DNA of 64,000 bases from contig SAQE01000002.1 in NCBI GenBank assembly GCA_004020545.1, positions 289,521 through 353,520 on the forward strand, read 5' to 3'. This DNA comes from Mesorhizobium sp. (lineage in GTDB: Bacteria > Pseudomonadota > Alphaproteobacteria > Rhizobiales > Rhizobiaceae). Of the stretch, positions 1 through 64,000 are shown piece after piece. The number at the start of each line of letters is the position of its first letter. Within the stretch, counting starts at the first letter, position 1. A program made the position numbers and the translations under genes. Under the pieces are notes generated by a model. It was given only the letters and a program-made list of their open reading frames with translations. It was not told the DNA's origin and made no database searches.

Positions 1-623
1 CGCCGTTCTCGTCCTCGCTGACCTTCCCCTTCGCCAAGGAGTTCCTCATCAATCTGGGCTGGTTCTTCGTGCCGTTCTCCTGCTTCGTCATCGTCGGCGC
101 GGGCAATGCGGTGAACCTGACCGACGGTCTCGACGGGCTGGCGATCGTGCCGATCATGATCGCGGCCGCGTCCTTCGGCGTCATCGCCTATCTCTCCGGC
201 AACGCGGTCTTCGCCGAATACCTGCAGATCCATTTCGTTCCCGGCACAGGCGAACTCGCGGTCGTGCTCGGCGCGGTGATTGGCGCCGGCCTCGGCTTCC
301 TGTGGTTCAACGCACCGCCCGCCGCGATCTTCATGGGCGACACCGGATCGCTGGCCATGGGCGGTCTGATCGGCACCATCGCGGTCGCCACCAAGCACGA
401 GATCGTGCTGGTCATCGTGGGGGGCCTGTTCGTGGTGGAGATCCTCTCTGTCATCATCCAGGTCGGCTACTTCAAAATGACCGGCAAGCGCGTCTTCCTG
501 ATGGCGCCAATCCATCATCATTTCGAAAAGCTCGGCTGGACCGAAAGCCAGGTGGTGATCCGCTTCTGGATCATCGCCGTCATCCTGGCGCTGGTCGGCC
601 TCTCCACCCTCAAGCTCAGATAG
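1..623 (+). CDS. mraY: MraY, phospho-MurNAc-pentapeptide transferase (C-terminal part)
   Basis: Integral membrane enzyme that moves phospho-MurNAc-pentapeptide from UDP to undecaprenyl phosphate, giving lipid I. The reading frame is open from base 3, so the window cuts the gene and only about 206 C-terminal residues of the usual ~360 remain. The MraY signature [10 protein letters not shown] is at about bases 111-140, followed by the FMGDTGSLA motif and the [13 protein letters not shown] block, all hallmarks of the family. Several hydrophobic segments are visible. murD follows 8 bases after the stop. Confidence 0.97.
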
Positions 624-631
624 GACACCGC

Positions 632-2032
632 TTGATCCCCGCCGCATCCTTCGCTGGCAAACGCGTTTCGCTCTTCGGGCTCGGCGGTTCGGGGATAGCC
701 ACCGCGCATGCGCTGATCGCCGGTGGCGCCGAGATCCTCGCCTGGGACGATAATCCGGACAGCGTCGCCAAGGCCGCCGCCGCCGGGATTGCGACCGGTG
801 ACCTGCGCGCTGCCGACTGGTCGCGCTTTGCCGCCTTCGTTCTGTCGCCCGGCGTGCCGCTTACGCACCCGAAGCCTCATTGGACGGTGGAGTTGGCGCG
901 CGGCGCCGGTGTCGAGGTGATCGGCGACATCGAGCTGTTCTGCCGCGAGCGGATCCAGCGGTCGCCGACGGCGCCCTTCATCGCGATTACCGGCACCAAC
1001 GGCAAGTCGACGACGACGGCGCTGACGGCGCATATCCTGAAGTCCGCCGGGCGCGACACGCAGATGGGCGGCAATATCGGCCGCGCCGTCATGACGCTCG
1101 ATCCGCCCGAGCCCGAGCGGCACTATGTGGTGGAGTGCTCCTCCTACCAGATCGATCTGGCGCCCTCGATCAACCCAACCGCTGGCATCCTGCTCAACCT
1201 GACGCCCGACCATCTCGACCGTCACGGCACGATGGCGCATTACGCCTCGATCAAGGAAAGGCTGGTCGCCGGCAGCGACACCGCCATCATCGGCGTCGAC
1301 GATTCCTGGTGCGCCCAGATCGCCGACCGGCTGGAGCGGGCAGGTCGGCAGGTCATCCGCATCTCCAAACGCCTGCCGCTGACCGACGGCTATTTCGCCG
1401 ACGGCACCGATCTGATGGAAGCCGTGCATGGCCGCTACAGCCGCGTCGCCTTTCTCGAAGGCATCGGCTCGCTGCGCGGCCAGCACAATGCGCAGAATGC
1501 GCTTGCCGCCGTCGCCGCCTGCCTCAAGGTCGGGCTGGAGCTCGGCGAGATCCAGGCGGGGCTGGAGAGCTTTCCGGGACTGGCGCACCGCATGGAACAG
1601 GTCGGCCGCAAGGACCATGTCCTGTTCATCAACGATTCCAAGGCAACCAACGCCGATGCGGCGGCACCGGCGCTGTCGAGCTTCAACCGCATCTACTGGA
1701 TCGCCGGCGGTCTGCCCAAGGAAGGCGGCATCGAGCCGCTGCGCGGCTTCTTCCCGCGCATCGCCAAGGCCTATCTGATCGGCGAAGCGGCGCCCGCCTT
1801 TTCCGCCACGCTGGGCGAGGCGGTGCCTTACGAAATATCCGGAACGCTGGCGGCTGCAGTCGAACATGCCGCCCATGACGCGGCCAGCGATACCGGTGGC
1901 GAGGCCGTGGTGCTGCTTTCGCCGGCCTGCGCCAGTTTCGACCAGTTCAAGAATTTCGAGGTTCGCGGCGAAGCCTTCAGGCAAGCTGCGACTGCTATTG
2001 ATGGCGTGAAATCCATCGGAGGGCCACGTTGA
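632..2032 (+). CDS. murD: MurD, UDP-MurNAc-L-alanine:D-glutamate ligase
   Basis: Cytoplasmic Mur ligase that adds D-glutamate to UDP-MurNAc-L-Ala using ATP. The ATP loop GTNGKSTT lies near residue 121 and the N-terminal Rossmann segment reads [10 protein letters not shown]. The frame is open far upstream into mraY, but that part encodes nonsense, so I place the start at the TTG at 632, which gives 466 residues, normal for MurD. The stop overlaps the ftsW ATG (TGATG), so the two are probably translationally coupled. The TTG start is an inference from length and homology. Confidence 0.95.
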
Positions 2033-3183
2033 TGCAAAGCCGTCTCGACAAAAGTCCAGTCGCAACCTGGTGGTGGACAATCGATCGCTGGTTCCTGGCG
2101 GCGTTCCTGTCACTCATGGGGCTGGGCATCGTCCTATCCTTCGCAGCGAGCCCGGCGGTGGCCGAGCGCATCGGCCTCGACAGCTTCCACTTCGCCACAA
2201 GGCAGATCATCTTCACCATTCCGGCGCTCGGCGTGATGTTGGCCGTTTCCTTCCTGGAGGCGCGGCAAATAAGGCGCATGTCGCTGGTGATGCTGGGCAT
2301 CATGCTGGTGCTGATGGTGGCGGTGCTCTACATCGGGGTCGAGGTCAAGGGCGCGCGGCGCTGGGTCTCGCTCGCGGGCCTCTCCATCCAGCCGTCCGAG
2401 TTCTTGAAGCCGGCCTTCGTCATCATCTGCGCCTGGCTTTTCGCCGAGCATAGGCGCCAGCCGGATATCCCCGGCAATTTGTTCGCCATGCTGCTGCTCG
2501 CCCTGGTGATCTCGCTTCTGGTGGCGCAGCCGGACCTCGGCCAGACCATGCTGGTGTTAGGCACCTGGGGCGTGATGTTCTTCATGGCCGGCTTGCCGTG
2601 GTTCTGGATCATTGCGCTCGGCGCTGCCGGCGTCGGCGGCGTGTTCGCGGCCTACACGGTCTTTCCGCACGTCGCCGCCCGCATCGACAAGTTCCTCACC
2701 GGCGAAGGCGATACCTTCCAGGTCGACATGGGCCGCGAAGCGCTGATCAATGGCGGCTGGTTCGGCGTCGGCCCGGGCGAGGGGACGGTGAAGCGCGTCA
2801 TCCCGGACAGCCACGCCGACTTCGTCTTCTCGGTCGCGGGCGAGGAGTTCGGGCTGATCATGTGCTTCTTCATCATGTCGATCTTCGCCTTCATCGTGTT
2901 GCGCGGGTTGAGCACCGCGCTCAAGGAGCAGGACGATTTCACCCGCTACGCCGTCGGCGGGCTCGTCACCATTTTCGGCCTGCAGTCGGCCATCAACATG
3001 TGCGTGAACCTGCAGCTGATGCCCGCCAAGGGCATGACGCTGCCCTTCATCTCCTATGGCGGCTCCTCGCAGATCGCGATCGCCGTCTCGATGGGCATGG
3101 TGCTGGCGCTGACGCGCCGACATCCGGAAAAGCGCAAGCAGATGGGCTTTTCCTTCCCGCAACGCACTATCGCGGCGGAATGA
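2032..3183 (+). CDS. ftsW: FtsW, SEDS-family lipid II glycosyltransferase of the divisome
   Basis: Polytopic inner-membrane SEDS protein that polymerises septal peptidoglycan together with a class B penicillin-binding protein. The protein is 383 residues, mostly hydrophobic, with the conserved C-terminal PFISYGGSSQIA motif. ATG at 2032 overlaps the murD stop; a TTG one codon upstream is also possible. It sits between murD and murG as expected in the division cluster. Confidence 0.95.
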   Translation: MQSRLDKSPVATWWWTIDRWFLAAFLSLMGLGIVLSFAASPAVAERIGLDSFHFATRQIIFTIPALGVMLAVSFLEARQIRRMSLVMLGIMLVLMVAVLYIGVEVKGARRWVSLAGLSIQPSEFLKPAFVIICAWLFAEHRRQPDIPGNLFAMLLLALVISLLVAQPDLGQTMLVLGTWGVMFFMAGLPWFWIIALGAAGVGGVFAAYTVFPHVAARIDKFLTGEGDTFQVDMGREALINGGWFGVGPGEGTVKRVIPDSHADFVFSVAGEEFGLIMCFFIMSIFAFIVLRGLSTALKEQDDFTRYAVGGLVTIFGLQSAINMCVNLQLMPAKGMTLPFISYGGSSQIAIAVSMGMVLALTRRHPEKRKQMGFSFPQRTIAAE

Positions 3184-3189
3184 GGCGGG

Positions 3190-4314
3190 ATGTCGAAGGG
3201 TGTCATCCTGCTGGCGGCTGGCGGAACGGGCGGACACCTGTTCCCGGCCGAGGCGCTTGCGCATGAACTGATCGAGCGCGGCTGGAAGGTGCATCTCGCC
3301 ACCGACCATCGCGCGGAGCGCTATTCGAGCCAGTTTCCGGCCGTCGACATCCACTCGATCCCGTCAGCGACGCTAGGCTCGAAGAATCCGATTGCCATGC
3401 TCTCGGCCTTCTGGACGATCTGGCAGGGCGTGCGGCAAGCGGGGCGGGTGATCGCCAGGATCAAGCCGGATGTCGTCGTCGGCTTCGGTGGCTATCCGAC
3501 GCTTCCGCCGCTCTACGCGGCGACCCGGCGCAGAGTGCCGACGCTGATCCATGAACAGAACGCCGTCATGGGCCGGGCGAACAAGGCCCTGTCGAGCCGC
3601 GTCGATGCCATTGCCGGCGGCTTCCTGCCCGAAGGCGCAAGTGCTGCCGGCGCCAAGACGGTGACCACCGGTAACCCGGTCAGGCCACAGATACTCGGGG
3701 CGGCAAAGACGCCATACGCTGCGTCCAGCGATGGCGAGCCGTTCCGCTTCCTGGTGTTCGGCGGCAGCCAGGGCGCGCAGTTCTTTTCCGATGCCGTGCC
3801 GGCAGCGATCGCGCTTCTGCCTGAGGCGCAGCGCAAGCGGCTGGCGATCACCCAGCAGGCGCGCGCGGAAGACGTGGCGCGGGTGAAGGCCGCCTATGCC
3901 AATCTTGGCGTCGACGCGCAGGTTTCGCCCTTCTTCACCGACATGGCTGCGCGCATGGCCGCGGCGCATCTGGTGATGTCGCGCTCCGGCGCCTCGACAG
4001 TTTCGGAGATCGCGGTCGTCGGCCGTCCAGCGCTGCTGGTGCCTTATCCGCACGCGCTTGACCACGATCAGGCGGCGAATGCCGCGGCGCTCGCCGCCGC
4101 CGGCGGGGCCGAGCTTCATCCGCAATCGACGCTCTCGGCCGAGCGGATCGCGGCGCTGGTCGGCGGGCTGATGCAGGACCCTGGCCGGCTGACGGCGATG
4201 GCCGCGGCCGCCCGCTCGGCAGGAAAACCGGATGCGGCGCGGTTGCTCGCCGATCTGACAGAGGCTATTGCGTCCGGCAAAACGGTTTCGGACTACAGGA
4301 GGACGCGCGCATGA
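3190..4314 (+). CDS. murG: MurG, lipid II synthase (GlcNAc transferase)
   Basis: Peripheral membrane glycosyltransferase (GT28) that adds GlcNAc from UDP-GlcNAc to lipid I, forming lipid II. The donor loop GGTGGH is at residues 11-16, HEQNAVMG is near residue 120, and the C-terminal half carries the FGGSQGA and [10 protein letters not shown] signatures. At 374 residues it has normal length. The gene starts 6 bases after ftsW and its stop overlaps the murC ATG (ATGA). Confidence 0.96.
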
Positions 4315-5717
4315 AGATGCCGCAGACGATCGGCCTCGTGCATTTCATCGGCATCGGCGGCATCGGCATGAGCGGCATCGCCGAGGTGCTGCACAATCTC
4401 GGCTACAAGGTGCAGGGCTCCGACCAGGCCGACGGCGCCAATGTGCAGCGGCTGCGCGACAAAGGCATCGAGTGTTTCGTCGGCCATAAGGCCGAGAACC
4501 TCGGCGACGCCGAGGTGGTCGTCGTGTCGACGGCCATCAAGAAATCCAACCCCGAGCTGAAGGCCGCGCGGGAGAAGTTGCTTCCCATTGTCCGCCGCGC
4601 CGAGATGCTCGCCGAACTGATGCGCTTCCGCCAGGCCGTCGCCATCGGCGGCACGCATGGCAAGACGACGACCACCTCGATGGTGGCGACGCTGCTCGAA
4701 GCCGGCGGGCTCGACCCGACCGTCATCAATGGCGGCATCATCAACGCCTATGGCACCAATGCCCGCATGGGCGACGGCGAGTGGATGGTGGTCGAGGCGG
4801 ACGAGAGCGACGGCACTTTCCTCAAGCTGCCGGCCGATATCGCCGTCGTCACCAACATCGATCCCGAGCACCTCGACCACTACGGCAGCTTCGACAAGGT
4901 ACGCGAGGCCTTCCGCCAGTTCGTCGAGAACGTGCCGTTCTACGGCTTCGGCGTGATGTGCACCGACCATCCTGAGGTGCAGGCGCTCGTCGGCCGCATC
5001 GAGGACCGCCGCGTCATCACCTATGGCGAGAACGCGCAGGCCGACGTGCGGTTCACCAATCATCGCATGGACGGGGCGACGTCCGAGTTCGACGTGGTGA
5101 TCCGCGACCGCAAGGGTCGGGGCTCGACGACGATCGAGGGTCTGCGCCTGCCGATGCCGGGCCGGCACAATGTCTCCAATGCGACGGCGGCGATCGCGGT
5201 CGCACATGAACTTGGCCTGTCGGCCGAAGCGATCAAGAAGGGCCTGTCCTCCTTCGCGGGGGTCAAGCGGCGCTTCACCCACACCGGCTCCTGGAACGGT
5301 GTCGACATCTTCGACGATTACGGCCACCATCCCGTCGAGATCGCCGCGGTGCTCAAGGCCGCGCGCGGGGCCACCAAGGGCCGCGTCATCGCGATCGCGC
5401 AGCCGCACCGCTTCACCCGCCTGCATGACCTGTTCAATGAGTTTTCCGTCTGCTTCAACGATGCCGACACGGTGATGGTGGCGCCGGTCTATGCGGCCGG
5501 CGAAGAGCCGATCGAAGGTGTCTCCTCGGACGCGCTGGTATCGCGCATCCGCGCTGGCGGTCATCGCGATGCGCGCTATATCGAAGGCCCAGCGGTGATC
5601 GCGCCGGCCATTCGCGAGCTTGCCAAACCCGGCGACTTCGTCATCTTCCTCGGTGCCGGCAACATCACGCAATGGGCCTATGCGCTGCCCAAGGAACTTG
5701 GTGGGGCACCCTCATGA
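4311..5717 (+). CDS. murC: MurC, UDP-MurNAc:L-alanine ligase
   Basis: First Mur ligase, adding L-alanine to UDP-MurNAc in the cytoplasm. Visible motifs are the N-terminal [12 protein letters not shown], the ATP loop GTHGKTTTT near residue 114, EADESDGTF, and [11 protein letters not shown]. It has 468 residues, a full-length family member. It overlaps murG upstream and murB downstream by 4 bases each, which points to one translationally coupled operon. Confidence 0.97.
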
Positions 5718-6679
5718 TGCGCGGCCAGGACCTGATCGACAAACTCGGTGACCGGCTTGCCGGCCTGCGCGGTCGCGTCACGCCCAATGCCGAGATGGAT
5801 AAGATCACCTGGTTCCGCGCCGGCGGACAGGCGGAAGCGCTGTTCCAGCCGGCCGACGAGGAGGATCTCGCTGCCTTCCTGCGCGCGGTGCCTGAGGAAA
5901 TCCCGATCACCGTGGTCGGCATCGGCTCGAATCTTCTGGTGCGCGACGGCGGTATTCCGGGTTTCGTCGTCAGGCTGTCGGCCAAGGGCTTTGGCGAAGC
6001 CGAAGCCACCGGGCCGACCACGATCAAGGCGGGCGCGGCAACGCCGGACAAGCGTGTCGCGGCGGTCGCATATGAAGCAGGCATCGGCGGCTTCCATTTC
6101 TACCATGGCATCCCGGGCGCCATCGGCGGGGCGCTGAGGATGAATGCGGGCGCCAACGGCGTCGAGACGCGGGAGCGCGTGGTCGAGGTGCGGGCGCTCG
6201 ACCGCGCGGGCAATGTTCATACGCTGAGCAATGCCGACATGGGCTATTCCTATCGCCACTCGTCGGCGCCGGCAGGGCTGATCTTCACCTCGGCCATTTT
6301 CGAAGGCGCTCCGGAAGACAAGGCGGCGATCAAGGCGGCGATGGACGCCGTGCAGAACCATCGCGAGACGGTGCAGCCGATCCGCGAGAAGACCGGCGGC
6401 TCGACCTTCAAGAATCCCGAAGGCACTTCTGCCTGGAAGGAGATCGACAAGGCCGGCTGCCGTGGGCTGATGATTGGCGGCGCGCAGATGTCGCCGATGC
6501 ACTGCAACTTCATGATCAACACCGGCACCGCGACCGGCTACGACCTCGAATATCTCGGCGAGACGGTGCGGGCGCGGGTGCTGGAAAATTCAGGCATAAG
6601 GCTGCACTGGGAGATCCAGCGGCTGGGCAATTTCCGGCCGGGTCACGAGGTCCAGGAATTCCTGGGGCAGCTTCTTTAG
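5714..6679 (+). CDS. murB: MurB, UDP-N-acetylenolpyruvoylglucosamine reductase
   Basis: FAD enzyme that reduces UDP-GlcNAc-enolpyruvate with NADPH to UDP-MurNAc. The FAD-binding segment [14 protein letters not shown] is near residues 73-86, [18 protein letters not shown] follows, and the GGSTFKNP motif with the catalytic serine is near residue 225. I start at ATG 5714, overlapping the murC stop, giving 321 residues; the open frame before it lies inside murC. A second ATG follows directly at 5717. A ~310-base gap follows, so this is the likely end of the first transcriptional block. Confidence 0.95.
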
Positions 6680-6719
6680 CTCGCTGCCAAGTTCAAGTAG
6701 TACGTGAACTTCAGTGACA

Positions 6720-6742
6720 GGCAACGGTCGTCAAGCGTTGCC
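6720..6742. terminator. Hairpin after murB
   Basis: Stem GGCAACG / CGTTGCC with a 9-base loop, 41 bases after the murB stop. No T-run follows, so its role as transcript end is uncertain. Confidence 0.4.
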
Positions 6743-6816
6743 GTAAAGACTCAACGACACGCTTTTTTCTCCCGTTTTCGCGGAAAGTGAATCTCTCGGA
6801 ATCATAGGCACTTGCC

Positions 6817-6840
6817 AGAGAATCAACTCTCTGATTCTCT
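6817..6840. other. Hairpin in the ddl upstream region
   Basis: Perfect 9-bp stem AGAGAATCA / TGATTCTCT with a 6-base loop, about 150 bases before the ddl start. Could be leader RNA structure or a protein site. Confidence 0.4.
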
Positions 6841-6990
6841 GCCCTAAAGCGTTTCCTGATTTGAGTCGTTTGACGCGTTACCCGCGTTTTCCGTCTGGGG
6901 GGCAACCTGCCGGAAGACTCGGACTCAATGTGCGCGAAAGTTGCGTGCGGAAATATCGGTTGCAGGCCCGGCGTGAGAGGGGATGACGGG

Positions 6991-7917
6991 ATGAAGAAGA
7001 AACATGTGGCTGTTCTCCTGGGTGGATTCTCCTCGGAGCGGCCCGTGTCTCTGTCCTCGGGGAAGGCGTGTGCGGATGCGCTCGAGAATGAAGGTTATCA
7101 GGTCACCCGCGTCGATGTTTCGCGCGATGTCGGGTCTGTGCTTGCGGAGCTCAAGCCCGATGTCGCCTTCAATGCGCTGCATGGCCCGTTCGGCGAGGAC
7201 GGCACCATCCAGGGAATTCTCGAATATCTCGCAATTCCCTACACCCATTCGGGTGTGCTCGCTTCGGCGCTGGCCATGAACAAGGAGCAGGCGAAGAAGG
7301 TCGCCAAGGCTTCCGGCATTCCGGTCGCGGAATCGAAGGTGGTCAACCGCTTCGCCGTCCAGAACAAGCATCCTATGAAGCCGCCCTATGTGGTGAAGCC
7401 GGTCAATGAGGGCTCGAGCTTCGGCGTCGTCATCGTGCATGAGGGGCAGTCGCACCCTCCGCAGGTGATCGGCTTGTCCGAGTGGAAGTATGGCGAGATC
7501 GTCATGGTCGAGCGCTACATCCATGGGCGCGAGCTGACCTGCGCGGTGATGGGCGATGTGGCGCTCGGGGTCTGCGAGATCATCCCGACCGGCCATTCCT
7601 TCTACGACTATGACTCAAAGTACGTCCCGGGCGGATCAAAACACGAAATCCCTGCTAAAATTTCACCGAATATTTACCAAAAAATACAGACACTGGCCCT
7701 CAAGGCTCATCTTGCTATCGGTTGCCGGGGCGTTTCCCGGTCGGACTTCCGTTACGACGACCGTCACTCCGAAAACGGCGAGGTTGTCTGGCTTGAGATC
7801 AACACCCAGCCGGGCATGACGCCGACGTCTCTGGTGCCTGAAATCGCCGCGCAAGCGGGGCACTCGTTCGGCGATTTGTTGAGTTGGATGGTGGAGGACG
7901 CTTCGTGTCTGCGTTGA
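6991..7917 (+). CDS. ddl: D-alanine--D-alanine ligase
   Basis: ATP-grasp enzyme that makes D-Ala-D-Ala for the cell-wall pentapeptide. The N-terminus has [16 protein letters not shown], then [29 protein letters not shown] and the C-terminal [17 protein letters not shown] metal-binding segment. ATG at 6991 follows a purine-rich GAGAGGGGAT stretch and gives 308 residues, typical for Ddl; the open frame extends 21 codons further up without family similarity. It overlaps ftsQ by 13 bases. Confidence 0.95.
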
Positions 7918-8846
7918 GGTGGGGACAGGGCAAGGGCGGCGGGGCTGGTCTCTCGCTGTTCGGTGTGTCGCTGTCGTTCGACCATTTCGTGTTGCCGCGC
8001 CAGCTTCGCCGGCCGGTGCGCCTGCTTGCCCGTCTCTGCGACGGCGAGTATGAGGCGCCGCGCTTTTCCGCCGCGATCCTCTCGGCTGCCTTGCTGGCTT
8101 CGGCGGGAGCCTATGGCGCCTATCTCGGCGGTTATGCCGACAGTGTCGTGCAGGGCGTGACGGCCCGCACCGGTTTTGCCGTCGATCAGATCAAGGTCGT
8201 CGGCAATCGCCAGACTTCCGAGATCGATATACTCGACCGGCTCGGCCTCGACGGATGGACGTCGCTGATCGGTTTCGATGCCGAGGCTGCGCGCGGGCGT
8301 ATCGCGACGTTGCCCTGGGTCGAGGTCGCGGCGGTGCGCAAGATCTATCCGCATACGCTGGAGGTTCGTGTCGAGGAGCGCGAGCCCTTCGCGCTCTGGC
8401 AGCAGGGCGATTCGCTTTCGGTGATCGAGCGCTCGGGCGAGGTGATCGCGCCGTTCTCGGGCGGCAAGCAGGCCTTGCTGCCGCTGATCATCGGCACGGG
8501 CGCGCCGGCCAAGGCGCCGGACTTCCTGGAGAAGATCAAGCGCTATCCGGAGCTCGCCGCGCGCGTCAAAGGCTATATCCGTGTCGGCGAGCGGCGCTGG
8601 GATCTGAAACTCGAGAACGGCATCACGGTCAAGCTGCCGGAAGACGACGAGGATCGTGCGATCGCCGAACTCGTCAAGCTCGACCATGACAATGGACTTT
8701 TGACGCGCGACATCGCCGCGGTCGACATGCGGCTATCCGATCGGCTGGTGGTGGAGCTCTCGCCGGAGGCGGCGACGCAGCGCGAGGCCGCGCTCAGCGA
8801 AAAGCCGAAGAGCCTGACCAAGCGCAAGTCGGAGACGAAGATATGA
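7905..8846 (+). CDS. ftsQ: FtsQ, divisome membrane protein
   Basis: Bitopic division protein that links early and late divisome parts. It has a cytoplasmic N-tail, one membrane segment at about residues 54-76, a POTRA domain starting at [18 protein letters not shown], and the FtsQ domain with [20 protein letters not shown] choose GTG at 7905, inside the end of ddl, because GGAGGAC lies a few bases upstream; this gives 313 residues. Its stop overlaps the ftsA ATG. Confidence 0.93.
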
Positions 8847-10150
8847 GCTGGCTTGGCGGCAGCGGTGATGCTTCTTCGCGACGGTCGGGCACGCTTACGG
8901 TGCTCGATGTGGGCTCGAGCAAGGTTTGCTGCGTGGTGGCGAAGTTGAAGCCAAACGATGACGGCAAGCTTCTGCGCGGACGCTCGCATCGCATCCAGGT
9001 GATCGGCATCGGCCATCAGAAATCGCAAGGCGTGAAGTCTGGTGTCGTGGTCGATCTCGACCGCGCCGAGCATGCCATCCGTCTTGCCGTCGACGCGGCC
9101 GAGCGCATGGCGGGGCTCACGGTCGATTCCCTCATCGTCAACATGACGGCCGGCCGGCTGAAGAGCGAAGCCTTCTCGGCAACCATCAATCTCGGCGGCC
9201 ACCAGGTCGAGGAAACCGATATCAAGCGCGTGCTCGCTGCCGGCGCCAAGCAGGCGCTGCGGGCCGAGCGCGAGGTGGTCCACTCGCTTCCTGTCGGCTT
9301 CTCGCTCGATGCCGAACGCGGCGTGCGCGATCCGCGCGGAATGGTCGGCGACGCGCTCGGCGTCGACATGCATGTGCTGACCGGCGACGCCGCTCCGATG
9401 CGCAATCTGGAGCTCTGCATCAACCGCTCGCATCTTTCGGTCGAGCGCATGGTGGCGACGCCCTATGCCAGCGGTCTCGCGGCTCTGGTCGACGACGAGC
9501 TCGAAATGGGCGCTGCCTGCATCGACATGGGCGGCGGCACCACGACGATCTCCGTGTTCTCGGAAGGCAAGTTCGTGCATGGCGACGCCATCGCCATCGG
9601 CGGCAACCACGTGACGCTCGACATGGCCAAGGGCCTGTCGACTTCGCTCGACGCCGCCGAACGGCTGAAGGTGATGCACGGCTCGGCGCTGCCCGGCAGC
9701 GCCGACGACCGCGACCTGGTTTCCATCCAGCCGATCGGCGAGGAAGGCGAATTGCCGCTGCAGATCCCGCGCTCGGTGATGACGCGCATCATCCGCGCGC
9801 GCATCGACGAAACGCTGGAGCTGTTGCGCGACCGATTGAACAAGTCGGGCTATGGCAACGCCGTCGGCAAGCGTGTCGTCCTCACCGGCGGCGCCAGCCA
9901 GTTGGCGGGCCTGCCGGAGGCGGCGCGCCGCATCCTCGGACGCAATGTGCGCATCGGCCGCCCGCTCGGCGTGGCGGGCCTGCCGGAAGCGGCCAAGGGG
10001 CCGGCGTTCTCGACCCCGGTCGGGCTTATGATCTACCCGCAGATGGCGAGCTTCGAGAGCCATTCGGCGAAAGGACTTTCCGGTTTCAGGATGACCGGAA
10101 CGGGCGGAAAACTGCATCGCATGAGTCAGTGGTTGAGAGACAGTTTTTAA
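8843..10150 (+). CDS. ftsA: FtsA, actin-like Z-ring membrane tether
   Basis: Actin-family ATPase that anchors FtsZ to the membrane. The phosphate-1 loop LDVGSSKVCCVVAKL is near residue 19, the phosphate-2 motif IDMGGGTTTISVF near residue 228, and VVLTGGASQLAGL is the adenosine motif. It has 435 residues. The C-terminus ends HRMSQWLRDSF, the amphipathic membrane-targeting helix. ATGA overlap with ftsQ; ftsZ starts 67 bases after the stop. Confidence 0.97.
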   Translation: MSWLGGSGDASSRRSGTLTVLDVGSSKVCCVVAKLKPNDDGKLLRGRSHRIQVIGIGHQKSQGVKSGVVVDLDRAEHAIRLAVDAAERMAGLTVDSLIVNMTAGRLKSEAFSATINLGGHQVEETDIKRVLAAGAKQALRAEREVVHSLPVGFSLDAERGVRDPRGMVGDALGVDMHVLTGDAAPMRNLELCINRSHLSVERMVATPYASGLAALVDDELEMGAACIDMGGGTTTISVFSEGKFVHGDAIAIGGNHVTLDMAKGLSTSLDAAERLKVMHGSALPGSADDRDLVSIQPIGEEGELPLQIPRSVMTRIIRARIDETLELLRDRLNKSGYGNAVGKRVVLTGGASQLAGLPEAARRILGRNVRIGRPLGVAGLPEAAKGPAFSTPVGLMIYPQMASFESHSAKGLSGFRMTGTGGKLHRMSQWLRDSF

Positions 10151-10217
10151 TTTGACGGGGACAGCCCCATAGGCGGCCGCAGCGGCGAGGCGGCGGGAAA
10201 GGCAAAGGACGGAGACA

Positions 10218-11867
10218 ATGACCATCAATCTGCAAAAGCCGGACATCACCGAGCTCAAGCCACGCATCACCGTGTTCGGTGTCGGCGGCGGCGGCGGCAA
10301 TGCCGTCAACAACATGATCACCGCCGGCCTGCGCGGCGTCGAGTTCGTGGTGGCCAACACCGACGCGCAGGCGCTGACGATGTCGAAGGCCGAGCGGCTG
10401 ATCCAGCTCGGCGCGCATGTCACCGAAGGGCTTGGCGCCGGCTCACAGCCGGAAGTCGGCCGCGCCGCGGCGGAAGAATGCATCGACGAGATCATCGACC
10501 ATCTCTCCAACACGCATATGTGCTTCGTCACCGCCGGCATGGGCGGCGGCACGGGTACGGGCGCTGCTCCGGTCGTTGCCCGCGCGGCCCGGGAGAAGGG
10601 CATCCTCACCGTCGGCGTCGTCACCAAGCCGTTCCACTTCGAAGGCCAGCGCCGCATGAAGACGGCCGATATGGGCATCGAGGAACTGCAGAAATGCGTC
10701 GATACGCTGATCGTCATCCCCAACCAGAACCTGTTCCGGCTGGCCAATGACAAGACCACCTTCGCCGATGCCTTCGCGATGGCCGACCAGGTGCTCTACT
10801 CGGGCGTTGCCTGCATCACCGACCTGATGGTCAAGGAAGGCCTGATCAACCTCGACTTCGCCGACGTCCGTTCGGTGATGCGCGAGATGGGCAAGGCGAT
10901 GATGGGTACGGGCGAGGCTTCGGGCGAGGGCCGCGCGATGGCCGCCGCGGAAGCCGCGATCGCCAACCCGCTGCTCGACGAAACCTCAATGAAGGGCGCC
11001 AAGGGCCTGCTGATCTCGATTACCGGCGGTCGCGACCTCACCCTGTTCGAGGTCGACGAAGCCGCGACCCGCATCCGCGAGGAGGTCGACCAGGACGCCA
11101 ATATCATCCTGGGCGCCACCTTCGACGAGGAGCTGGAAGGCGTCATCCGTGTCTCGGTGGTCGCCACCGGCATCGACAAGTCGGCGGCCGAAATCGCTGC
11201 CGCGCCGATCTCGATCCGCGCGCCGCAGAAGCCGGTTGCCCGCCCGGCTGCGCCCGTTCAGGAAAGCCGTCCGGCACCGGTTCAACAGCAGGCTTACGAG
11301 CCGCGCGCGGTCGATCCGGTCGCCGAGGCGATCCAGCTTGCCGAGGCAAATGCGGCCGCGATGGCGCAGCCGCGCCCAGTCCCGGTCGACGACTTCCGGC
11401 CGCAGAGCAAGATCTTCCAGGCCCCGCCGGCGCAGCCGCAGCCGGTGGTGCAGCAGCAGGTCGTGCAGCCGGCGCCGCAGCGTGAGATGCCGCAGCCTGT
11501 TGCCGCGGCGCCGCAGCGCATGCCGCGCGTCGAGGACTTTCCGCCGGTGGTGAAGGCCGAGGTGGAAGCCAAGAGCCGCCCTGCCGACCACGAGAACAGC
11601 GGGCCGATGGGGCTGATCAAGCGCCTGACCAACGGCCTGACCCGCCGCGAGGAAGAGCCGGCCCGGCTCCAGCCGGCGCAGCCGCGCGAGCCGAAACTGC
11701 GCCAGGCGGCACCTGAAATGCGCCGCCTCGCCAGCCAGGACCCGCAGCTCTACGCGCCGCGCCGCGGCCAACTCGACGACCAGGGACGCCTCACGCCGCA
11801 GAGCCGCACGGTGCAGGAAGACGACCAGCTGGAGATTCCGGCGTTCCTGCGCCGCCAGGCCAACTGA
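10218..11867 (+). CDS. ftsZ: FtsZ, tubulin-like division GTPase
   Basis: Forms the cytokinetic ring. The N-terminal [14 protein letters not shown] and the tubulin signature [12 protein letters not shown] (about residues 104-115) are intact. At 549 residues it is longer than the ~390 of enterobacteria because of a proline- and glutamine-rich linker between about residues 335 and 465, typical of alphaproteobacterial FtsZ. The end, [15 protein letters not shown], is the conserved tail that binds FtsA and other partners. A Shine-Dalgarno-like GGACGGAGA precedes the ATG. A strong hairpin follows the gene. Confidence 0.98.
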
Positions 11868-12230
11868 TCGATACAGCGGGCCGTGATCGTTAACGATATA
11901 TAACGGTTGTTAACAGGCAGACGAGAAATCGTCTGCCTGTTGGCGTTAAAGATGGTTGTAAAACAGAGAGTTACAAGCGTTTTTTCGCTCCCTGCCGCGG
12001 TTACAAAGGGTAAGAAACCGTGATTTGGAGTCTCTCGGACGGGCCATTATCTTCGCCTCGGACTAAAGTCGGTTTGCCGGGATTCGGGGAGTTGGCCCTG
12101 CCTGCCGATCATATCAGAGCCGCATGCCTTGTTTCATTTGCCGCATTCATGCGGACGCAAGACGATCCGTCTGGCTGAAAATGCTCAAGAGGCTGATGAA
12201 GCGGACGCAGGCAGTTAGGGCTTATGGGGT
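11868..12230 (+). other. ftsZ-lpxC intergenic region
   Basis: About 360 bases with no gene that I can support. It holds three GTTAAC-like half sites between 11889 and 11914, a strong hairpin at 11912-11941, and a short hairpin CCGCAT/ATGCGG near 12151-12164. It must contain the lpxC promoter and leader, but no clear promoter stands out. Confidence 0.6.
11912..11941 (+). terminator. Strong hairpin after ftsZ
   Basis: Perfect 13-bp inverted repeat AACAGGCAGACGA / TCGTCTGCCTGTT around a GAAA tetraloop, 44 bases after the ftsZ stop. The stem is long and stable but is not followed by a T-run, so it may act as a transcript end, an mRNA 3'-stabiliser or a protein site. Confidence 0.65.
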
Positions 12231-13172
12231 TTGTCTTTGCACGACTATCAGACGACAGTTAAAGCGCGCGTGACGTTGACCGGCACGGGCGTCCACAGCG
12301 GCAAGCCCGTCACCGTTCATTTCCTGCCTGCCGACGCCGATACCGGCATCGTGTTCCACCTGTCGAATGGCGACGAGGGCCGGGAGTTCCGCGCGCTGGT
12401 CTCCGAGGTCGGCGCCACCGACCTTTGCACCATGCTCGGCGATCCGGCCGGCGAGCATATCGGAACCGTCGAGCACCTGATGGCGACGGTGTTCGGGCTT
12501 GGCATCGACAATCTCATCATCGAGATCGACGGTCCGGAAGTTCCCATTCTCGACGGCAGCGCCATGGCCTTTGTCGAGGCCTTCGACCAGGCGGGTATCG
12601 AGACGCTGGCGGTCAAGCGCCGCTATATCCGGGTGGTCAAGCCGATTCGCATCGAAGCCGGCGCATCATGGGCGGAATTCCGCCCTTACGACGGCACGCG
12701 ATTCGAGATCGAGATCGATTTCGAAAGCCCGGCGATCGGTCGCCAGCTCTTTGCCTCCGACATCAACCCCGACATCTTCCGCCGCGACATCGCGCGGGCG
12801 CGCACCTTCGGTTTCATGAAGGATGTCGAGCGGCTGTGGGCCGCCGGCTACGCGCTCGGCTCGTCGCTGGAAAATTCGCTGGTCATCGGCGACGACAACC
12901 GCGTCATCAATGTCGGCGGGCTGCGCTATCCCAACGAATTCGCCCGACACAAGACGCTCGATGCCATGGGTGATCTGGCGCTTGCCGGCGCGCGCTTCAT
13001 CGGCTGCTTCCGCTCCTATCGCGGCGGTCACCGGATGAACGCGGCGGCGCTGCGCCGGCTGCTGTCGGACCGGACGGCCTTCGAGATCGTCGAGACACGA
13101 CGCCGCGAGCGCGGCCGCGTAGCAGAAATGATCGCCGTCAGCGGGCCGGTCTACGCGCCCTGGGTGATCTGA
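12231..13172 (+). CDS. lpxC: LpxC, UDP-3-O-acyl-GlcNAc deacetylase
   Basis: Zinc deacetylase catalysing the committed step of lipid A synthesis. The zinc and catalytic motifs are visible: VEHLMATVFG near residue 82 and ARHKTLDAMGDLALAG near residue 240, the latter with the HKxLDxxGD zinc/catalytic motif; the GxHRMNAAALRRL segment follows. The start is TTG at 12231 (MSLHDYQTTVKARV), giving 313 residues; no in-frame ATG fits. Position after ftsZ is the standard order. Confidence 0.95.
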   Translation: MSLHDYQTTVKARVTLTGTGVHSGKPVTVHFLPADADTGIVFHLSNGDEGREFRALVSEVGATDLCTMLGDPAGEHIGTVEHLMATVFGLGIDNLIIEIDGPEVPILDGSAMAFVEAFDQAGIETLAVKRRYIRVVKPIRIEAGASWAEFRPYDGTRFEIEIDFESPAIGRQLFASDINPDIFRRDIARARTFGFMKDVERLWAAGYALGSSLENSLVIGDDNRVINVGGLRYPNEFARHKTLDAMGDLALAGARFIGCFRSYRGGHRMNAAALRRLLSDRTAFEIVETRRRERGRVAEMIAVSGPVYAPWVI

Positions 13173-13199
13173 TTCTTAACGATTTTCTGGCTTTGTAGG

Positions 13200-13233
13200 T
13201 GGCCTTGTGTTGCACAGGTGCATCACAAGGCCA
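13200..13233 (+). terminator. Large hairpin after lpxC
   Basis: Perfect 10-bp inverted repeat TGGCCTTGTG / CACAAGGCCA with a further inner TGCA/TGCA pairing, starting 28 bases after the lpxC stop. The following bases are AT-rich but not a clean T-run. It is likely the lpxC transcript end. Confidence 0.6.
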
Positions 13234-13373
13234 TGAAATTATACTGCTTTGGGCACAGCGCCAAACCGCCACAAAAATGTGCGATTGGCCGGACATAGCG
13301 TTGCCGGGCAAGGGGATTATGGTTTATGGCTGCGGCCCGGACCGAAACGGCGCCGAAAGGGCGGAATTCAAAC

Positions 13374-14243
13374 ATGTTTTTTTCGCGAGTTGGTCAATCG
13401 AAGGCGCCGCATCGGGCTGTTTTCCTGGCGTTTTCGTTGATTGCCCCGTCGCTGGTGCTGTCGGCCTGCATGTCGTCCGAGAAGGACGTCAATCTGGCGA
13501 CCTATGTCGACCAGACCGAGCCGGCCGACGTTCTCTACAATCAAGGCCTCGCCAACCTGAATGCCGGCCGTCTCGATGAAGCGAGCAAGAAGTTCGACGC
13601 CGTCGACCGCCAGCATCCCTATTCGGAATTCGCCCGCAAATCGATGGTAATGGGCGCCTTCGCCGACTATCGCGCCGGTAATTATGACGAGGCGATCGGT
13701 TCCGCCAAGCGCTATCTCACGCTCTATCCGTCGACCGACGATGCCCCCTATGCCCAGTATATCATCGGCTTGAGCTACTACCGGCAGATCAAGGACGTCA
13801 CCCAGGACCAGAAGGAAGCGCGCCAGACGGTGCAGACCATGCAGGACCTTGTGACGCGCTGGCCGACTTCCGAATATGTCGACGACGCCAAGGACAAGAT
13901 CCGCTTCGCCACCGACCAGCTCGCCGGCAAGGAGATGCAGATCGGCCGCTACTATCTCGAACGCCGCGAATATATCGCCGCCGTCAAGCGATTCCGCACG
14001 GTGGTGGAGACCTATTCCAACACGCGCCACGTCGAGGAGGCGCTGGCGCGCCTGACCGAGAGCTACTATGCGATGGGGCTGACATCGGAAGCGCAGACGG
14101 CGGCGGCGGTGCTCGGCAACAACTATCCGGACAGCCAATGGTACAAGGATTCCTACAAGCTCCTGCAGAGCAACGGGCTTGAGCCGCGCGAAAATGCCGG
14201 GTCGTGGATATCCAAGGCCGGGAAGCTGATCACCGGCGCCTGA
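13374..14243 (+). CDS. bamD: BamD/ComL, outer-membrane assembly lipoprotein
   Basis: Periplasmic-facing lipoprotein of the BAM complex that folds beta-barrel proteins into the outer membrane. A lipoprotein signal peptide runs to the lipobox LSAC with Cys32 as the lipidated residue. TPR repeats follow ([20 protein letters not shown], and others), then the YfiO-type fold to the end. I start at ATG 13374, just ahead of the signal peptide; the upstream GTG at 13326 adds a non-signal tail. 289 residues. Confidence 0.93.
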
Positions 14244-14251
14244 CACCCCTG

Positions 14252-15925
14252 ATGCTGTCCAGACTGTCGATCCGCGATATCGTCCTGATCGAGAAGCTGG
14301 ACATCGACTTCCTGCCTGGACTTTCGGTCCTGACGGGCGAGACCGGCGCCGGCAAATCCATCCTGCTTGATGCGCTGTCGCTGGCGCTTGGAACGCGCGG
14401 CGACGCCTCGCTCGTCCGCCACGGCGCGGCACAGGGCCAGGTCATCGCGGTGTTCGACGTGCCGCGCAACCATCCAGCGCGCGCGCTGCTCGCCGACAAC
14501 GAGATCGAGGACGACGGCGACATCATCCTGCGCCGGGTGCAGACGGCCGACGGACGCACCCGCGTCTTCGTCAACGACCAACCGTCCAGCGTGACCCTGA
14601 TGCGCGACGTCGGCCGCGCGCTGGTCGAAATCCATGGCCAGCACGACGAACGAGCGCTCGTCGATCCCGGCGCCCATCGCGAATTGCTGGACAGTTTCGG
14701 CGGCCATCTCGGCGCCGTGCGCGGCACGAGTGAGGCGTGGCGCTACTGGCGAAACTGCGAACAGGAGCTTTCCAGGCACCGCGCCAAGGTCGAGGCGGCG
14801 GCGCGCGAGGCCGATTATCTCAGGGCCTCCGTCACCGAGCTAGTGAAGCTCGATCCGCAGCCGGGCGAGGAGACCGAGCTGGCCGAATTGCGCGCCCAGA
14901 TGATGCGCGCCGAAAAGATCGCATCCGAGATCCACGACGCGCAGGACGTGCTGTCGGGGCCGTCTTCGCCGCTGCCGCAGCTCGCCAGCCTGTTGCGACG
15001 ACTGCAGCGCAAGGCGGGTGAAGTGCCGGGACTGCTCGACGACGTGGTGAAGTCGCTGGACGAGGCGATGATATCGCTCGACGCGGCGCATTCCGGCGTC
15101 GAGACGGCGCTCCGCGCCACCGAGTACGATCCGCAGCGCCTCGAGAAGGCCGAGGAGCGGCTGTTTTCGCTGCGCGCGGCCTCGCGCAAGCACAATGTCG
15201 CGGTCGACGATCTGGCGCAGCTGCGCGACACGATGGCGGCGGATCTTGCCGATCTCGATGCCGGCGAGGAGCGGCTGCACGGGCTGGAGAAGCAGGCCGC
15301 CGCCGCGCGCGAGGCTTACGACATTTCGGCGGCGCAGCTCTCTTCGCTTCGCCACGCCGCCGCAGCCGGCCTGACCAAGGCGGTGATGGCCGAACTGCCG
15401 GCGCTCAAGCTCGAGCGGGCCGAATTCATCGTCGAGATGGTGAGCGATGCTGAAAGCCGCATGGAAGAAGGCATCGACCAGGTTGAATTCTGGGTGCGCA
15501 CCAATCCGGGCACGCGACCCGGGCCGATGATGAAGGTCGCTTCGGGCGGCGAGCTGTCGCGCTTCCTTCTGGCGCTGAAGGTGGCGCTTGCCGACCGCGG
15601 TTCGGCGCCGACCCTTGTCTTCGATGAAATCGACACCGGCGTCGGCGGCGCGGTGGCCGACGCCATCGGCCAGCGATTGGCGCGGCTCTCGAAGCGGGTG
15701 CAAGTGCTTTCGGTCACGCATGCCCCGCAAGTGGCTGCGCGCGCCGCGACGCATTTCCTGATCTCGAAATCCGGCGGCAAGGACCGCGTCGCCACCGGCA
15801 TTGCCGAAATGGACCGCGCCGCGCGCCAGGAAGAGATCGCGCGCATGCTGGCCGGCGCCACCATCACCGATGAGGCGCGCGCGGCTGCCGAGCGGCTGCT
15901 CCGAGAAAATACGGCCGCCGCCTAG
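14252..15925 (+). CDS. recN: RecN, SMC-like DNA repair ATPase
   Basis: Cytoplasmic double-strand-break repair protein. Walker A GETGAGKS is at residues 29-36, a long coiled-coil region spans about 150-360, and the C-terminal lobe has the ABC signature ASGGELSRF and Walker B LVFDEIDTGVGG. ATG at 14252 gives MLSRLSIRDIVLIE, the standard RecN N-terminus, and 557 residues. The gene starts 8 bases after bamD, so the two are probably co-transcribed. Confidence 0.96.
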   Translation: MLSRLSIRDIVLIEKLDIDFLPGLSVLTGETGAGKSILLDALSLALGTRGDASLVRHGAAQGQVIAVFDVPRNHPARALLADNEIEDDGDIILRRVQTADGRTRVFVNDQPSSVTLMRDVGRALVEIHGQHDERALVDPGAHRELLDSFGGHLGAVRGTSEAWRYWRNCEQELSRHRAKVEAAAREADYLRASVTELVKLDPQPGEETELAELRAQMMRAEKIASEIHDAQDVLSGPSSPLPQLASLLRRLQRKAGEVPGLLDDVVKSLDEAMISLDAAHSGVETALRATEYDPQRLEKAEERLFSLRAASRKHNVAVDDLAQLRDTMAADLADLDAGEERLHGLEKQAAAAREAYDISAAQLSSLRHAAAAGLTKAVMAELPALKLERAEFIVEMVSDAESRMEEGIDQVEFWVRTNPGTRPGPMMKVASGGELSRFLLALKVALADRGSAPTLVFDEIDTGVGGAVADAIGQRLARLSKRVQVLSVTHAPQVAARAATHFLISKSGGKDRVATGIAEMDRAARQEEIARMLAGATITDEARAAAERLLRENTAAA

Positions 15926-15989
15926 AAGCTTGTTTTCTGCGCCCGGAAGCCGAGTCAGCAGATGACTGCATCCTGCCGTTCAGCATTGA

Positions 15990-18271
<2,282 letters not shown>

Positions 18272-18272
<1 letters not shown>

Positions 18273-18958
18273 TGGCGGATGCGTTCAAGGGGTTTGGGCA
18301 GAAGGCCATCCCGTTCCTGAAGGCGCTCGACTTTCATCAGAGCCGGGAGTGGTTCCAGGAGAACCGCGACCTCTATGAAAGCCAACTGCATGAGCCGTTT
18401 TGCGATCTCGTGGAAACGCTGACAGAGCGCTTCGCCACGGCCGGACTTGGGCTGCGCGGCGATCGCAAGAAGTCGCTGTTCCGCATCAATCGCGACGTGC
18501 GCTTCTCCAAGGACAAGCGGCCCTACAACCGGCATCTGTCGGCCATCCTGTCGCCGGACGGCACCAAGATGGAGCAAGGCGTCTTCTACGTGCATATCGG
18601 GCTGGAGCGCTGCTTTGCCGGCGTCGCCTGGTGGCAGCCGGGGCCGGAGCTGCTGCAGGCGATGCGCAAGGCGATCGTTGCCAAGCCGGCGGTGTTCCGC
18701 GGTGTGGTTTCGTCACTTAAGAAGGCAGGCTTGGAGCTCGATCAGGAAGACTGCCTGAAACGCGCGCCGCGCGGCTTCGAGGAGGTCACCGAAGCCGACC
18801 TCGCCCAGGCTGTGCGCAACCGTCATTTCGTGGTCCGGCACGACATCGATCCCGCAACGATCCATTCGTCGGCGCTTATCGACGATCTCGTCGACTTCAC
18901 CTTGCGCGCCAAGCCGCTGCTCGATTGGGGCAGGGCGATCCAGGGTTCGGCTATCTGA
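18272..18958 (+). CDS. DUF2461 family protein (TIGR02453-like)
   Basis: A 228-residue soluble protein matching the DUF2461 pattern: FLKALDFHQSREWFQENRDLYE at the N-terminus, then LFRINRDVRFSKDKRPYNRH, and YVHIGLERCFAGVAWWQPGPE. Its biochemical role is not known. The ATG overlaps the ligA stop (TGATG), so it is probably translated with ligA. No signal peptide or membrane segment is seen. Confidence 0.88.
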
Positions 18959-19090
18959 GCGCCTGGCGATCAGTTCCGCTGATCGTCGGCTCAAGCGAAT
19001 TGGTGTGACAAGGAAGACGACGCTCCCTACATCGGCTTGAAGCGCGTCTCCTGAGCGGATTCAGGCGGCGTGTTTTAAGTCTTTGTTTTG

Positions 19091-19139
19091 ATGCATGTCG
19101 TTGTCCCAGAGCCGCTGCGCACTTCTGGATGACATGCAT
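19091..19139. repeat. 49-bp intergenic palindromic repeat upstream of azlC
   Basis: Perfect 9-bp arms ATGCATGTC (19091-19099) and GACATGCAT (19131-19139), with partly matching inner arms and an asymmetric GC-rich centre. From memory this resembles a short palindromic repeat found many times in Mesorhizobium and Rhizobium intergenic DNA. It covers the earliest in-frame ATG of the azlC frame, which argues for a later start. Confidence 0.65.
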
Positions 19140-19152
19140 GAGGGAGCAGTCG

Positions 19153-19881
19153 ATGACGGCGGAAGCAATCTCCGAAAGCCGTGCGCAGAGCGATTTCTGG
19201 GACGGTGTGCGGCTGTCGATGCCGGTGGTCGTCGCCTCGGCGCCGTTCGCGGTGCTGTTCGGCGCTTTAGCCGTCGACAACGGCTTTTCCGTCCTCGAAG
19301 CCTTCCTGATGAGCGCCATGATCTTTGGCGGCGCCAGCCAGATGGTGGGCATCGAACTGTTCGGCCAGCATGTTGCGCCGTGGCTGGTCGTGCTCTCGAT
19401 CTTCGCGGTGAATTTCCGCCACGTGCTCTATTCGGCCGGCATCGGCCGGCGCATAGCGCATTGGCCGGTGCTGCAGCAGGCGCTCGGCTATTTTGTCCTC
19501 ACCGATCCGCAATATGCCATCGCCGAGGCGAGGGCAGAGTCCGGTCGGCCGGTCGGTTTCGTCTGGTATATGGGTCTTGGCCTGCCGGTTTATGTTTTCT
19601 GGGTGATCGAAAGCGCGCTGGGCGCGGTGTTCGGCAAGCTCATTCCGGACACCCATGCGCTTGGCATCGATTTCCTGTTGCCGATCTACTTCCTCGGCCT
19701 GGTCCTCGGCTTCCGCAAGCGGCCGCTTTGGCTGCCGGTGGTCGCAGCAAGCGCGGCCGCTTCGATCATTGCCTACAAGACGGTCGGTTCGCCCTGGCAT
19801 GTCTCGATCGGCGCTGTTGCCGGCGTGCTGCTGGCGGTGATCCTGCCGCCACATCACAGCGGCGTGGGGAAGCGGCCATGA
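19153..19881 (+). CDS. azlC: AzlC family branched-chain amino-acid exporter, large subunit
   Basis: Membrane protein of the AzlC/YgaZ family, which with AzlD exports branched-chain amino acids. Family motifs SAPFAVLFGALA and MIFGGASQMVGIELFG are present in the first third, followed by several hydrophobic helices. I choose ATG at 19153 (MTAEAISE), 6-8 bases after GAGGGAGC; earlier ATGs at 19129 and 19138 fall on a repeat element. 242 residues. The stop overlaps the azlD ATG. Confidence 0.88.
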   Translation: MTAEAISESRAQSDFWDGVRLSMPVVVASAPFAVLFGALAVDNGFSVLEAFLMSAMIFGGASQMVGIELFGQHVAPWLVVLSIFAVNFRHVLYSAGIGRRIAHWPVLQQALGYFVLTDPQYAIAEARAESGRPVGFVWYMGLGLPVYVFWVIESALGAVFGKLIPDTHALGIDFLLPIYFLGLVLGFRKRPLWLPVVAASAAASIIAYKTVGSPWHVSIGAVAGVLLAVILPPHHSGVGKRP

Positions 19882-20174
19882 GCACGACCTTCTGGATCAT
19901 CATCGCCGGCGCCGTCGCCACCTATCTCACGCGCGTCGGCGGACACCTTGTCATTTCGCGCTTCGAGAATATCCATCCGCGCGTCGAGGCGGGGCTGAAC
20001 GCCGTGCCGGCCGCGGTGCTGACGACGCTGGTTGCGCCAGCAGTACTTGGCGCCGGGCCCGCCGAATGGGCGGCGCTGATCGTCACCGCGCTGGTGTCGC
20101 TGCGCGGTGGCCTGATGGCGATGTTTTTGGCGGGCACTGCCGCACTGATCCTGGCGCGGCAGTTCGTGGGATAG
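19878..20174 (+). CDS. azlD: AzlD family exporter, small subunit
   Basis: A 98-residue, four-helix membrane protein of the AzlD/YgaH family. It starts MSTTFWIIIAGAVATYLTRVGG and continues VEAGLNAVPAAVLTTLVAP, both family hallmarks. It overlaps azlC by 4 bases and forms the two-gene exporter with it. It ends one base before the convergent pepP stop. Confidence 0.87.
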   Translation: MSTTFWIIIAGAVATYLTRVGGHLVISRFENIHPRVEAGLNAVPAAVLTTLVAPAVLGAGPAEWAALIVTALVSLRGGLMAMFLAGTAALILARQFVG

Positions 20175-20175
20175 G

Positions 20176-22020
20176 TCAGATCTTCGCGTCGTGCGGCAGC
20201 GGTGCGGTCGCCTTCTCCAGCCAGGCCAGCGTCTCGCCGTCCACCATCGGGCCGATCTCGGCCAGAACCCGCGCGTGATACTGATCGAGCCAGTGCAGCT
20301 CGTCGCGTGTCAGAAGGTCGGTGCGGATGAGCCGCTTGTCGATCGGCGCCAGCGTCAGCGTCTCGAAGCCGTGCATGGCGATGTCGCCGGCCTCGATCAG
20401 CTCGGCGGGCGTGACCAGGATCAGGTTCTCGATGCGGATGCCGTAGGAGCCTTCCTTGTAATAGCCCGGCTCATTGGACAGCATCATGCCGGCGAGCAGT
20501 TTCTCGGTGCCGGTGCGGGCGATGCGCTGCGGCCCCTCATGCACGGCAAGATAGGAGCCGACGCCATGGCCGGTGCCATGGGCGAAGTCGCAGCCATGCT
20601 TCCACAGCGCCATGCGGGCGACCGCATCGATCTCGGAGCCGCGGGTGCCGGCCGGAAAGCACAGCATCGAGATGCCGATCATGCCTTTCAGCACCAGCGT
20701 GAAGCGCTCGCGCATCTCCTCGGTCGGCTGGCCGATCGGCACGGTGCGGGTGATGTCGGTGGTGCCGTCCTGGTACTGTCCGCCGGAATCGAGCAGGAAC
20801 AGCTCGCCGCTCTGAAGCTTGCGGCTGGTGGCGCGTGAAACGCGATAATGCATGATGGCACCGTTCGGGCCGGCGCCGGAAATCGTGTCGAAGGAGACGT
20901 CGCGCAACGGCATCTGCGTTTCCTCGCCGGTTTGCCGGCGCACCTCCTCGAGCTTGGTGACGACGTCGATTTCGTCGAGCGTCCCCGGCTTCTGGCGGTC
21001 GAGCCAGCAGAGCAGCTTGGCGACAGCCGCGCCGTCTCGGCGGTGCGCGGCGCGGCTGCCGGCGACCTCGGCCTGGTTCTTGGTGGCGCGCGGAATGCGG
21101 GCGGGGTCTGGGGCGGAGACAACGGTGCCGCCATTGCCCTCGACCAGCATCTTGAGTTTTTCCGCCGCCAGCACCGGATCGAGCGCGATTTTTGCGCCAC
21201 CGTCGGCAAGCCCGGCAATGGCTGCTTCGAACTCGCCCGGATCGTGCAGATCGGCAAGCTGCGTGAGATAGGCCGCGACCTGGCGCGAGAATTTGCGCGG
21301 GTCCATGAAGAGCTGGTGCTTGCCGTCGGCGGCAAGGATGGCGAAGCCCAGCGCCAGCGGCGTGTGCGCGACATCGCCGCCACGGATGTTGAAGGCCCAG
21401 GCGATGGAGGAGGGGTCGGTCAGTATTGCATCGCTCGCCCCATCCTTCTTGATCGCGCTCGCCAGCCGCGCCAGCTTGTCCTTGGCGAGCTCGCCGGCAA
21501 AGGCAATCGGATGCAGCTCTATCGGCGCTGCCGGCGGCTGGGGCTGATCCTTCCAGATGATGTCGATGGGATTCTTGTCGAGCGGCACCAGTGTCGCGCC
21601 GGATTGCTCGGCCGAGGCCTTCAGCGCCTTGACCTCGCCGATCGTGTGCAGCCAAGGGTCGAAGCCGAGCCTGGCGCCCTTGCCAAGACTGTCCTTGATC
21701 CAGCTCGCCGGCGGATTGTCGATAAGGCTCTCGACGGTGAAGATCGAAAGGTCGACCTCGCCCCGCACCTGCAGCGTGTAGCGGCCGTCGACGAAGATGA
21801 AGGCGCGGTCGCGCAGGATGATGGCGACGCCGGCCGAGCCGCTGAAGCCAGTGAGCCATTTCAGCCGCGCCGAACGGTCGGCGACATATTCACCCTGATG
21901 CTCGTCGGCGCGGGGCACCATGAAGCCGTCCAGACCGTTCTCCACCAGCCATTGACGCAGCATCGCCACGCGCGGCTTGCCTACGGTCGGATCGCCAGCG
22001 GAATCAAAGGTCTGGAACAT
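20176..22020 (-). CDS. pepP: Xaa-Pro aminopeptidase (aminopeptidase P, M24B)
   Basis: Cytoplasmic metallopeptidase removing the N-terminal residue before proline. 614 residues make it the long eukaryotic-like form with two creatinase-like N-domains and a C-terminal pita-bread catalytic domain. Metal ligands are visible in LLDSGGQYQDGTTDITRT (two Asp), GTGHGVGSYLAVHEGP (His), MLSNEPGYY (Glu) and IRIENL (Glu). GAGGAGAT stands just ahead of the ATG. It is convergent with azlCD. Confidence 0.93.
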   Translation of the reverse strand: MFQTFDSAGDPTVGKPRVAMLRQWLVENGLDGFMVPRADEHQGEYVADRSARLKWLTGFSGSAGVAIILRDRAFIFVDGRYTLQVRGEVDLSIFTVESLIDNPPASWIKDSLGKGARLGFDPWLHTIGEVKALKASAEQSGATLVPLDKNPIDIIWKDQPQPPAAPIELHPIAFAGELAKDKLARLASAIKKDGASDAILTDPSSIAWAFNIRGGDVAHTPLALGFAILAADGKHQLFMDPRKFSRQVAAYLTQLADLHDPGEFEAAIAGLADGGAKIALDPVLAAEKLKMLVEGNGGTVVSAPDPARIPRATKNQAEVAGSRAAHRRDGAAVAKLLCWLDRQKPGTLDEIDVVTKLEEVRRQTGEETQMPLRDVSFDTISGAGPNGAIMHYRVSRATSRKLQSGELFLLDSGGQYQDGTTDITRTVPIGQPTEEMRERFTLVLKGMIGISMLCFPAGTRGSEIDAVARMALWKHGCDFAHGTGHGVGSYLAVHEGPQRIARTGTEKLLAGMMLSNEPGYYKEGSYGIRIENLILVTPAELIEAGDIAMHGFETLTLAPIDKRLIRTDLLTRDELHWLDQYHARVLAEIGPMVDGETLAWLEKATAPLPHDAKI

Positions 22021-22257
22021 TTGTGGATCTCCTCGGATGCTTGTCGCGAACCTAGTGCATTTTGTGCGCCGATTGAAACGGATCTGTCACCGGACGCCAT
22101 TTGATCCAGATGCGCAGAAGGGATGATATGCAAGCCAAGTGCGCTGTGTCTTTACGCATGGACGCCATGCAGAATCGATGATTTCCAAACAGGTCGGTAG
22201 AGCCTAATTTCTCGGGCGTGGAGGAATGAATCCTGTTGTCCTGCAAAGGAGACTGTC

Positions 22258-22443
22258 ATGTCCACGCTTCCAGCCAGACGCGGATTTTTCAGAAACGCCA
22301 TGAACGCGCTGGTCGAAGCCCGCCAGCGCGAAGCAAGCCGTTACGTCAATGGCGCGCTGCTTTGTCTCGATGATGAAACGCTGAACGCCAATGGCTACGA
22401 TCGCGAAGTGCTGAAGAAGGCGGCAAACTCGCTCTATGTATGA
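22258..22443 (+). CDS. Small conserved-type protein (61 aa), DUF1127-like character
   Basis: A 61-residue basic protein with an excellent AAGGAGA ribosome site ahead of its ATG, so it is probably real. Sequence features are an RRGFFRNAMNALVEARQREA helix followed by LDDETLNANGYDREVL. It resembles small rhizobial proteins near the DUF1127 group, but I do not recognise it firmly. No function can be given. It is convergent with prmA, ending 9 bases from it. Confidence 0.65.
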   Translation: MSTLPARRGFFRNAMNALVEARQREASRYVNGALLCLDDETLNANGYDREVLKKAANSLYV

Positions 22444-22452
22444 GTAAACGCC

Positions 22453-23325
22453 TCAGCGCTTGAGGTGGATCGTCACCCAGCCCTCGCGATGCAAGGTGCG
22501 GACGTGGCGGAAGCTCTGGCCGACATAGGCGGAAATCACCGCATCGCGCTGGCGATCGAGGATGCCGGAGAGCACCAGCGAGCCGCCGAGCCTGATGTGC
22601 TTCGCCATCTCCGGCGCCAGCCGCATCAGCGGCCGCGCCAGGATGTTGGCGACGATCAGGTCGAAGGGCGCGCGCCTGGCGAAGATCGGGTGGTGGAAGC
22701 CGGGCGCCGTCACCGTCTCGACCAGTGCCTTGACATGATTGAGGCGCGCATTGGCGGCGGCGACGCGAACGGCGACCGGATCGATGTCGGTTGCCAGCAC
22801 CGGGATATGCGCGAGCTTCGCCAACGCTATCGCCAGCACGGCACTGCCGGTGCCGAGATCGAGCGCGTTGCGCGGATGTTCGCGCCGCACGACCTGGTCC
22901 AGCATTTCGAGGCAGCCGGCAGTGGTGCCGTGATGGCCGGTGCCGAAGGCAAGGCCCGCCTCGATCTCGATGGCGAGATCGCTGCTGTGGCGCTTGCCGC
23001 GGTCGTGCGCGCCATGGACGAAGAAACGTCCGGCGCGGACCGGCTTCAGCCCTTCGAGCGAGCGCGCCACCCAGTCGACGTCGGGCAGCGCCTCGCGTTC
23101 GACCGGCTTCGGCAAAGCGAGGCTCGCGAGGATATCGTTGATCCGCGCTTCGACGGCATCGACATCGCCGTCGGCGTAGAGCGACACTTCGTGGATGTCG
23201 GCGGCCTCGTCGACTTCCAGCACGGCAAGCGGCAGGCCGTCATCCTCGAAGGCGGCGTCGAGCGCAGCGAAGATGCGGTCGGCCTCGATCTTGTTGGCGG
23301 TAAGATGGAGTCTGGTCTGCGCCAT
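22453..23325 (-). CDS. prmA: PrmA, ribosomal protein L11 methyltransferase
   Basis: SAM-dependent enzyme that trimethylates ribosomal protein L11. The 290-residue protein has the N-terminal substrate domain, the SAM motif [16 protein letters not shown] near residue 155, [15 protein letters not shown], and the family motif NILARPLM near residue 222. It follows the SCO1 gene by 8 bases on the same strand, so the two may share a transcript. Confidence 0.92.
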
Positions 23326-23333
23326 CGGATGCG

Positions 23334-23933
23334 TCAGCCTTCCGCCGCCAGGCGTTTCAGCTTGGCGATGGCCGTGTCGGCGTTTTCGCCATAGGCGATC
23401 GTGCCGGCAAACTCGCCCTTGGCGTTGAGGAGCAGCACAGAGGCCGTGTGGTCCATCGTGTAATCGCCGTCGCCGGTGTCGACCTTCTTCCAGTAGATGC
23501 CGAAGGACTTGGCCATGGCATGCACCTTGTCCGGATCGCCGGTGATGCCGGTGATGCGGTCGGAGAAGTTGCTGACATAGGAATTGATGATCTCCGGCGT
23601 GTCGCGCTCCGGATCCACGGTGACGAAATAGGCGTTCAGGTTCTTGCCGCTGTCGCCCATCGTCTTCAGCCAGCCGGCCAGTTCGAAGAGCGTCGTCGGG
23701 CAGACTTCCGGGCAGTGGGTGAAGCCGAAGAAGACGACGCTCGGATGCCCCCGGAACGCAGCCTCGGTGATCGGCGCGCCTTTCTGGTCGGTCAGCGCGA
23801 AGGCAGCGCCGAAGGGCTCGCCGCTGTATAACTTTTTATACCACTGGAACGTCATCACACCCGTGATCGTAACCATCAGCACCAAAATGCCGACGAGAAT
23901 AAACCGCATAATAGGCGAGGGTTGGTTAGCCAT
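23334..23933 (-). CDS. SCO1/SenC family copper chaperone
   Basis: Membrane-anchored thioredoxin-fold protein that delivers copper to the CuA site of cytochrome oxidase or acts as a thiol reductase. One N-terminal membrane segment (about residues 9-30) is followed by the SCO fold. The copper site is intact: Cys74 and Cys78 in FTHCPEVCP, and His162 in MDHTASV. 199 residues, usual length. Confidence 0.92.
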
Positions 23934-24197
23934 TTTGGTATGCCGTGATGAGCGAGAGGAGCGTTTTAGATAGCGATTGCTGGCGGTCTGGCCGATCTCG
24001 CTTATTTCAGATCACCATAGTTGTAATCAAGACCAGCTCAAAGATGTCGCGTTGCCGCAAGCGGCGCGAGTGCCGGCAAGCGCGGTCACAGCCAAGACAA
24101 CACTGCGTGCCGGCTGCAACGCGCATGAGGTGCTTGCAAATGCCATGGTCTTATCCCACCTGACATCGGCAAAACCGCAAAACCCGAGGAGGCTTCC

Positions 24198-24683
24198 TTG
24201 CGAAAACTGATCGGCTTGATTGCCGCATGTCTTGCCCTGAGCGCCGGCGCCGCGGCTGCCGACGAGGTCGGCAAGGTCGGCGTCGACTGGGTCGGCAACG
24301 ACATCATGATCGACGCGATCAAGGATCCGAAAGTCGACGGCGTCACCTGCCATGTCGCCTATTTCGATCGCAGCATCATCGATCGGTTGCACAAGGGCAA
24401 TTGGTTCGAGGATCCCTCCGATTCCTCGATCTCCTGCCGCCAGACCGGGCCGATCACCATCGGCGACATCGACATGAGCGAGGGCGGCGAGGAGGTGTTC
24501 AAGCAGGGCCTCAGCCTGATCTGGAAGAAGCAGGTGGTGAACCGCATCTACGACAAGAAGAACGAGACGCTGATCTATCTGTCGCACTCGCGCCAGGTGC
24601 AGAACGGCTCGGCGAAGATGTCGGTCACCACCGTGCCGCTCTACGGCCAGAACGTGGTGTGGACCAAGGGTAAGCCGCAATAG
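24198..24683 (+). CDS. creA: CreA family secreted protein
   Basis: Periplasmic protein of the CreA family with no known biochemical role. An N-terminal signal peptide (LIGLIAACLALSAGAAAADE) has likely cleavage near residue 20. The family pattern EVGKVGVDWVGNDI, VDGVTCHVAYFDRS and ISCRQTGPI has two conserved cysteines that could form a disulphide. The start is TTG at 24198 with GAGGAGGC 6-7 bases ahead. 161 residues. The 264-base divergent gap from SCO1 holds no gene that I can support. Confidence 0.85.
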   Translation: MRKLIGLIAACLALSAGAAAADEVGKVGVDWVGNDIMIDAIKDPKVDGVTCHVAYFDRSIIDRLHKGNWFEDPSDSSISCRQTGPITIGDIDMSEGGEEVFKQGLSLIWKKQVVNRIYDKKNETLIYLSHSRQVQNGSAKMSVTTVPLYGQNVVWTKGKPQ

Positions 24684-24752
24684 GCATGGACCTGCGGAAC
24701 GGACGATTAGTCCTGACTTGCGGGACCAATCGCCCGGGCGTAAAGCCGCGCC

Positions 24753-25394
24753 ATGGACCGTCCTGAACACCTTGTCCTGAAAGATCCCGAGCCGCGCATC
24801 CATCCGACCGCGGAACTGAAAGGGTGCAAGCTCGGCCGCTATGCCTCGATCGGCGAGCGGGTGATCCTGCGCGAGGTGACGGTCGGCGACTTTTCCTATT
24901 TCGAGCGCCATTCGGAAGCGATCTACACGACGATCGGCAAATTCTGCTCGATCGCCGCCAACAGCCGCATCAATGCGCTCGAGCATCCGATCGATCGGTT
25001 GACCCAGCACAAGATCAGCTACCGGCCGAACGAATATTTCCGCTGGCTTGGCGTCGACGCGGCATTCCGCGAGCGGCGGCAAGCAAGGCCGGTCAGCATC
25101 GGTCACGATGTCTGGATCGGCCATGGCGCGGTCGTCATGCCTGGTGTGACGATCGGCAACGGCGCCGTCATCGGCGCCAATGCCGTGGTGACATATGACG
25201 TGCCGCCTTACGCAATCGTCGCCGGCGTCCCGGCGAAGCCTCTGCGCCAGAGGTTCGCCGCAGCCACGGCGGCGCGTATCGAGAACCTTGCCTGGTGGGA
25301 CTGGGCGCCGGAAAAACTCGCCAGGGCGATCCCGGACATGCAGTCATTGCCGATCGAGGCCTTCCTCGATCGCTGGGAAGGCGCAACACCCTGA
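24753..25394 (+). CDS. Hexapeptide-repeat acyltransferase (phosphonate-cluster-type, TIGR03308-like)
   Basis: Left-handed beta-helix transferase of 213 residues. Hexapeptide turns are visible from HPTAELKGCKLGRYASIGERV to HDVWIGHGAVVMPGVTIGNGAVIGANAVVT, with a His in the usual catalytic loop (HDVWIGHGA). The GDFSYFERHSEAIYTTIGKFCSIA and HKISYRPNEYF segments recall the subfamily often found in phosphonate gene clusters, but no phn gene is nearby. The acceptor substrate is unknown. Confidence 0.82.
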   Translation: MDRPEHLVLKDPEPRIHPTAELKGCKLGRYASIGERVILREVTVGDFSYFERHSEAIYTTIGKFCSIAANSRINALEHPIDRLTQHKISYRPNEYFRWLGVDAAFRERRQARPVSIGHDVWIGHGAVVMPGVTIGNGAVIGANAVVTYDVPPYAIVAGVPAKPLRQRFAAATAARIENLAWWDWAPEKLARAIPDMQSLPIEAFLDRWEGATP

Positions 25395-25421
25395 TTTTTT
25401 AAAGATTTTCCGGAAGACGGT

Positions 25422-25460
25422 GCCCCTTCCGCCTAGCGGGGGTGGCGCGACGGAAGGGGC
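25422..25460. repeat. Inverted repeat, possible degenerate copy of the paired palindromic element
   Basis: Perfect 9-bp arms GCCCCTTCC (25422-25430) and GGAAGGGGC (25452-25460) around a 21-base centre, 27 bases after the acyltransferase stop. The GGTGGCGCGAC centre and GGGGCTGG tail resemble the modules at 32617-32803 and inside uvrD, so it may be a worn copy. There is no T-run to make it a clear terminator. Confidence 0.4.
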
Positions 25461-25677
25461 TGGAGGTAAACCGCCGTGAAGCGGAAGGAGCAGGCTTTTT
25501 GACCTGCATCGGCACTATGGCAACAAACGAATAAGGTGTTTTTTCGCGGCGAAACACCTTTGGCGCGTATCCGATTGCATGCGAGTGCGGGCGGAAAATT
25601 CGATCGGTGGGAACCTGAGGGGCCGGCGCCTTGTTTCTCTCGAGACGCCGCGTTCTGGCGGCCCCGGCGAGGGATGG

Positions 25678-26109
25678 ATGATCGAGAGACTTTTCACCAA
25701 GGTCGCCAATTGGGTGGCTCATCTGGCCGGCATGCCGCCAACCTTCGCCATCTGCGTTCTGATCGTGCTGGTCTGGGGGGTGACCGGCCCGTTTTTCGGC
25801 TTCTCGGACACCTGGCAGCTGGTCATCAACACCGGCACCACCATCGTCACGTTCCTGATGGTGTTCCTCATCCAGAACACGCAAAATCGCGACAGCGCGG
25901 CCATCCAGACCAAACTCGACGAATTGATCCGGGTAAGCCGGGCCCACAACACCTTCATCGGCATCGAGCATCTGACCGAATCCGAGGTCGAGGAGATTCG
26001 CGACAAATGCGAAAAGGCCGCAAAGCGGCACGACCGGGAGGTCGCCCAGGCCGCTGTCAAGAAGGCGGTGGCGGGGAAGAACGGCACCAAGAGGAAGGCA
26101 GCCGCCTGA
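25678..26109 (+). CDS. Low-affinity iron permease family protein
   Basis: Small membrane protein of the Fet4-like low-affinity iron permease family (PF04120). Two hydrophobic segments cover about residues 18-33 and 44-62, followed by the family hallmark FLMVFLIQNTQNRDSAAIQTKLDELI and a charged C-terminal tail. I start at ATG 25678 (MIERLFTKVANW), 143 residues; the frame is open 33 codons further up but that stretch is arginine-rich and unlike the family. Confidence 0.85.
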   Translation: MIERLFTKVANWVAHLAGMPPTFAICVLIVLVWGVTGPFFGFSDTWQLVINTGTTIVTFLMVFLIQNTQNRDSAAIQTKLDELIRVSRAHNTFIGIEHLTESEVEEIRDKCEKAAKRHDREVAQAAVKKAVAGKNGTKRKAAA

Positions 26110-26120
26110 ACGGACCCCCG

Positions 26121-26987
26121 TCAGCGGTTCATGAAGGCGGCGAACGCGTCCTTGTGATCCGGATGCCAGCGCGACAGGGCAGGGCGGTTCTCGATGATGT
26201 CGCCAATCGCCCAGGCCATGCGCTTTTCATCCATCGGCCGCGCCACCTCATTGTCCGGACAGAGGATGTAGAAGTCGTTCCGCTTAAGCGAAGCCAGCAT
26301 GAAATCGATAACCTGCTCGCCCGTCCAGGCGCCGGCCGGCTTTTCCGTCGCGCCTTCGGTCAGTCCAGTGAAGGTGAAGCCGGGGATGAGCAAATGCGCG
26401 GAAACCTTCGCTCCAGGCTCGTTGCGCAGCGCATGCGCCAGACCCTCGGTGAATGTCTTCACGCCTGCCTTGGAGACGTTGTAGGCGAGGTTGCCGGGCG
26501 GCGTGGTGATGCCTTGCTTGGATCCGGTGTTGACGATCAGGCCGGGCTTGCCCGCGGCCAGCATGCGCGGCGCGAAGGCCTCGACGCCATGCACGACACC
26601 CCAGAAGTTGATGTTCAGCAGCCGCTTCCAGGCGTCACGGTTTTCCCACGGCTTGCCCGGGTTGTTGCCGACGCCGGCATTGTTCATCAGCACCGAAACC
26701 GCGCCGAATGCGCCGTAGGCAAGTTCGGCCAGCCGGTCGACCTCGTCGGCCTTGGAGACGTCGGTGGGAATTGGGAGAACGGCGTCGTCACCGGCAATGG
26801 CGGCGACCGCCTGTCTGGCCTGGTCAAGGCGCACGCCGCCGATATCGGCAATGACCGTCTTCATGCCCATTGCGGCGAACCGTTTCGCGGCGGCAAGGCC
26901 GATGCCGCTGGCGCCGCCGGTGATGACGGCGACATTGCCGGAGGCAAAAGCGGGCAGGGCGGTCTGGATTTCGGCGTCGCTGGTCAT
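26121..26987 (-). CDS. SDR family NAD(P)-dependent oxidoreductase
   Basis: Classical short-chain dehydrogenase/reductase. The nucleotide motif TGGASGIG is at residues 23-30, MNNAGVG follows, and the catalytic pattern has a Ser in TGSKQG and YNVSK near residue 165. 288 residues. The start ATG at 26987 is chosen because the long open frame above it has no SDR similarity. The substrate cannot be told from sequence. It lies tail-to-tail with the iron permease gene. Confidence 0.87.
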   Translation of the reverse strand: MTSDAEIQTALPAFASGNVAVITGGASGIGLAAAKRFAAMGMKTVIADIGGVRLDQARQAVAAIAGDDAVLPIPTDVSKADEVDRLAELAYGAFGAVSVLMNNAGVGNNPGKPWENRDAWKRLLNINFWGVVHGVEAFAPRMLAAGKPGLIVNTGSKQGITTPPGNLAYNVSKAGVKTFTEGLAHALRNEPGAKVSAHLLIPGFTFTGLTEGATEKPAGAWTGEQVIDFMLASLKRNDFYILCPDNEVARPMDEKRMAWAIGDIIENRPALSRWHPDHKDAFAAFMNR

Positions 26988-27137
26988 GATCGATGTCCTT
27001 GTTCGAGGTCGAGCCGAACTTAACGCCGGCCGGAGCCGAGACAAGCCTCGATCGCCGCGATGTTTGACCGCAATAGCCGCAACGGGTTGACCGCGACCGC
27101 TCGCCCCGCGCATGCTGGCAGGAAAGGAGTTCGACAT

Positions 27138-27419
27138 TTGACCGACTGGATCGGCATCCTGAAGGAGCAGACCACCACCGGCGACCAGATGGGCCGCGAG
27201 GTGCCGAAGATGCTCGCCAACCCCGATATCAGCGAGGCACAGGTCAAGACCTTGTTCGCGGCGCTGGAGAAACAAGCGGACTTCGCCGAGAAGCTGCGTC
27301 TGGCGCTGGAAAAATTCGGCCATGATTTTCCCGTCATCAAGGCAGCGGAGCGGCTGGAGGAGCGCTATGCCGACCTTGCCGCCTCGGTGGCCGAGAAGCT
27401 GAAGGCGATGCGCAGCTAA
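27138..27419 (+). CDS. Conserved-type hypothetical protein (93 aa), helical
   Basis: A soluble, probably all-helical 93-residue protein (MTDWIGILKEQTTTGDQ ... AASVAEKLKAMRS) with no recognised domain. I choose TTG at 27138 because GGAAAGGAG lies 8 bases upstream; the frame runs further up without a better site. It is rich in Lys, Glu and Ala. No function proposed. Confidence 0.65.
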   Translation: MTDWIGILKEQTTTGDQMGREVPKMLANPDISEAQVKTLFAALEKQADFAEKLRLALEKFGHDFPVIKAAERLEERYADLAASVAEKLKAMRS

Positions 27420-27434
27420 ACCTTTTGCTTATAC

Positions 27435-27477
27435 GCAATTCCGGTCGGAAAACCGTTACACACTTTTCTGGAATTGC
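27435..27477. repeat. Short palindromic repeat, copy 1
   Basis: A 43-base element bounded by GCAATTCC and GGAATTGC, with GGAAAACCG in its left half and ACACTTTT in its right half. A near-identical copy is at 47617-47660. This copy lies between two convergent genes and ends 1 base before the stop codon of the minus-strand gene. Confidence 0.8.
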
Positions 27478-27478
27478 T

Positions 27479-28060
<582 letters not shown>

Positions 28061-28199
28061 TGATTCCTCCCTCGTCAGCCGACAGACGTTAAGGGAGGAT
28101 GACGCGCAAGACCATACTGCCAGGATTGTCAGGAGGGCGTTCGGCGAGCGGAACGGCGCCACCATATAGGCGTTGGGCTTGCAATTTCCGGAGTTCGCC

Positions 28200-29408
28200 A
28201 TGACCGACTACGCTCAAACCATGACGCGCGACTATGAGCTTGGCGGCGGCGCGGCAATGGCTGCCGTCGCCGCCATGATCGCCGCGCTTTTCGCCGGCAG
28301 CACGGCGTTGACACCGCTCTACGTGATCTACAAGCAGGCCTTTGGCTTCTCGCAGGTCACGCTGACGCTGGTCTACGCCGTCTACGTGATCGGCAACCTT
28401 GCGGCGCTGCTGTTCTTCGGGCGGTTGTCGGATGTCATCGGCCGCCGTCCGACGGCGCTGGCGGCGATGGCAGTCGCCTTGGTCAGCGCGCTGGTTTTCC
28501 TCTTCGCCGAAAACCTCGCGTGGCTTGACATCGCCCGCATCCTCAGCGGGCTGGGCATCGGGATCGGCGCGGGAACCGGCACCGCCTGGCTCGCCGAGCT
28601 GATCGAAGGCGAGGACAAGTCGCGGTCCGCCATCATTGCCACCAGCACCAACTTCGTCGGTCTCGGCCTCGGTGCTCTGATATCGGGCCTGCTCGCCGAA
28701 TACGCGCCTTGGCCGCTCAGGCTGACATTCGCCGTTTATCTCGCTCTGCTGGTACTGGTCACGCTGCTGATCTGGCGCACGCGCGAGACCGTGTCCGAGC
28801 CGGGACGGCTCTCCCACGTTCCGATGCGGCCGCGGCTTTCGGTTCCCGACAGCATCCGCGCGCGGTTCGTGGCGCCAGCGGTGACCGGCTTCGGCGCCAT
28901 GGCTCTCGTCGGCTTCTATGCGGCGCTGGCGCCGAGCGTGCTGGCGCAGCAGCTGCATGTCACCAACCACGCCGAAGCCGGGGCTCTGTTCTTCGAGCTG
29001 TCGATCGTGACCGCCGCGACGATCCTGGCGACGGCGCGGCTCGCCAGCCGCACCGTCATGCTGGCAGCGCTTGTCCTGATGATCCCGACGGTGGCGATGG
29101 TTGTCGCGGCGCAGGTCTTTGCTTCGATGGCGATCATGGTCATTGCCACCGCGCTCTGCGGCGTGGCGGCGGCGCTCGGCTATCGCGGCGGCTTGCAGGT
29201 GGTGAGCCAGATTGCGCCGGCCGATAGGCGCGCCGAGGTGGTCTCGGCCTTCTTCATCTGCTGCTTCTGCGGCAACGCGCTGCCGGTCATCGGCATCGGC
29301 GTGCTGTCGAGCTGGACGAATGCGATCGTCGCCAGCCTGGCCTTTGCCGCAATGATCACGATCTTCTCGCTTGTGGCACTGGGGTTCGGTGCGCGCCATG
29401 CCAGGTGA
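28200..29408 (+). CDS. MFS transporter
   Basis: Major facilitator protein of 402 residues with about 12 membrane segments. The loop 2-3 motif GRLSDVIGRRPTAL is intact near residue 78, and helix 4 contains RILSGLGIGIGAGTGTAWLAEL. The start ATG at 28200 follows CCGGAG. Substrate is unknown; the family includes drug and metabolite exporters. It is divergent from the TMEM175-like gene, with a 139-base gap. Confidence 0.87.
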   Translation: MTDYAQTMTRDYELGGGAAMAAVAAMIAALFAGSTALTPLYVIYKQAFGFSQVTLTLVYAVYVIGNLAALLFFGRLSDVIGRRPTALAAMAVALVSALVFLFAENLAWLDIARILSGLGIGIGAGTGTAWLAELIEGEDKSRSAIIATSTNFVGLGLGALISGLLAEYAPWPLRLTFAVYLALLVLVTLLIWRTRETVSEPGRLSHVPMRPRLSVPDSIRARFVAPAVTGFGAMALVGFYAALAPSVLAQQLHVTNHAEAGALFFELSIVTAATILATARLASRTVMLAALVLMIPTVAMVVAAQVFASMAIMVIATALCGVAAALGYRGGLQVVSQIAPADRRAEVVSAFFICCFCGNALPVIGIGVLSSWTNAIVASLAFAAMITIFSLVALGFGARHAR

Positions 29409-29438
29409 CCTCGAGCAGCCGCCAATCCAGCAGAGCCT

Positions 29439-30911
29439 TCAGCCGTTCGGCGTCTCTGGCGCGAGACGGGCGCGCTGGCGCGGCACGCCGAGGCCGGTGT
29501 CCGGCGGCTCGCCGGCGGCCGGGCGCCCCTCGATCATGTGCATCGTGCGCCAGCGGCCGAAGCGATAGTAGGCGGCGGCCAGCACGAGAGAGGTGATCGA
29601 GCCGGCCGGAAAGCTCCACCACAGCGCTTCCTGACCGATGACGCTTCGCATGGAATAGGCAAAGCCGGTGCGCACGATCAGCACCGAGATGATCAGGATG
29701 ATCAGCGGCGGCATGACGGCGCCGGTCGCGCGGACCGTGGCGAACAGCACAATCGTGATGCCGAACAGGATGAAGGACCAGGACGCCACCTTGTTGATGT
29801 GCGCGGCGATGTCGATCGCCGTGCTGTCGCCAGTCAGGAAAAGGCTGAGCACCGGGCGGTCGAAAACGAACAGCAGCGCCACCAGTGCGCCGGTCAGCAC
29901 GAGGTTGAAGCCCACTCCGGACGCCGCAACCTTGCCGATGCGGTCCCAGCGTCCGGCGCCGACATTCTGCGCCGCCATCGAGGAGACGGCGGCGCCGATG
30001 GCCAAAGCCGGCATCTGGATATAGGTCCAGAGCTGCGCCGCGATGCCATAAGCCGCCGCAACTTGCGAGCCGTAGGAGTTGACGATCCCCATCACGGTCA
30101 GCGCCGCGGCCGAGATGACGATCATCTGCAGGCCCATCGGCACGCCCTTGGAGACGATAATGCGCAAAAGCGCCGGATCGGGCTTGAGCAGAGCCAGATC
30201 GCTGCCGGCGAGCCGCAGCGGATGCCTGCGCGCATAAAGCACGATCAGGATGGCGATCACGCTCACCGTCTGGCCGATCAGCGTCGCGGTGGCCGAACCG
30301 GCGATGCCGAGCTCGGGGAAGGGGCCGACACCGCGGATCAGGAGCGGGTTCAGGACGACGTCGAGCACGACCGCCAGCGCCATGAAGATGAACGGTGTCC
30401 TGGAGTCGCCGGCGCCGCGCAGCACCGTCATGACGAAGGATAAAAGGTTCATCATCGGCACGGCGACGAAGATGATGCGCAGATAGGCACGCGCCAGCGG
30501 CAAGGCGTCGGCCGGCGTGCCGAGCCCGGTGAGGATGGCGTCGACCCAGATCCAGCCGCAGACCGCGAACACCACCGAGACCAGGAAGAAGAAGGTCGCG
30601 CTCGTGCCGACGATACGACGGGCCTCGGGCAGGTCGCGGGCGCCGACGGACTGCGCGACCAGGATGGTTGCCGCCATGCCGATGCCGAACACCGTGCCGA
30701 GGATGAGAAACAGCACCAGATTGGCGTTGGAGGTCGCGGTCAGCGCCGCCTCGCCGAGGAAGCGCCCGACCCAGACGGCGTTGATCGAGCCGTTGAGCGA
30801 CTGCAGCACGTTGGAGCCGAGCACCGGCAAGGCAAACAGAAGCAGCGTGCGCGGAATCGGGCCGCTGGTCAGGTCGTGGGTCCGCCGGCGAGCGGGCTTG
30901 TCGTCATCCAT
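29439..30911 (-). CDS. MATE family efflux transporter
   Basis: Twelve-helix MatE protein that exports organic cations or drugs using Na+ or H+ gradients. It starts MDDDKPARRRTHDLTSGPIPRTLLLFALPVLGSN, with a typical MatE first helix, and repeats the pattern in the second half (VSKGVPMGLQMIVISAAALT). 490 residues from ATG 30911; a GTG 3 codons upstream is also possible and no strong ribosome site separates them. Substrate unknown. Confidence 0.88.
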   Translation of the reverse strand: MDDDKPARRRTHDLTSGPIPRTLLLFALPVLGSNVLQSLNGSINAVWVGRFLGEAALTATSNANLVLFLILGTVFGIGMAATILVAQSVGARDLPEARRIVGTSATFFFLVSVVFAVCGWIWVDAILTGLGTPADALPLARAYLRIIFVAVPMMNLLSFVMTVLRGAGDSRTPFIFMALAVVLDVVLNPLLIRGVGPFPELGIAGSATATLIGQTVSVIAILIVLYARRHPLRLAGSDLALLKPDPALLRIIVSKGVPMGLQMIVISAAALTVMGIVNSYGSQVAAAYGIAAQLWTYIQMPALAIGAAVSSMAAQNVGAGRWDRIGKVAASGVGFNLVLTGALVALLFVFDRPVLSLFLTGDSTAIDIAAHINKVASWSFILFGITIVLFATVRATGAVMPPLIILIISVLIVRTGFAYSMRSVIGQEALWWSFPAGSITSLVLAAAYYRFGRWRTMHMIEGRPAAGEPPDTGLGVPRQRARLAPETPNG

Positions 30912-31012
30912 GGCGGGCACCGAAAATGAATCAGGCCCGCGATGCTATCGCAGGCCTGGTACTCATGCATCCCTTCCGGGCTCGGAGCGATGGAGCGCCC
31001 CCGGCGGCGGTG

Positions 31013-32494
31013 CTAGTTCGCGGCGAGGCTGTTTCCCGAAAGGCCGGGCAGGGTGACCTGATAGACGAGGAAGGTGGTGTCGACATCGGCGCCATGCTCG
31101 GCCTTGTAGGGTGCGCCGACCTGGAAGCCGTCCTGGGTGAGAAAATCGTTGTCGTTGGCGACGAACAGGAAATAGTCGTCTGGCAGCTTCGGATCGAGCA
31201 CGCTTACCAGCGACATCGCCTCCCATTTTTCCGAGAGGTTGTTCCTGTCGTTTGGCGCGCCATTGTGCAGGCCGAAGCGGCCGAGCTCGCCTTTGTCGTT
31301 GATGTCGATGAAGGCGGTGAGCTTGGCCGGCGTCACCGACGGATCGAGCACGCCCTTCGGCGCGACCGGCTTGTCGGCGGCGTCGAACGGGCCGGTGGCG
31401 ATGTCGGTGGCGGCGGAGAGGTCGACGATCTCGATCTTGCGGTAGACCGACTCGTCGCCCTTCACGCCTTGGCCGTTGCCGCTGTCGCGCGCCAGCATCA
31501 GGAAGCTCTTGTCGGACAGCGCCACGATCTCGCTCTGCGCGGCCACCTTGGTCTTGCCCTTGGCGTCCTTGAACACCGGCAGCGGCACGACATATTCGTG
31601 CGCCAGCTTGAGGTGGGCGAGGTCGGAGGCGTCATAGACCAGCGCACGGGTGTTTTGGCGCGTCGCGCCGGAATCGCCGCCATCCTGGCGGGGCGCCGAT
31701 TGCAGCACGGCGATCAAGAACTTGCCGTCCGGCGTCATCGACATGCCTTCGAGGCCCTGGTTGTTCTGGCGTCCGGTCTCGGGATCCTTCGGATCGGGCT
31801 CGGCGGCGCCGGGGCCTGGATTGTCGGAAGCGAAGTTCGGCTTGCCGTGGCGCATCGGCACCAGGGCGGTCGGCGGCTGTGTCGCAGACATCAGATGGCC
31901 GTCGGCCGAGAAGCGGTAGATGTTGGGGCCATATTCGTCGGAAATGAACATGGTGCCGTCGGGCAGGCGCACGATCGCCTCGTCGTCCAACGAAAGCTTA
32001 CCGTTGTCGGCCTGCGGCAGCATCGGCATTTCGCCGGCGGCGGGGCGCACGCCGTTCAGCGGATCGAGGCCGGTGGCATCAGTGCCCTTGTCGTCGGTCA
32101 GGAGCATGGTGTCGGCAAGCGTCACTTTGACGCCCGACTGTTCCTGTCCGGCGGCAGGCGGGGCGCCCGGAGCGGTCGGGGTCAGCTCGACCGAGATGGT
32201 GTTGAGGCGCGGGCGATAGTCGGTGGTGCCTTCGACGTTGTAGCCGCGATCGGGCAGCAGCCAGAGCGAGCCCTTGTAGCCGGCGCCGTCACGCGCCCAG
32301 GACTTGGTGTCGATCGACATGCCGGAGCCCGAGCCGAAGGTCTCGCCGAACTTGTCCTTCTGGCTTGCCGGAATGCGGCCAATGCCGACAAGCCCCTTGT
32401 TGACATAGGCGACGCCGTCGGCAAGCGCCGGGGTCACAGTGGTGAACAGGGCAAGCGCCGCGCCGAGCGCGACGGTTCGGTTGAGATGCTTCAT
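31013..32494 (-). CDS. Secreted esterase-like (phytase-like domain) protein
   Basis: A 493-residue exported protein with a cleavable signal peptide (MKHLNRTVALGAALALF...ALA, cut near residue 25). The rest fits the 'esterase-like activity of phytase' family (PF13449): LWLLPDRGYNVEGTTDYRPRLNTI, GLEGMSMTPDGKFLIAVLQSA, and LARDSGNGQG. Acidic residues in these segments probably bind calcium. Substrate is not known; periplasmic phosphoester hydrolysis is an inference. Confidence 0.82.
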   Translation of the reverse strand: MKHLNRTVALGAALALFTTVTPALADGVAYVNKGLVGIGRIPASQKDKFGETFGSGSGMSIDTKSWARDGAGYKGSLWLLPDRGYNVEGTTDYRPRLNTISVELTPTAPGAPPAAGQEQSGVKVTLADTMLLTDDKGTDATGLDPLNGVRPAAGEMPMLPQADNGKLSLDDEAIVRLPDGTMFISDEYGPNIYRFSADGHLMSATQPPTALVPMRHGKPNFASDNPGPGAAEPDPKDPETGRQNNQGLEGMSMTPDGKFLIAVLQSAPRQDGGDSGATRQNTRALVYDASDLAHLKLAHEYVVPLPVFKDAKGKTKVAAQSEIVALSDKSFLMLARDSGNGQGVKGDESVYRKIEIVDLSAATDIATGPFDAADKPVAPKGVLDPSVTPAKLTAFIDINDKGELGRFGLHNGAPNDRNNLSEKWEAMSLVSVLDPKLPDDYFLFVANDNDFLTQDGFQVGAPYKAEHGADVDTTFLVYQVTLPGLSGNSLAAN

Positions 32495-32616
32495 GGAATA
32501 TCCCCTTCTTGACGAGCATGCCGGAGGCCAAAGCCTGAAAGAGGGCGGCATCCGAATGCGGCCACCCTTTTCGATACGCGGTCTAGGACGTGAACGTGAT
32601 GGTTGCGTGACACCTT

Positions 32617-32679
32617 CCTTCTCCCCTTGTGGGAGAAGGTGGATCGGCGCGCAGCGCCGAGACGGATGAGGGGCGCTGG
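32617..32679. repeat. Palindromic mosaic repeat, left copy of an inverted pair
   Basis: A composite of hairpin CTTCTCCC/GGGAGAAG around CTTGT, a second hairpin TCGGCGC/GCGCCGA, and a tail CGGATGAGGGGCGCTGG. An inverted copy with a different second hairpin lies at 32745-32803. The intergenic stretch 32495-32812 holds no gene besides this pair. Confidence 0.85.
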
Positions 32680-32744
32680 AAGAAATGAGGCGCAATAAAA
32701 TCAAATAATTACAATCGCTTAGGCCATTCAATGCAGCGATCCGT

Positions 32745-32803
32745 CCAGCACCCCTCATCCGACCTCGCTTCGCGAGGCCACCTTCTCCCACAAGGGGAGA
32801 AGG
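32745..32803. repeat. Palindromic mosaic repeat, right copy of an inverted pair
   Basis: Read on the minus strand it repeats the left copy: the CTTCTCCC/GGGAGAAG hairpin, then CCTCGC/GCGAGG instead of TCGGCGC/GCGCCGA, then the CGGATGAGGGG tail with GCTGG. The outer hairpins and tails match closely while the central hairpin differs. It ends 9 bases before the lacI-type stop codon and may also serve as a transcript end. Confidence 0.85.
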
Positions 32804-32812
32804 AGAGGGCGC

Positions 32813-33838
32813 TCAATCACTCTCTCTTGCAATCAGCTCCAGCGGCCAGACCTCGCGCATGATGCGCACGCCTTCCGGACCGGCATAGGCCGGAAGCGAG
32901 GCCAGCAGCATCTCGGCCAGCCGCCGGCCCATGGGCTCCAGCGACGGACGGAAGGCGGTCAGCGCCGGCGAGAAGTAGCGGCAGAGCGGCGTGTCGACGA
33001 TGACGATCACCGCGATGTCGAGGCCGGGCCTGATGCCCATCTCGGCCAGTGCCTTGCAACCGCCGAGCGCCATGGCATCATTGTTGAAGATGATGGCTGT
33101 CGGCCGGTCCTTTGACAGCACCACGCGCGGCGTCACCTCGTAGCCGCCGGCCTCGTTGATGAAGCCGTCGGCGATCAGGCCGGGGTCGACTTCGATGCCA
33201 TGCCTCTTCAGCGCCTTGCGGTAGCCGTCGAGGAACAGGTAGCCGAAGTTGAGATCGAGCGAAGGGCGGATGGCGGCAATGCGGCGGTGGCCGCGCGCGA
33301 CCAGCCGGTCGACGGCTTCATCGCCCGCCCTCTCGAAATCGATATCGAGCGAAGGATAGGTGTCGCCGCCGGATTGACTTCGGCCAAGCGTGGCGAAGGG
33401 AAAGCCGGCCTTGCTGAGATAGTCGATCCGATCGTCTTCCCGCCGTGTATTGGCCAACACGACCGCGTCGGCCCGGCGCGTCTCAACCACGCGGCGCAGC
33501 CTCTCCTGCTGATATTGGCCGGGCTCACCCATGACGACCATCAGATCTAGGTCATACTCGGCGAGCCGCGCCTGCAGACCGGTCAGGAACGGGATGAAGA
33601 ACGGCTCGCCATATTGCTGGTCGCCCGGATGCGGTTGCAGCATGAAGGCGATTGAACGGGTGGCGCCCTGCCTGAGGCTGCGGCCGGACTGATTGGGCGA
33701 ATAGTTCAGCTTCCTGGCCGCGTCGAGCACGCGCTGGCGCGTCTCGGCATTGACGTCGGCACGGCCGTTCAGCGCGCGCGACACGGTGCCGATCGAAATG
33801 TTCAGGTGACGTGCGAGATCGTGGATGCTGGACGCCAA
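32813..33838 (-). CDS. LacI family transcriptional regulator
   Basis: Sugar-responsive repressor. The N-terminal helix-turn-helix and hinge read IHDLARHLNISIGTVSRALNG and TRQRVLDAARKLNYSPN; the rest is a periplasmic-binding-protein-like effector domain. I choose TTG at 33838, 9 bases after AGGGGGAG, which puts the HTH right at the N-terminus (341 residues); an ATG at 33925 would add a 29-residue tail. It is divergent from the dehydrogenase/ABC operon, whose promoter carries a twin LacI-type operator, so it very likely controls that operon. Confidence 0.9.
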   Translation of the reverse strand: MASSIHDLARHLNISIGTVSRALNGRADVNAETRQRVLDAARKLNYSPNQSGRSLRQGATRSIAFMLQPHPGDQQYGEPFFIPFLTGLQARLAEYDLDLMVVMGEPGQYQQERLRRVVETRRADAVVLANTRREDDRIDYLSKAGFPFATLGRSQSGGDTYPSLDIDFERAGDEAVDRLVARGHRRIAAIRPSLDLNFGYLFLDGYRKALKRHGIEVDPGLIADGFINEAGGYEVTPRVVLSKDRPTAIIFNNDAMALGGCKALAEMGIRPGLDIAVIVIVDTPLCRYFSPALTAFRPSLEPMGRRLAEMLLASLPAYAGPEGVRIMREVWPLELIARESD

Positions 33839-33918
33839 GGCCGGTTCTCCCCCTGTCTTCGCTAGCACCGGCGGCTGCTCAGGCCAAGCAGCCGATGACG
33901 ATTTTCGCGAGCGGGCGA

Positions 33919-33974
33919 TTGACATTCTACGCCATCGGGTGTGTTGTCGTAAACGTTTACGGGAAAACGTTTAC
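33919..33974 (+). promoter_or_regulatory. Promoter with tandem LacI-type operators for the sugar operon
   Basis: A perfect -35 TTGACA at 33919-33924 is followed by 17 bases and a weak -10 TGTTGT at 33942-33947. Directly downstream are two palindromes sharing the core AAACGTTT: GTAAACGTTTAC at 33949-33960 and GAAAACGTTTAC at 33963-33974, centres 14 bp apart. The CG-centred palindrome is the LacI/GalR family type. Repressor bound here would block the start region of the operon. Confidence 0.8.
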
Positions 33975-34035
33975 GGTGATGCCGTGGATGCTGTGACACT
34001 CGGCCTGGAGGGGTCGAGCGGAGGAGGAACGCTGG

Positions 34036-35067
34036 ATGATAAAGGTCGTCCTGGTCGGGTGCGGAGCCATGAGCAGGCACTGGCTCGACGCCGTGAAGCA
34101 GATCGAGGGGCTCGCTATTGCCGGCCTTGTCGACCTCGATGCCGAGCGGGCGCAGGCGAGGGCACGGGAATACGAGCTCTCCAACGCCGTCATCGGCACC
34201 AGCCTCGACGCCGTTCTCGACCAGACCAAGCCCGATGCCGTGTTCGATGTCGTGGTCCCTGCGGCGCGCCGCGAGGTCGCGCTCTCCGCCTTCGCCCATC
34301 ATTGCCATCTTCTCACCGAGAAGCCACTCGCCGACAGCCCCGCGAACGCGCGCGCCATCGTCGAAGCCGCGCGCCAGGCCGGGCGCATCCACGCCGTCGT
34401 CCAGAACCGCCGCTATGTCGCCAATGTCAGGCGGATCAGGCGCTTCCTCGACTCCGGCGCCATCGGCAAGCCGACCAGCATCCATGCGGATTTCTTCATC
34501 GCGCCGCATTTCGGCGGCTTTCGCGAGGAGATGGCCCACGTGCTGCTGCTCGACATGGCGATCCACACGTTCGATGCTGCTCGCTACATGGTCGCCGGCG
34601 AGCCGGCCAGCGTCTATTGCCAGGAATGGGAGCCGGCCAATTCGTGGTACCGGCAGGGATCGTCGGCCAGCGCCGTCTTCGATCTCGGCGGCGGCAAGGT
34701 CTTCACCTATGCCGGCTCCTGGTGCGCGGACGGCTTCCGCACCAGTTGGGAAAGCGCATGGCGGATCGTCGCCGAGCGCGGCAGCCTGCTCTGGGACGGT
34801 CATGATGGGCTGAAGGCAGAGGTGGTTGCGCCTGGCCGCGACGGTATCATCGACAAGACCCAGCCGATCGACGTGCCGACGCTCGACCCCGTTGATCGGG
34901 TGGGCGGACATCTCGGCATCATCAAGGATTTCATGCACGCGATCGAGACCGGTAGCGAGCCGGAGACGCGCGGCGCCGACAACATCAAGAGCCTGGCCAT
35001 GGTCTTCGGCGCCATCGAAAGCGCGGAAACCGGGCGGCGCGTCGCGATCGTGGCTGAGGAAGGATGA
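34036..35067 (+). CDS. Gfo/Idh/MocA family oxidoreductase
   Basis: NAD(P)-dependent sugar or cyclitol dehydrogenase of 343 residues. The Rossmann start reads IKVVLVGCGAMSRHW, and the family lysine is in EKPLADSP near residue 96. The C-terminal alpha/beta domain contains HVLLLDMAIHTFDAARYM, with the usual D/H catalytic pair. GGAGGAGG precedes the ATG. It is the first gene of the LacI-controlled operon and overlaps the next gene by 4 bases. Confidence 0.88.
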   Translation: MIKVVLVGCGAMSRHWLDAVKQIEGLAIAGLVDLDAERAQARAREYELSNAVIGTSLDAVLDQTKPDAVFDVVVPAARREVALSAFAHHCHLLTEKPLADSPANARAIVEAARQAGRIHAVVQNRRYVANVRRIRRFLDSGAIGKPTSIHADFFIAPHFGGFREEMAHVLLLDMAIHTFDAARYMVAGEPASVYCQEWEPANSWYRQGSSASAVFDLGGGKVFTYAGSWCADGFRTSWESAWRIVAERGSLLWDGHDGLKAEVVAPGRDGIIDKTQPIDVPTLDPVDRVGGHLGIIKDFMHAIETGSEPETRGADNIKSLAMVFGAIESAETGRRVAIVAEEG

Positions 35068-35975
35068 CGATGCCAAACCCGCTTCTCGACATCAGGATCG
35101 GCACCATGGTGCGGGCCAATCTCGACGATCCGGCAGCCTATATCAGACAGATCCTGCCGCTTGGCTTCGAGAGCATCCAGCCTTTCTTCTGGCAGACGCT
35201 GGGGGACAAGGATCTGCCGCGGCTCGCCGGAGAGATCCGCGAGGCGATCGGCGACGCCGACGTGACGGTGTCCTCGATCGGCGTGTTCGGCAATCCGCTG
35301 GAAAACGGCGATGTCGACCGCGGCGTGCTCGCGGCCTGGGAGAGGGTCATCGACAACGCGCATCTGTTCGGCGTTTCCACGGTCAGCGGCTTCACCGGCC
35401 GCATCCGCGGCAAGAAGCTGACCGACAGCCTGCCGCGCTTCCGCGAGGTCTGGGGACCGCTGGCCAGGCGCGCCGCCGACAAGGGCGTGCGGATCGCCTT
35501 CGAGAACTGCGCCATGGACGGCAACTGGGCGAGCGGCGACTGGAACATCGCCCACAATCCCGATGCCTGGGAGCTGATGTTCAACGAGTTGCCAAACGAC
35601 AATCTCGGCCTCGAATGGGAGCCCTGCCACCAGCTCGTCTATCTGATCGATCCGATCCCGCAGATCCGCAAATGGGCGCCGCGCATCTTCCATGTCCACG
35701 GCAAGGACGCGACCGTGCGCTGGGACGTTATCCGCGAGCATGGCGTGTTCGGCCGCCTGCCCTTCGTGCAGATGCGCACACCGGGCTTCGGCGACAGCGA
35801 CTGGACGCGGGTGATCAGCGAATTGCGGCTGGCCGGCTACAAGGGCGCCATCGACATCGAGGGCTGGCACGACCCGGTCTATCGCGGCGACCTCGAGATC
35901 ACCGGCCAGGTCAGGGCGCTCGACTATCTGAAGCAGTGCAGGGGAGGCGCGAGCTACCTGTCGAACCCGATGTGA
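35064..35975 (+). CDS. TIM-barrel sugar phosphate isomerase/epimerase family protein
   Basis: Xylose-isomerase-like TIM barrel (PF01261) of 303 residues. Likely metal ligands are the Glu in RIAFENC, the Glu in LGLEWEPCHQ, His in FHVHGKD and the Glu in IDIEGWHD. Such proteins interconvert keto-sugars or act on inositol derivatives. Its overlap with the dehydrogenase gene suggests the two act in sequence on the imported compound. The exact reaction is unknown. Confidence 0.85.
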   Translation: MTMPNPLLDIRIGTMVRANLDDPAAYIRQILPLGFESIQPFFWQTLGDKDLPRLAGEIREAIGDADVTVSSIGVFGNPLENGDVDRGVLAAWERVIDNAHLFGVSTVSGFTGRIRGKKLTDSLPRFREVWGPLARRAADKGVRIAFENCAMDGNWASGDWNIAHNPDAWELMFNELPNDNLGLEWEPCHQLVYLIDPIPQIRKWAPRIFHVHGKDATVRWDVIREHGVFGRLPFVQMRTPGFGDSDWTRVISELRLAGYKGAIDIEGWHDPVYRGDLEITGQVRALDYLKQCRGGASYLSNPM

Positions 35976-36076
35976 GGATCGGCCGGCGGAGGAGCCGGCC
36001 GAAAGACCGCGGCGCCGTGCCGAGGCAATCGTCGAAAACACCCTCCGTTGCGAGGGACCAAAAGGGAGGAACGTGC

Positions 36077-37090
36077 ATGAGCATGACGACCAGAAGGACT
36101 GTTCTGCGCTCGACCGTCGTGGCGACCGCCGCGGCGCTGTGCGCCTCGATCTCCACCTTGCCGGCGCGGGCGCTCGACGCCCAATGGTGCAAGGACGTTC
36201 ACATCCGCTTCTTCGTCGGCGGCGCCGAGGGCGACGCCTTCGGCACCATCGTCTACAATGGCGCCAAGCAGGCGGCCGCCGATCTCGGGCCGAAAGTCGA
36301 CTACATCTTCTCCCAATGGGATGTCGAGAAGATGGTCCAGCAATTGCGCGAGGCGGTCGCGGTCAAGCCCCAGGGCATCGCCATGATGGGCCATCCGGGC
36401 GACGCCGCGATCATGCCGCTGGCCGAACAGGCGCATAAGGACGGCGTCAAGATGATGTACCAGAACGTTCCGGTGCCGAAGGTGGTGGCGGCGTTCGGCG
36501 GCGGCTATGTCGGCGCCCAGCAGGAGCAGCAGGGCCGCGCGCTCGGCGCCGAGGCGTTCAAGCTCGGCAAGCTTAAGGCCGGCGACAAGGCGATCATGAT
36601 CGGTCCGTTCGAGAACGAGAACCGAGGCGCGCGCGAGCGCGGCACGGTGGCGGCGCTGAAGGAGGCGGGCGTCGAGGTGATCCAGCTCTCCTCGCCGCCG
36701 AGCGGCGAATGGGCCTCCGATCCCAATCTCGCCATTCCGGTGATCACGGCGGCGCTGCTCAACCATCCCGACGTCAAGGCGGTCGGCTATCCCGGCGGAC
36801 AGATGCTCGGCAACGTCGCCACATACATGCAGGCGGCGGGACGCAAACCCGGCGACATCTTCAACTTCGGCTTCGATACCAGCCCGCAGATCGTCGAAGG
36901 GTTCAAGGGCGGCTGGGTGCAGCTCACGGCCGACCAGCAGCCGTTCTTGCAGGGCTATTTGCCGATCCTCAGCCTCTGCCAGCAGGTGGTGCTGGGGCTG
37001 GCGCCGATGAATGTCGATACCGGCGCCGGCTTCGTCACGCCGCAGAACTACGAGATTGTTTCCGAGCTGGCCAAGCAGGCGCTGCGTTGA
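36077..37090 (+). CDS. Sugar ABC transporter substrate-binding protein
   Basis: Periplasmic binding protein of the ribose/fructose type (PF13407), 337 residues. A signal peptide with a twin-arginine-like TRRTVLRS start ends near ARA at residue 32. The mature part shows the two-lobe fold: IRFFVGGAEGDAFGTIVYNGAKQAA, then VKPQGIAMMGHPGD, and VKAVGYPGGQML. A strong AAAGGGAGGA site stands ahead of ATG 36077. First of three transporter genes; ligand not known. Confidence 0.9.
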   Translation: MSMTTRRTVLRSTVVATAAALCASISTLPARALDAQWCKDVHIRFFVGGAEGDAFGTIVYNGAKQAAADLGPKVDYIFSQWDVEKMVQQLREAVAVKPQGIAMMGHPGDAAIMPLAEQAHKDGVKMMYQNVPVPKVVAAFGGGYVGAQQEQQGRALGAEAFKLGKLKAGDKAIMIGPFENENRGARERGTVAALKEAGVEVIQLSSPPSGEWASDPNLAIPVITAALLNHPDVKAVGYPGGQMLGNVATYMQAAGRKPGDIFNFGFDTSPQIVEGFKGGWVQLTADQQPFLQGYLPILSLCQQVVLGLAPMNVDTGAGFVTPQNYEIVSELAKQALR

Positions 37091-37166
37091 CCTCCCAAGC
37101 TGCCGGCCGGGATTATTGCCCGGCCGGCGAGATGACCGGCAGACAGACAATTCCAGCGAGGATCGC

Positions 37167-37954
<788 letters not shown>

Positions 37955-37955
<1 letters not shown>

Positions 37956-39001
37956 TGAGCAAGGCCATGGAACCCGATCTGCAGACTCCGCTGGGGAGAA
38001 CAAGCGGCCAGGCAGCCAAGGAATGGAGCCATCCGTCCAATCACTGGCTGCGCGGCTTCGTCCTCGACAATCGCGCATCGCTGGGCACGCTCGCGGTGTT
38101 CATCGTCATGATGGCGGTGTTCATCATCGCCAACCCGACCGTCTTCACCACCTGGTATCTCTACAGCTCGGTGCTGACGACGCTGCCTGTCGCGCTGTTC
38201 GTGGTGGTGCCGCTGGTCTTCGTCGTCACTTGCGGCGAGATCGACCTGTCGTTCCCGGCGACGATGGGCTTTGCCTCCTGGGTCTTCGCGCTGGTGGTGC
38301 AGGCGGGCTACGATCCATTCCTCGGCATTGCCGCGGCGCTGGTCACTGGCACGCTGCTCGGCTTCCTTGTCGGCTCGCTGGTGGTCTATGGCGGGCTGTC
38401 GTCGCTGATCGCCACGCTCGGCATGAATTTCCTGCTGCGCGGCCTGATTCAGATCATCAACGAGGGCAAGTCGACGGCGCTGACAAACCTTGCCGATAGC
38501 CGGGCTTACGCGATCTTCTCAAGCCAGCTTTTCGGCATTCCGGTGCAGATCTTCTGGGCGATCGCCTTCGTCGTCTTTTCCGCGCTGCTCTACAATCGCC
38601 ACCGCTTCGGTGCGCAGGTGAAAGTGGTCGGCGACAATCCGGACAGCGCCAAGCAGATGGGCATCGACGTCAAGCTCGTGCGGGTAAAGGTGTTCGTCTT
38701 CACCGGCATCGGGGCGGCGATCGCCGGCACCTTCTCGGTGATGATCAACTTCACCTGGTGGCCGACGGCGGGCGACGGCTATCTGCTGCCGGTGCTGGCC
38801 TCGGTGTTCGTCGGCGGCACGCCGACCTGGGGCGGCATCGGCACGGTAGTCGGCGGCGCGATCGGCGCGGTCACGGTGTCGTTCATCCAGACCGGCGTGG
38901 TGGCAGCGGGCTTGAGCGGCTTCTATGTCCAGTTCTTCAATGGGCTGATCATCATCCTGTCGCTGCTCGGCCACAAATGGAACCAGGCGAGATACCGGTG
39001 A
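37955..39001 (+). CDS. Sugar ABC transporter permease
   Basis: BPD_transp_2 family inner-membrane permease of 348 residues with about 9-10 hydrophobic segments. Family blocks VVTCGEIDLSFPATMGF, GLSSLIATLGMNFLLRGL and VVGDNPDSAKQMGI are clear. TGATG overlap with the ATPase gene shows translational coupling. It completes a one-permease, FrcCAB-like importer. The convergent helicase gene ends 10 bases away. Confidence 0.92.
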
Positions 39002-39010
39002 GAGGGCGGC

Positions 39011-41677
39011 TCAAACCCCGGTGACAAACCCGTCCAGCACGCGTTTCTGGCCGGCCTTGTCGAAGTCGATGGTGAGCTTGTTGCCGTCGATTGCCGCGAT
39101 GTTGCCGTTGCCGAATTTCTGGTGGAACACGCGGTCGCCTAGCTTGAAGGCGGAGGGCGTGTCGGCGACGGATTTGGCGACCAGCTCGCCCTCGATGGTG
39201 CGGCCCTTCACGCTCGTCCTGCCGGCGCCATAGCCGCTGTCGGTCTCGCCGTAGCCGATGCGCTCGACCTGGTGGCCGGAACGTGTGCCCCAGTTGCGGT
39301 CGGTCGCCTCGGTGCGGTTCGCCTGCGCGCGCTGCCAGCCGGGCGTCGCATAGGTGTTGGAAAAGCTGCCGGATTTCTCGGCGCCGATATTGTCGAAGCG
39401 CGACGCGCCATAGGGGTTCTGCCGGCCGCCGCCGCGGCCTGAGGCGAATGAGCCACCGCCGTAAGGGTTGCCATAGCCGCCATAGGAATTGCCGCCGTCC
39501 GCGACATCGACATGGGTCTCCGGCAGCTCGTCGAGGAAACGCGACGGGATCGTCGACTGCCACAGCCCATGGATCAAGCGGTTGGAGACGAACCAGATAT
39601 GCAGGTTCTTCTTCGCGCGTGTCAGGCCGACATAGGCAAGCCGGCGCTCTTCCTCCAGGCCCGAGCGGCCGCCTTCGTCCAGCGCGCGCTGATGCGGGAA
39701 CAGGCCTTCCTCCCAGCCGGGAAGGAAGACGGTCTCGAATTCGAGGCCTTTGGCCGAGTGCAGCGTCATGATCGAGACCGCGTCGAGCGATTCGCCTTGC
39801 TCGGCTTCCATGACCAGCGCCACATGCTCGAGGAAGGAGCGCAGCGATTCATACTCCTCCATGGAGCGGATCAGTTCCTTCAGGTTCTCCAGCCGCCCGG
39901 GCGCTTCCGCCGAGCGGTCGTTCTTCCACATGTCGGTGTAGCCGCTCTCCTCGAGAATGGTCTCGGCGAGCTCGGTGTGCGGCTTGGTCTCCAGCGCCTT
40001 CTGCCAACGCTCGAAATTGGCCGCGACCTCGCGCAAGGCGGCGCGCGGCTTCGGCTTCAACTCGTCGCTTTCGGCAAGCGTCGCGGCGGCCTCCAGCATC
40101 GGGATGCGTAATGCCCGCGCCGTATCGTGGATCTGGCGGATGGTGGCTTCGCCGAGCCCGCGCTTCGGCACGTTGACGATGCGCTCGAAAGCGAGGTCGT
40201 CGCCGCTGTTGGCGACGACACGGAAGAAGGCCAGCGCATCGCGGATTTCCATCCGCTCGTAGAAACGCGGGCCGCCGATGACGCGGTAGTTAAGGCCAAG
40301 CGTGATGAAACGGTCTTCGAAGGCGCGCATCTGGAAGGACGCGCGCACCAGGATCGCCATGTCGTTCAGATTGTGCTTCTGGCGCTGGTAGGCCTCGATC
40401 GTCTCGCCGATGGCGCGCGCTTCTTCTTCCGAGTCCCAGGCGGCATGGACATGCACCTTGTCGTCTTCGGGATCGTCGCGGTCGGTGAACAGCGTCTTGC
40501 CGAAGCGGCCTTCATTGTAGGCGATGAGGTGCGAGGCCGCGCCCAGGATGTGGGCGGTCGAGCGGTAGTTGCGCTCCAGCCGGATGATGGTGGCACCCGG
40601 GAAATCCTTGTCGAAGCGCAGGATGTTGTCGACCTCGGCGCCGCGCCAGCCATAGATCGACTGGTCGTCGTCGCCGACGCAGCAGATGTTTACGGTGGCG
40701 CGGGTTTCGGCCGATCGCGCCTTACCCTCCCCTAGATGGGGAGGGTCGTCGCGAAGCGACGGGGAGGGGTGACCGGCGCCGGCGCTGCCACCCCCACCCG
40801 CGCCGCTCCGCGGCGCGACCTCCCCCATCGAGGGGGAGGTAGGTCTTTGCGCCAGCAAGCGCAGCCACATGTACTGCGCGGTGTTGGTGTCCTGGTACTC
40901 GTCGACCAGGATGTATTTGAACTTGCGGTGATAGTCCTTCAGCACGTCCGGATAGGCGCGGAAGATGCGGATCGGGTGGTAGAGCAGGTCGCCGAAGTCG
41001 CAGGCGTTCAGCGTCTGCAGCCGCTCCTGATAGGCCTTGTAGAGCTGGCGGCCCTTGCCGTTGCCGAAGCTGCGCGCATCGCCTTCCGCAATCTCGTCAG
41101 GACCGAGGCCCTTGTTCTTCCAGTTATCGATCATCTGGGCGAACTGCTTGGCCGGCCAGCGCTTGTCGTCCAGCCCTTCGGCCTGGATGATCTGCTTGAT
41201 CAGCCGCACCACGTCGTCGGTGTCGAGGATGGTGAAATCGGATTTCAGCCCGGCAAGCTCGGCATGGCGGCGCAACAGCTTGACGCCGATCGAATGGAAG
41301 GTGCCGAGCCAGGGCATGCCTTCAACGTTGCCTTCGCCGATCAGCAAGCCGATGCGCTGCTTCATCTCGCGCGCGGCCTTGTTGGTGAAGGTCACGGCGA
41401 GGATCTGCGAGGGGAAAGCCCTGCCCGTGGCAAGGATATGGGCGATGCGCGTGGTCAAAACCCGCGTCTTGCCGGTGCCGGCGCCGGCCAGAACCAGAAC
41501 CGGGCCTTCGGTGGTCTCAACCGCCAGCCGCTGCTCGGGATTGAGGCCCTTCAGATAATCGGGCGCACTGTTTTGAGCGCTGCGGGCCGCCATGGCGCGC
41601 GCGGCAATACCGGACGGGGCCGCGGGCCGCGCATTCGGTTCGTCAAAGAAGGGCATGTCTTCCGAAAACCCGGACAT
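39011..41677 (-). CDS. uvrD: UvrD/PcrA-type DNA helicase with an apparent repeat-derived insert
   Basis: SF1A 3'-5' helicase used in excision repair and replication restart. Walker A AGAGTGKT is at residues 64-71, motif II DEYQDTN near 260, motif III VGDDDQSIYGWRGA, and motifs V-VI MTLHSAKGLEFE and RLAYVGLTRAKKNL. The C-terminus has a glycine/serine-rich linker and a tudor-like end (LGDRVFHQKFGNGNIAAIDGNK). At 888 residues it is long for the family. Between motifs II and III, about residues 279-318 are a proline/glycine-rich stretch encoded by the palindromic repeat at 40724-40840, where relatives have only a short turn. Confidence 0.93.
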   Translation of the reverse strand: MSGFSEDMPFFDEPNARPAAPSGIAARAMAARSAQNSAPDYLKGLNPEQRLAVETTEGPVLVLAGAGTGKTRVLTTRIAHILATGRAFPSQILAVTFTNKAAREMKQRIGLLIGEGNVEGMPWLGTFHSIGVKLLRRHAELAGLKSDFTILDTDDVVRLIKQIIQAEGLDDKRWPAKQFAQMIDNWKNKGLGPDEIAEGDARSFGNGKGRQLYKAYQERLQTLNACDFGDLLYHPIRIFRAYPDVLKDYHRKFKYILVDEYQDTNTAQYMWLRLLAQRPTSPSMGEVAPRSGAGGGGSAGAGHPSPSLRDDPPHLGEGKARSAETRATVNICCVGDDDQSIYGWRGAEVDNILRFDKDFPGATIIRLERNYRSTAHILGAASHLIAYNEGRFGKTLFTDRDDPEDDKVHVHAAWDSEEEARAIGETIEAYQRQKHNLNDMAILVRASFQMRAFEDRFITLGLNYRVIGGPRFYERMEIRDALAFFRVVANSGDDLAFERIVNVPKRGLGEATIRQIHDTARALRIPMLEAAATLAESDELKPKPRAALREVAANFERWQKALETKPHTELAETILEESGYTDMWKNDRSAEAPGRLENLKELIRSMEEYESLRSFLEHVALVMEAEQGESLDAVSIMTLHSAKGLEFETVFLPGWEEGLFPHQRALDEGGRSGLEEERRLAYVGLTRAKKNLHIWFVSNRLIHGLWQSTIPSRFLDELPETHVDVADGGNSYGGYGNPYGGGSFASGRGGGRQNPYGASRFDNIGAEKSGSFSNTYATPGWQRAQANRTEATDRNWGTRSGHQVERIGYGETDSGYGAGRTSVKGRTIEGELVAKSVADTPSAFKLGDRVFHQKFGNGNIAAIDGNKLTIDFDKAGQKRVLDGFVTGV
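40724..40840. repeat. Inverted pair of palindromic mosaic repeats inside uvrD
   Basis: Left unit: hairpin ACCCTCCCC/GGGGAGGGT (40724-40746) then CGTCGC/GCGACG (40747-40761) and a GGGAGGGGTG tail. Right unit, inverted: CACCCCCACC-like tail, hairpin CGCGCCGC/GCGGCGCG (40799-40817), then ACCTCCCCC/GGGGGAGGT (40818-40840). This is the same three-module plan as the intergenic pair at 32617-32803, but here it is read through in frame by the helicase gene. Confidence 0.85.
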
Positions 41678-41857
41678 CGCCCCGAATGTAGTGATTCGGC
41701 AGCGAAAGGCCAGAAGCGTCTACGTTTTGTTCCATTTTTGCGCTGCTCTGGTTCGCTTGACAGGCGCGGCCGGGGAGGGAAAGCTGCCGGCAGGGCAGGG
41801 ACGGCACGCCGTTGCCTGAGAGGCGCCGCGCGGCGCAACAGTCGAAGGAGTATCATC

Positions 41858-44176
41858 TTGGCTGTCACCATCACCTCCCTCGTCCTCTTCCTCATCGGCT
41901 TGGTTCTCGGCGGCGGCGGCATTTGGTTGGTCTCGCTGGGCGGCAGCTGGTACTACGTGATCGCCGGCCTTGCTTTCCTGGTCACCGCGTTTCTTATCTT
42001 TCGGCGCAAGTCGACATCGCTCTGGCTCTACGCGGCATTCGTGATCGCCACGCTGTGCTGGGCTGTCTGGGAGATCGGCTTCGACTGGTGGCAGCTCGCT
42101 CCGCGCGGCGGCGTCATCGTGTTGATCGCGCTGTGGCTGCTGACGCCGTGGGCGCGCCGCGGATTCACCGGCCCCGACGGACGGGCACCGCTGATCCTGG
42201 CGGTGTTGGCCTCGCTCGCGGTCGCGGGGTACTCGATGACAGCCGATCCCAAGGACATCGGCGGCACGCTGGGTTCCGACAAGGTGGCGCCGACGGCCAA
42301 TCTCGGCGGCGACATGCAGGCCGGCGAATGGCATTTTTACGGCCGCACGCCGTTCGGCCAGCGCTATTCGCCGCTCGACCAGATCACGCCCGACAATGTC
42401 GCCAAGCTGCAGCCGGCCTGGACCTATCGCACCGGCGATGTGAAAGGCCCCAACGACATCGGCGAGACGACCTATCAGGTGACGCCGCTGAAAGTTGGCG
42501 ATGCGCTGTTCATCTGCACGCCGCACAATTTTGCCATCGCCATCGATGCCGCGACCGGTAAGGAGAAATGGCGCTATGATCCGAAGGTCAAGCTCGACCC
42601 CGACCGCCAGCATCAGACCTGCCGCGGTGTTTCCTATTACGCCGATGCCAAGATCGCGGCCGGACAACCATGCGCCGCGCGTGTCTATCTGCCGACGTCC
42701 GACGCGCGTCTGATCGCGCTCGATGCCGCGAGCGGCCAGGTGTGTCCGTCCTTTGCCCAAGGCGGGACGCTGAACCTGCTCGCCAACATGCCCTATCCGA
42801 AGTCGGGCTACTATTATTCGACCTCGGCGCCGCTGATCGTCGCCGGCAAGATCATCGTCGGCGGCGCGGTCAACGACAATTATTCGACCGAGGAGCCTTC
42901 GGGCGTCATTCGCGCCTATGACGCCGGCACCGGCGCGCTGTTGTGGAATTGGGATTCCGGCAATCCGGACCAGACGACGCCGCTGCCGGCGGGGCAAAAC
43001 TACACCAACAACTCGCCCAACATGTGGTCGACCGCGAGCGCCGACGAGAAGCTCGGCCTGCTCTATGTGCCGCTCGGCAACCAGACGCCGGACCAGCTCG
43101 GCATGGGCCGCAGCGCCAATGTCGAGAAGTTCTCCTCCTCGATCACGGCGCTCGACCTCAACACCGGGCAGTTGCGCTGGGTTCGCCAGACAGTGCATCA
43201 CGATCTGTGGGACATGGATGTGCCGGCCCAACCGACGCTGGTCGACATCACCTCGGCCAGCGGCGCGATCGTGCCGGCGCTGGTCGGCCCGACCAAGCAG
43301 GGCGATCTCTATGTGCTCGACCGGCGCACAGGCGAGCCGATCGTTCCGGTGAAGGACGTGCCGGCGCCGGGTGGCGCCATCGAAGGCGACCATGCATCGC
43401 CGACGCAGCCGGAATCGGATCTGTCGTTCAATCCCAAGCCGCTGACCGGCGCCGACATGTGGGGCGTCACCATGTTCGACCAACTGGCGTGCCGGATCGA
43501 GCTCAGGAAGCTGCGCTATGAGGGGCGCTATACGCCGCCCTCGCTGCAGGGATCGCTGATCTATCCCGGCAATTTCGGCGTCTTCAACTGGGGCGGCGTC
43601 GCGGTCGACCCGGTGCGTCAGGTGATGTTCGGCATGCCGACCTATCTTGCCTTCACTTCCAGGCTTGTACCCCGCGCGGAGGTGCCGCCGCCGGGCGACA
43701 ACACCAAAGGCAGCGAACAGGGGCTCAACCGCAACGAGGGCGCGCCTTACGCGGTGGTGATGGGACCGTTCCTGTCGCCGCTAGGCATTCCCTGCCAGGC
43801 TCCGCCCTGGGGCTATGTCGCCGGCGTCGACCTCAGGACCGGCCAGATCGCCTACAAGCATCGCAACGGCACCGTCTACGACATGACGCCGCTGCCGCTG
43901 CCGTTCAAGGTCGGCGTTCCAGGCATTGGCGGGCCGATGGTCACCGCCGGCGGCGTGGCCTTCCTCGGCGCCGCGGTCGACGATTATCTGCGCGCCTATG
44001 ATCTCACCACCGGCAGGCAGCTCTGGCGGGCAAGGCTGCCCGCGGGAGGGCAATCGACGCCGATGACCTACACGGTCGCCGACGGCCGCCAGTTCGTTGT
44101 CATCGTCGCCGGCGGCCACGGCTCGGTCGGCACCAAGCCGGGCGATTATGTGATGGCCTACACGCTGCTGAAATAG
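41858..44176 (+). CDS. gcd: Membrane-bound PQQ-dependent glucose dehydrogenase
   Basis: Quinoprotein that oxidises aldoses such as glucose in the periplasm and passes electrons to ubiquinone. The N-terminal ~135 residues hold about five membrane helices; the rest is an eight-bladed beta-propeller with repeated W-motifs and PQQ-type segments (TVHHDLWDMDVPAQP, GDHASPTQPESDL, VPGIGGPMVTAGG). The start is TTG at 41858 with GAAGGAG 7-8 bases upstream, giving 772 residues, normal for this enzyme. The open frame upstream is antisense to uvrD. No pqq genes are in the window. Confidence 0.92.
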   Translation: MAVTITSLVLFLIGLVLGGGGIWLVSLGGSWYYVIAGLAFLVTAFLIFRRKSTSLWLYAAFVIATLCWAVWEIGFDWWQLAPRGGVIVLIALWLLTPWARRGFTGPDGRAPLILAVLASLAVAGYSMTADPKDIGGTLGSDKVAPTANLGGDMQAGEWHFYGRTPFGQRYSPLDQITPDNVAKLQPAWTYRTGDVKGPNDIGETTYQVTPLKVGDALFICTPHNFAIAIDAATGKEKWRYDPKVKLDPDRQHQTCRGVSYYADAKIAAGQPCAARVYLPTSDARLIALDAASGQVCPSFAQGGTLNLLANMPYPKSGYYYSTSAPLIVAGKIIVGGAVNDNYSTEEPSGVIRAYDAGTGALLWNWDSGNPDQTTPLPAGQNYTNNSPNMWSTASADEKLGLLYVPLGNQTPDQLGMGRSANVEKFSSSITALDLNTGQLRWVRQTVHHDLWDMDVPAQPTLVDITSASGAIVPALVGPTKQGDLYVLDRRTGEPIVPVKDVPAPGGAIEGDHASPTQPESDLSFNPKPLTGADMWGVTMFDQLACRIELRKLRYEGRYTPPSLQGSLIYPGNFGVFNWGGVAVDPVRQVMFGMPTYLAFTSRLVPRAEVPPPGDNTKGSEQGLNRNEGAPYAVVMGPFLSPLGIPCQAPPWGYVAGVDLRTGQIAYKHRNGTVYDMTPLPLPFKVGVPGIGGPMVTAGGVAFLGAAVDDYLRAYDLTTGRQLWRARLPAGGQSTPMTYTVADGRQFVVIVAGGHGSVGTKPGDYVMAYTLLK

Positions 44177-44306
44177 ATGGGCGATGTCCAGGTGATGCCT
44201 GACCTGAAGCTCGGCGCATCTGTCGCATAGGCAACTGCCCCGGCCCTGACTGGACCATGCGAGCTTCGACCCTATCTTGCGCGTCAAACAGCCGGCGAGG
44301 AGAGCC

Positions 44307-45194
44307 ATGACCGAACCCGTTGCCAAGCCCGTCATCACTCAGGCGATGATCGATGCCTATGACGAGTACACGCATCTGACGCTCGATCGGCGCCGCTTCA
44401 TGGAGCAACTGACCAGGCTTGCCGGATCGGGCGCCGCGGCCGCGGCGATCGCGCCGATGCTGGCGGCGAACTCGGCCAAGGCGGCAATCGTCGCCGAGGA
44501 CGATCCGCGCGTGAAGGGTGAAGATATCACCTATCCCGGCAGCAGCGGCGAGATCAAGGCGTATCTGGTCAAGCCGGTGAGCCAGTCAGGCAAGCCGGGA
44601 ACTGTCATCGTCATCCATGAGAACCGGGGGCTCAATCCGCATATCCGCGATGTCGCCCGGCGCGTGGCGCTGGAAGGTTTCGTCGCGCTGGCGCCCGATT
44701 TCCTGTCGCCGCTCGGCGGCACGCCCGCCGACGAGGACAAGGCGCGCGACATGTTCACCAAGCTCGACGCCGCCCAAGTCGCGGCGGACGGCGTTGCGAC
44801 GGTCGCGTACCTCAAGGGCTTGGAGGATGGCAACGGCAAGGTCGGCGCGGTCGGCTTCTGCTGGGGCGGCGGCACGGTGAATGCGCTCGCCGTCAATGCG
44901 CCTGACCTCAACGCCGGCGTCGCCTATTACGGCATGCAGCCGAAAGCCGAGGAGGTGCCGAAGATCAAGGCGGCGCTGCTCTTGCATTATGCCGGGCTGG
45001 ACGAACGCATCGACGCCGGCATCGATGCCTACAAGAAGGCGCTCGATGCCGCGCATGTCGAGTACACGGTCCATGTCTATGACGGCGTCAACCACGCTTT
45101 CAACAACGACACCTCGGCCGCGCGCTACGACAAGAAGGCGGCCGATCTTGCCTGGGGGCGGACGATCGCGTTCCTGAAGGAGAAGCTGGCCTGA
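44307..45194 (+). CDS. Dienelactone hydrolase family protein, Tat-type leader
   Basis: Alpha/beta hydrolase of 295 residues. The catalytic triad fits dienelactone hydrolase: Cys185 in GFCWGGG, Asp232 in AGLDERID, His263 in VNHAFNN. The N-terminus carries DRRRFMEQLTRLAGSG and a hydrophobic Ala-rich stretch ending near residue 60, a twin-arginine export leader with an unusually long pre-RR segment, so the enzyme is probably periplasmic. ATG 44307 follows GCGAGGAGA. Substrate unknown. Confidence 0.85.
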   Translation: MTEPVAKPVITQAMIDAYDEYTHLTLDRRRFMEQLTRLAGSGAAAAAIAPMLAANSAKAAIVAEDDPRVKGEDITYPGSSGEIKAYLVKPVSQSGKPGTVIVIHENRGLNPHIRDVARRVALEGFVALAPDFLSPLGGTPADEDKARDMFTKLDAAQVAADGVATVAYLKGLEDGNGKVGAVGFCWGGGTVNALAVNAPDLNAGVAYYGMQPKAEEVPKIKAALLLHYAGLDERIDAGIDAYKKALDAAHVEYTVHVYDGVNHAFNNDTSAARYDKKAADLAWGRTIAFLKEKLA

Positions 45195-45245
45195 GGCGTG
45201 TTGATATTCAGGTGAGCCCGGCCTGCAAACGGCATCGTCGGCGGA

Positions 45246-46160
45246 TCACTCCGGCGCCGGCTTGTGGATGGCGATGCCCGCCACAACCAGCGCAATGCCG
45301 AGGCAGTCGGTGAGGCTCGGAACTTGTCTGAGCACGATGACGCCGATCAGCGTCGCGGTGAGCGGCAAGAGCGAGAGCATCAGCGCGAAGCTGGCGCGCG
45401 GCAGCCGCGCCATGGCGAGCTGGTCGCAGATGTAAGGGATGACCGAGGAGCAGATGCCGACGCCGATGGCGGCGACGAGCAGTGCCGGGGCCGAGAAGGC
45501 GGGCAGCGCCTCGCTGAAGCCGATGGGCAAAACGACGATGAAGGCGATCGCCATGGCTGTGCCGAGGCCGGCGATGCTGATGCCGGTCTGGGCGATGCGG
45601 TGGCCCAGCACGATGTAGCCGACGAACAGCGAGCCGTTCAAGAAGGCCCAGAACAGGCCGACTGGGTCGCTGGACCATTTGATATCGATCAGCAGCAAGG
45701 TGCCGGCGACGGCGACGGCGAGCGCCGCGACATTGCGCCTGCTTCTGAGGCCGACCAGCGCAACGCCGATCGTGCCGACGAATTCGATCGCGGCGACCAG
45801 CGAGATCGGCAGGCGGTCGAGCGCCAGATAGAACGCGCAGTTCATCACCGCCAGGCAGGCGCCGAAGGCCAACAGAAGCAAACGGGTCGGGCGGTCGGCC
45901 CGGGCAAAGACCGTCCACGGCCTAGTGAGCGGCGCGAAGATGAGCGCGGCACTGGCAATGCGCAGCCAGGCCATGCCGAGCACGCCGACCTGAGCGAACA
46001 GCAGCACGGCGAAGGCCGGCCCGAGGTAGTGGAAGATCGCGCTGACGCAAAACCAGACATGCGGCGGCAGCGCATTTGCCATTCCGGCGAGGACAGGGCG
46101 TGCAGCGTTGATGTCGCCAGTGATCTGGTTCGTCGCCCGAACTTGCGCTTCAGATTCCAT
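45246..46160 (-). CDS. EamA/DMT family exporter, RhtA-like
   Basis: Drug/metabolite transporter of 304 residues with about 10 membrane helices. It resembles RhtA (threonine/homoserine exporter): VWFCVSAIFHYLGPAFAVLLFAQVGVLGMAWLRI at the N-terminus and LDRLPISLVAAIEFVGTIGVAL in helix 4. The divergent neighbour is an Lrp/AsnC regulator, the usual pairing for amino-acid exporters, so amino-acid export is a reasonable inference. Confidence 0.83.
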   Translation of the reverse strand: MESEAQVRATNQITGDINAARPVLAGMANALPPHVWFCVSAIFHYLGPAFAVLLFAQVGVLGMAWLRIASAALIFAPLTRPWTVFARADRPTRLLLLAFGACLAVMNCAFYLALDRLPISLVAAIEFVGTIGVALVGLRSRRNVAALAVAVAGTLLLIDIKWSSDPVGLFWAFLNGSLFVGYIVLGHRIAQTGISIAGLGTAMAIAFIVVLPIGFSEALPAFSAPALLVAAIGVGICSSVIPYICDQLAMARLPRASFALMLSLLPLTATLIGVIVLRQVPSLTDCLGIALVVAGIAIHKPAPE

Positions 46161-46248
46161 AGGATCATTATCGCAGGCGAACTTCGCGGTTTATATGGGC
46201 GATGAACAGCTTTGATGGCCGTTCACTTTCTGAAGAAAGAGAATTCCC

Positions 46249-46725
46249 TTGAAACGCCTTCGAAATGAAAATGCCGACCTGGGTGCGGCGGACCTGAAAA
46301 TCCTGCGGCTCCTGGAAAAGGATGCCCGCACCAGCACGGCGGAGCTGGCGCGTGCGGTCGGGCTTTCGGCGCCGAGCGTGGCCGAGCGCATCCGCAAGCT
46401 GCAGGAGAACGGCGTGATCGAGGCCTATACGGTGAGGATCAATCCGGCGGCACTCGGCATGAAGCTGTCGGCCTGGCTCCGAATCAGGCCAGTGCCAGGG
46501 CAGCTTTCCATTGTGGCGGAGATCATCCGCGAACTGCCGGAAATCGCGCAATGCGACCGGGTGACCGGCGAGGATTGCTTCATCGCGCTGGCGCATGTCG
46601 GCTCGGTGGCCGAGCTGGAGCGGGTGATCGACAAGATCATTCCCTATGCGATGACCAACACCGCCATCATCCAGTCGTCGCCGGTCGAGCCGCGCTCGCC
46701 GCTTCGCGGTCTAGGGGAGCGCTGA
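46249..46725 (+). CDS. Lrp/AsnC family transcriptional regulator
   Basis: A 158-residue amino-acid-responsive regulator with an N-terminal winged helix (LKILRLLEKDARTSTAELARAVGLSAPSVAERIRKLQENGVI) and a C-terminal RAM ligand domain. The start is TTG at 46249, preceded by GAAGAAAGAG. The 88-base divergent gap to the RhtA-like exporter should hold its operator. Its last 15 bases overlap the end of the convergent small gene. Confidence 0.9.
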   Translation: MKRLRNENADLGAADLKILRLLEKDARTSTAELARAVGLSAPSVAERIRKLQENGVIEAYTVRINPAALGMKLSAWLRIRPVPGQLSIVAEIIRELPEIAQCDRVTGEDCFIALAHVGSVAELERVIDKIIPYAMTNTAIIQSSPVEPRSPLRGLGER

Positions 46726-46926
46726 GGGCTCGATGTGCCCCCGCCTCATGCGCGCCTGCTTGAGAATCGCGCGCCAGCGGATCATGTCGAAGGGGATAGG
46801 CTCGTTGTTGTTGGCGATATGGAAGATCTCGTTGTTGACGTTCTTCAGCGATCGCCAGAAATCGTAGTCGGTGATGCGCGGATCGGCCGCCAACCGCTCC
46901 ACTTCGACCTTGATGTCGGTTTTCAT
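46711..46926 (-). CDS. Hypothetical protein (71 aa)
   Basis: Small soluble protein (MKTDIKVEVERLAADPRITDY ... HIEPSALP) with a GAGGACAG site ahead of its ATG at 46926. It has no signal or membrane segment and no domain I recognise. The coding style matches its neighbours. Its 3' end overlaps the lrp-type gene by 15 bases, tail to tail. No function can be given. Confidence 0.6.
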   Translation of the reverse strand: MKTDIKVEVERLAADPRITDYDFWRSLKNVNNEIFHIANNNEPIPFDMIRWRAILKQARMRRGHIEPSALP

Positions 46927-46987
46927 GCACTGTCCTCGCGCCGCATTCCGCCTGCCGCCCGCGCGTAACCCGGTACGGCGGTTTTCG

Positions 46988-47035
46988 AACGTGCCACTGA
47001 GTCGTTCAACGGACTCAAGTGGCTTGTTCACGTTA
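46988..47035. terminator. Nested inverted repeat between a thioesterase gene and a small gene
   Basis: Outer arms AACGTG (46988-46993) and CACGTT (47030-47035) enclose GCCACT-GAGTC and GACTC-A-AGTGGC arms. It sits after the minus-strand thioesterase stop at 47071 and before the small minus-strand gene at 46926. It could be a transcript end or a regulatory site; no T-run is present. Confidence 0.5.
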
Positions 47036-47070
47036 AAACCTCGGTAAGGTTAACGCGGGCGCCTGGGTTT

Positions 47071-47556
47071 TCAAGCGCTCTTGCGCTTGATGCCGATCGA
47101 GCGGCCGGCGCGCTCCGGCATCGGCAGCGCGGCATGGGCGGCGTGCATGGCTTCAACCTTTGCCATCACGTCGGCCGGGAAGGGGGCGACCTTCGGTCCG
47201 GCCATATCGACATGCAGCGAAAGCTGCTCGGACGTCGCGGCCAGCCAGCCGTCGACATGGCGGATTTCCTGATAGGCTCTCAGCCGCTTCTCGTCATGGT
47301 CGATGAGCTGGAACGAGACCTTCACCTTATGGTCGAGGTGAAGCTCCTGCACGTAGCAGACATGGACTTCCGCCGTGTAGATGGTGAGGCGGCGTTCCTT
47401 GGCGTAGTTCGGCCCCATGCCCATCAACTCGAAGGCTTCGTCCGAGCAGCGGTCGAACAGCACGTTGTAATAGGCCATGTTGAGATGGCCGTTATAGTCG
47501 ATCCAGTCCTTCTCGATCGCCATCGGCTTGGAAATGATCGGCGCGGGCATCGTCAT
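47071..47556 (-). CDS. Hotdog-fold acyl-CoA thioesterase
   Basis: A 161-residue 4-hydroxybenzoyl-CoA-thioesterase-type protein. The active-site block reads KDWIDYNGHLNMAYYNVLFDRCSDEAF, with the Asp/His pattern typical of the fold, followed by TAEVHVCYVQELHLDHKVKVSFQL. It resembles the thioesterases linked to carnitine/betainyl-CoA use, but no such pathway genes are here. ATG 47556 follows GAGGAAAA; the longer frame runs back through a repeat element. Confidence 0.82.
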   Translation of the reverse strand: MTMPAPIISKPMAIEKDWIDYNGHLNMAYYNVLFDRCSDEAFELMGMGPNYAKERRLTIYTAEVHVCYVQELHLDHKVKVSFQLIDHDEKRLRAYQEIRHVDGWLAATSEQLSLHVDMAGPKVAPFPADVMAKVEAMHAAHAALPMPERAGRSIGIKRKSA

Positions 47557-47616
47557 CTGGTTTTCCTCGATCGTCGCTGGACAGGGCGTGGCTGGTGAGG
47601 TTCTCTTCGTTCTGGC

Positions 47617-47660
47617 GCAATTCCGGACGGAAAACCGCTTCACAATTTTCCTGGAATTGC
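47617..47660. repeat. Short palindromic repeat, copy 2
   Basis: A 44-base element bounded by GCAATTCC and GGAATTGC with the same internal GGAAAACCG and TTTTC segments as the copy at 27435-27477. It lies between the divergent thioesterase and FAD oxidase genes, 62 bases before the latter's ATG, so it sits in or beside their promoters. Confidence 0.8.
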
Positions 47661-47721
47661 TTTAGGCATCATCCATAGCTGCATTACAAGAGTGGCCGCT
47701 GGTCCATTCGCGGAGGAATTC

Positions 47722-49134
47722 ATGGCTTTGAGCGACCTCAACCCCGTCGAGCGCAATGAGGAAGGCATCGCCGCCGTGCTCGGCATCCTGAAGCAGCGGT
47801 TCGGCGAGCGCTTCCAGACCGGCGAAGCGATCCGCGGCCAGCACGCGCACACCACCACCTACATCCCGACACAGGCGCCGGACGGCGTCGCCTTCGTGGA
47901 GAGCACAGCCGAGGTGCAGGAGATCGTGCGCGCCTGCGCCGCGCATCGCGTGCCGGTCATCGCTTTCGGCGTCGGCTCCTCGCTCGAAGGCCACACCAAC
48001 GCGCCGGGCGGCGGCATTTCCATCGACACCTCACGCATGAACCGTATCCTGTCAGTCAATCCGCAGGATCTCGACTGCACGGTCGAGCCCGGCGTGACGC
48101 GCGAGGACCTCAACCGGCATTTGCGCGACACCGGCCTGTTCTTCCCGATCGATCCCGGCGCCAACGCCTCGCTGGGCGGCATGGCGGCGACGAGGGCATC
48201 CGGCACCAACGCCGTGCGCTACGGCACGATGCGCGAGAATGTACTGTCGCTGACGGCGGTGATGGCCGACGGCGAGACGGTGACGACAGGCAAGCGGGCG
48301 AAGAAAAGCTCCGCCGGCTACGACCTGACGCGGCTGCTGGTCGGCTCGGAAGGCACGCTCGGCATCATCACGTCGCTGACGCTCAGGCTGCAGGGCATTC
48401 CGCAGGCGATCTCCGGCGGCGTCTGTCCTTTTCCGACTCTTGAGGCAGCCTGCAACACGGTGATTGCGACCATCCAGATGGGCATCCCGGTGGCGCGCAT
48501 CGAACTGGTCAACGCGCTACAGATGCGGGCGATGAAGAACTATTCGAAGCTCGACTACCCGGAGAGCCCGTGCCTGTTCGTCGAATTCCACGGCAGCGAC
48601 GCGGGCGTCGCCGAACAGGCCGAGACTTTCGGCATGATCGCCGAGGAACAGGGCGGGGGCCCGTTCCTGTGGACCAGCGTCGCCGAGGAGCGGACGAAGC
48701 TCTGGAAGGCGCGCCACGATGCCTATTGGTCGTCGCTGACGCTGCGCCCCGGCGCCAAGGGGCTTTCGACCGACGTCTGCGTGCCGATCTCGCGGCTTGC
48801 CGAATGCGTCACCGAGACCGAGGCCGACATCGCCGAGATGGGCCTGATCGCGCCGATCGTCGGCCATGCCGGCGACGGCAATTTCCACGTGCTGGTGCTG
48901 ATGGATGTCGACAACCCGCAGGAAATCGCGCTCGCCGAGAAATTCGTAGCCAGGCTTAACATGCGCGCGATCGCCATGGAGGGAACCTGCACGGGCGAGC
49001 ACGGCATCGGCCAGGGCAAGGTCGGCTTCCTGCGCCACGAACTCGGCCACGGCGTCGACGTCATGCGCACGATCAAGCAAGCGCTCGATCCGCTGAACAT
49101 CATGAACCCGGGCAAGATCTTGCCGGCAAGGTGA
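47722..49134 (+). CDS. FAD-linked oxidase, D-lactate/glycolate dehydrogenase type
   Basis: A 470-residue flavoprotein of the GlcD/Dld family (VAO fold). The FAD-binding part shows VIAFGVGSSLEGHTNAPGGGISID near residue 90 and GGMAATRASGTNAVRYGTMRENVLSL; the C-terminal cap has VGHAGDGNFHVLVLMD and GTCTGEHGIGQGK with the conserved metal/substrate His residues. ATG 47722 follows GCGGAGGA. It acts on a 2-hydroxy acid; D-lactate is most likely by family, but substrate is not proven by sequence. Confidence 0.87.
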   Translation: MALSDLNPVERNEEGIAAVLGILKQRFGERFQTGEAIRGQHAHTTTYIPTQAPDGVAFVESTAEVQEIVRACAAHRVPVIAFGVGSSLEGHTNAPGGGISIDTSRMNRILSVNPQDLDCTVEPGVTREDLNRHLRDTGLFFPIDPGANASLGGMAATRASGTNAVRYGTMRENVLSLTAVMADGETVTTGKRAKKSSAGYDLTRLLVGSEGTLGIITSLTLRLQGIPQAISGGVCPFPTLEAACNTVIATIQMGIPVARIELVNALQMRAMKNYSKLDYPESPCLFVEFHGSDAGVAEQAETFGMIAEEQGGGPFLWTSVAEERTKLWKARHDAYWSSLTLRPGAKGLSTDVCVPISRLAECVTETEADIAEMGLIAPIVGHAGDGNFHVLVLMDVDNPQEIALAEKFVARLNMRAIAMEGTCTGEHGIGQGKVGFLRHELGHGVDVMRTIKQALDPLNIMNPGKILPAR

Positions 49135-49149
49135 TCCGGCGGCCAGGCG

Positions 49150-50112
49150 CTATTGCGGCTCCGCAAGCTTCTGCAGCATGGGTCGGGTCGGCGCGAAGAA
49201 AGTCGTGCCGGTGTGTGGCGTCGAGAAGTCGAGCAGCCGGTCATAGGCGCCCGGCGGTTCGCCGACATACATGCGCTGCAGCATCTTCTCGATCACCCAC
49301 AGATAGCGGGTGTAGCCGATAAAGTAGGTTCCGAACTCCTTCTGCCCCGGCCGGCCGAAGGGCATGTTGTCGCGCAGGATGTCGTATTCGTTGCCGTCGT
49401 CGTCCTCGATCGTGGCGAGCGACTTGTGCGATTTGCGCGGCTTGCCGTCGTCATCGATCTCGATGTTGTCGATCTTGGTGCGGCCGATGATCTCCTCCTG
49501 GAGATGCGTCGGCGTTTCCGCCCAGGAACCGAGATCGTGCAGATATTTCTGGACGACGACATAGCTGCCGCCGGCGAAATCGGCATCCTCATCGCCGACG
49601 AGGGCCGAAGCCGGCAGGTCGAGGCCGGTCGGGTTAGCGGTGCCGTCGACGAAGCCCAGCAGGTCGCGCGCGTCGAAATAGCGAAAGCCGGTGACCTCGT
49701 CGACGACCGTCACGCTGTTGCCCAGGCTGCTGAGCAGGATGCGTTCGAACTCGAAGCACATGTCGGAGCGTTCGGCACGGATATGGAAGAGGAGATCGCC
49801 CGGCGTGGATGGCGCCGAATGGACCGGTCCGTCGATCGGCGCAAAGGGTTTCAGCTCGCGCGGCCGCCGGTCCGGGGAGAGACGCGCCCATAGGTCGTGA
49901 CCGATGCCGGCGATGCACGACAATCGGCTGGACAGGTCACGAAAGCCGACATTCTTGACGAGATCGTCAAGCTGGCCGAGCACCGAAGCCACCTTCGAGA
50001 GCGCCGCCCTATCGCCGCCGACCGTGACGACGAGGAAAACCGCGGCGAGCGACAGCGGAGCATCGACGCTTTGCGCGTCGATCGGCACCCTGTCCCAGTT
50101 CTTGCCTGACAT
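49150..50112 (-). CDS. DyP-type heme peroxidase
   Basis: Dye-decolourising peroxidase of 320 residues. The GxxDG motif GFVDGTANP is at 153-161 with catalytic Asp156, the proximal heme His is probably His229 in SHKSLAT, and the distal Arg is probably Arg247 in LRDNMPFG. It ends with the usual TGTTFFAPTRPML block. There is no Tat leader, so this is a cytoplasmic or encapsulated B-type enzyme; no encapsulin gene is nearby. ATG 50112 is the natural start. Confidence 0.9.
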   Translation of the reverse strand: MSGKNWDRVPIDAQSVDAPLSLAAVFLVVTVGGDRAALSKVASVLGQLDDLVKNVGFRDLSSRLSCIAGIGHDLWARLSPDRRPRELKPFAPIDGPVHSAPSTPGDLLFHIRAERSDMCFEFERILLSSLGNSVTVVDEVTGFRYFDARDLLGFVDGTANPTGLDLPASALVGDEDADFAGGSYVVVQKYLHDLGSWAETPTHLQEEIIGRTKIDNIEIDDDGKPRKSHKSLATIEDDDGNEYDILRDNMPFGRPGQKEFGTYFIGYTRYLWVIEKMLQRMYVGEPPGAYDRLLDFSTPHTGTTFFAPTRPMLQKLAEPQ

Positions 50113-50324
50113 CGGAAATACTCCGCTTTTTTGGTTCGGATGATCGCGGCCGGGGCATGGCCGCTTGAGACAGAGTGTGCTCCAAAAAAGATATCGCGAC
50201 CGCGAGCGGCTGCGCAACCGCGGATGCTGCTCTCGATTGCGCGCAGACACCGGCGAATTGCCTCTTTATCGACACGCGGATGCGGGTAGAGTGCGGCTGA
50301 CTTTAATCCTACGCTCTGGAGCAG

Positions 50325-53300
50325 ATGCTCGCTCGCCTGTTCGTGATCTTCGGTGGCCTGTTCGTGCTGGTGTTGTGCGCGGCGCTGGTGGTGCCGTATT
50401 TCATCGACTGGGCCGGCTACCGCGCCGATTTCGAACGCGAGGCGAGCACCGTCCTTGGCCGCAAGGTGACGGTGAAAGGCGATGCGACGGCGCGGCTTTT
50501 GCCTTTCCCGTCGGTGACCTTCTCCAACGTCGAGGTCGCCGGCGGCCCTGGCGGCCAGCCGGCAATGACGATGGAGACCTTCTCCATGGATGCGGAGCTT
50601 GCGCCGTTCCTGCGCGGCGAGCTGCTCATCTTCGACATGCGGCTGGTTCATCCGAAGGCGACCATCGACGTCGCCGGCGACGGCACGGTCGACTGGGCGA
50701 TACGCCCGACAACACCATTCGATCCGAACCAGATCGCGATCGAGAAGCTGACAGTGACCGAAGGACAAATCGAACTGCGCCATGCCGCTGGTGCGCGCAG
50801 CCACCTGATTTCCGAAATCAACTCGACCATTTCGGCCAAGTCGCTCGCCGGCCCCTGGCGGATGGACGGCACGCTGCACTTCGACGGCCTGCGCACGGAC
50901 GTCTCGGCCTCGACCGGCAAGGTGGAGCCGGACGGCCAGATGCGGCTCAGGCTGAAGGCGAATCCCGATGCCTATCCGCTGATCATTGAGACCGACGGCA
51001 ACGCCGGCATCGTCAAGGGCGCGGCGGTCTATTTCGGCCAGTTCAAGGTTTCGGCCTCTGACAAGAATGGGGCCGACAGAAACTCGGTCACGTCGCGCGG
51101 CACCGACGGCGAGCCCGTGAAGATCAGCGCCGGCAAGCCCGATCCCGGCTTCCGGCTGAACGGCAAGTTCGCGCTCGACCACCAGAAACTCAATGTGGAC
51201 GAATTCCGCTTCGAGACCGGGCCGCTCGACAATCCCTACACCGCCGACGGCAAGGCCTCGGTCGATCTCGGCCTGAAGCCGCATTTTTCGATCGAGGCCA
51301 ACGGCGCCCAGGTCCAGTTCGACGAGGCGGTGGGCGCATCCGCGGGAACCGGGCTGACGCTCGATCAGCGCATCGCGGCGTTCGAGCAGACGCTGCTGCA
51401 CATGCCGAAGCCGACGATACCGGGCACGGTCGAGGTCAGGCTGCCAGCGGTGGTGGCGGGCGACACCACGGTGCGCGACGTGCGGCTCTCGGCCGAGCCG
51501 GTCGAGGGCGGCTGGTCGGTGAAGTCGCTTGCCGCGACGCTGCCCGGCCGCGCGACGCTCGAAGCCGACGGCATGCTGAGCGTCGAGGACCGCTTCGGCT
51601 TCACCGGTTCGCTGCTTCTTGCAGTCGGGCAGCCGTCCGGTTTCGCCGCCTGGCTGTCGAAGGATGTCGACGATGCGATCCGCCGGTTGCCGGCGGCGGG
51701 CTTCAAGGCCAAGGTCGATCTCAGCGAGAACCGCCAGTCCTTCAGCGATCTCGAGCTCATCCTCGGCAAGGCGAAGTTTTCCGGCCGTATCGATTCCAGC
51801 CAACCCGACGGTGCCAAGCCCTCGGTGCTGATGCGGCTGGAGGGTGGCGAGCTCGATGTCGACGGGCTGGCGGCCTTCGCCTCGATCTTCGTCAGCGACA
51901 AGGGCGCCAACCGGTTTTCCGACCGCGACCTCGATTTCCAGATCAAGGCAGGCCCGGTCAGTGCCGGCGGATTGACCGCCGACACGGTGGATACGGCGTT
52001 GAGGCTCCGCCAGGGCCTGCTCGAAATCGACCGGCTCTCGGTCGGCGGGCTTGCCGGCGCTTCGATCAGCGCCACCGGCCGCGTCAAGGATTTTCCGGAA
52101 AGCCCGACCGGCAAGCTCGACGCTTCCGTCGTGGCCGTGGATCTGAAGCCGCTGATCGACGTCGCGGCGCGACATTATCCGGACAATCAAATTCTGAAGG
52201 GCCTGGCCACTCGTGCGGCTGCCTATCCCGAACTGTTCCAGGATGCCCGTATCGACCTGGTCACAACAGCCGCCGACAATGGCGACGGTACCACGGGGCT
52301 CGCGCTCTCCGCGCAAGGCAAGGCCGGAGGCTCCGCCTTTTCGGCCTCGCTTTCGGGCAAGGGGACGGCGGATCGGCTTCTCGATGCGCCGGTATCGCTG
52401 ACCTTCAATGCCCGCAACGAGAACGCCGCCACGCTGCTCGCGCTCTACGGATTGCCGGCGCTGCCGCTCGGCATGCTCGGACAGGCAACCACGGATGTCT
52501 CGGCGAAAGGCTCGTTGGGCGGTGGTCTGGCGACCAGCTTCAACCTGACGGCCGACGATTTCAGGGCGAGCTTTGACGGTACCCTCGCCGAGACACAGCA
52601 AGGCGCCACGGCGAAGGGCAAGATCAATCTCGACGCCGCCGATATCGAGCCGTGGCTGATGACGACAGGCGTCGGGCTGCCCGGCATGGGAACCGGCACT
52701 TCGGCATCGCTCGCCGCCGATGCCGATTTCGGCAATGGGCTTCTGGTGCTGAGCGGGCTCACCGGCGCGATCAACAAGGCCGCGGTGTCCGGCGACGTCA
52801 ATGTCGACATGAAAGATGGGCTGCCGCATCTCGCGGGCGCGCTGGCGCTCGACGAACTCGATCTTGACCCGCTGGCGGTGTCGCTGTTCGGGGACCAGTC
52901 CTTCACGTCCGACAAGAGCGGCTGGCCGACCGCGCCGTTCAGCCAGAAGTCGACCCTGCCGTTCAGTGCCGATCTCGACCTCGACACGGCGGCCCTTGCC
53001 GCCGGGCCGTTCGCCACAGCGCATGACGCGGCCTTGTCGCTGAAGCTCGATCGGGAAGGCATCCAGGTCTCGAACCTCAAGGCCACGCTCTACGGCGGTG
53101 CGCTGACCGGGCTGTTCGAACTCAAGAACACGGAAGGCACCGGTCTGTTTTCGGGTCAGTTGAAGCTGGCCGGCGGTGATCTTTCCGTACTGCCGGGTTC
53201 GGGCGTCAGCGGCAGCGGCGATATTTCCGCGGCGCTGTCGACCAGCGGCAAGTCGGTCGATGCGATGATTGCCGCCTTGTCCGGGTCAGGCACCGCGGCG

Positions 53301-54290
53301 CTGAAAGGCTTGAACATCACGGGCATCAATCCCGACGCCTTTGCCGCCATCATCGCCAAGGCCGACGCAATCGGGCGCGACATCGACGCCGCCAAGACCG
53401 CCAGCTTCGCGCCTGAGATCGCCGGGGAGGGCAGTTTCGCGGCAGGTGACAGCGATATTGCCTTCACCGTTGCCAACGGCACGCTGCGCGCGCCGCCGAT
53501 CAGCCTCGACAATCCAGCGGCGATGCTGACGGCCGACGTAACCGCCGACATCAACACAAGCACCGTCACGGCAAGGGGCGCGATTACCTATCGTCCCGGC
53601 GACGAGGCGCTGGTCGGCTCTGCGCCGGCCGTGAATTTCAGCCTCGCCGGTCCGCTCGGTGCGACGACGCGTCAATTCGACAGCGAGCCGCTGGCGCAGT
53701 TCCTGACCCAGCGCGCGCTGGAGAAGGAACAGCAGCGGGTCGAGGCAATGCAGGCGGCGCTGCTCGAGAAGCAGAGGCTGCGGCGCGAGGCGCGCTACTA
53801 CGCTGCGCTGCAGGCCGAGCGCGACCGGGCGGCCGAGGAATTGCGCCGGCAGGAGGAAGAGGCGCGGCAAAAGGCCGAGGCCGAAGCCAGGGCGAAAGCC
53901 GAGGCGGAGGCACAGGCAAGGGCGGAAGCTGAGGCGCAGGCCAAAGCGGAAGAAGAGGCGAAAGCCAAGGCGGAGGCCGATGCCAAGGCTCAGGCCGAGG
54001 CGGATGCGCGCGCAAAAGCGGAGGCGGAAGCGAAAGCCAAGGCGGATGCGGAAGCGAAAGCCGAGGCAGAACAACGGGCTGCCGATGAGGCGGCCAAGGC
54101 TCAGGCCGAAGCGGATCGCAAGAAGGCTGAACAGGCAAAGCTGGAAGCCCAGCGTAAGGCGGCTCAGCAAACGCCAAAGGTCGACCGGTCGCTTCCAGGC
54201 GTCAATGACAGTTCCGCTCCGGAGCCGCCGAAACCCAAGGCCAATCCGTTCACAATCGACAATCTCTTGAAGTCGCTGGACGGCGGTTGA
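50325..54290 (+). CDS. AsmA family protein, very long, with TolA-like charged tail
   Basis: A 1321-residue envelope protein. One N-terminal membrane anchor (residues 4-24, FVIFGGLFVLVLCAALVVPYF-like) is followed by the AsmA start DWAGYRADFEREASTVLGRKVTVKGDATARLLPFPSVTFSNVEV and a long beta-rich body ending in the AsmA C-domain near residue 1120. Such proteins are thought to form periplasmic lipid bridges. Residues ~1132-1285 are an alanine/glutamate/lysine-rich helix, then a proline-rich end. The gene is divergent from the DyP gene. Confidence 0.9.
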   Translation: MLARLFVIFGGLFVLVLCAALVVPYFIDWAGYRADFEREASTVLGRKVTVKGDATARLLPFPSVTFSNVEVAGGPGGQPAMTMETFSMDAELAPFLRGELLIFDMRLVHPKATIDVAGDGTVDWAIRPTTPFDPNQIAIEKLTVTEGQIELRHAAGARSHLISEINSTISAKSLAGPWRMDGTLHFDGLRTDVSASTGKVEPDGQMRLRLKANPDAYPLIIETDGNAGIVKGAAVYFGQFKVSASDKNGADRNSVTSRGTDGEPVKISAGKPDPGFRLNGKFALDHQKLNVDEFRFETGPLDNPYTADGKASVDLGLKPHFSIEANGAQVQFDEAVGASAGTGLTLDQRIAAFEQTLLHMPKPTIPGTVEVRLPAVVAGDTTVRDVRLSAEPVEGGWSVKSLAATLPGRATLEADGMLSVEDRFGFTGSLLLAVGQPSGFAAWLSKDVDDAIRRLPAAGFKAKVDLSENRQSFSDLELILGKAKFSGRIDSSQPDGAKPSVLMRLEGGELDVDGLAAFASIFVSDKGANRFSDRDLDFQIKAGPVSAGGLTADTVDTALRLRQGLLEIDRLSVGGLAGASISATGRVKDFPESPTGKLDASVVAVDLKPLIDVAARHYPDNQILKGLATRAAAYPELFQDARIDLVTTAADNGDGTTGLALSAQGKAGGSAFSASLSGKGTADRLLDAPVSLTFNARNENAATLLALYGLPALPLGMLGQATTDVSAKGSLGGGLATSFNLTADDFRASFDGTLAETQQGATAKGKINLDAADIEPWLMTTGVGLPGMGTGTSASLAADADFGNGLLVLSGLTGAINKAAVSGDVNVDMKDGLPHLAGALALDELDLDPLAVSLFGDQSFTSDKSGWPTAPFSQKSTLPFSADLDLDTAALAAGPFATAHDAALSLKLDREGIQVSNLKATLYGGALTGLFELKNTEGTGLFSGQLKLAGGDLSVLPGSGVSGSGDISAALSTSGKSVDAMIAALSGSGTAALKGLNITGINPDAFAAIIAKADAIGRDIDAAKTASFAPEIAGEGSFAAGDSDIAFTVANGTLRAPPISLDNPAAMLTADVTADINTSTVTARGAITYRPGDEALVGSAPAVNFSLAGPLGATTRQFDSEPLAQFLTQRALEKEQQRVEAMQAALLEKQRLRREARYYAALQAERDRAAEELRRQEEEARQKAEAEARAKAEAEAQARAEAEAQAKAEEEAKAKAEADAKAQAEADARAKAEAEAKAKADAEAKAEAEQRAADEAAKAQAEADRKKAEQAKLEAQRKAAQQTPKVDRSLPGVNDSSAPEPPKPKANPFTIDNLLKSLDGG

Positions 54291-54829
54291 GGCTTATCCA
54301 ATCAGGACGCCGCGAGTTCGGCGCTTAGGCTGCGGCTCAAACCGGTTCCTGCCGTGAAAGCAGGCACCGCAGCATAGGCTCGATCCGGGAAAGCTCGTCG
54401 AGATGAGCGGCCGACAATTCGGCCAGGCGATCGTCGGCGAGGGGGTGGGCTGCAGCAGCATGCGGCGGGTGGTCGGCCTTGTCCTGGTCGCGCGTGACCA
54501 GACCGCCTCGGCAAGACGGTTCACCAATTCGACGGCGCTGTGGTGCCGGATGCGCAACCGCTCCGCCAGATCGCCGACCGCCACAGGCCCGCCGCCCGGA
54601 TGGCCCTTGATCGCAAGCAAAGCCTGGTGCTGGCGCGGCGTCAGCCCGGCCTCATTCGCCGGTTGTCTCGCGTGAGGACGCGCGGCTTGTCGGCTATGTC
54701 GGCTGGAAGGACCTGATGCGGGTGCGCTCGAAGAAGCAGGCCGAGGAGCGCGACCGTTCCGCCTTGCTCACCTTTGGCGCCAAGCGCAAAGCGCAGCAGA
54801 GCATCAGCGATCCGGCCCAGGAAACCGTT
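54291..54829. other. Decayed intergenic region
   Basis: About 540 bases between the AsmA gene and the RHH gene with no intact gene. It contains a frameshifted MarR gene on the minus strand and, abutting it, a reading frame fragment that looks like the tail of a ClC chloride channel on the plus strand. Together they suggest a deletion that fused two broken genes. Confidence 0.7.
54337..54663 (-). pseudogene. MarR family regulator remnant (frameshifted, 5' truncated)
   Basis: Reading the minus strand from about 54660 gives GLTPRQHQALLAIKGH, then VGDLAERLRIRHHSAVELVNRLAEA, a clear MarR winged helix. Near 54518 the frame breaks: the expected GLVTRDQDKADH continues in the next frame, and a second disruption follows near 54480 before LAELSAAHLDELSRIEP resumes and stops at 54337. 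The upstream N-terminal helices are missing. Confidence 0.75.
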
Positions 54830-54831
54830 TC
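54653..54831 (+). pseudogene. Probable ClC chloride channel / CBS-domain C-terminal fragment
   Basis: The frame around ATG 54716 reads SPVVSREDARLVGYVGWKDLMRVRS, then KKQAEERDRSALLTFG, which looks like the second CBS motif and tail of a ClC-type channel. Nothing upstream in frame encodes channel helices; that DNA is the MarR remnant on the other strand. Identification rests on memory of the family tail and is uncertain. Confidence 0.45.
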
Positions 54832-55057
54832 AGGGCGCCTTGCCGCCGCGCCTTGCCCAGGCGAGCACGTAGAGTCTCAGCGCCGAAGAGAGGTTGGCGT
54901 CGCGGGTTCGCGTCTCGTCGATCTCCGCGACCAGGGCCGCGAGCGAAATCGATCGCTGCGCCGCGATCGTGACGAGGTCATCGTAGAAAGGTTGCTCCAG
55001 GGAGAAGCTGGTGCGGTGACCGCGGATCGTTACCGAGCGTTTTTCGACCGCGGCCAT
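54830..55057 (-). CDS. Ribbon-helix-helix domain protein
   Basis: A 75-residue protein of the RHH_4 type (PF13467): RSVTIRGHRTSFSLEQPFYDDLVTIAAQRSISLAALVAEIDETR. It may bind DNA, but many family members have no known target. It is last in the sspB-DUF4169-RHH series, starting 9 bases after the DUF4169 stop, an order usual in Rhizobiales. Confidence 0.85.
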   Translation of the reverse strand: MAAVEKRSVTIRGHRTSFSLEQPFYDDLVTIAAQRSISLAALVAEIDETRTRDANLSSALRLYVLAWARRGGKAP

Positions 55058-55066
55058 CGGAGGCGC

Positions 55067-55264
55067 TCAGCGTCCGTCCGGATCGCCGGGCTTTTCTCGG
55101 CGATGGCCGTCCATGAATTTTTCCGTCCTGTCGGAGGTCACCCGGTCACGCTCGCGCTCGGCCTTGGAGCGGCCGTGCAATGCCCGGTTCTCGCCGGCCA
55201 GGCGTTCCTTCTCGATGCGCGCTTTCTGCTTGCGGGCCTGGCGGAGATTGACGACCTCGCCCAT
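55067..55264 (-). CDS. DUF4169 family protein
   Basis: A 65-residue, very basic protein (MGEVVNLRQARKQKARIEKE ... RTEKFMDGHRREKPG), matching the small DUF4169 family. Function unknown. It lies 9 bases after sspB on the same strand and is nearly always found in this position, so it is probably co-transcribed with it. Confidence 0.82.
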   Translation of the reverse strand: MGEVVNLRQARKQKARIEKERLAGENRALHGRSKAERERDRVTSDRTEKFMDGHRREKPGDPDGR

Positions 55265-55273
55265 TTCACCGGT

Positions 55274-55807
55274 TCACTTCTTGCGGAAGGCGTCGAGCGA
55301 AACCACGTCGGCGCTCTTGCCGCCGGTGTCGGCGACAGCCGGCTTCTTTTCGGCCTCGGCGGCCTTCTTCTTCGATTCCGGTTTCTTTTCGGCCACGACC
55401 GCAATCGGCTCCGGGGCCGGCGCGGCATCATCGTCTTCCGCGGCATTCTCCGCCTTGACGTCGAATTCGAGTTCGAAATTCACCGAAGGGTCGTAGAAAC
55501 CGCGCACGGCGGAGAAGGGGATCTCGAGCTTTTCAGGCACGTCCGAGAAGGAGAGCCCCACCTCGAAACCGGTATCGGTCACTTTCAGGTCCCAATACTG
55601 GAACTGGATGACGATGGTCATCTGTTCCGGGTAGCGCTCGCGCAGCCGCGAGGAAATGCGCACGCCGGGCGCGCCGGTCAGGAAGGTGATGAAGAAATGG
55701 TGGTTGCCGGGAAGGCCGGTGCGCGCGACTTCGGCCAGGACCTTGCGCATGACGCCGCGCAGGGCCTCCTGGGCCAGAATGTCGTAGCGGATGTGGTCGT
55801 CGGCCAT
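55274..55807 (-). CDS. sspB: SspB, ClpXP adaptor
   Basis: Alphaproteobacterial SspB, which tethers ssrA-tagged proteins to ClpX for degradation. The core fold reads IRYDILAQEALRGVMRKVLAEVARTGLPGNHHFFITFLT and FQYWDLKVTDTGFEVGLSF; an acidic/lysine-rich linker leads to the ClpX-binding tail KSADVVSLDAFRKK. ATG 55807 gives 177 residues. Its client tag is encoded by the tmRNA gene only 3 kb away in this window. Confidence 0.92.
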   Translation of the reverse strand: MADDHIRYDILAQEALRGVMRKVLAEVARTGLPGNHHFFITFLTGAPGVRISSRLRERYPEQMTIVIQFQYWDLKVTDTGFEVGLSFSDVPEKLEIPFSAVRGFYDPSVNFELEFDVKAENAAEDDDAAPAPEPIAVVAEKKPESKKKAAEAEKKPAVADTGGKSADVVSLDAFRKK

Positions 55808-55923
55808 GTGACGGTCTGGTTCCGTTGAATCGTCCGCATAGCTGTAATCAAGCTTGGGCGCGGCGTAAACCGCATATAGGCGCCTAACGCCGAGGCCAAG
55901 AGGGATGGCGGCGATTTGATCGC

Positions 55924-56607
55924 TCAGGCGTGGGCGAGGGCGGCCCGCTTGACGGATGCTGCTTTCCGCAAGCCGAAGGCGCGGAGGAAGGTGCGCACGC
56001 CGTTGGTGGCCGAGCGCAGGACCTCCTCCTCGGTTGGCATGCCGCCGAGCATGAAGGTTATTTGCAGCTCGGCATTGACCAGAGCGAGGAACTGGCGCGC
56101 CGCCACGTCCGGATCGTCGATCGATAGATGCCCGGCATAAGCGAGGCGCGCGAAGCGGGCGGCAAGCGCCGACCATGTGCGGCCCGGCCCCTGTTCGCGC
56201 CACTCGGCGAAAAGTTCCGGATAGCGCTCGCCCTCGGCCTGGATCAGCTTACGCAGGAACCGGCCGTCGCGGTTGCAGATGCAGTTGCGGTTCATGCGCA
56301 CCGCAAAGGCGACGAGATCGGATTCGAGATCGGCCGGCTGGTCCGGAAAGGTGGCTATGGTGGCGAAGATGCCGGCGTTGCAGCGCTCCGTCAGGTCGCG
56401 CACGACGGCCATGAAGAGCTTTTCCTTGTCACCATGGTGATTGTAGACGGTCTGGCGCGAAACGCCGGCCTCGGCCGCGATCAGGTCGATGTTGGCGCCG
56501 GCATAACCCTCCCGGCAGAAAACCGAAGCCGCGGCGTCGACCACCGATATGCGCTTGGCCTCATGGCTGCGTGGCGGGAAAGTGTCAGGAGAAACGCCGA
56601 GCTTCAT
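55924..56607 (-). CDS. TetR/AcrR family regulator
   Basis: A 227-residue repressor with the N-terminal HTH (AASVFCREGYAGANIDLIAAEAGVSRQTVYNHHGDKEKLF) and a C-terminal TetR_C-type ligand domain. It is divergent from a Bcr/CflA efflux pump and has a visible promoter whose -35 is covered by a palindrome, so it likely represses itself and perhaps the pump. Ligand unknown. Confidence 0.88.
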   Translation of the reverse strand: MKLGVSPDTFPPRSHEAKRISVVDAAASVFCREGYAGANIDLIAAEAGVSRQTVYNHHGDKEKLFMAVVRDLTERCNAGIFATIATFPDQPADLESDLVAFAVRMNRNCICNRDGRFLRKLIQAEGERYPELFAEWREQGPGRTWSALAARFARLAYAGHLSIDDPDVAARQFLALVNAELQITFMLGGMPTEEEVLRSATNGVRTFLRAFGLRKAASVKRAALAHA

Positions 56608-56614
56608 CAAAATC

Positions 56615-56653
56615 TATATAGCGGTGATTGACGAATTGGACAAGTCTGTCTAA
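56615..56653 (-). promoter_or_regulatory. tetR-type promoter with overlapping operator
   Basis: On the minus strand, -35 TTGTCC (56638-56643), 17 bases, then -10 TATATA (56615-56620), placed just ahead of the regulator's ATG. An inverted repeat TTGGACA (56636-56642) / TGTCTAA (56647-56653), one mismatch, covers the -35. The layout fits autoregulation. Confidence 0.6.
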
Positions 56654-56690
56654 ATTTGTGGACATAATAAAGGGAGTCCGCTCCCTGAGG

Positions 56691-56755
56691 GACGCACGAA
56701 TTCGCTCGGAAGAGACGAGTAACTTCGCTCTAGAGACGAATGAATTCGCTCTTGG
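56691..56755 (+). repeat. Three imperfect direct repeats ahead of the efflux gene
   Basis: Three units of 21-23 bases, each starting GACG and containing the core TTCGCTC: at 56691-56713, 56714-56734 and 56735-56755. They lie 80-145 bases before the Bcr/CflA ATG in the shared control region. They could be iterated binding sites or a small duplication. Confidence 0.7.
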
Positions 56756-56835
56756 ATGTCGGATTTCCACGGGATGGAACGTCCTTGGGTAGACGCCGGA
56801 CCACGGCGGCAACCAGATCCGAAAGAAGCCCTATC

Positions 56836-58041
56836 ATGAGTCCCAAATTCCTCCGCATCGCGGTCGTGCTCGGCTTGTTGTCCGCAATCGGGCCGTTCGC
56901 CATCGATATGTATCTTCCCGCGCTACCCTCGATCGGCGAGGATCTCAAGGCCGGCACCGCTGCCGTGCAGATGAGCCTCTTGATCTTCTTCCTGTCGATG
57001 GGTTTCGGCCAGATCGTCGTCGGACCGATCTCCGACATGGTCGGGCGCAAGCTGCCGCTCTATGCAGGCCTCGCGCTGTTCATGGTCGGCGGCGTCGGCT
57101 CGGCCACTGCGCCCAATATCGAGTGGCTGATCGCCTTCCGCTTCCTGCAGGGGCTCGGCGCCAGCGCCGGCATGGCCGTGCCGCGCGCCATCGTGCGCGA
57201 CCTGCACACCGGCAACGAGGCGGCCAAGCTGATGTCGCTCTTGATGCTCGTCTTCTCGGTGTCGCCGATCCTGGCGCCGCTGACCGGCAGCCAGATCATC
57301 GAGAGCTTCGGCTGGCGCGCCGTGTTCTGGACGGTCACGGGCGCCGCGGCTTTAGCCACCATCCTGCTCGCCACCTCACTGAACGAGACGCGGTCGGTGG
57401 AGGAGCGCGCCAACTCGTCCTTCGGCACGGCGCTGGCCGGCTACCGCTATCTGATGGGTGACCGCAACTTCCTCGGCCTGACGGCCATCGCCGGCTTCGG
57501 CATTGCAAGCTTCTTCGTCTACCTGTCGAGCTCGTCCTTCATCCTGATCGGCCATTACGGCCTGTCGCCGTCGGTCTACAGCGTGTTCTTCTCGATCAAT
57601 GCGGTCGCCTTCATCGGCATGTCGCAGCTGACTGGAATGTTGGCGGATCGCTTTGGCTTGAAGCGGGTCGTGTGGGTGGCGGTGACCGGATATGCCACGG
57701 TGATGGTGGCGCTGTTCGCGATCATGGCGTCCGGCGTCGACCGGCTCGACGTGATGGCGGCGCTGCTCTTCGTCGGCTACGGCTTCCTCGGCCTGGTCAT
57801 CCCGACCACCTCGGTGCTGGCGATGGAAGAGCATGGCGAGATCGCCGGCACCGCCTCGGCGCTGATGGGCACGCTGCACTTCGCCATCGGCGCGCTGGCG
57901 ATGGGCGTCGCCGGCATCTTCTTCGACGGCACGCCGCTGCCCATGGTTGCCGGCATCACGCTCTGCGCGGTGATTTCCTTCTCGCTGGCCAAGCTTACAC
58001 TCGGCCGCGCGCGCGAAGCGGTCGAAGCGCCGGCCGAGTAA
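56836..58041 (+). CDS. Bcr/CflA family MFS drug efflux transporter
   Basis: Proton-driven exporter of 401 residues with 12 membrane segments. Family hallmarks are PFAIDMYLPALPSIGEDL at the N-terminus, GQIVVGPISDMVGRKLPLYAGL at loop 2-3, and RFLQGLGASAGMAVPRAIVRDL. ATG 56836 is the start that begins at the first helix; an upstream frame from 56740 encodes a tail unlike the family. Drug identity unknown. A good terminator follows. Confidence 0.9.
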   Translation: MSPKFLRIAVVLGLLSAIGPFAIDMYLPALPSIGEDLKAGTAAVQMSLLIFFLSMGFGQIVVGPISDMVGRKLPLYAGLALFMVGGVGSATAPNIEWLIAFRFLQGLGASAGMAVPRAIVRDLHTGNEAAKLMSLLMLVFSVSPILAPLTGSQIIESFGWRAVFWTVTGAAALATILLATSLNETRSVEERANSSFGTALAGYRYLMGDRNFLGLTAIAGFGIASFFVYLSSSSFILIGHYGLSPSVYSVFFSINAVAFIGMSQLTGMLADRFGLKRVVWVAVTGYATVMVALFAIMASGVDRLDVMAALLFVGYGFLGLVIPTTSVLAMEEHGEIAGTASALMGTLHFAIGALAMGVAGIFFDGTPLPMVAGITLCAVISFSLAKLTLGRAREAVEAPAE

Positions 58042-58059
58042 AGGCTCTCAGGCACTGGA

Positions 58060-58085
58060 AAAGGCCGGGCTTGCCCGGTCTTTTT
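58060..58085 (+). terminator. Bidirectional intrinsic terminator
   Basis: Stem CCGGG/CCCGG extended by flanking pairs, loop CTTG, with TTTTT after it on the plus strand (58081-58085) and AAAA before it. It serves the Bcr/CflA gene and can serve the convergent AAA ATPase gene, whose stop codon touches it. Confidence 0.85.
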
Positions 58086-58642
58086 CATGTTCGCGACAAT
58101 CCGGCCGCATCGAGCACGAAGCGCACACGCTCCTCGACCGGCGCGAGCGGCAAGGACACCAGCTCGTAGCCAAGTTCGGCATAAGCGCCGGCCACCGCTT
58201 GAAAGGTGCGCTCGGCCTCGTCGGGCGTTTGTTTCCTCTCTTCGTCCTGGGTGAAGATCTGCGGCCATGGCGGCGCGATGAAGACGCGGCGCACATAGCG
58301 GAATGTTGTCGCAGCACTCATGATGTGGCTTAGCACCGGCAGGCCGCAGAGCCTGAGATAGCCGATCGTATCCGGCACGCCGCGGTCGAAGAAGACTGGA
58401 CCGGGCTCGGCGTGCGCAGCATGCCAGGAGCGCATTTCCCAGGACAGCATCAGCTCGGCAAAGAGCGCCCGGTCCTGCCAGGGAAGGGCTGGGCCGCCGA
58501 TGGCCATCTGGTCGCGGATGATGCCGCGTCCTGCCTCGGGTGCCGTTGCGAAGCCCGCGGCCTTCAGCGCTTCGATAAGCGTGGTCTTGCCGGAGCCGGG
58601 GCCGCCGGTCAGCGCGAAGAAGCGATCGGAATCGTTTTGCAT
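58085..58642 (-). CDS. AAA family ATPase (AAA_28-like)
   Basis: A 185-residue P-loop protein. Walker A GGPGSGKTT is at residues 10-18 and a kinase-like segment VFFDRGVPDTIGYLRLCG near residue 80 resembles nucleotide kinases of the AAA_28 group. The end is PVEERVRFVLDAAGL. Start at ATG 58642; the longer frame overlaps the ssrA 3' region. Substrate unknown. Confidence 0.82.
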   Translation of the reverse strand: MQNDSDRFFALTGGPGSGKTTLIEALKAAGFATAPEAGRGIIRDQMAIGGPALPWQDRALFAELMLSWEMRSWHAAHAEPGPVFFDRGVPDTIGYLRLCGLPVLSHIMSAATTFRYVRRVFIAPPWPQIFTQDEERKQTPDEAERTFQAVAGAYAELGYELVSLPLAPVEERVRFVLDAAGLSRT

Positions 58643-58730
58643 GACTTGTCCAAGAATGGTGAACGGCAAGGTGGGACGGCCCGTGCGCGCCGGACGAGCC
58701 TTGGCCGTTCGGTCGAGTTGGGTTGAAAGC

Positions 58731-59066
58731 AAAAAGGGGGAGAAGGTGGAGGTTTCTGTTGCCAGGTACCTCCGAACCCCGCCTAGAAGTGCGAACCTCT
58801 AGGGCTTGATTTGAAGCGTTCGCACTGCATTAAGCAGCGAGACGAGCTTCCGCATAGTTGTCGTTGGCAACTATAAGTTTAGCCCGATGACGGTGGTACA
58901 ATGCCGAGCAAAAGTACGATCTTTACACCTTCGTCGATCCTATTTCGCCCCCAGCAAAAGCCGCTCCTTCATCCAGAGCGGTTTTTGGTGGAGGCGCCGG
59001 GTACCGCCCCCGGGTCCGAACGGCTTATTTCATCGCCTGTTTATCGCCATAGTCGGTCAAGCCGAC
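58731..59066 (-). ncRNA. ssrA: tmRNA, circularly permuted two-piece form
   Basis: Rescues stalled ribosomes. On the minus strand the tag ORF at 58868-58830 encodes ANDNYAEARLAA and a TAA stop. The coding piece starts GGGGGCG at 58952; this pairs with CGCCTCC just before the ACCA that ends the acceptor piece at 58986. The acceptor piece lies upstream, beginning near a GTCGG/CCGAC hairpin (59052-59066), with a possible -10 CTATAT at 59074-59079. Bases 58953-58985 are the spacer removed in processing. The coding piece ends in a hairpin and T-run near 58731. The acceptor's T-loop reads GGCGGTA rather than a TTCRA form. Confidence 0.92.
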
Positions 59067-59273
59067 GAAAAGAATATAGGGACCGATCATGGAAAATGGA
59101 AGGCCAAACCGGCACTTGTCCCCGGCGCCAAACTCGACAGCCGAGGGTTGACTTGCGCGCTTACTCAATCGAAGCTCCGCCGGCGATGAGGAATCTCTGA
59201 CCTAGCGCACAGGTTGCGCGGCGCGCCACAAGCCTCATCGACCGGATCCGTGGCGCCGACGAGGGGAAGTTTG

Positions 59274-59585
59274 ATGGCCGACTATCTTGCGGATGTGAAG
59301 AAATACGATGCCGGCGTCAGCGCCGACGCGGTCGAGAAGATCGTCAAGCATCTGGGCATCGCACTCAGGAACCGCGATTCCGCGCTGGTGTCTTGCACCG
59401 ACCCGAAGGAACTCGAGCGCGTTCGGGAGAACTGGGTCGGCAAGAAGCTCGGCATCGCCGATGCCGCCAAGGCCGACGCCTCGATCGAGAAAGTCTGCAA
59501 GGCGATGGCCGCCGACAACACCAAGAGCCGCGTGACCTTCTACTATCTGGTGGCGAAGGATCTGGGCAAGCTGGGTTCTCTCTGA
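59274..59585 (+). CDS. DUF2853 family protein
   Basis: A 103-residue soluble, helical protein (MADYLADVKKYDAGVSADAVEKIVKHLG ... FYYLVAKDLGKLGSL), matching DUF2853, a family of unknown role. GAGGGGAAG precedes ATG 59274. It has one conserved cysteine pair (C-T-D and VCKAM). It lies just behind ssrA on the opposite strand and ahead of thyA. Confidence 0.83.
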   Translation: MADYLADVKKYDAGVSADAVEKIVKHLGIALRNRDSALVSCTDPKELERVRENWVGKKLGIADAAKADASIEKVCKAMAADNTKSRVTFYYLVAKDLGKLGSL

Positions 59586-59723
59586 GCGTGGCAGCCGGCA
59601 CGCCGTCGTGCCGGCGCGCCCTGGATTCTCCGGCGCACGATCCACATCTGTGACGGGCTTTACGGTGTTCGACCGACGGCCAGTCGGTTATGATCATCTG
59701 TCATCCGAATCGAGGCAGAGCCG

Positions 59724-60518
59724 ATGCGCCAATATCTCGACCTGTTGAAGCATGTGCTGGAAAACGGCGCCGACCGTGGCGACCGCACCGGCACAGGCAC
59801 GCGCTCGGTGTTCGGCTATCAGATGCGCTTCGACCTTTCACGCGGCTTCCCGGTCACCACCACCAAGAAGCTGCACCTGAAGTCGATCATCCACGAGCTT
59901 CTGTGGTTCCTGGCCGGCGACACCAACATCAAATATCTCAACGACAACGGCGTCACCATCTGGGACGAATGGGCCGACGAGAACGGTGACCTGGGGCCTG
60001 TCTATGGCAAGCAGTGGCGCTCCTGGCCGGACGGGCATGGCGGCGGGATCGACCAGATTGCTGGCCTTCTCAACGAGATACGCAAGAATCCCAATTCGCG
60101 CCGGCTGATCGTCTCGGCCTGGAACCCGGCCGAGGTGGAGGCGATGGCGCTGCCGCCCTGCCACTGCCTGTTCCAGTTCTACGTCTCGGAGGGCCGACTC
60201 TCCTGCCAGCTTTACCAGCGCTCGGCCGACATCTTCCTCGGCGTGCCGTTCAACATCGCTTCATACGCCTTGCTGACCATGATGGTGGCGCAGGTCACCG
60301 GACTGAAGCCCGGCGACTTCGTTCACACACTTGGCGACGCGCATCTTTATTCGAACCATTTCGAGCAGGCGCGCGAGCAGATGCAGCGCACGCCGAAGCC
60401 GCTGCCGACGATGTGGATCAATCCGGAGGTGAAGGATCTTTTTGCCTTCCGCTTCGAGGATTTCCGCCTCGAGAACTATTTTGCCGACGCGAGCATCAAG
60501 GCACCTATTGCAGTGTAG
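59724..60518 (+). CDS. thyA: Thymidylate synthase ThyA
   Basis: Makes dTMP from dUMP using methylene-tetrahydrofolate. 264 residues, the same length as E. coli ThyA, with catalytic Cys146 in [12 protein letters not shown], the [10 protein letters not shown] phosphate-binding segment before it, and [22 protein letters not shown] after it. Intact and unremarkable. Confidence 0.98.
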
Positions 60519-60547
60519 GGGCCTCAACCACGCGGGGCGCGCCAGCA

Positions 60548-60757
60548 TCAATCGATCCCGACCATGACGTCGGAGGCCTTGATCACCGCATAGGCCTGCT
60601 TGCCTTTTTCAAGCAGCAGGTCGGCAACCGCTTCATTGGTGATCGAAGCGGTGACGATGGCGCCGCCGTCGATGTCGATCCTGACATGCGAGGTGGTCGC
60701 TCCCTTGACGATCTCGGTGACCTTGCCCTTCAGGATATTGCGGGCGCTGATCTTCAT
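60548..60757 (-). CDS. mop: Mop-type molybdopterin/molybdate-binding (TOBE) protein
   Basis: A 69-residue single TOBE-domain molbindin: MKISARNILKGKVTEIVKGATTSHVRIDIDGG, then VTASITNEAVADLLLEKGKQAYAVIKASDVMV. Such proteins bind molybdate and may store or buffer it. GAGGAG precedes ATG 60757. It is divergent from modA, and the shared region holds a hairpin and a candidate Mo-box. Confidence 0.9.
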   Translation of the reverse strand: MKISARNILKGKVTEIVKGATTSHVRIDIDGGAIVTASITNEAVADLLLEKGKQAYAVIKASDVMVGID

Positions 60758-60812
60758 TTGCCTCTCCTCGCTGTATCGAATGGGCTTCATCGTAGGCTGG
60801 GAGGACCCCGCC

Positions 60813-60850
60813 TAACAATGGCTTCGAGGCTAAAAAGCCTTCCATTGTTA
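60813..60850. promoter_or_regulatory. Inverted repeat in the mop-modA control region
   Basis: Perfect 9-bp arms TAACAATGG (60813-60821) and CCATTGTTA (60842-60850), enclosing a second hairpin GGCT-AAAA-AGCC. It sits between the divergent mop and modA genes and overlaps the candidate Mo-box. It could be a regulator site or a leader RNA structure. Confidence 0.5.
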
Positions 60851-60869
60851 TGTTCATCCGGATATATCG
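60846..60869. promoter_or_regulatory. Candidate Mo-box (ModE site) ahead of modA
   Basis: Half sites TGTTAT and ATATCG are separated by 12 bases, close to the enteric ModE operator pattern CGTTAT-N12-ATAACG. It lies 46-69 bases before the modA ATG. The match is partial. Confidence 0.4.
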
Positions 60870-60914
60870 GTCAAAAGCATTGAGCCGAACGGACTTTCAA
60901 CAGGGAGAGGTTTC

Positions 60915-61709
60915 ATGACGGGCAAGGGCTTTGGGTTGAAGGCGTTCGCCACCGGCGGACTGGCGGCAGCGTTGATGGCGGCCGTGCCGGCGGCCCGTGC
61001 CGACGACAAGGTGGTCGTGTTCGCCGCGGCCAGCCTCAAGGACGCGCTCGATGCGGTCAACAAGGCCTGCGAGCCGGAGGTCGGCGAGGCGGCGACCATT
61101 TCCTACGCGGCAAGCTCGGCGCTGGCCAAGCAGATCGAAGGCGGCGCGCCGGCAGACGTTTTCGTCTCGGCCGACCTCGACTGGATGAAATATCTTTCCG
61201 ACAAGAAGCTGACCAAGCCGGACACCGAAGTGAAGCTGCTCGGCAACCAGATCGTGCTGGTGGCGCCGAAGGATTCCACGGTCGAGGTGAAGGTCGAGAA
61301 AGGCTTCGATCTCGCCAAGCTCATCGGCGACGGCAGGCTCGCAATGGGCGACGTCAAGGCTGTTCCGGCCGGCAAATACGGCAAGGCGGCGCTGGAATCG
61401 CTGGGCGTCTGGTCGTCGGTCGAAGGCAAGGTCGCGCAGGCCGAGAACGTGCGCGCCGCGCTGAAGCTGGTGTCGACGGGCGAGGCCCCGCTCGGCATCG
61501 TCTACGCCACCGACGCGCATGCCGAAAAGGGCGTGAAGGTTGTCGGAACCTTCCCCGAGGATTCGCATCCGCCGATCATCTACCCGATTGCCCAGACAGC
61601 GGATTCGAAGGACAAGGATACGGCTGCCTTCCTGAAGTGCGTCGAGTCGGCCAAGGCTGCCGTGCTCTTCAAGGAACAGGGTTTTACGGTGCTCGCGCCG
61701 AGCAACTGA
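60915..61709 (+). CDS. modA: ModA, molybdate-binding protein
   Basis: Periplasmic receptor of the molybdate ABC importer, 264 residues. The signal peptide ends ARA at residue 29. Family motifs VVVFAAASLKDALDAV, SSALAKQIEGGAPADVFVSAD and GIVYATDAHA carry the oxyanion-binding residues. It is followed by modB 19 bases later. Confidence 0.95.
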   Translation: MTGKGFGLKAFATGGLAAALMAAVPAARADDKVVVFAAASLKDALDAVNKACEPEVGEAATISYAASSALAKQIEGGAPADVFVSADLDWMKYLSDKKLTKPDTEVKLLGNQIVLVAPKDSTVEVKVEKGFDLAKLIGDGRLAMGDVKAVPAGKYGKAALESLGVWSSVEGKVAQAENVRAALKLVSTGEAPLGIVYATDAHAEKGVKVVGTFPEDSHPPIIYPIAQTADSKDKDTAAFLKCVESAKAAVLFKEQGFTVLAPSN

Positions 61710-61728
61710 GAAAGACCTTACACCGCAT

Positions 61729-62433
61729 ATGAGTTGGCTGCTGGACCTCACTCCCGACGAATGGAATGCGGTCCGGCTGTCGATCAAGGTGGCAACGGTG
61801 GCGATGCTCGCCAGCCTGCCGCCCGGCATCCTGATCGCGCTGCTGCTGGCCCGGGGGCGGTTCTGGGGCAAGACCTTGCTCAACGGGCTGGTGCATCTGC
61901 CGCTGATCCTGCCGCCGGTTGTCACCGGCTATCTGCTGCTGCTGACTTTCGGCAAGCGTGGCCCCGCCGGCGCCTTCCTCGCCGAGCATTTCGGCATCGT
62001 CTTTTCGTTCCGCTGGACGGGCGCGGCGCTCGCCTGCGGGGTGATGGGCTTTCCGCTGATGGTGCGGGCGATCCGGCTGTCGATCGAGGCGGTCGACCGC
62101 AAGATGGAGGCAGCCGCCGGCACCCTCGGCGCCAATCCGCCTTGGGTTTTCGCCACCATCACCCTGCCGCTGATCCTGCCCGGCCTGATCGCCGGCGCGA
62201 TCCTTTCCTTCGCCAAGGCGATGGGCGAGTTCGGCGCTACGATCACCTTCGTCTCCAACATCCCCAACGAGACGCAGACGCTGCCCTCGGCGATCTATAC
62301 CTTCACGCAGGTGCCAGGCGGCGATGCCGGGGCGCTGAGACTGACGCTGATCTCGATCGTCATCTCCATGGTGGCGCTGGTCGCCTCCGAGGTCCTTGCG
62401 CGGCGCGTCGGCCGGCGGATGGACATCGAATGA
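61729..62433 (+). CDS. modB: ModB, molybdate ABC permease
   Basis: Inner-membrane permease of 234 residues with about five helices. The EAA loop is visible as AAGTLGANPPWVFATITLPLILPGLIAGAILSFAKAMGEFGATITFV, typical of ModB. The stop overlaps modC by 4 bases (ATGA), so the two are coupled. Confidence 0.95.
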   Translation: MSWLLDLTPDEWNAVRLSIKVATVAMLASLPPGILIALLLARGRFWGKTLLNGLVHLPLILPPVVTGYLLLLTFGKRGPAGAFLAEHFGIVFSFRWTGAALACGVMGFPLMVRAIRLSIEAVDRKMEAAAGTLGANPPWVFATITLPLILPGLIAGAILSFAKAMGEFGATITFVSNIPNETQTLPSAIYTFTQVPGGDAGALRLTLISIVISMVALVASEVLARRVGRRMDIE

Positions 62434-63542
62434 CGCTATCGGTCGACATCAGCCATCGCCTCGGCGATTTCGCCGTCGAAGCGAATTTCGAAAGCGCCGG
62501 CCGGCTGACGGCGCTGTTCGGGCCGTCAGGCTCCGGCAAGTCGACGCTGATCAACCTGGTCGCCGGGCTGATCCGGCCGCAGAAGGGGCGCATCGCGGTC
62601 GACGGCCGCGTGCTGGTCGATACCGCCGCCGGCATGTTCGTGCCGATGCACAAGCGGCGGATCGGCATGGTTTTCCAGGACGCGCGGCTCTTCCCGCATA
62701 TGAGCGTCGCCGGTAATCTGCGCTACGGACGCTGGTTCACGCCGCCTGCCGAGCGCTACGCCAATATCGATGCGGTGGTCGACCTGCTCGGCATCGGCCA
62801 TCTGCTCGGCCGGCGGCCGGCGAAACTTTCGGGCGGCGAAAAGCAGCGGGTGGCGATCGGCCGTGCCCTGCTTGCCAGCCCTAAGCTCTTATTGATGGAC
62901 GAACCGCTCGCCTCGCTCGACGAAGCGCGCAAATCCGAGATCCTGCCCTATATCGAGCGGCTGCGCGACGAGACGAAGATCCCGATCGTCTATGTCAGCC
63001 ATTCCGTCGCCGAGGTGGCGAGGCTGGCGAGCGACGTGGTGGTGCTTTCGCAAGGCAAGGTTGCCGCCTTCGGCCCGGCCGAGGCGATCATGCAGCGGCT
63101 GGATCTTTTGCCGACGGAGGAGCGGGGCGAGGGCGGCGCGGTGCTCGATACCAGGGTGCTGCGTCACGACGAGGCTTTCGGCATGACGGTGTTGGGCTCG
63201 CCGGCCGGCGAGATCCGCATACCGCGTATTGCACGGCCGGTGGGATCTCCGGTGCGGCTCCGCATTCGGGCCCGCGATGTCATGATCGCGACCGAGCAGC
63301 CGGCGGGCCTCAGCGCGCTCAATATACTGGCGGGGACGATCGCCGCGGTCAGGCCGGGCGTCGGGCCCACGGTGGAAATCGCCATCGATTGCAACGGTGC
63401 AACCGTGCTGGCGCGCATCACCGAGCAGTCGAAACAGAGCCTGCGCCTTGCGCTCGGCCGCGAGGTCTTCGCGGTGATCAAGACGGTGAGCTTCGACAGC
63501 GCAACGACTGGGGCCGGGCTGCCGGCCGAGGCCGATGGTTGA
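62430..63542 (+). CDS. modC: ModC, molybdate ABC ATPase
   Basis: ATP-binding subunit of 370 residues. Walker A GPSGSGKST is at residues 31-39, signature LSGGEKQR near 133, Walker B LLLMDEPLASLD near 152. The C-terminus (about 300-370) is a TOBE domain beginning LSALNILAGTIAAV that can bind molybdate and set feedback. ATG 62430 inside modB is supported by coupling; the long frame above is antisense-like noise. Confidence 0.95.
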   Translation: MTLSVDISHRLGDFAVEANFESAGRLTALFGPSGSGKSTLINLVAGLIRPQKGRIAVDGRVLVDTAAGMFVPMHKRRIGMVFQDARLFPHMSVAGNLRYGRWFTPPAERYANIDAVVDLLGIGHLLGRRPAKLSGGEKQRVAIGRALLASPKLLLMDEPLASLDEARKSEILPYIERLRDETKIPIVYVSHSVAEVARLASDVVVLSQGKVAAFGPAEAIMQRLDLLPTEERGEGGAVLDTRVLRHDEAFGMTVLGSPAGEIRIPRIARPVGSPVRLRIRARDVMIATEQPAGLSALNILAGTIAAVRPGVGPTVEIAIDCNGATVLARITEQSKQSLRLALGREVFAVIKTVSFDSATTGAGLPAEADG

Positions 63543-63556
63543 CGAAAGGGCAATAC

Positions 63557-63579
63557 CGCTATGTTACATTGGAATAGCG
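63557..63579. promoter_or_regulatory. Candidate Mo-box ahead of the modE-like gene
   Basis: A perfect 6-bp inverted repeat CGCTAT (63557-63562) / ATAGCG (63574-63579) separated by 11 bases, in the 85-base gap between modC and the modE-like gene. The half sites match the ModE operator style well, which suggests autoregulation. Confidence 0.5.
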
Positions 63580-63627
63580 ATTTGGCCGCAATGGGAGTAT
63601 TTTTGACGTGACCGCGGAGGACAAGGG

Positions 63628-63969
63628 ATGCCGTCGCTGAGCCTGCGGATAAACCTCGATCCCGACGGGCGGATCGGCCCGGGCAAGATCGAGCTTTTGG
63701 AGCAGATCGCCGCCTTCGGCTCTATATCTGCCGCGGCGCGCGGCATGGAGATGTCCTACAAGCACGCCTGGGACCTCGTCGAGGACATGAACCGTGTGTT
63801 CGGCAAGCCGCTGGTGGCGGCGCAGACCGGCGGCAAGAAGGGCGGCGGCGCGCAATTGACGCCGGTGGGCCTCGCCGTGGTCAGCCGCTTCAGGGCCATC
63901 GAGCGTGCCGCCGCTTCGGCTGCCGCGGTCCATATGCAGGCTTTGCAGGCGGAGATCGATGCTGAGTAG
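63628..63969 (+). CDS. ModE-like regulator, DNA-binding domain only
   Basis: A 113-residue winged-helix protein: IGPGKIELLEQIAAFGSISAAARGMEMSYKHAWDLVEDMNRVFG with the LysR-type HTH of ModE, then GGGAQLTPVGLAVVSRFRAIERAA. Full ModE (about 260 residues) has two C-terminal molybdate-binding TOBE domains that are missing here, so molybdate sensing may depend on another partner such as the Mop protein. It sits directly after modABC. Confidence 0.88.
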   Translation: MPSLSLRINLDPDGRIGPGKIELLEQIAAFGSISAAARGMEMSYKHAWDLVEDMNRVFGKPLVAAQTGGKKGGGAQLTPVGLAVVSRFRAIERAAASAAAVHMQALQAEIDAE

Positions 63970-63972
63970 GCA

Positions 63973-64000
63973 GGGGAGTAGGGGAGTAGGGGAGTAGGGG
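63973..64000 (+). repeat. 8-bp tandem repeat running to the window end
   Basis: Three full copies and half a fourth of GGGGAGTA, starting 3 bases after the modE-like stop codon and cut off by the window edge. The true copy number is unknown. Confidence 0.9.

Follow-up and report, generated by a model that had tools for sequence, protein, structure and literature searches.

The turn between helicase motifs II and III of UvrD in Mesorhizobium and many related genera is best explained, with a probability of roughly 0.7, as a site of recurrent in-frame palindromic insertions, with selection for an open frame and recombination of the inserts between species. The turn, which joins the motif II helix to the motif III strand, would be a tolerant surface site that repeatedly gains dispersed GC-rich palindromic repeats, each made of short hairpin modules in inverted pairs; such an insertion would persist only with the frame open, which would account for sampled alleles that are multiples of three and stop-free, and it would be read as a disordered spacer rich in Pro, Gly, Ser and Ala. 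Once in place, the inserts may shorten, extend or gain more repeats, and whole inserts may move from one species to another through homologous recombination over short tracts, for which the conserved codons on either side would serve as anchors, an exchange perhaps promoted by breakage at the hairpin.

The UvrD gene and its insert

The stretch analysed, hereafter the window, covers 64,000 nt of Mesorhizobium sp. (assembly GCA_004020545.1, contig SAQE01000002.1, positions 289,521–353,520, forward strand). Its UvrD (Table 1) belongs to the PcrA/UvrD helicases, with both the N- and C-terminal helicase domains present (PF00580 with 288 bits and PF13361 with 228 bits in the profile search) and the helicase motifs legible and intact, the TIGR01073 score of 765.6 bits being under the equivalog cut-off of 911.2. 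The closest named relatives among the best 80 of 576 confirmed matches are from Mesorhizobium, the top one (L080) at 98%.

Table 1 Features of the uvrD locus, the intergenic repeat and the GlyS loci (positions are those of the window unless given otherwise)
Feature	Position	Strand	Basis
UvrD/PcrA superfamily 1A helicase, 888 aa, intact ORF	39011..41677	-	ORF translation and domain profiles
DEYQDTN, residues 259-265, which we take to be helicase motif II; upstream anchor of the insertion site	40883..40903	-	translation
VGDDDQSIYGWRGA, residues 334-347, presumably the helicase motif III region; downstream anchor	40637..40678	-	translation
Whole loop segment, 53 codons, residues 277-329	40691..40849	-	alignment to 3lfu
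Inverted pair of palindromic modules (type W insert), in-frame residues 280-318	40723..40841	.	arm comparison and by eye
Stem-loop CCCTCCCC-TAGAT-GGGGAGGG	40725..40745	.	by eye
Stem-loop GTCGC-GAA-GCGAC	40748..40760	.	by eye
Stem-loop GCGCCGC-TCC-GCGGCGC	40800..40816	.	by eye
Stem-loop CCTCCCCC-ATCGA-GGGGGAGG	40819..40839	.	by eye
Intergenic inverted pair, related but of a different subfamily	32616..32804	.	arm comparison
GlyS beta subunit loci L240 and L307-L336	L240: G000:C133:158471-160780

The loop was placed by the alignment to 3lfu, in which residues 276 and 330 of the query correspond to residues 237 and 242 of the chain; the stretch between residue 276 (LLA, of the motif II helix) and residue 330 (of the motif III strand) counts 53 residues against 4 in E. 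coli UvrD, as anticipated in the earlier note, which had put the insert at a turn with few residues in that protein. A structure model of the window's UvrD, predicted from 31 sequences (its own and those of 30 named loci), reached a pLDDT of 46.8 and a pTM of 0.31 and was set aside, so that it plays no part in this placement. The arms 40723–40748 and 40816–40841 are 81% complementary over 26 nt, and the ORF contains no stop codon across the repeat. The palindromic pair claimed in the earlier note at 40724–40840, read through as about 40 residues, is thus confirmed in its coordinates, its frame and its extent. As read from the gene, the loop would be translated in vivo, and it is presumably disordered and neutral. 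Its non-repeat tail, SAETRATV, is found again in alleles of type C (the types are described below) and, slightly altered, in the type W alleles L080 and L096.

The insert and the intergenic pair share a three-module layout, although the identity of the two that had been claimed for 32617–32803 did not hold, the latter representing another subfamily (38/51 nt, E 8e-4). On the other hand, 57 nt of one arm of the intergenic pair match at 57 of 57 positions within the uvrD insert of another genus (L190 in genome G160), so that repeats of this family do enter the UvrD loop.

It may be added that an open frame of 1146 aa on the plus strand (40736–44176) begins within the repeat, antisense to uvrD, and continues into what by eye is an apparent PQQ-dependent dehydrogenase; its first, uvrD-antisense part is probably non-coding. 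The sole Rfam match in the window at gathering thresholds is a tmRNA, an alphaproteobacterial permuted one at 58745–59105 on the minus strand.

Distribution, kinds and dispersed copies of the insert

The named set consists of the best 80 of the 576 confirmed matches, 72 of them titled Mesorhizobium, and is therefore biased towards close relatives. All 80 loops are multiples of three and free of stops, ranging from 9 to 96 residues (the length of L112 is overstated by the anchor pattern), with about 9 residues in L105 and L156 and 21 in L135; the last looks, from its sequence, like a deletion within type C. In a same-genus set of 37 loci, sharing some genomes with the named set, 36 are in frame, the exception being L036 (genome G018) with an NN and a frame shift. 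A poly-C/poly-G run occurs at the hairpin region of uvrD in L031 (genome G001), and both irregularities probably reflect failure of sequencing or assembly at the hairpin.

A wider draw from family f1 of the genome search, presumably the Rhizobiaceae in the GTDB sense, comprised 121 genomes, and the loop was located in 116 of them (of the remaining five, one was unmatched, one had a match starting past the loop, two were not retrieved and L399 could not be located). All 116 loops are multiples of three and all 116 lack a stop; 51 have at least 25 residues, and there are 47 distinct lengths up to a longest of 102, leaving aside the one-residue lengths of L359, L361, L362 and L363, which the anchor pattern returns for a short loop. 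Frequent short states in the family are QRPKGxPQ-like and QETGAPGQK. Outside the family the loop has 4–13 residues in the 12 located of 13 loci (L050 unlocated), and in the class-wide draw of 72 genomes all 57 alphaproteobacteria outside the family with both flanking matches listed have gaps of at most 12 nt. The insert thus characterises part of a single family.

Concerning the insert types, the 81 rows formed by the window and the named set divide into 42 of type B, 14 of C, 12 of A, four of W—the window's own insert among them—two of X+B, one C-deleted and six others, and L188–L191 and L207 are composites of several elements. Types A, C and W are members of repeat families with dispersed copies in these genomes, whereas B is not, giving two matches per Mesorhizobium genome searched, with its own locus included where the genome bears B (40 of the 54–64 candidates scored). 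Different repeat families occupy the site throughout the genus and in many related genera, and a single recent insertion in one species, as read from the earlier note, is not supported. That note had also proposed looking for the insert in other species and other genes; loops of at least 25 residues occur in 77 of the 80 named uvrD loci, and in-frame repeats of this kind in GlyS, XdhC, CobN and an ABC ATPase. The note had further named a constant length or a lack of repeat character in relatives as evidence to the contrary; the lengths vary as given above and repeat character is common, albeit weak in type B.

The hairpin core CTCCCN{3,8}GGGAG is present three times in the window against 0.74 expected, three being reached in 2 of 100 shuffles. 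The longer form CTCCCCN{3,7}GGGGAG counts 255 in the window's whole genome against 1 in the reversed control, and 37–222 against 0–3 in eight other genomes; two of these eight, G163 and G046, hold many copies of the core, yet have short uvrD loops. When the insert was compared by blastn with the genome it comes from, 40 of 105 candidates being scored, there were 29 matches, including itself and some double-strand duplicates, and besides the insert four nearly full-length ones at 72–77%. The type C repeat was also found on rhizobial plasmids, in 97 records, most of the matches in the 40 records listed lying over no feature or over unannotated sequence.

Stems were counted in inserts of at least 25 residues and compared with shuffles and with the neighbouring flanks. 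Those of at least 8 bp occur in 36 of 78 inserts of the genus against 3.4 in shuffles and 1 of 78 flanks, and in 21 of 51 inserts of the family against 2.2 in shuffles and no flank. At 7 bp the contrast is weaker, the flank control being high too (52/78 inserts and 23/78 flanks in the genus, 29/51 and 16/51 in the family).

As to the frame, when dispersed copies are aligned to A, C or W, only 8 of the 26 alignments keep an open frame in the register of uvrD, a small null with partly overlapping alignments; set against 80 of 80 and 116 of 116 this points to the removal of frame-breaking insertions.

Insert type, gene tree and rival explanations

On the uvrD tree of 81 genes, built without the loop, the seven types require 33 changes against a shuffled mean of 36.2 (a value as low in 11 of 200 shuffles); of the individual types, A and B do not cluster, while C and W do so slightly (22 and 24 of 500 shuffles as low). 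The glyS tree, an independent one with 29 genomes (L335, whose contig ends, was omitted from the glyS trees), gives 15 changes of uvrD type against 16.1 shuffled (58/200). The type is therefore nearly unlinked to the gene tree, its phylogenetic signal being almost lost with some clustering left.

The half-gene test, in which a tree from one half of uvrD is scored on the other, used 66 core rows; L145–L159 were excluded from it as well as from the association and near-flank comparisons. The changes per copy amount on average to 0.65–0.71 for SNP alleles of 10–14 copies against 0.92–1.00 for type A and 0.77–1.00 for type C, and to 0.37 for SNP alleles of 28–33 copies against 0.66 for type B, so that on both trees A turns over more than the majority of equally frequent SNP alleles, and C does so on one of the two. 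Association between type and SNPs (59 rows; A, B and C only) stays close to that of the shuffles whatever the distance, even within 15 bp, where there are four columns per side, whereas SNP–SNP association (66 core rows) lies above the shuffled level at all distances.

The absence of linkage to flanking SNPs at even the shortest distances would suit independent site-specific insertion, in which every genome draws on the repeats dispersed in it, the loop would be a hotspot of the mobiliser and allele exchange would be unneeded. Full-length dispersed copies of A also speak for it, reaching 85% in genome G012 and 84–85% in G021, and so do the composites, which show serial additions. Since the uvrD A alleles are 82–97% alike among themselves, so that dispersed A falls within their range, and since one half-length dispersed piece is 88–93% like W (dispersed copies from five genomes), some insertions could indeed be independent. 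As a general account it nevertheless seems unlikely, since inserts of the same type have their non-repeat head and tail codons in common, and the W alleles L001, L080 and L096 are 93–96% alike over 159 nt including the non-repeat ends, compared with at most 79% to near-full-length dispersed copies from the same five genomes.

GlyS speaks against it as well. Its beta subunit contains three in-frame repeat sites in 30 genomes of the genus, at residues 294 (filled in 2 of 30), 406 (13 of 30) and 631 (7 of 30, one being cut short before the site), and the empty sites are kept in close relatives. All 13 filled alleles at site 406 share one replacement of the neighbouring codons: four codons present in the 17 empty alleles, for GADP or something very close to it, are missing, and the patchy presence consequently does not come from simple excision. 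Site 406 takes 8 changes on the glyS tree against 9.7 shuffled (87/500 as low), site 631 being more clustered with 4 against 6.5 (5/500).

Fourfold-degenerate sites give a mixed picture, the divergence in the insert and the flanks being, respectively, 0.115 and 0.265 for type A, 0.073 and 0.245 for W (three pairs), 0.206 and 0.258 for C, and 0.342 and 0.271 for B, where it is higher in the insert. From the junctions and alleles compared we infer that inserts have probably been exchanged between species by recombination, by a route that would run through the flanking codons. In means over the 66 core rows, the near flanks are no more alike in same-type pairs of A, B or C, so that no recent transfer tract is directly visible; searches for UvrD in phages and plasmids did not point to any vehicle for the alleles.

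With regard to further genes, 20 loci were picked for long open frames among the matches listed, and in six of them the repeat lies inside a conserved gene, three of these being GlyS and the others XdhC (L248), CobN (L251) and an ABC transporter ATPase (L253), with one in-frame insert each and with families confirmed by Pfam. The other 14, by eye upstream extensions, antisense frames or ends, were not counted. It should also be mentioned that GlyS has a non-repeat hypervariable stretch at residues 584–597 (L315, L317, L325, L328 and L330), whose alleles are common to distant branches (L315 and L317); this sharing suggests that loop shuffling may be general in the genus.

A domesticated element, the hairpin or spacer of which is functional (in mRNA attenuation or partner binding) and owes its variety to diversifying selection on UvrD, would be consistent with the long loops in 77 of the 80 named loci, with the turnover of types A and C described above and with the arms of type C. 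The full-length C inserts fold into one long hairpin, and the arms of 10 of them change in step in six cells (0 of 500 shuffles as high), compared with 0–3 cells when slid by 1–3 columns; counted by pairs the covariation is only 3 (80/500). It fits either selection on the hairpin or correction of the arms by template switching. Differences at codon positions 1, 2 and 3 are 0.044, 0.030 and 0.251 in the flanks of the A set, which are strongly constrained, against 0.117, 0.066 and 0.139 in the type A inserts, which are hardly so; type B inserts keep some asymmetry (0.177, 0.118 and 0.310). This small asymmetry in A, the species managing with about 9 residues and the like elements in GlyS, XdhC and CobN make domestication decidedly unlikely.

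An ordinary hypervariable low-complexity linker, repeat-like by resemblance only, suits type B, in which stems of at least 8 bp are found in 4 of 42 inserts against 2.3 expected and which may be an ordinary fast-evolving linker, and the GlyS stretch at 584–597 provides a parallel. For A, C and W it is refuted by their resemblance to dispersed repeat families, by long stems about tenfold above shuffles and by the 57/57 nt match to the intergenic repeat, which makes it very improbable as an explanation of the whole. A sequencing or assembly artefact or a pseudogene, brought to mind by the hairpin trouble in genomes G018 and G001, is refuted by the open alleles in all 80 named, independent assemblies and by the strong purifying selection on the flanks.

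Known systems and significance

The Rickettsia palindromic elements (RPE) were reportedly described by Ogata and colleagues in 2000 and 2002. The UvrD insert resembles them, as the earlier note had rightly remarked, in being a palindromic repeat pair in frame at a tolerant loop, the likeness being one of behaviour; it is RPE-like also in its size of 119 bp together with its dispersal in the genome, and in that both uvrD and GlyS combine in-frame inserts with empty sites in relatives. In the portions of the sources drawn upon here, RPEs are given as about 105–150 bp long and as lying both between genes and in frame in conserved protein genes (PMC2229807, PMC10969869). Unlike RPEs, a single UvrD site is filled genus-wide and in many related genera by different types, and these types scarcely follow the gene tree.

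Among intragenic REPs, those of the GTAG and CGTC kinds are stated, in the part of Di Nocera et al. 2013 (PMC3733652) used here, to occur in frame in genes for DNA synthesis and repair, with a UvrD/REP helicase expressly included; two Xanthomonas have unlike REPs in recB at nearly one position, while in other genes the sites differ according to those authors. The same part has CGTC REPs without a dedicated transposase in S. meliloti and A. tumefaciens, puts forward a mutator hypothesis for REPs in repair genes and, as regards the main text as distinct from the supplementary gene lists, does not name Mesorhizobium (PMC3733652). A repair helicase of the UvrD type carrying an in-frame repeat is common to both cases. 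Unlike GTAG/CGTC REPs, the unit here is a three-module inverted pair. By eye no clear tag was seen: the CGTC at 40747–40750 adjoins a module of the window but overlaps the next stem, and the outer stems in types A and C have no GTAG/CGTC tag next to them.

Like a REPIN, the insert pairs hairpin units in inverted orientation and has many dispersed copies. It differs from the REPIN/RAYT system in that neither the Y1 transposase (PF01797) nor a RAYT was found in the window's genome, so that mobilisation by a RAYT is unsupported; PF01797 is present in one of 23 same-genus genomes, the window's own included. RIME, the A/B/C palindromes of Sinorhizobium and Bru-RS of Brucella are mosaic palindromic repeats of the same order and are known as intergenic, whereas the UvrD insert is inside a gene. 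In the mitochondria of Nematomorpha, as far as the consulted part of the source goes, long inverted repeats occur in coding genes with function kept (PMC6649704); there both arms encode conserved protein, whereas the UvrD palindrome is an added spacer.

In-frame palindromic repeats as such are thus already known from Rickettsia and from the REPs of repair genes, within the parts of those sources used. No report of the repeat site in Mesorhizobium uvrD was recognised from the titles and abstracts of the openly licensed literature searched, and within it four things are new: how often a single site has been hit, how varied the families are, the trio of sites in GlyS, and the nearly lost linkage to the gene tree.

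Tentatively, recurrent in-frame insertion with exchange could be carried further: in-frame palindromes may be self-made recombination hotspots in core genes, the extruded hairpin being cut and the break repaired from the DNA of another species, which would turn the insert into a trans-species allele cassette with almost no linkage left to the surrounding gene; we regard this as possible but doubtful. With the loop it can be tested directly whether coding-DNA hairpins drive the exchange of genes between species, and also whether repeats in repair genes change the mutation rate, as suggested in 2013. The dozens of natural alleles and the empty GlyS sites, moreover, provide a test of spacer tolerance in a helicase and a tRNA synthetase. 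For these bacteria it would mean that repeat DNA enters core genes as a steady process at fixed sites and not as a rare accident.
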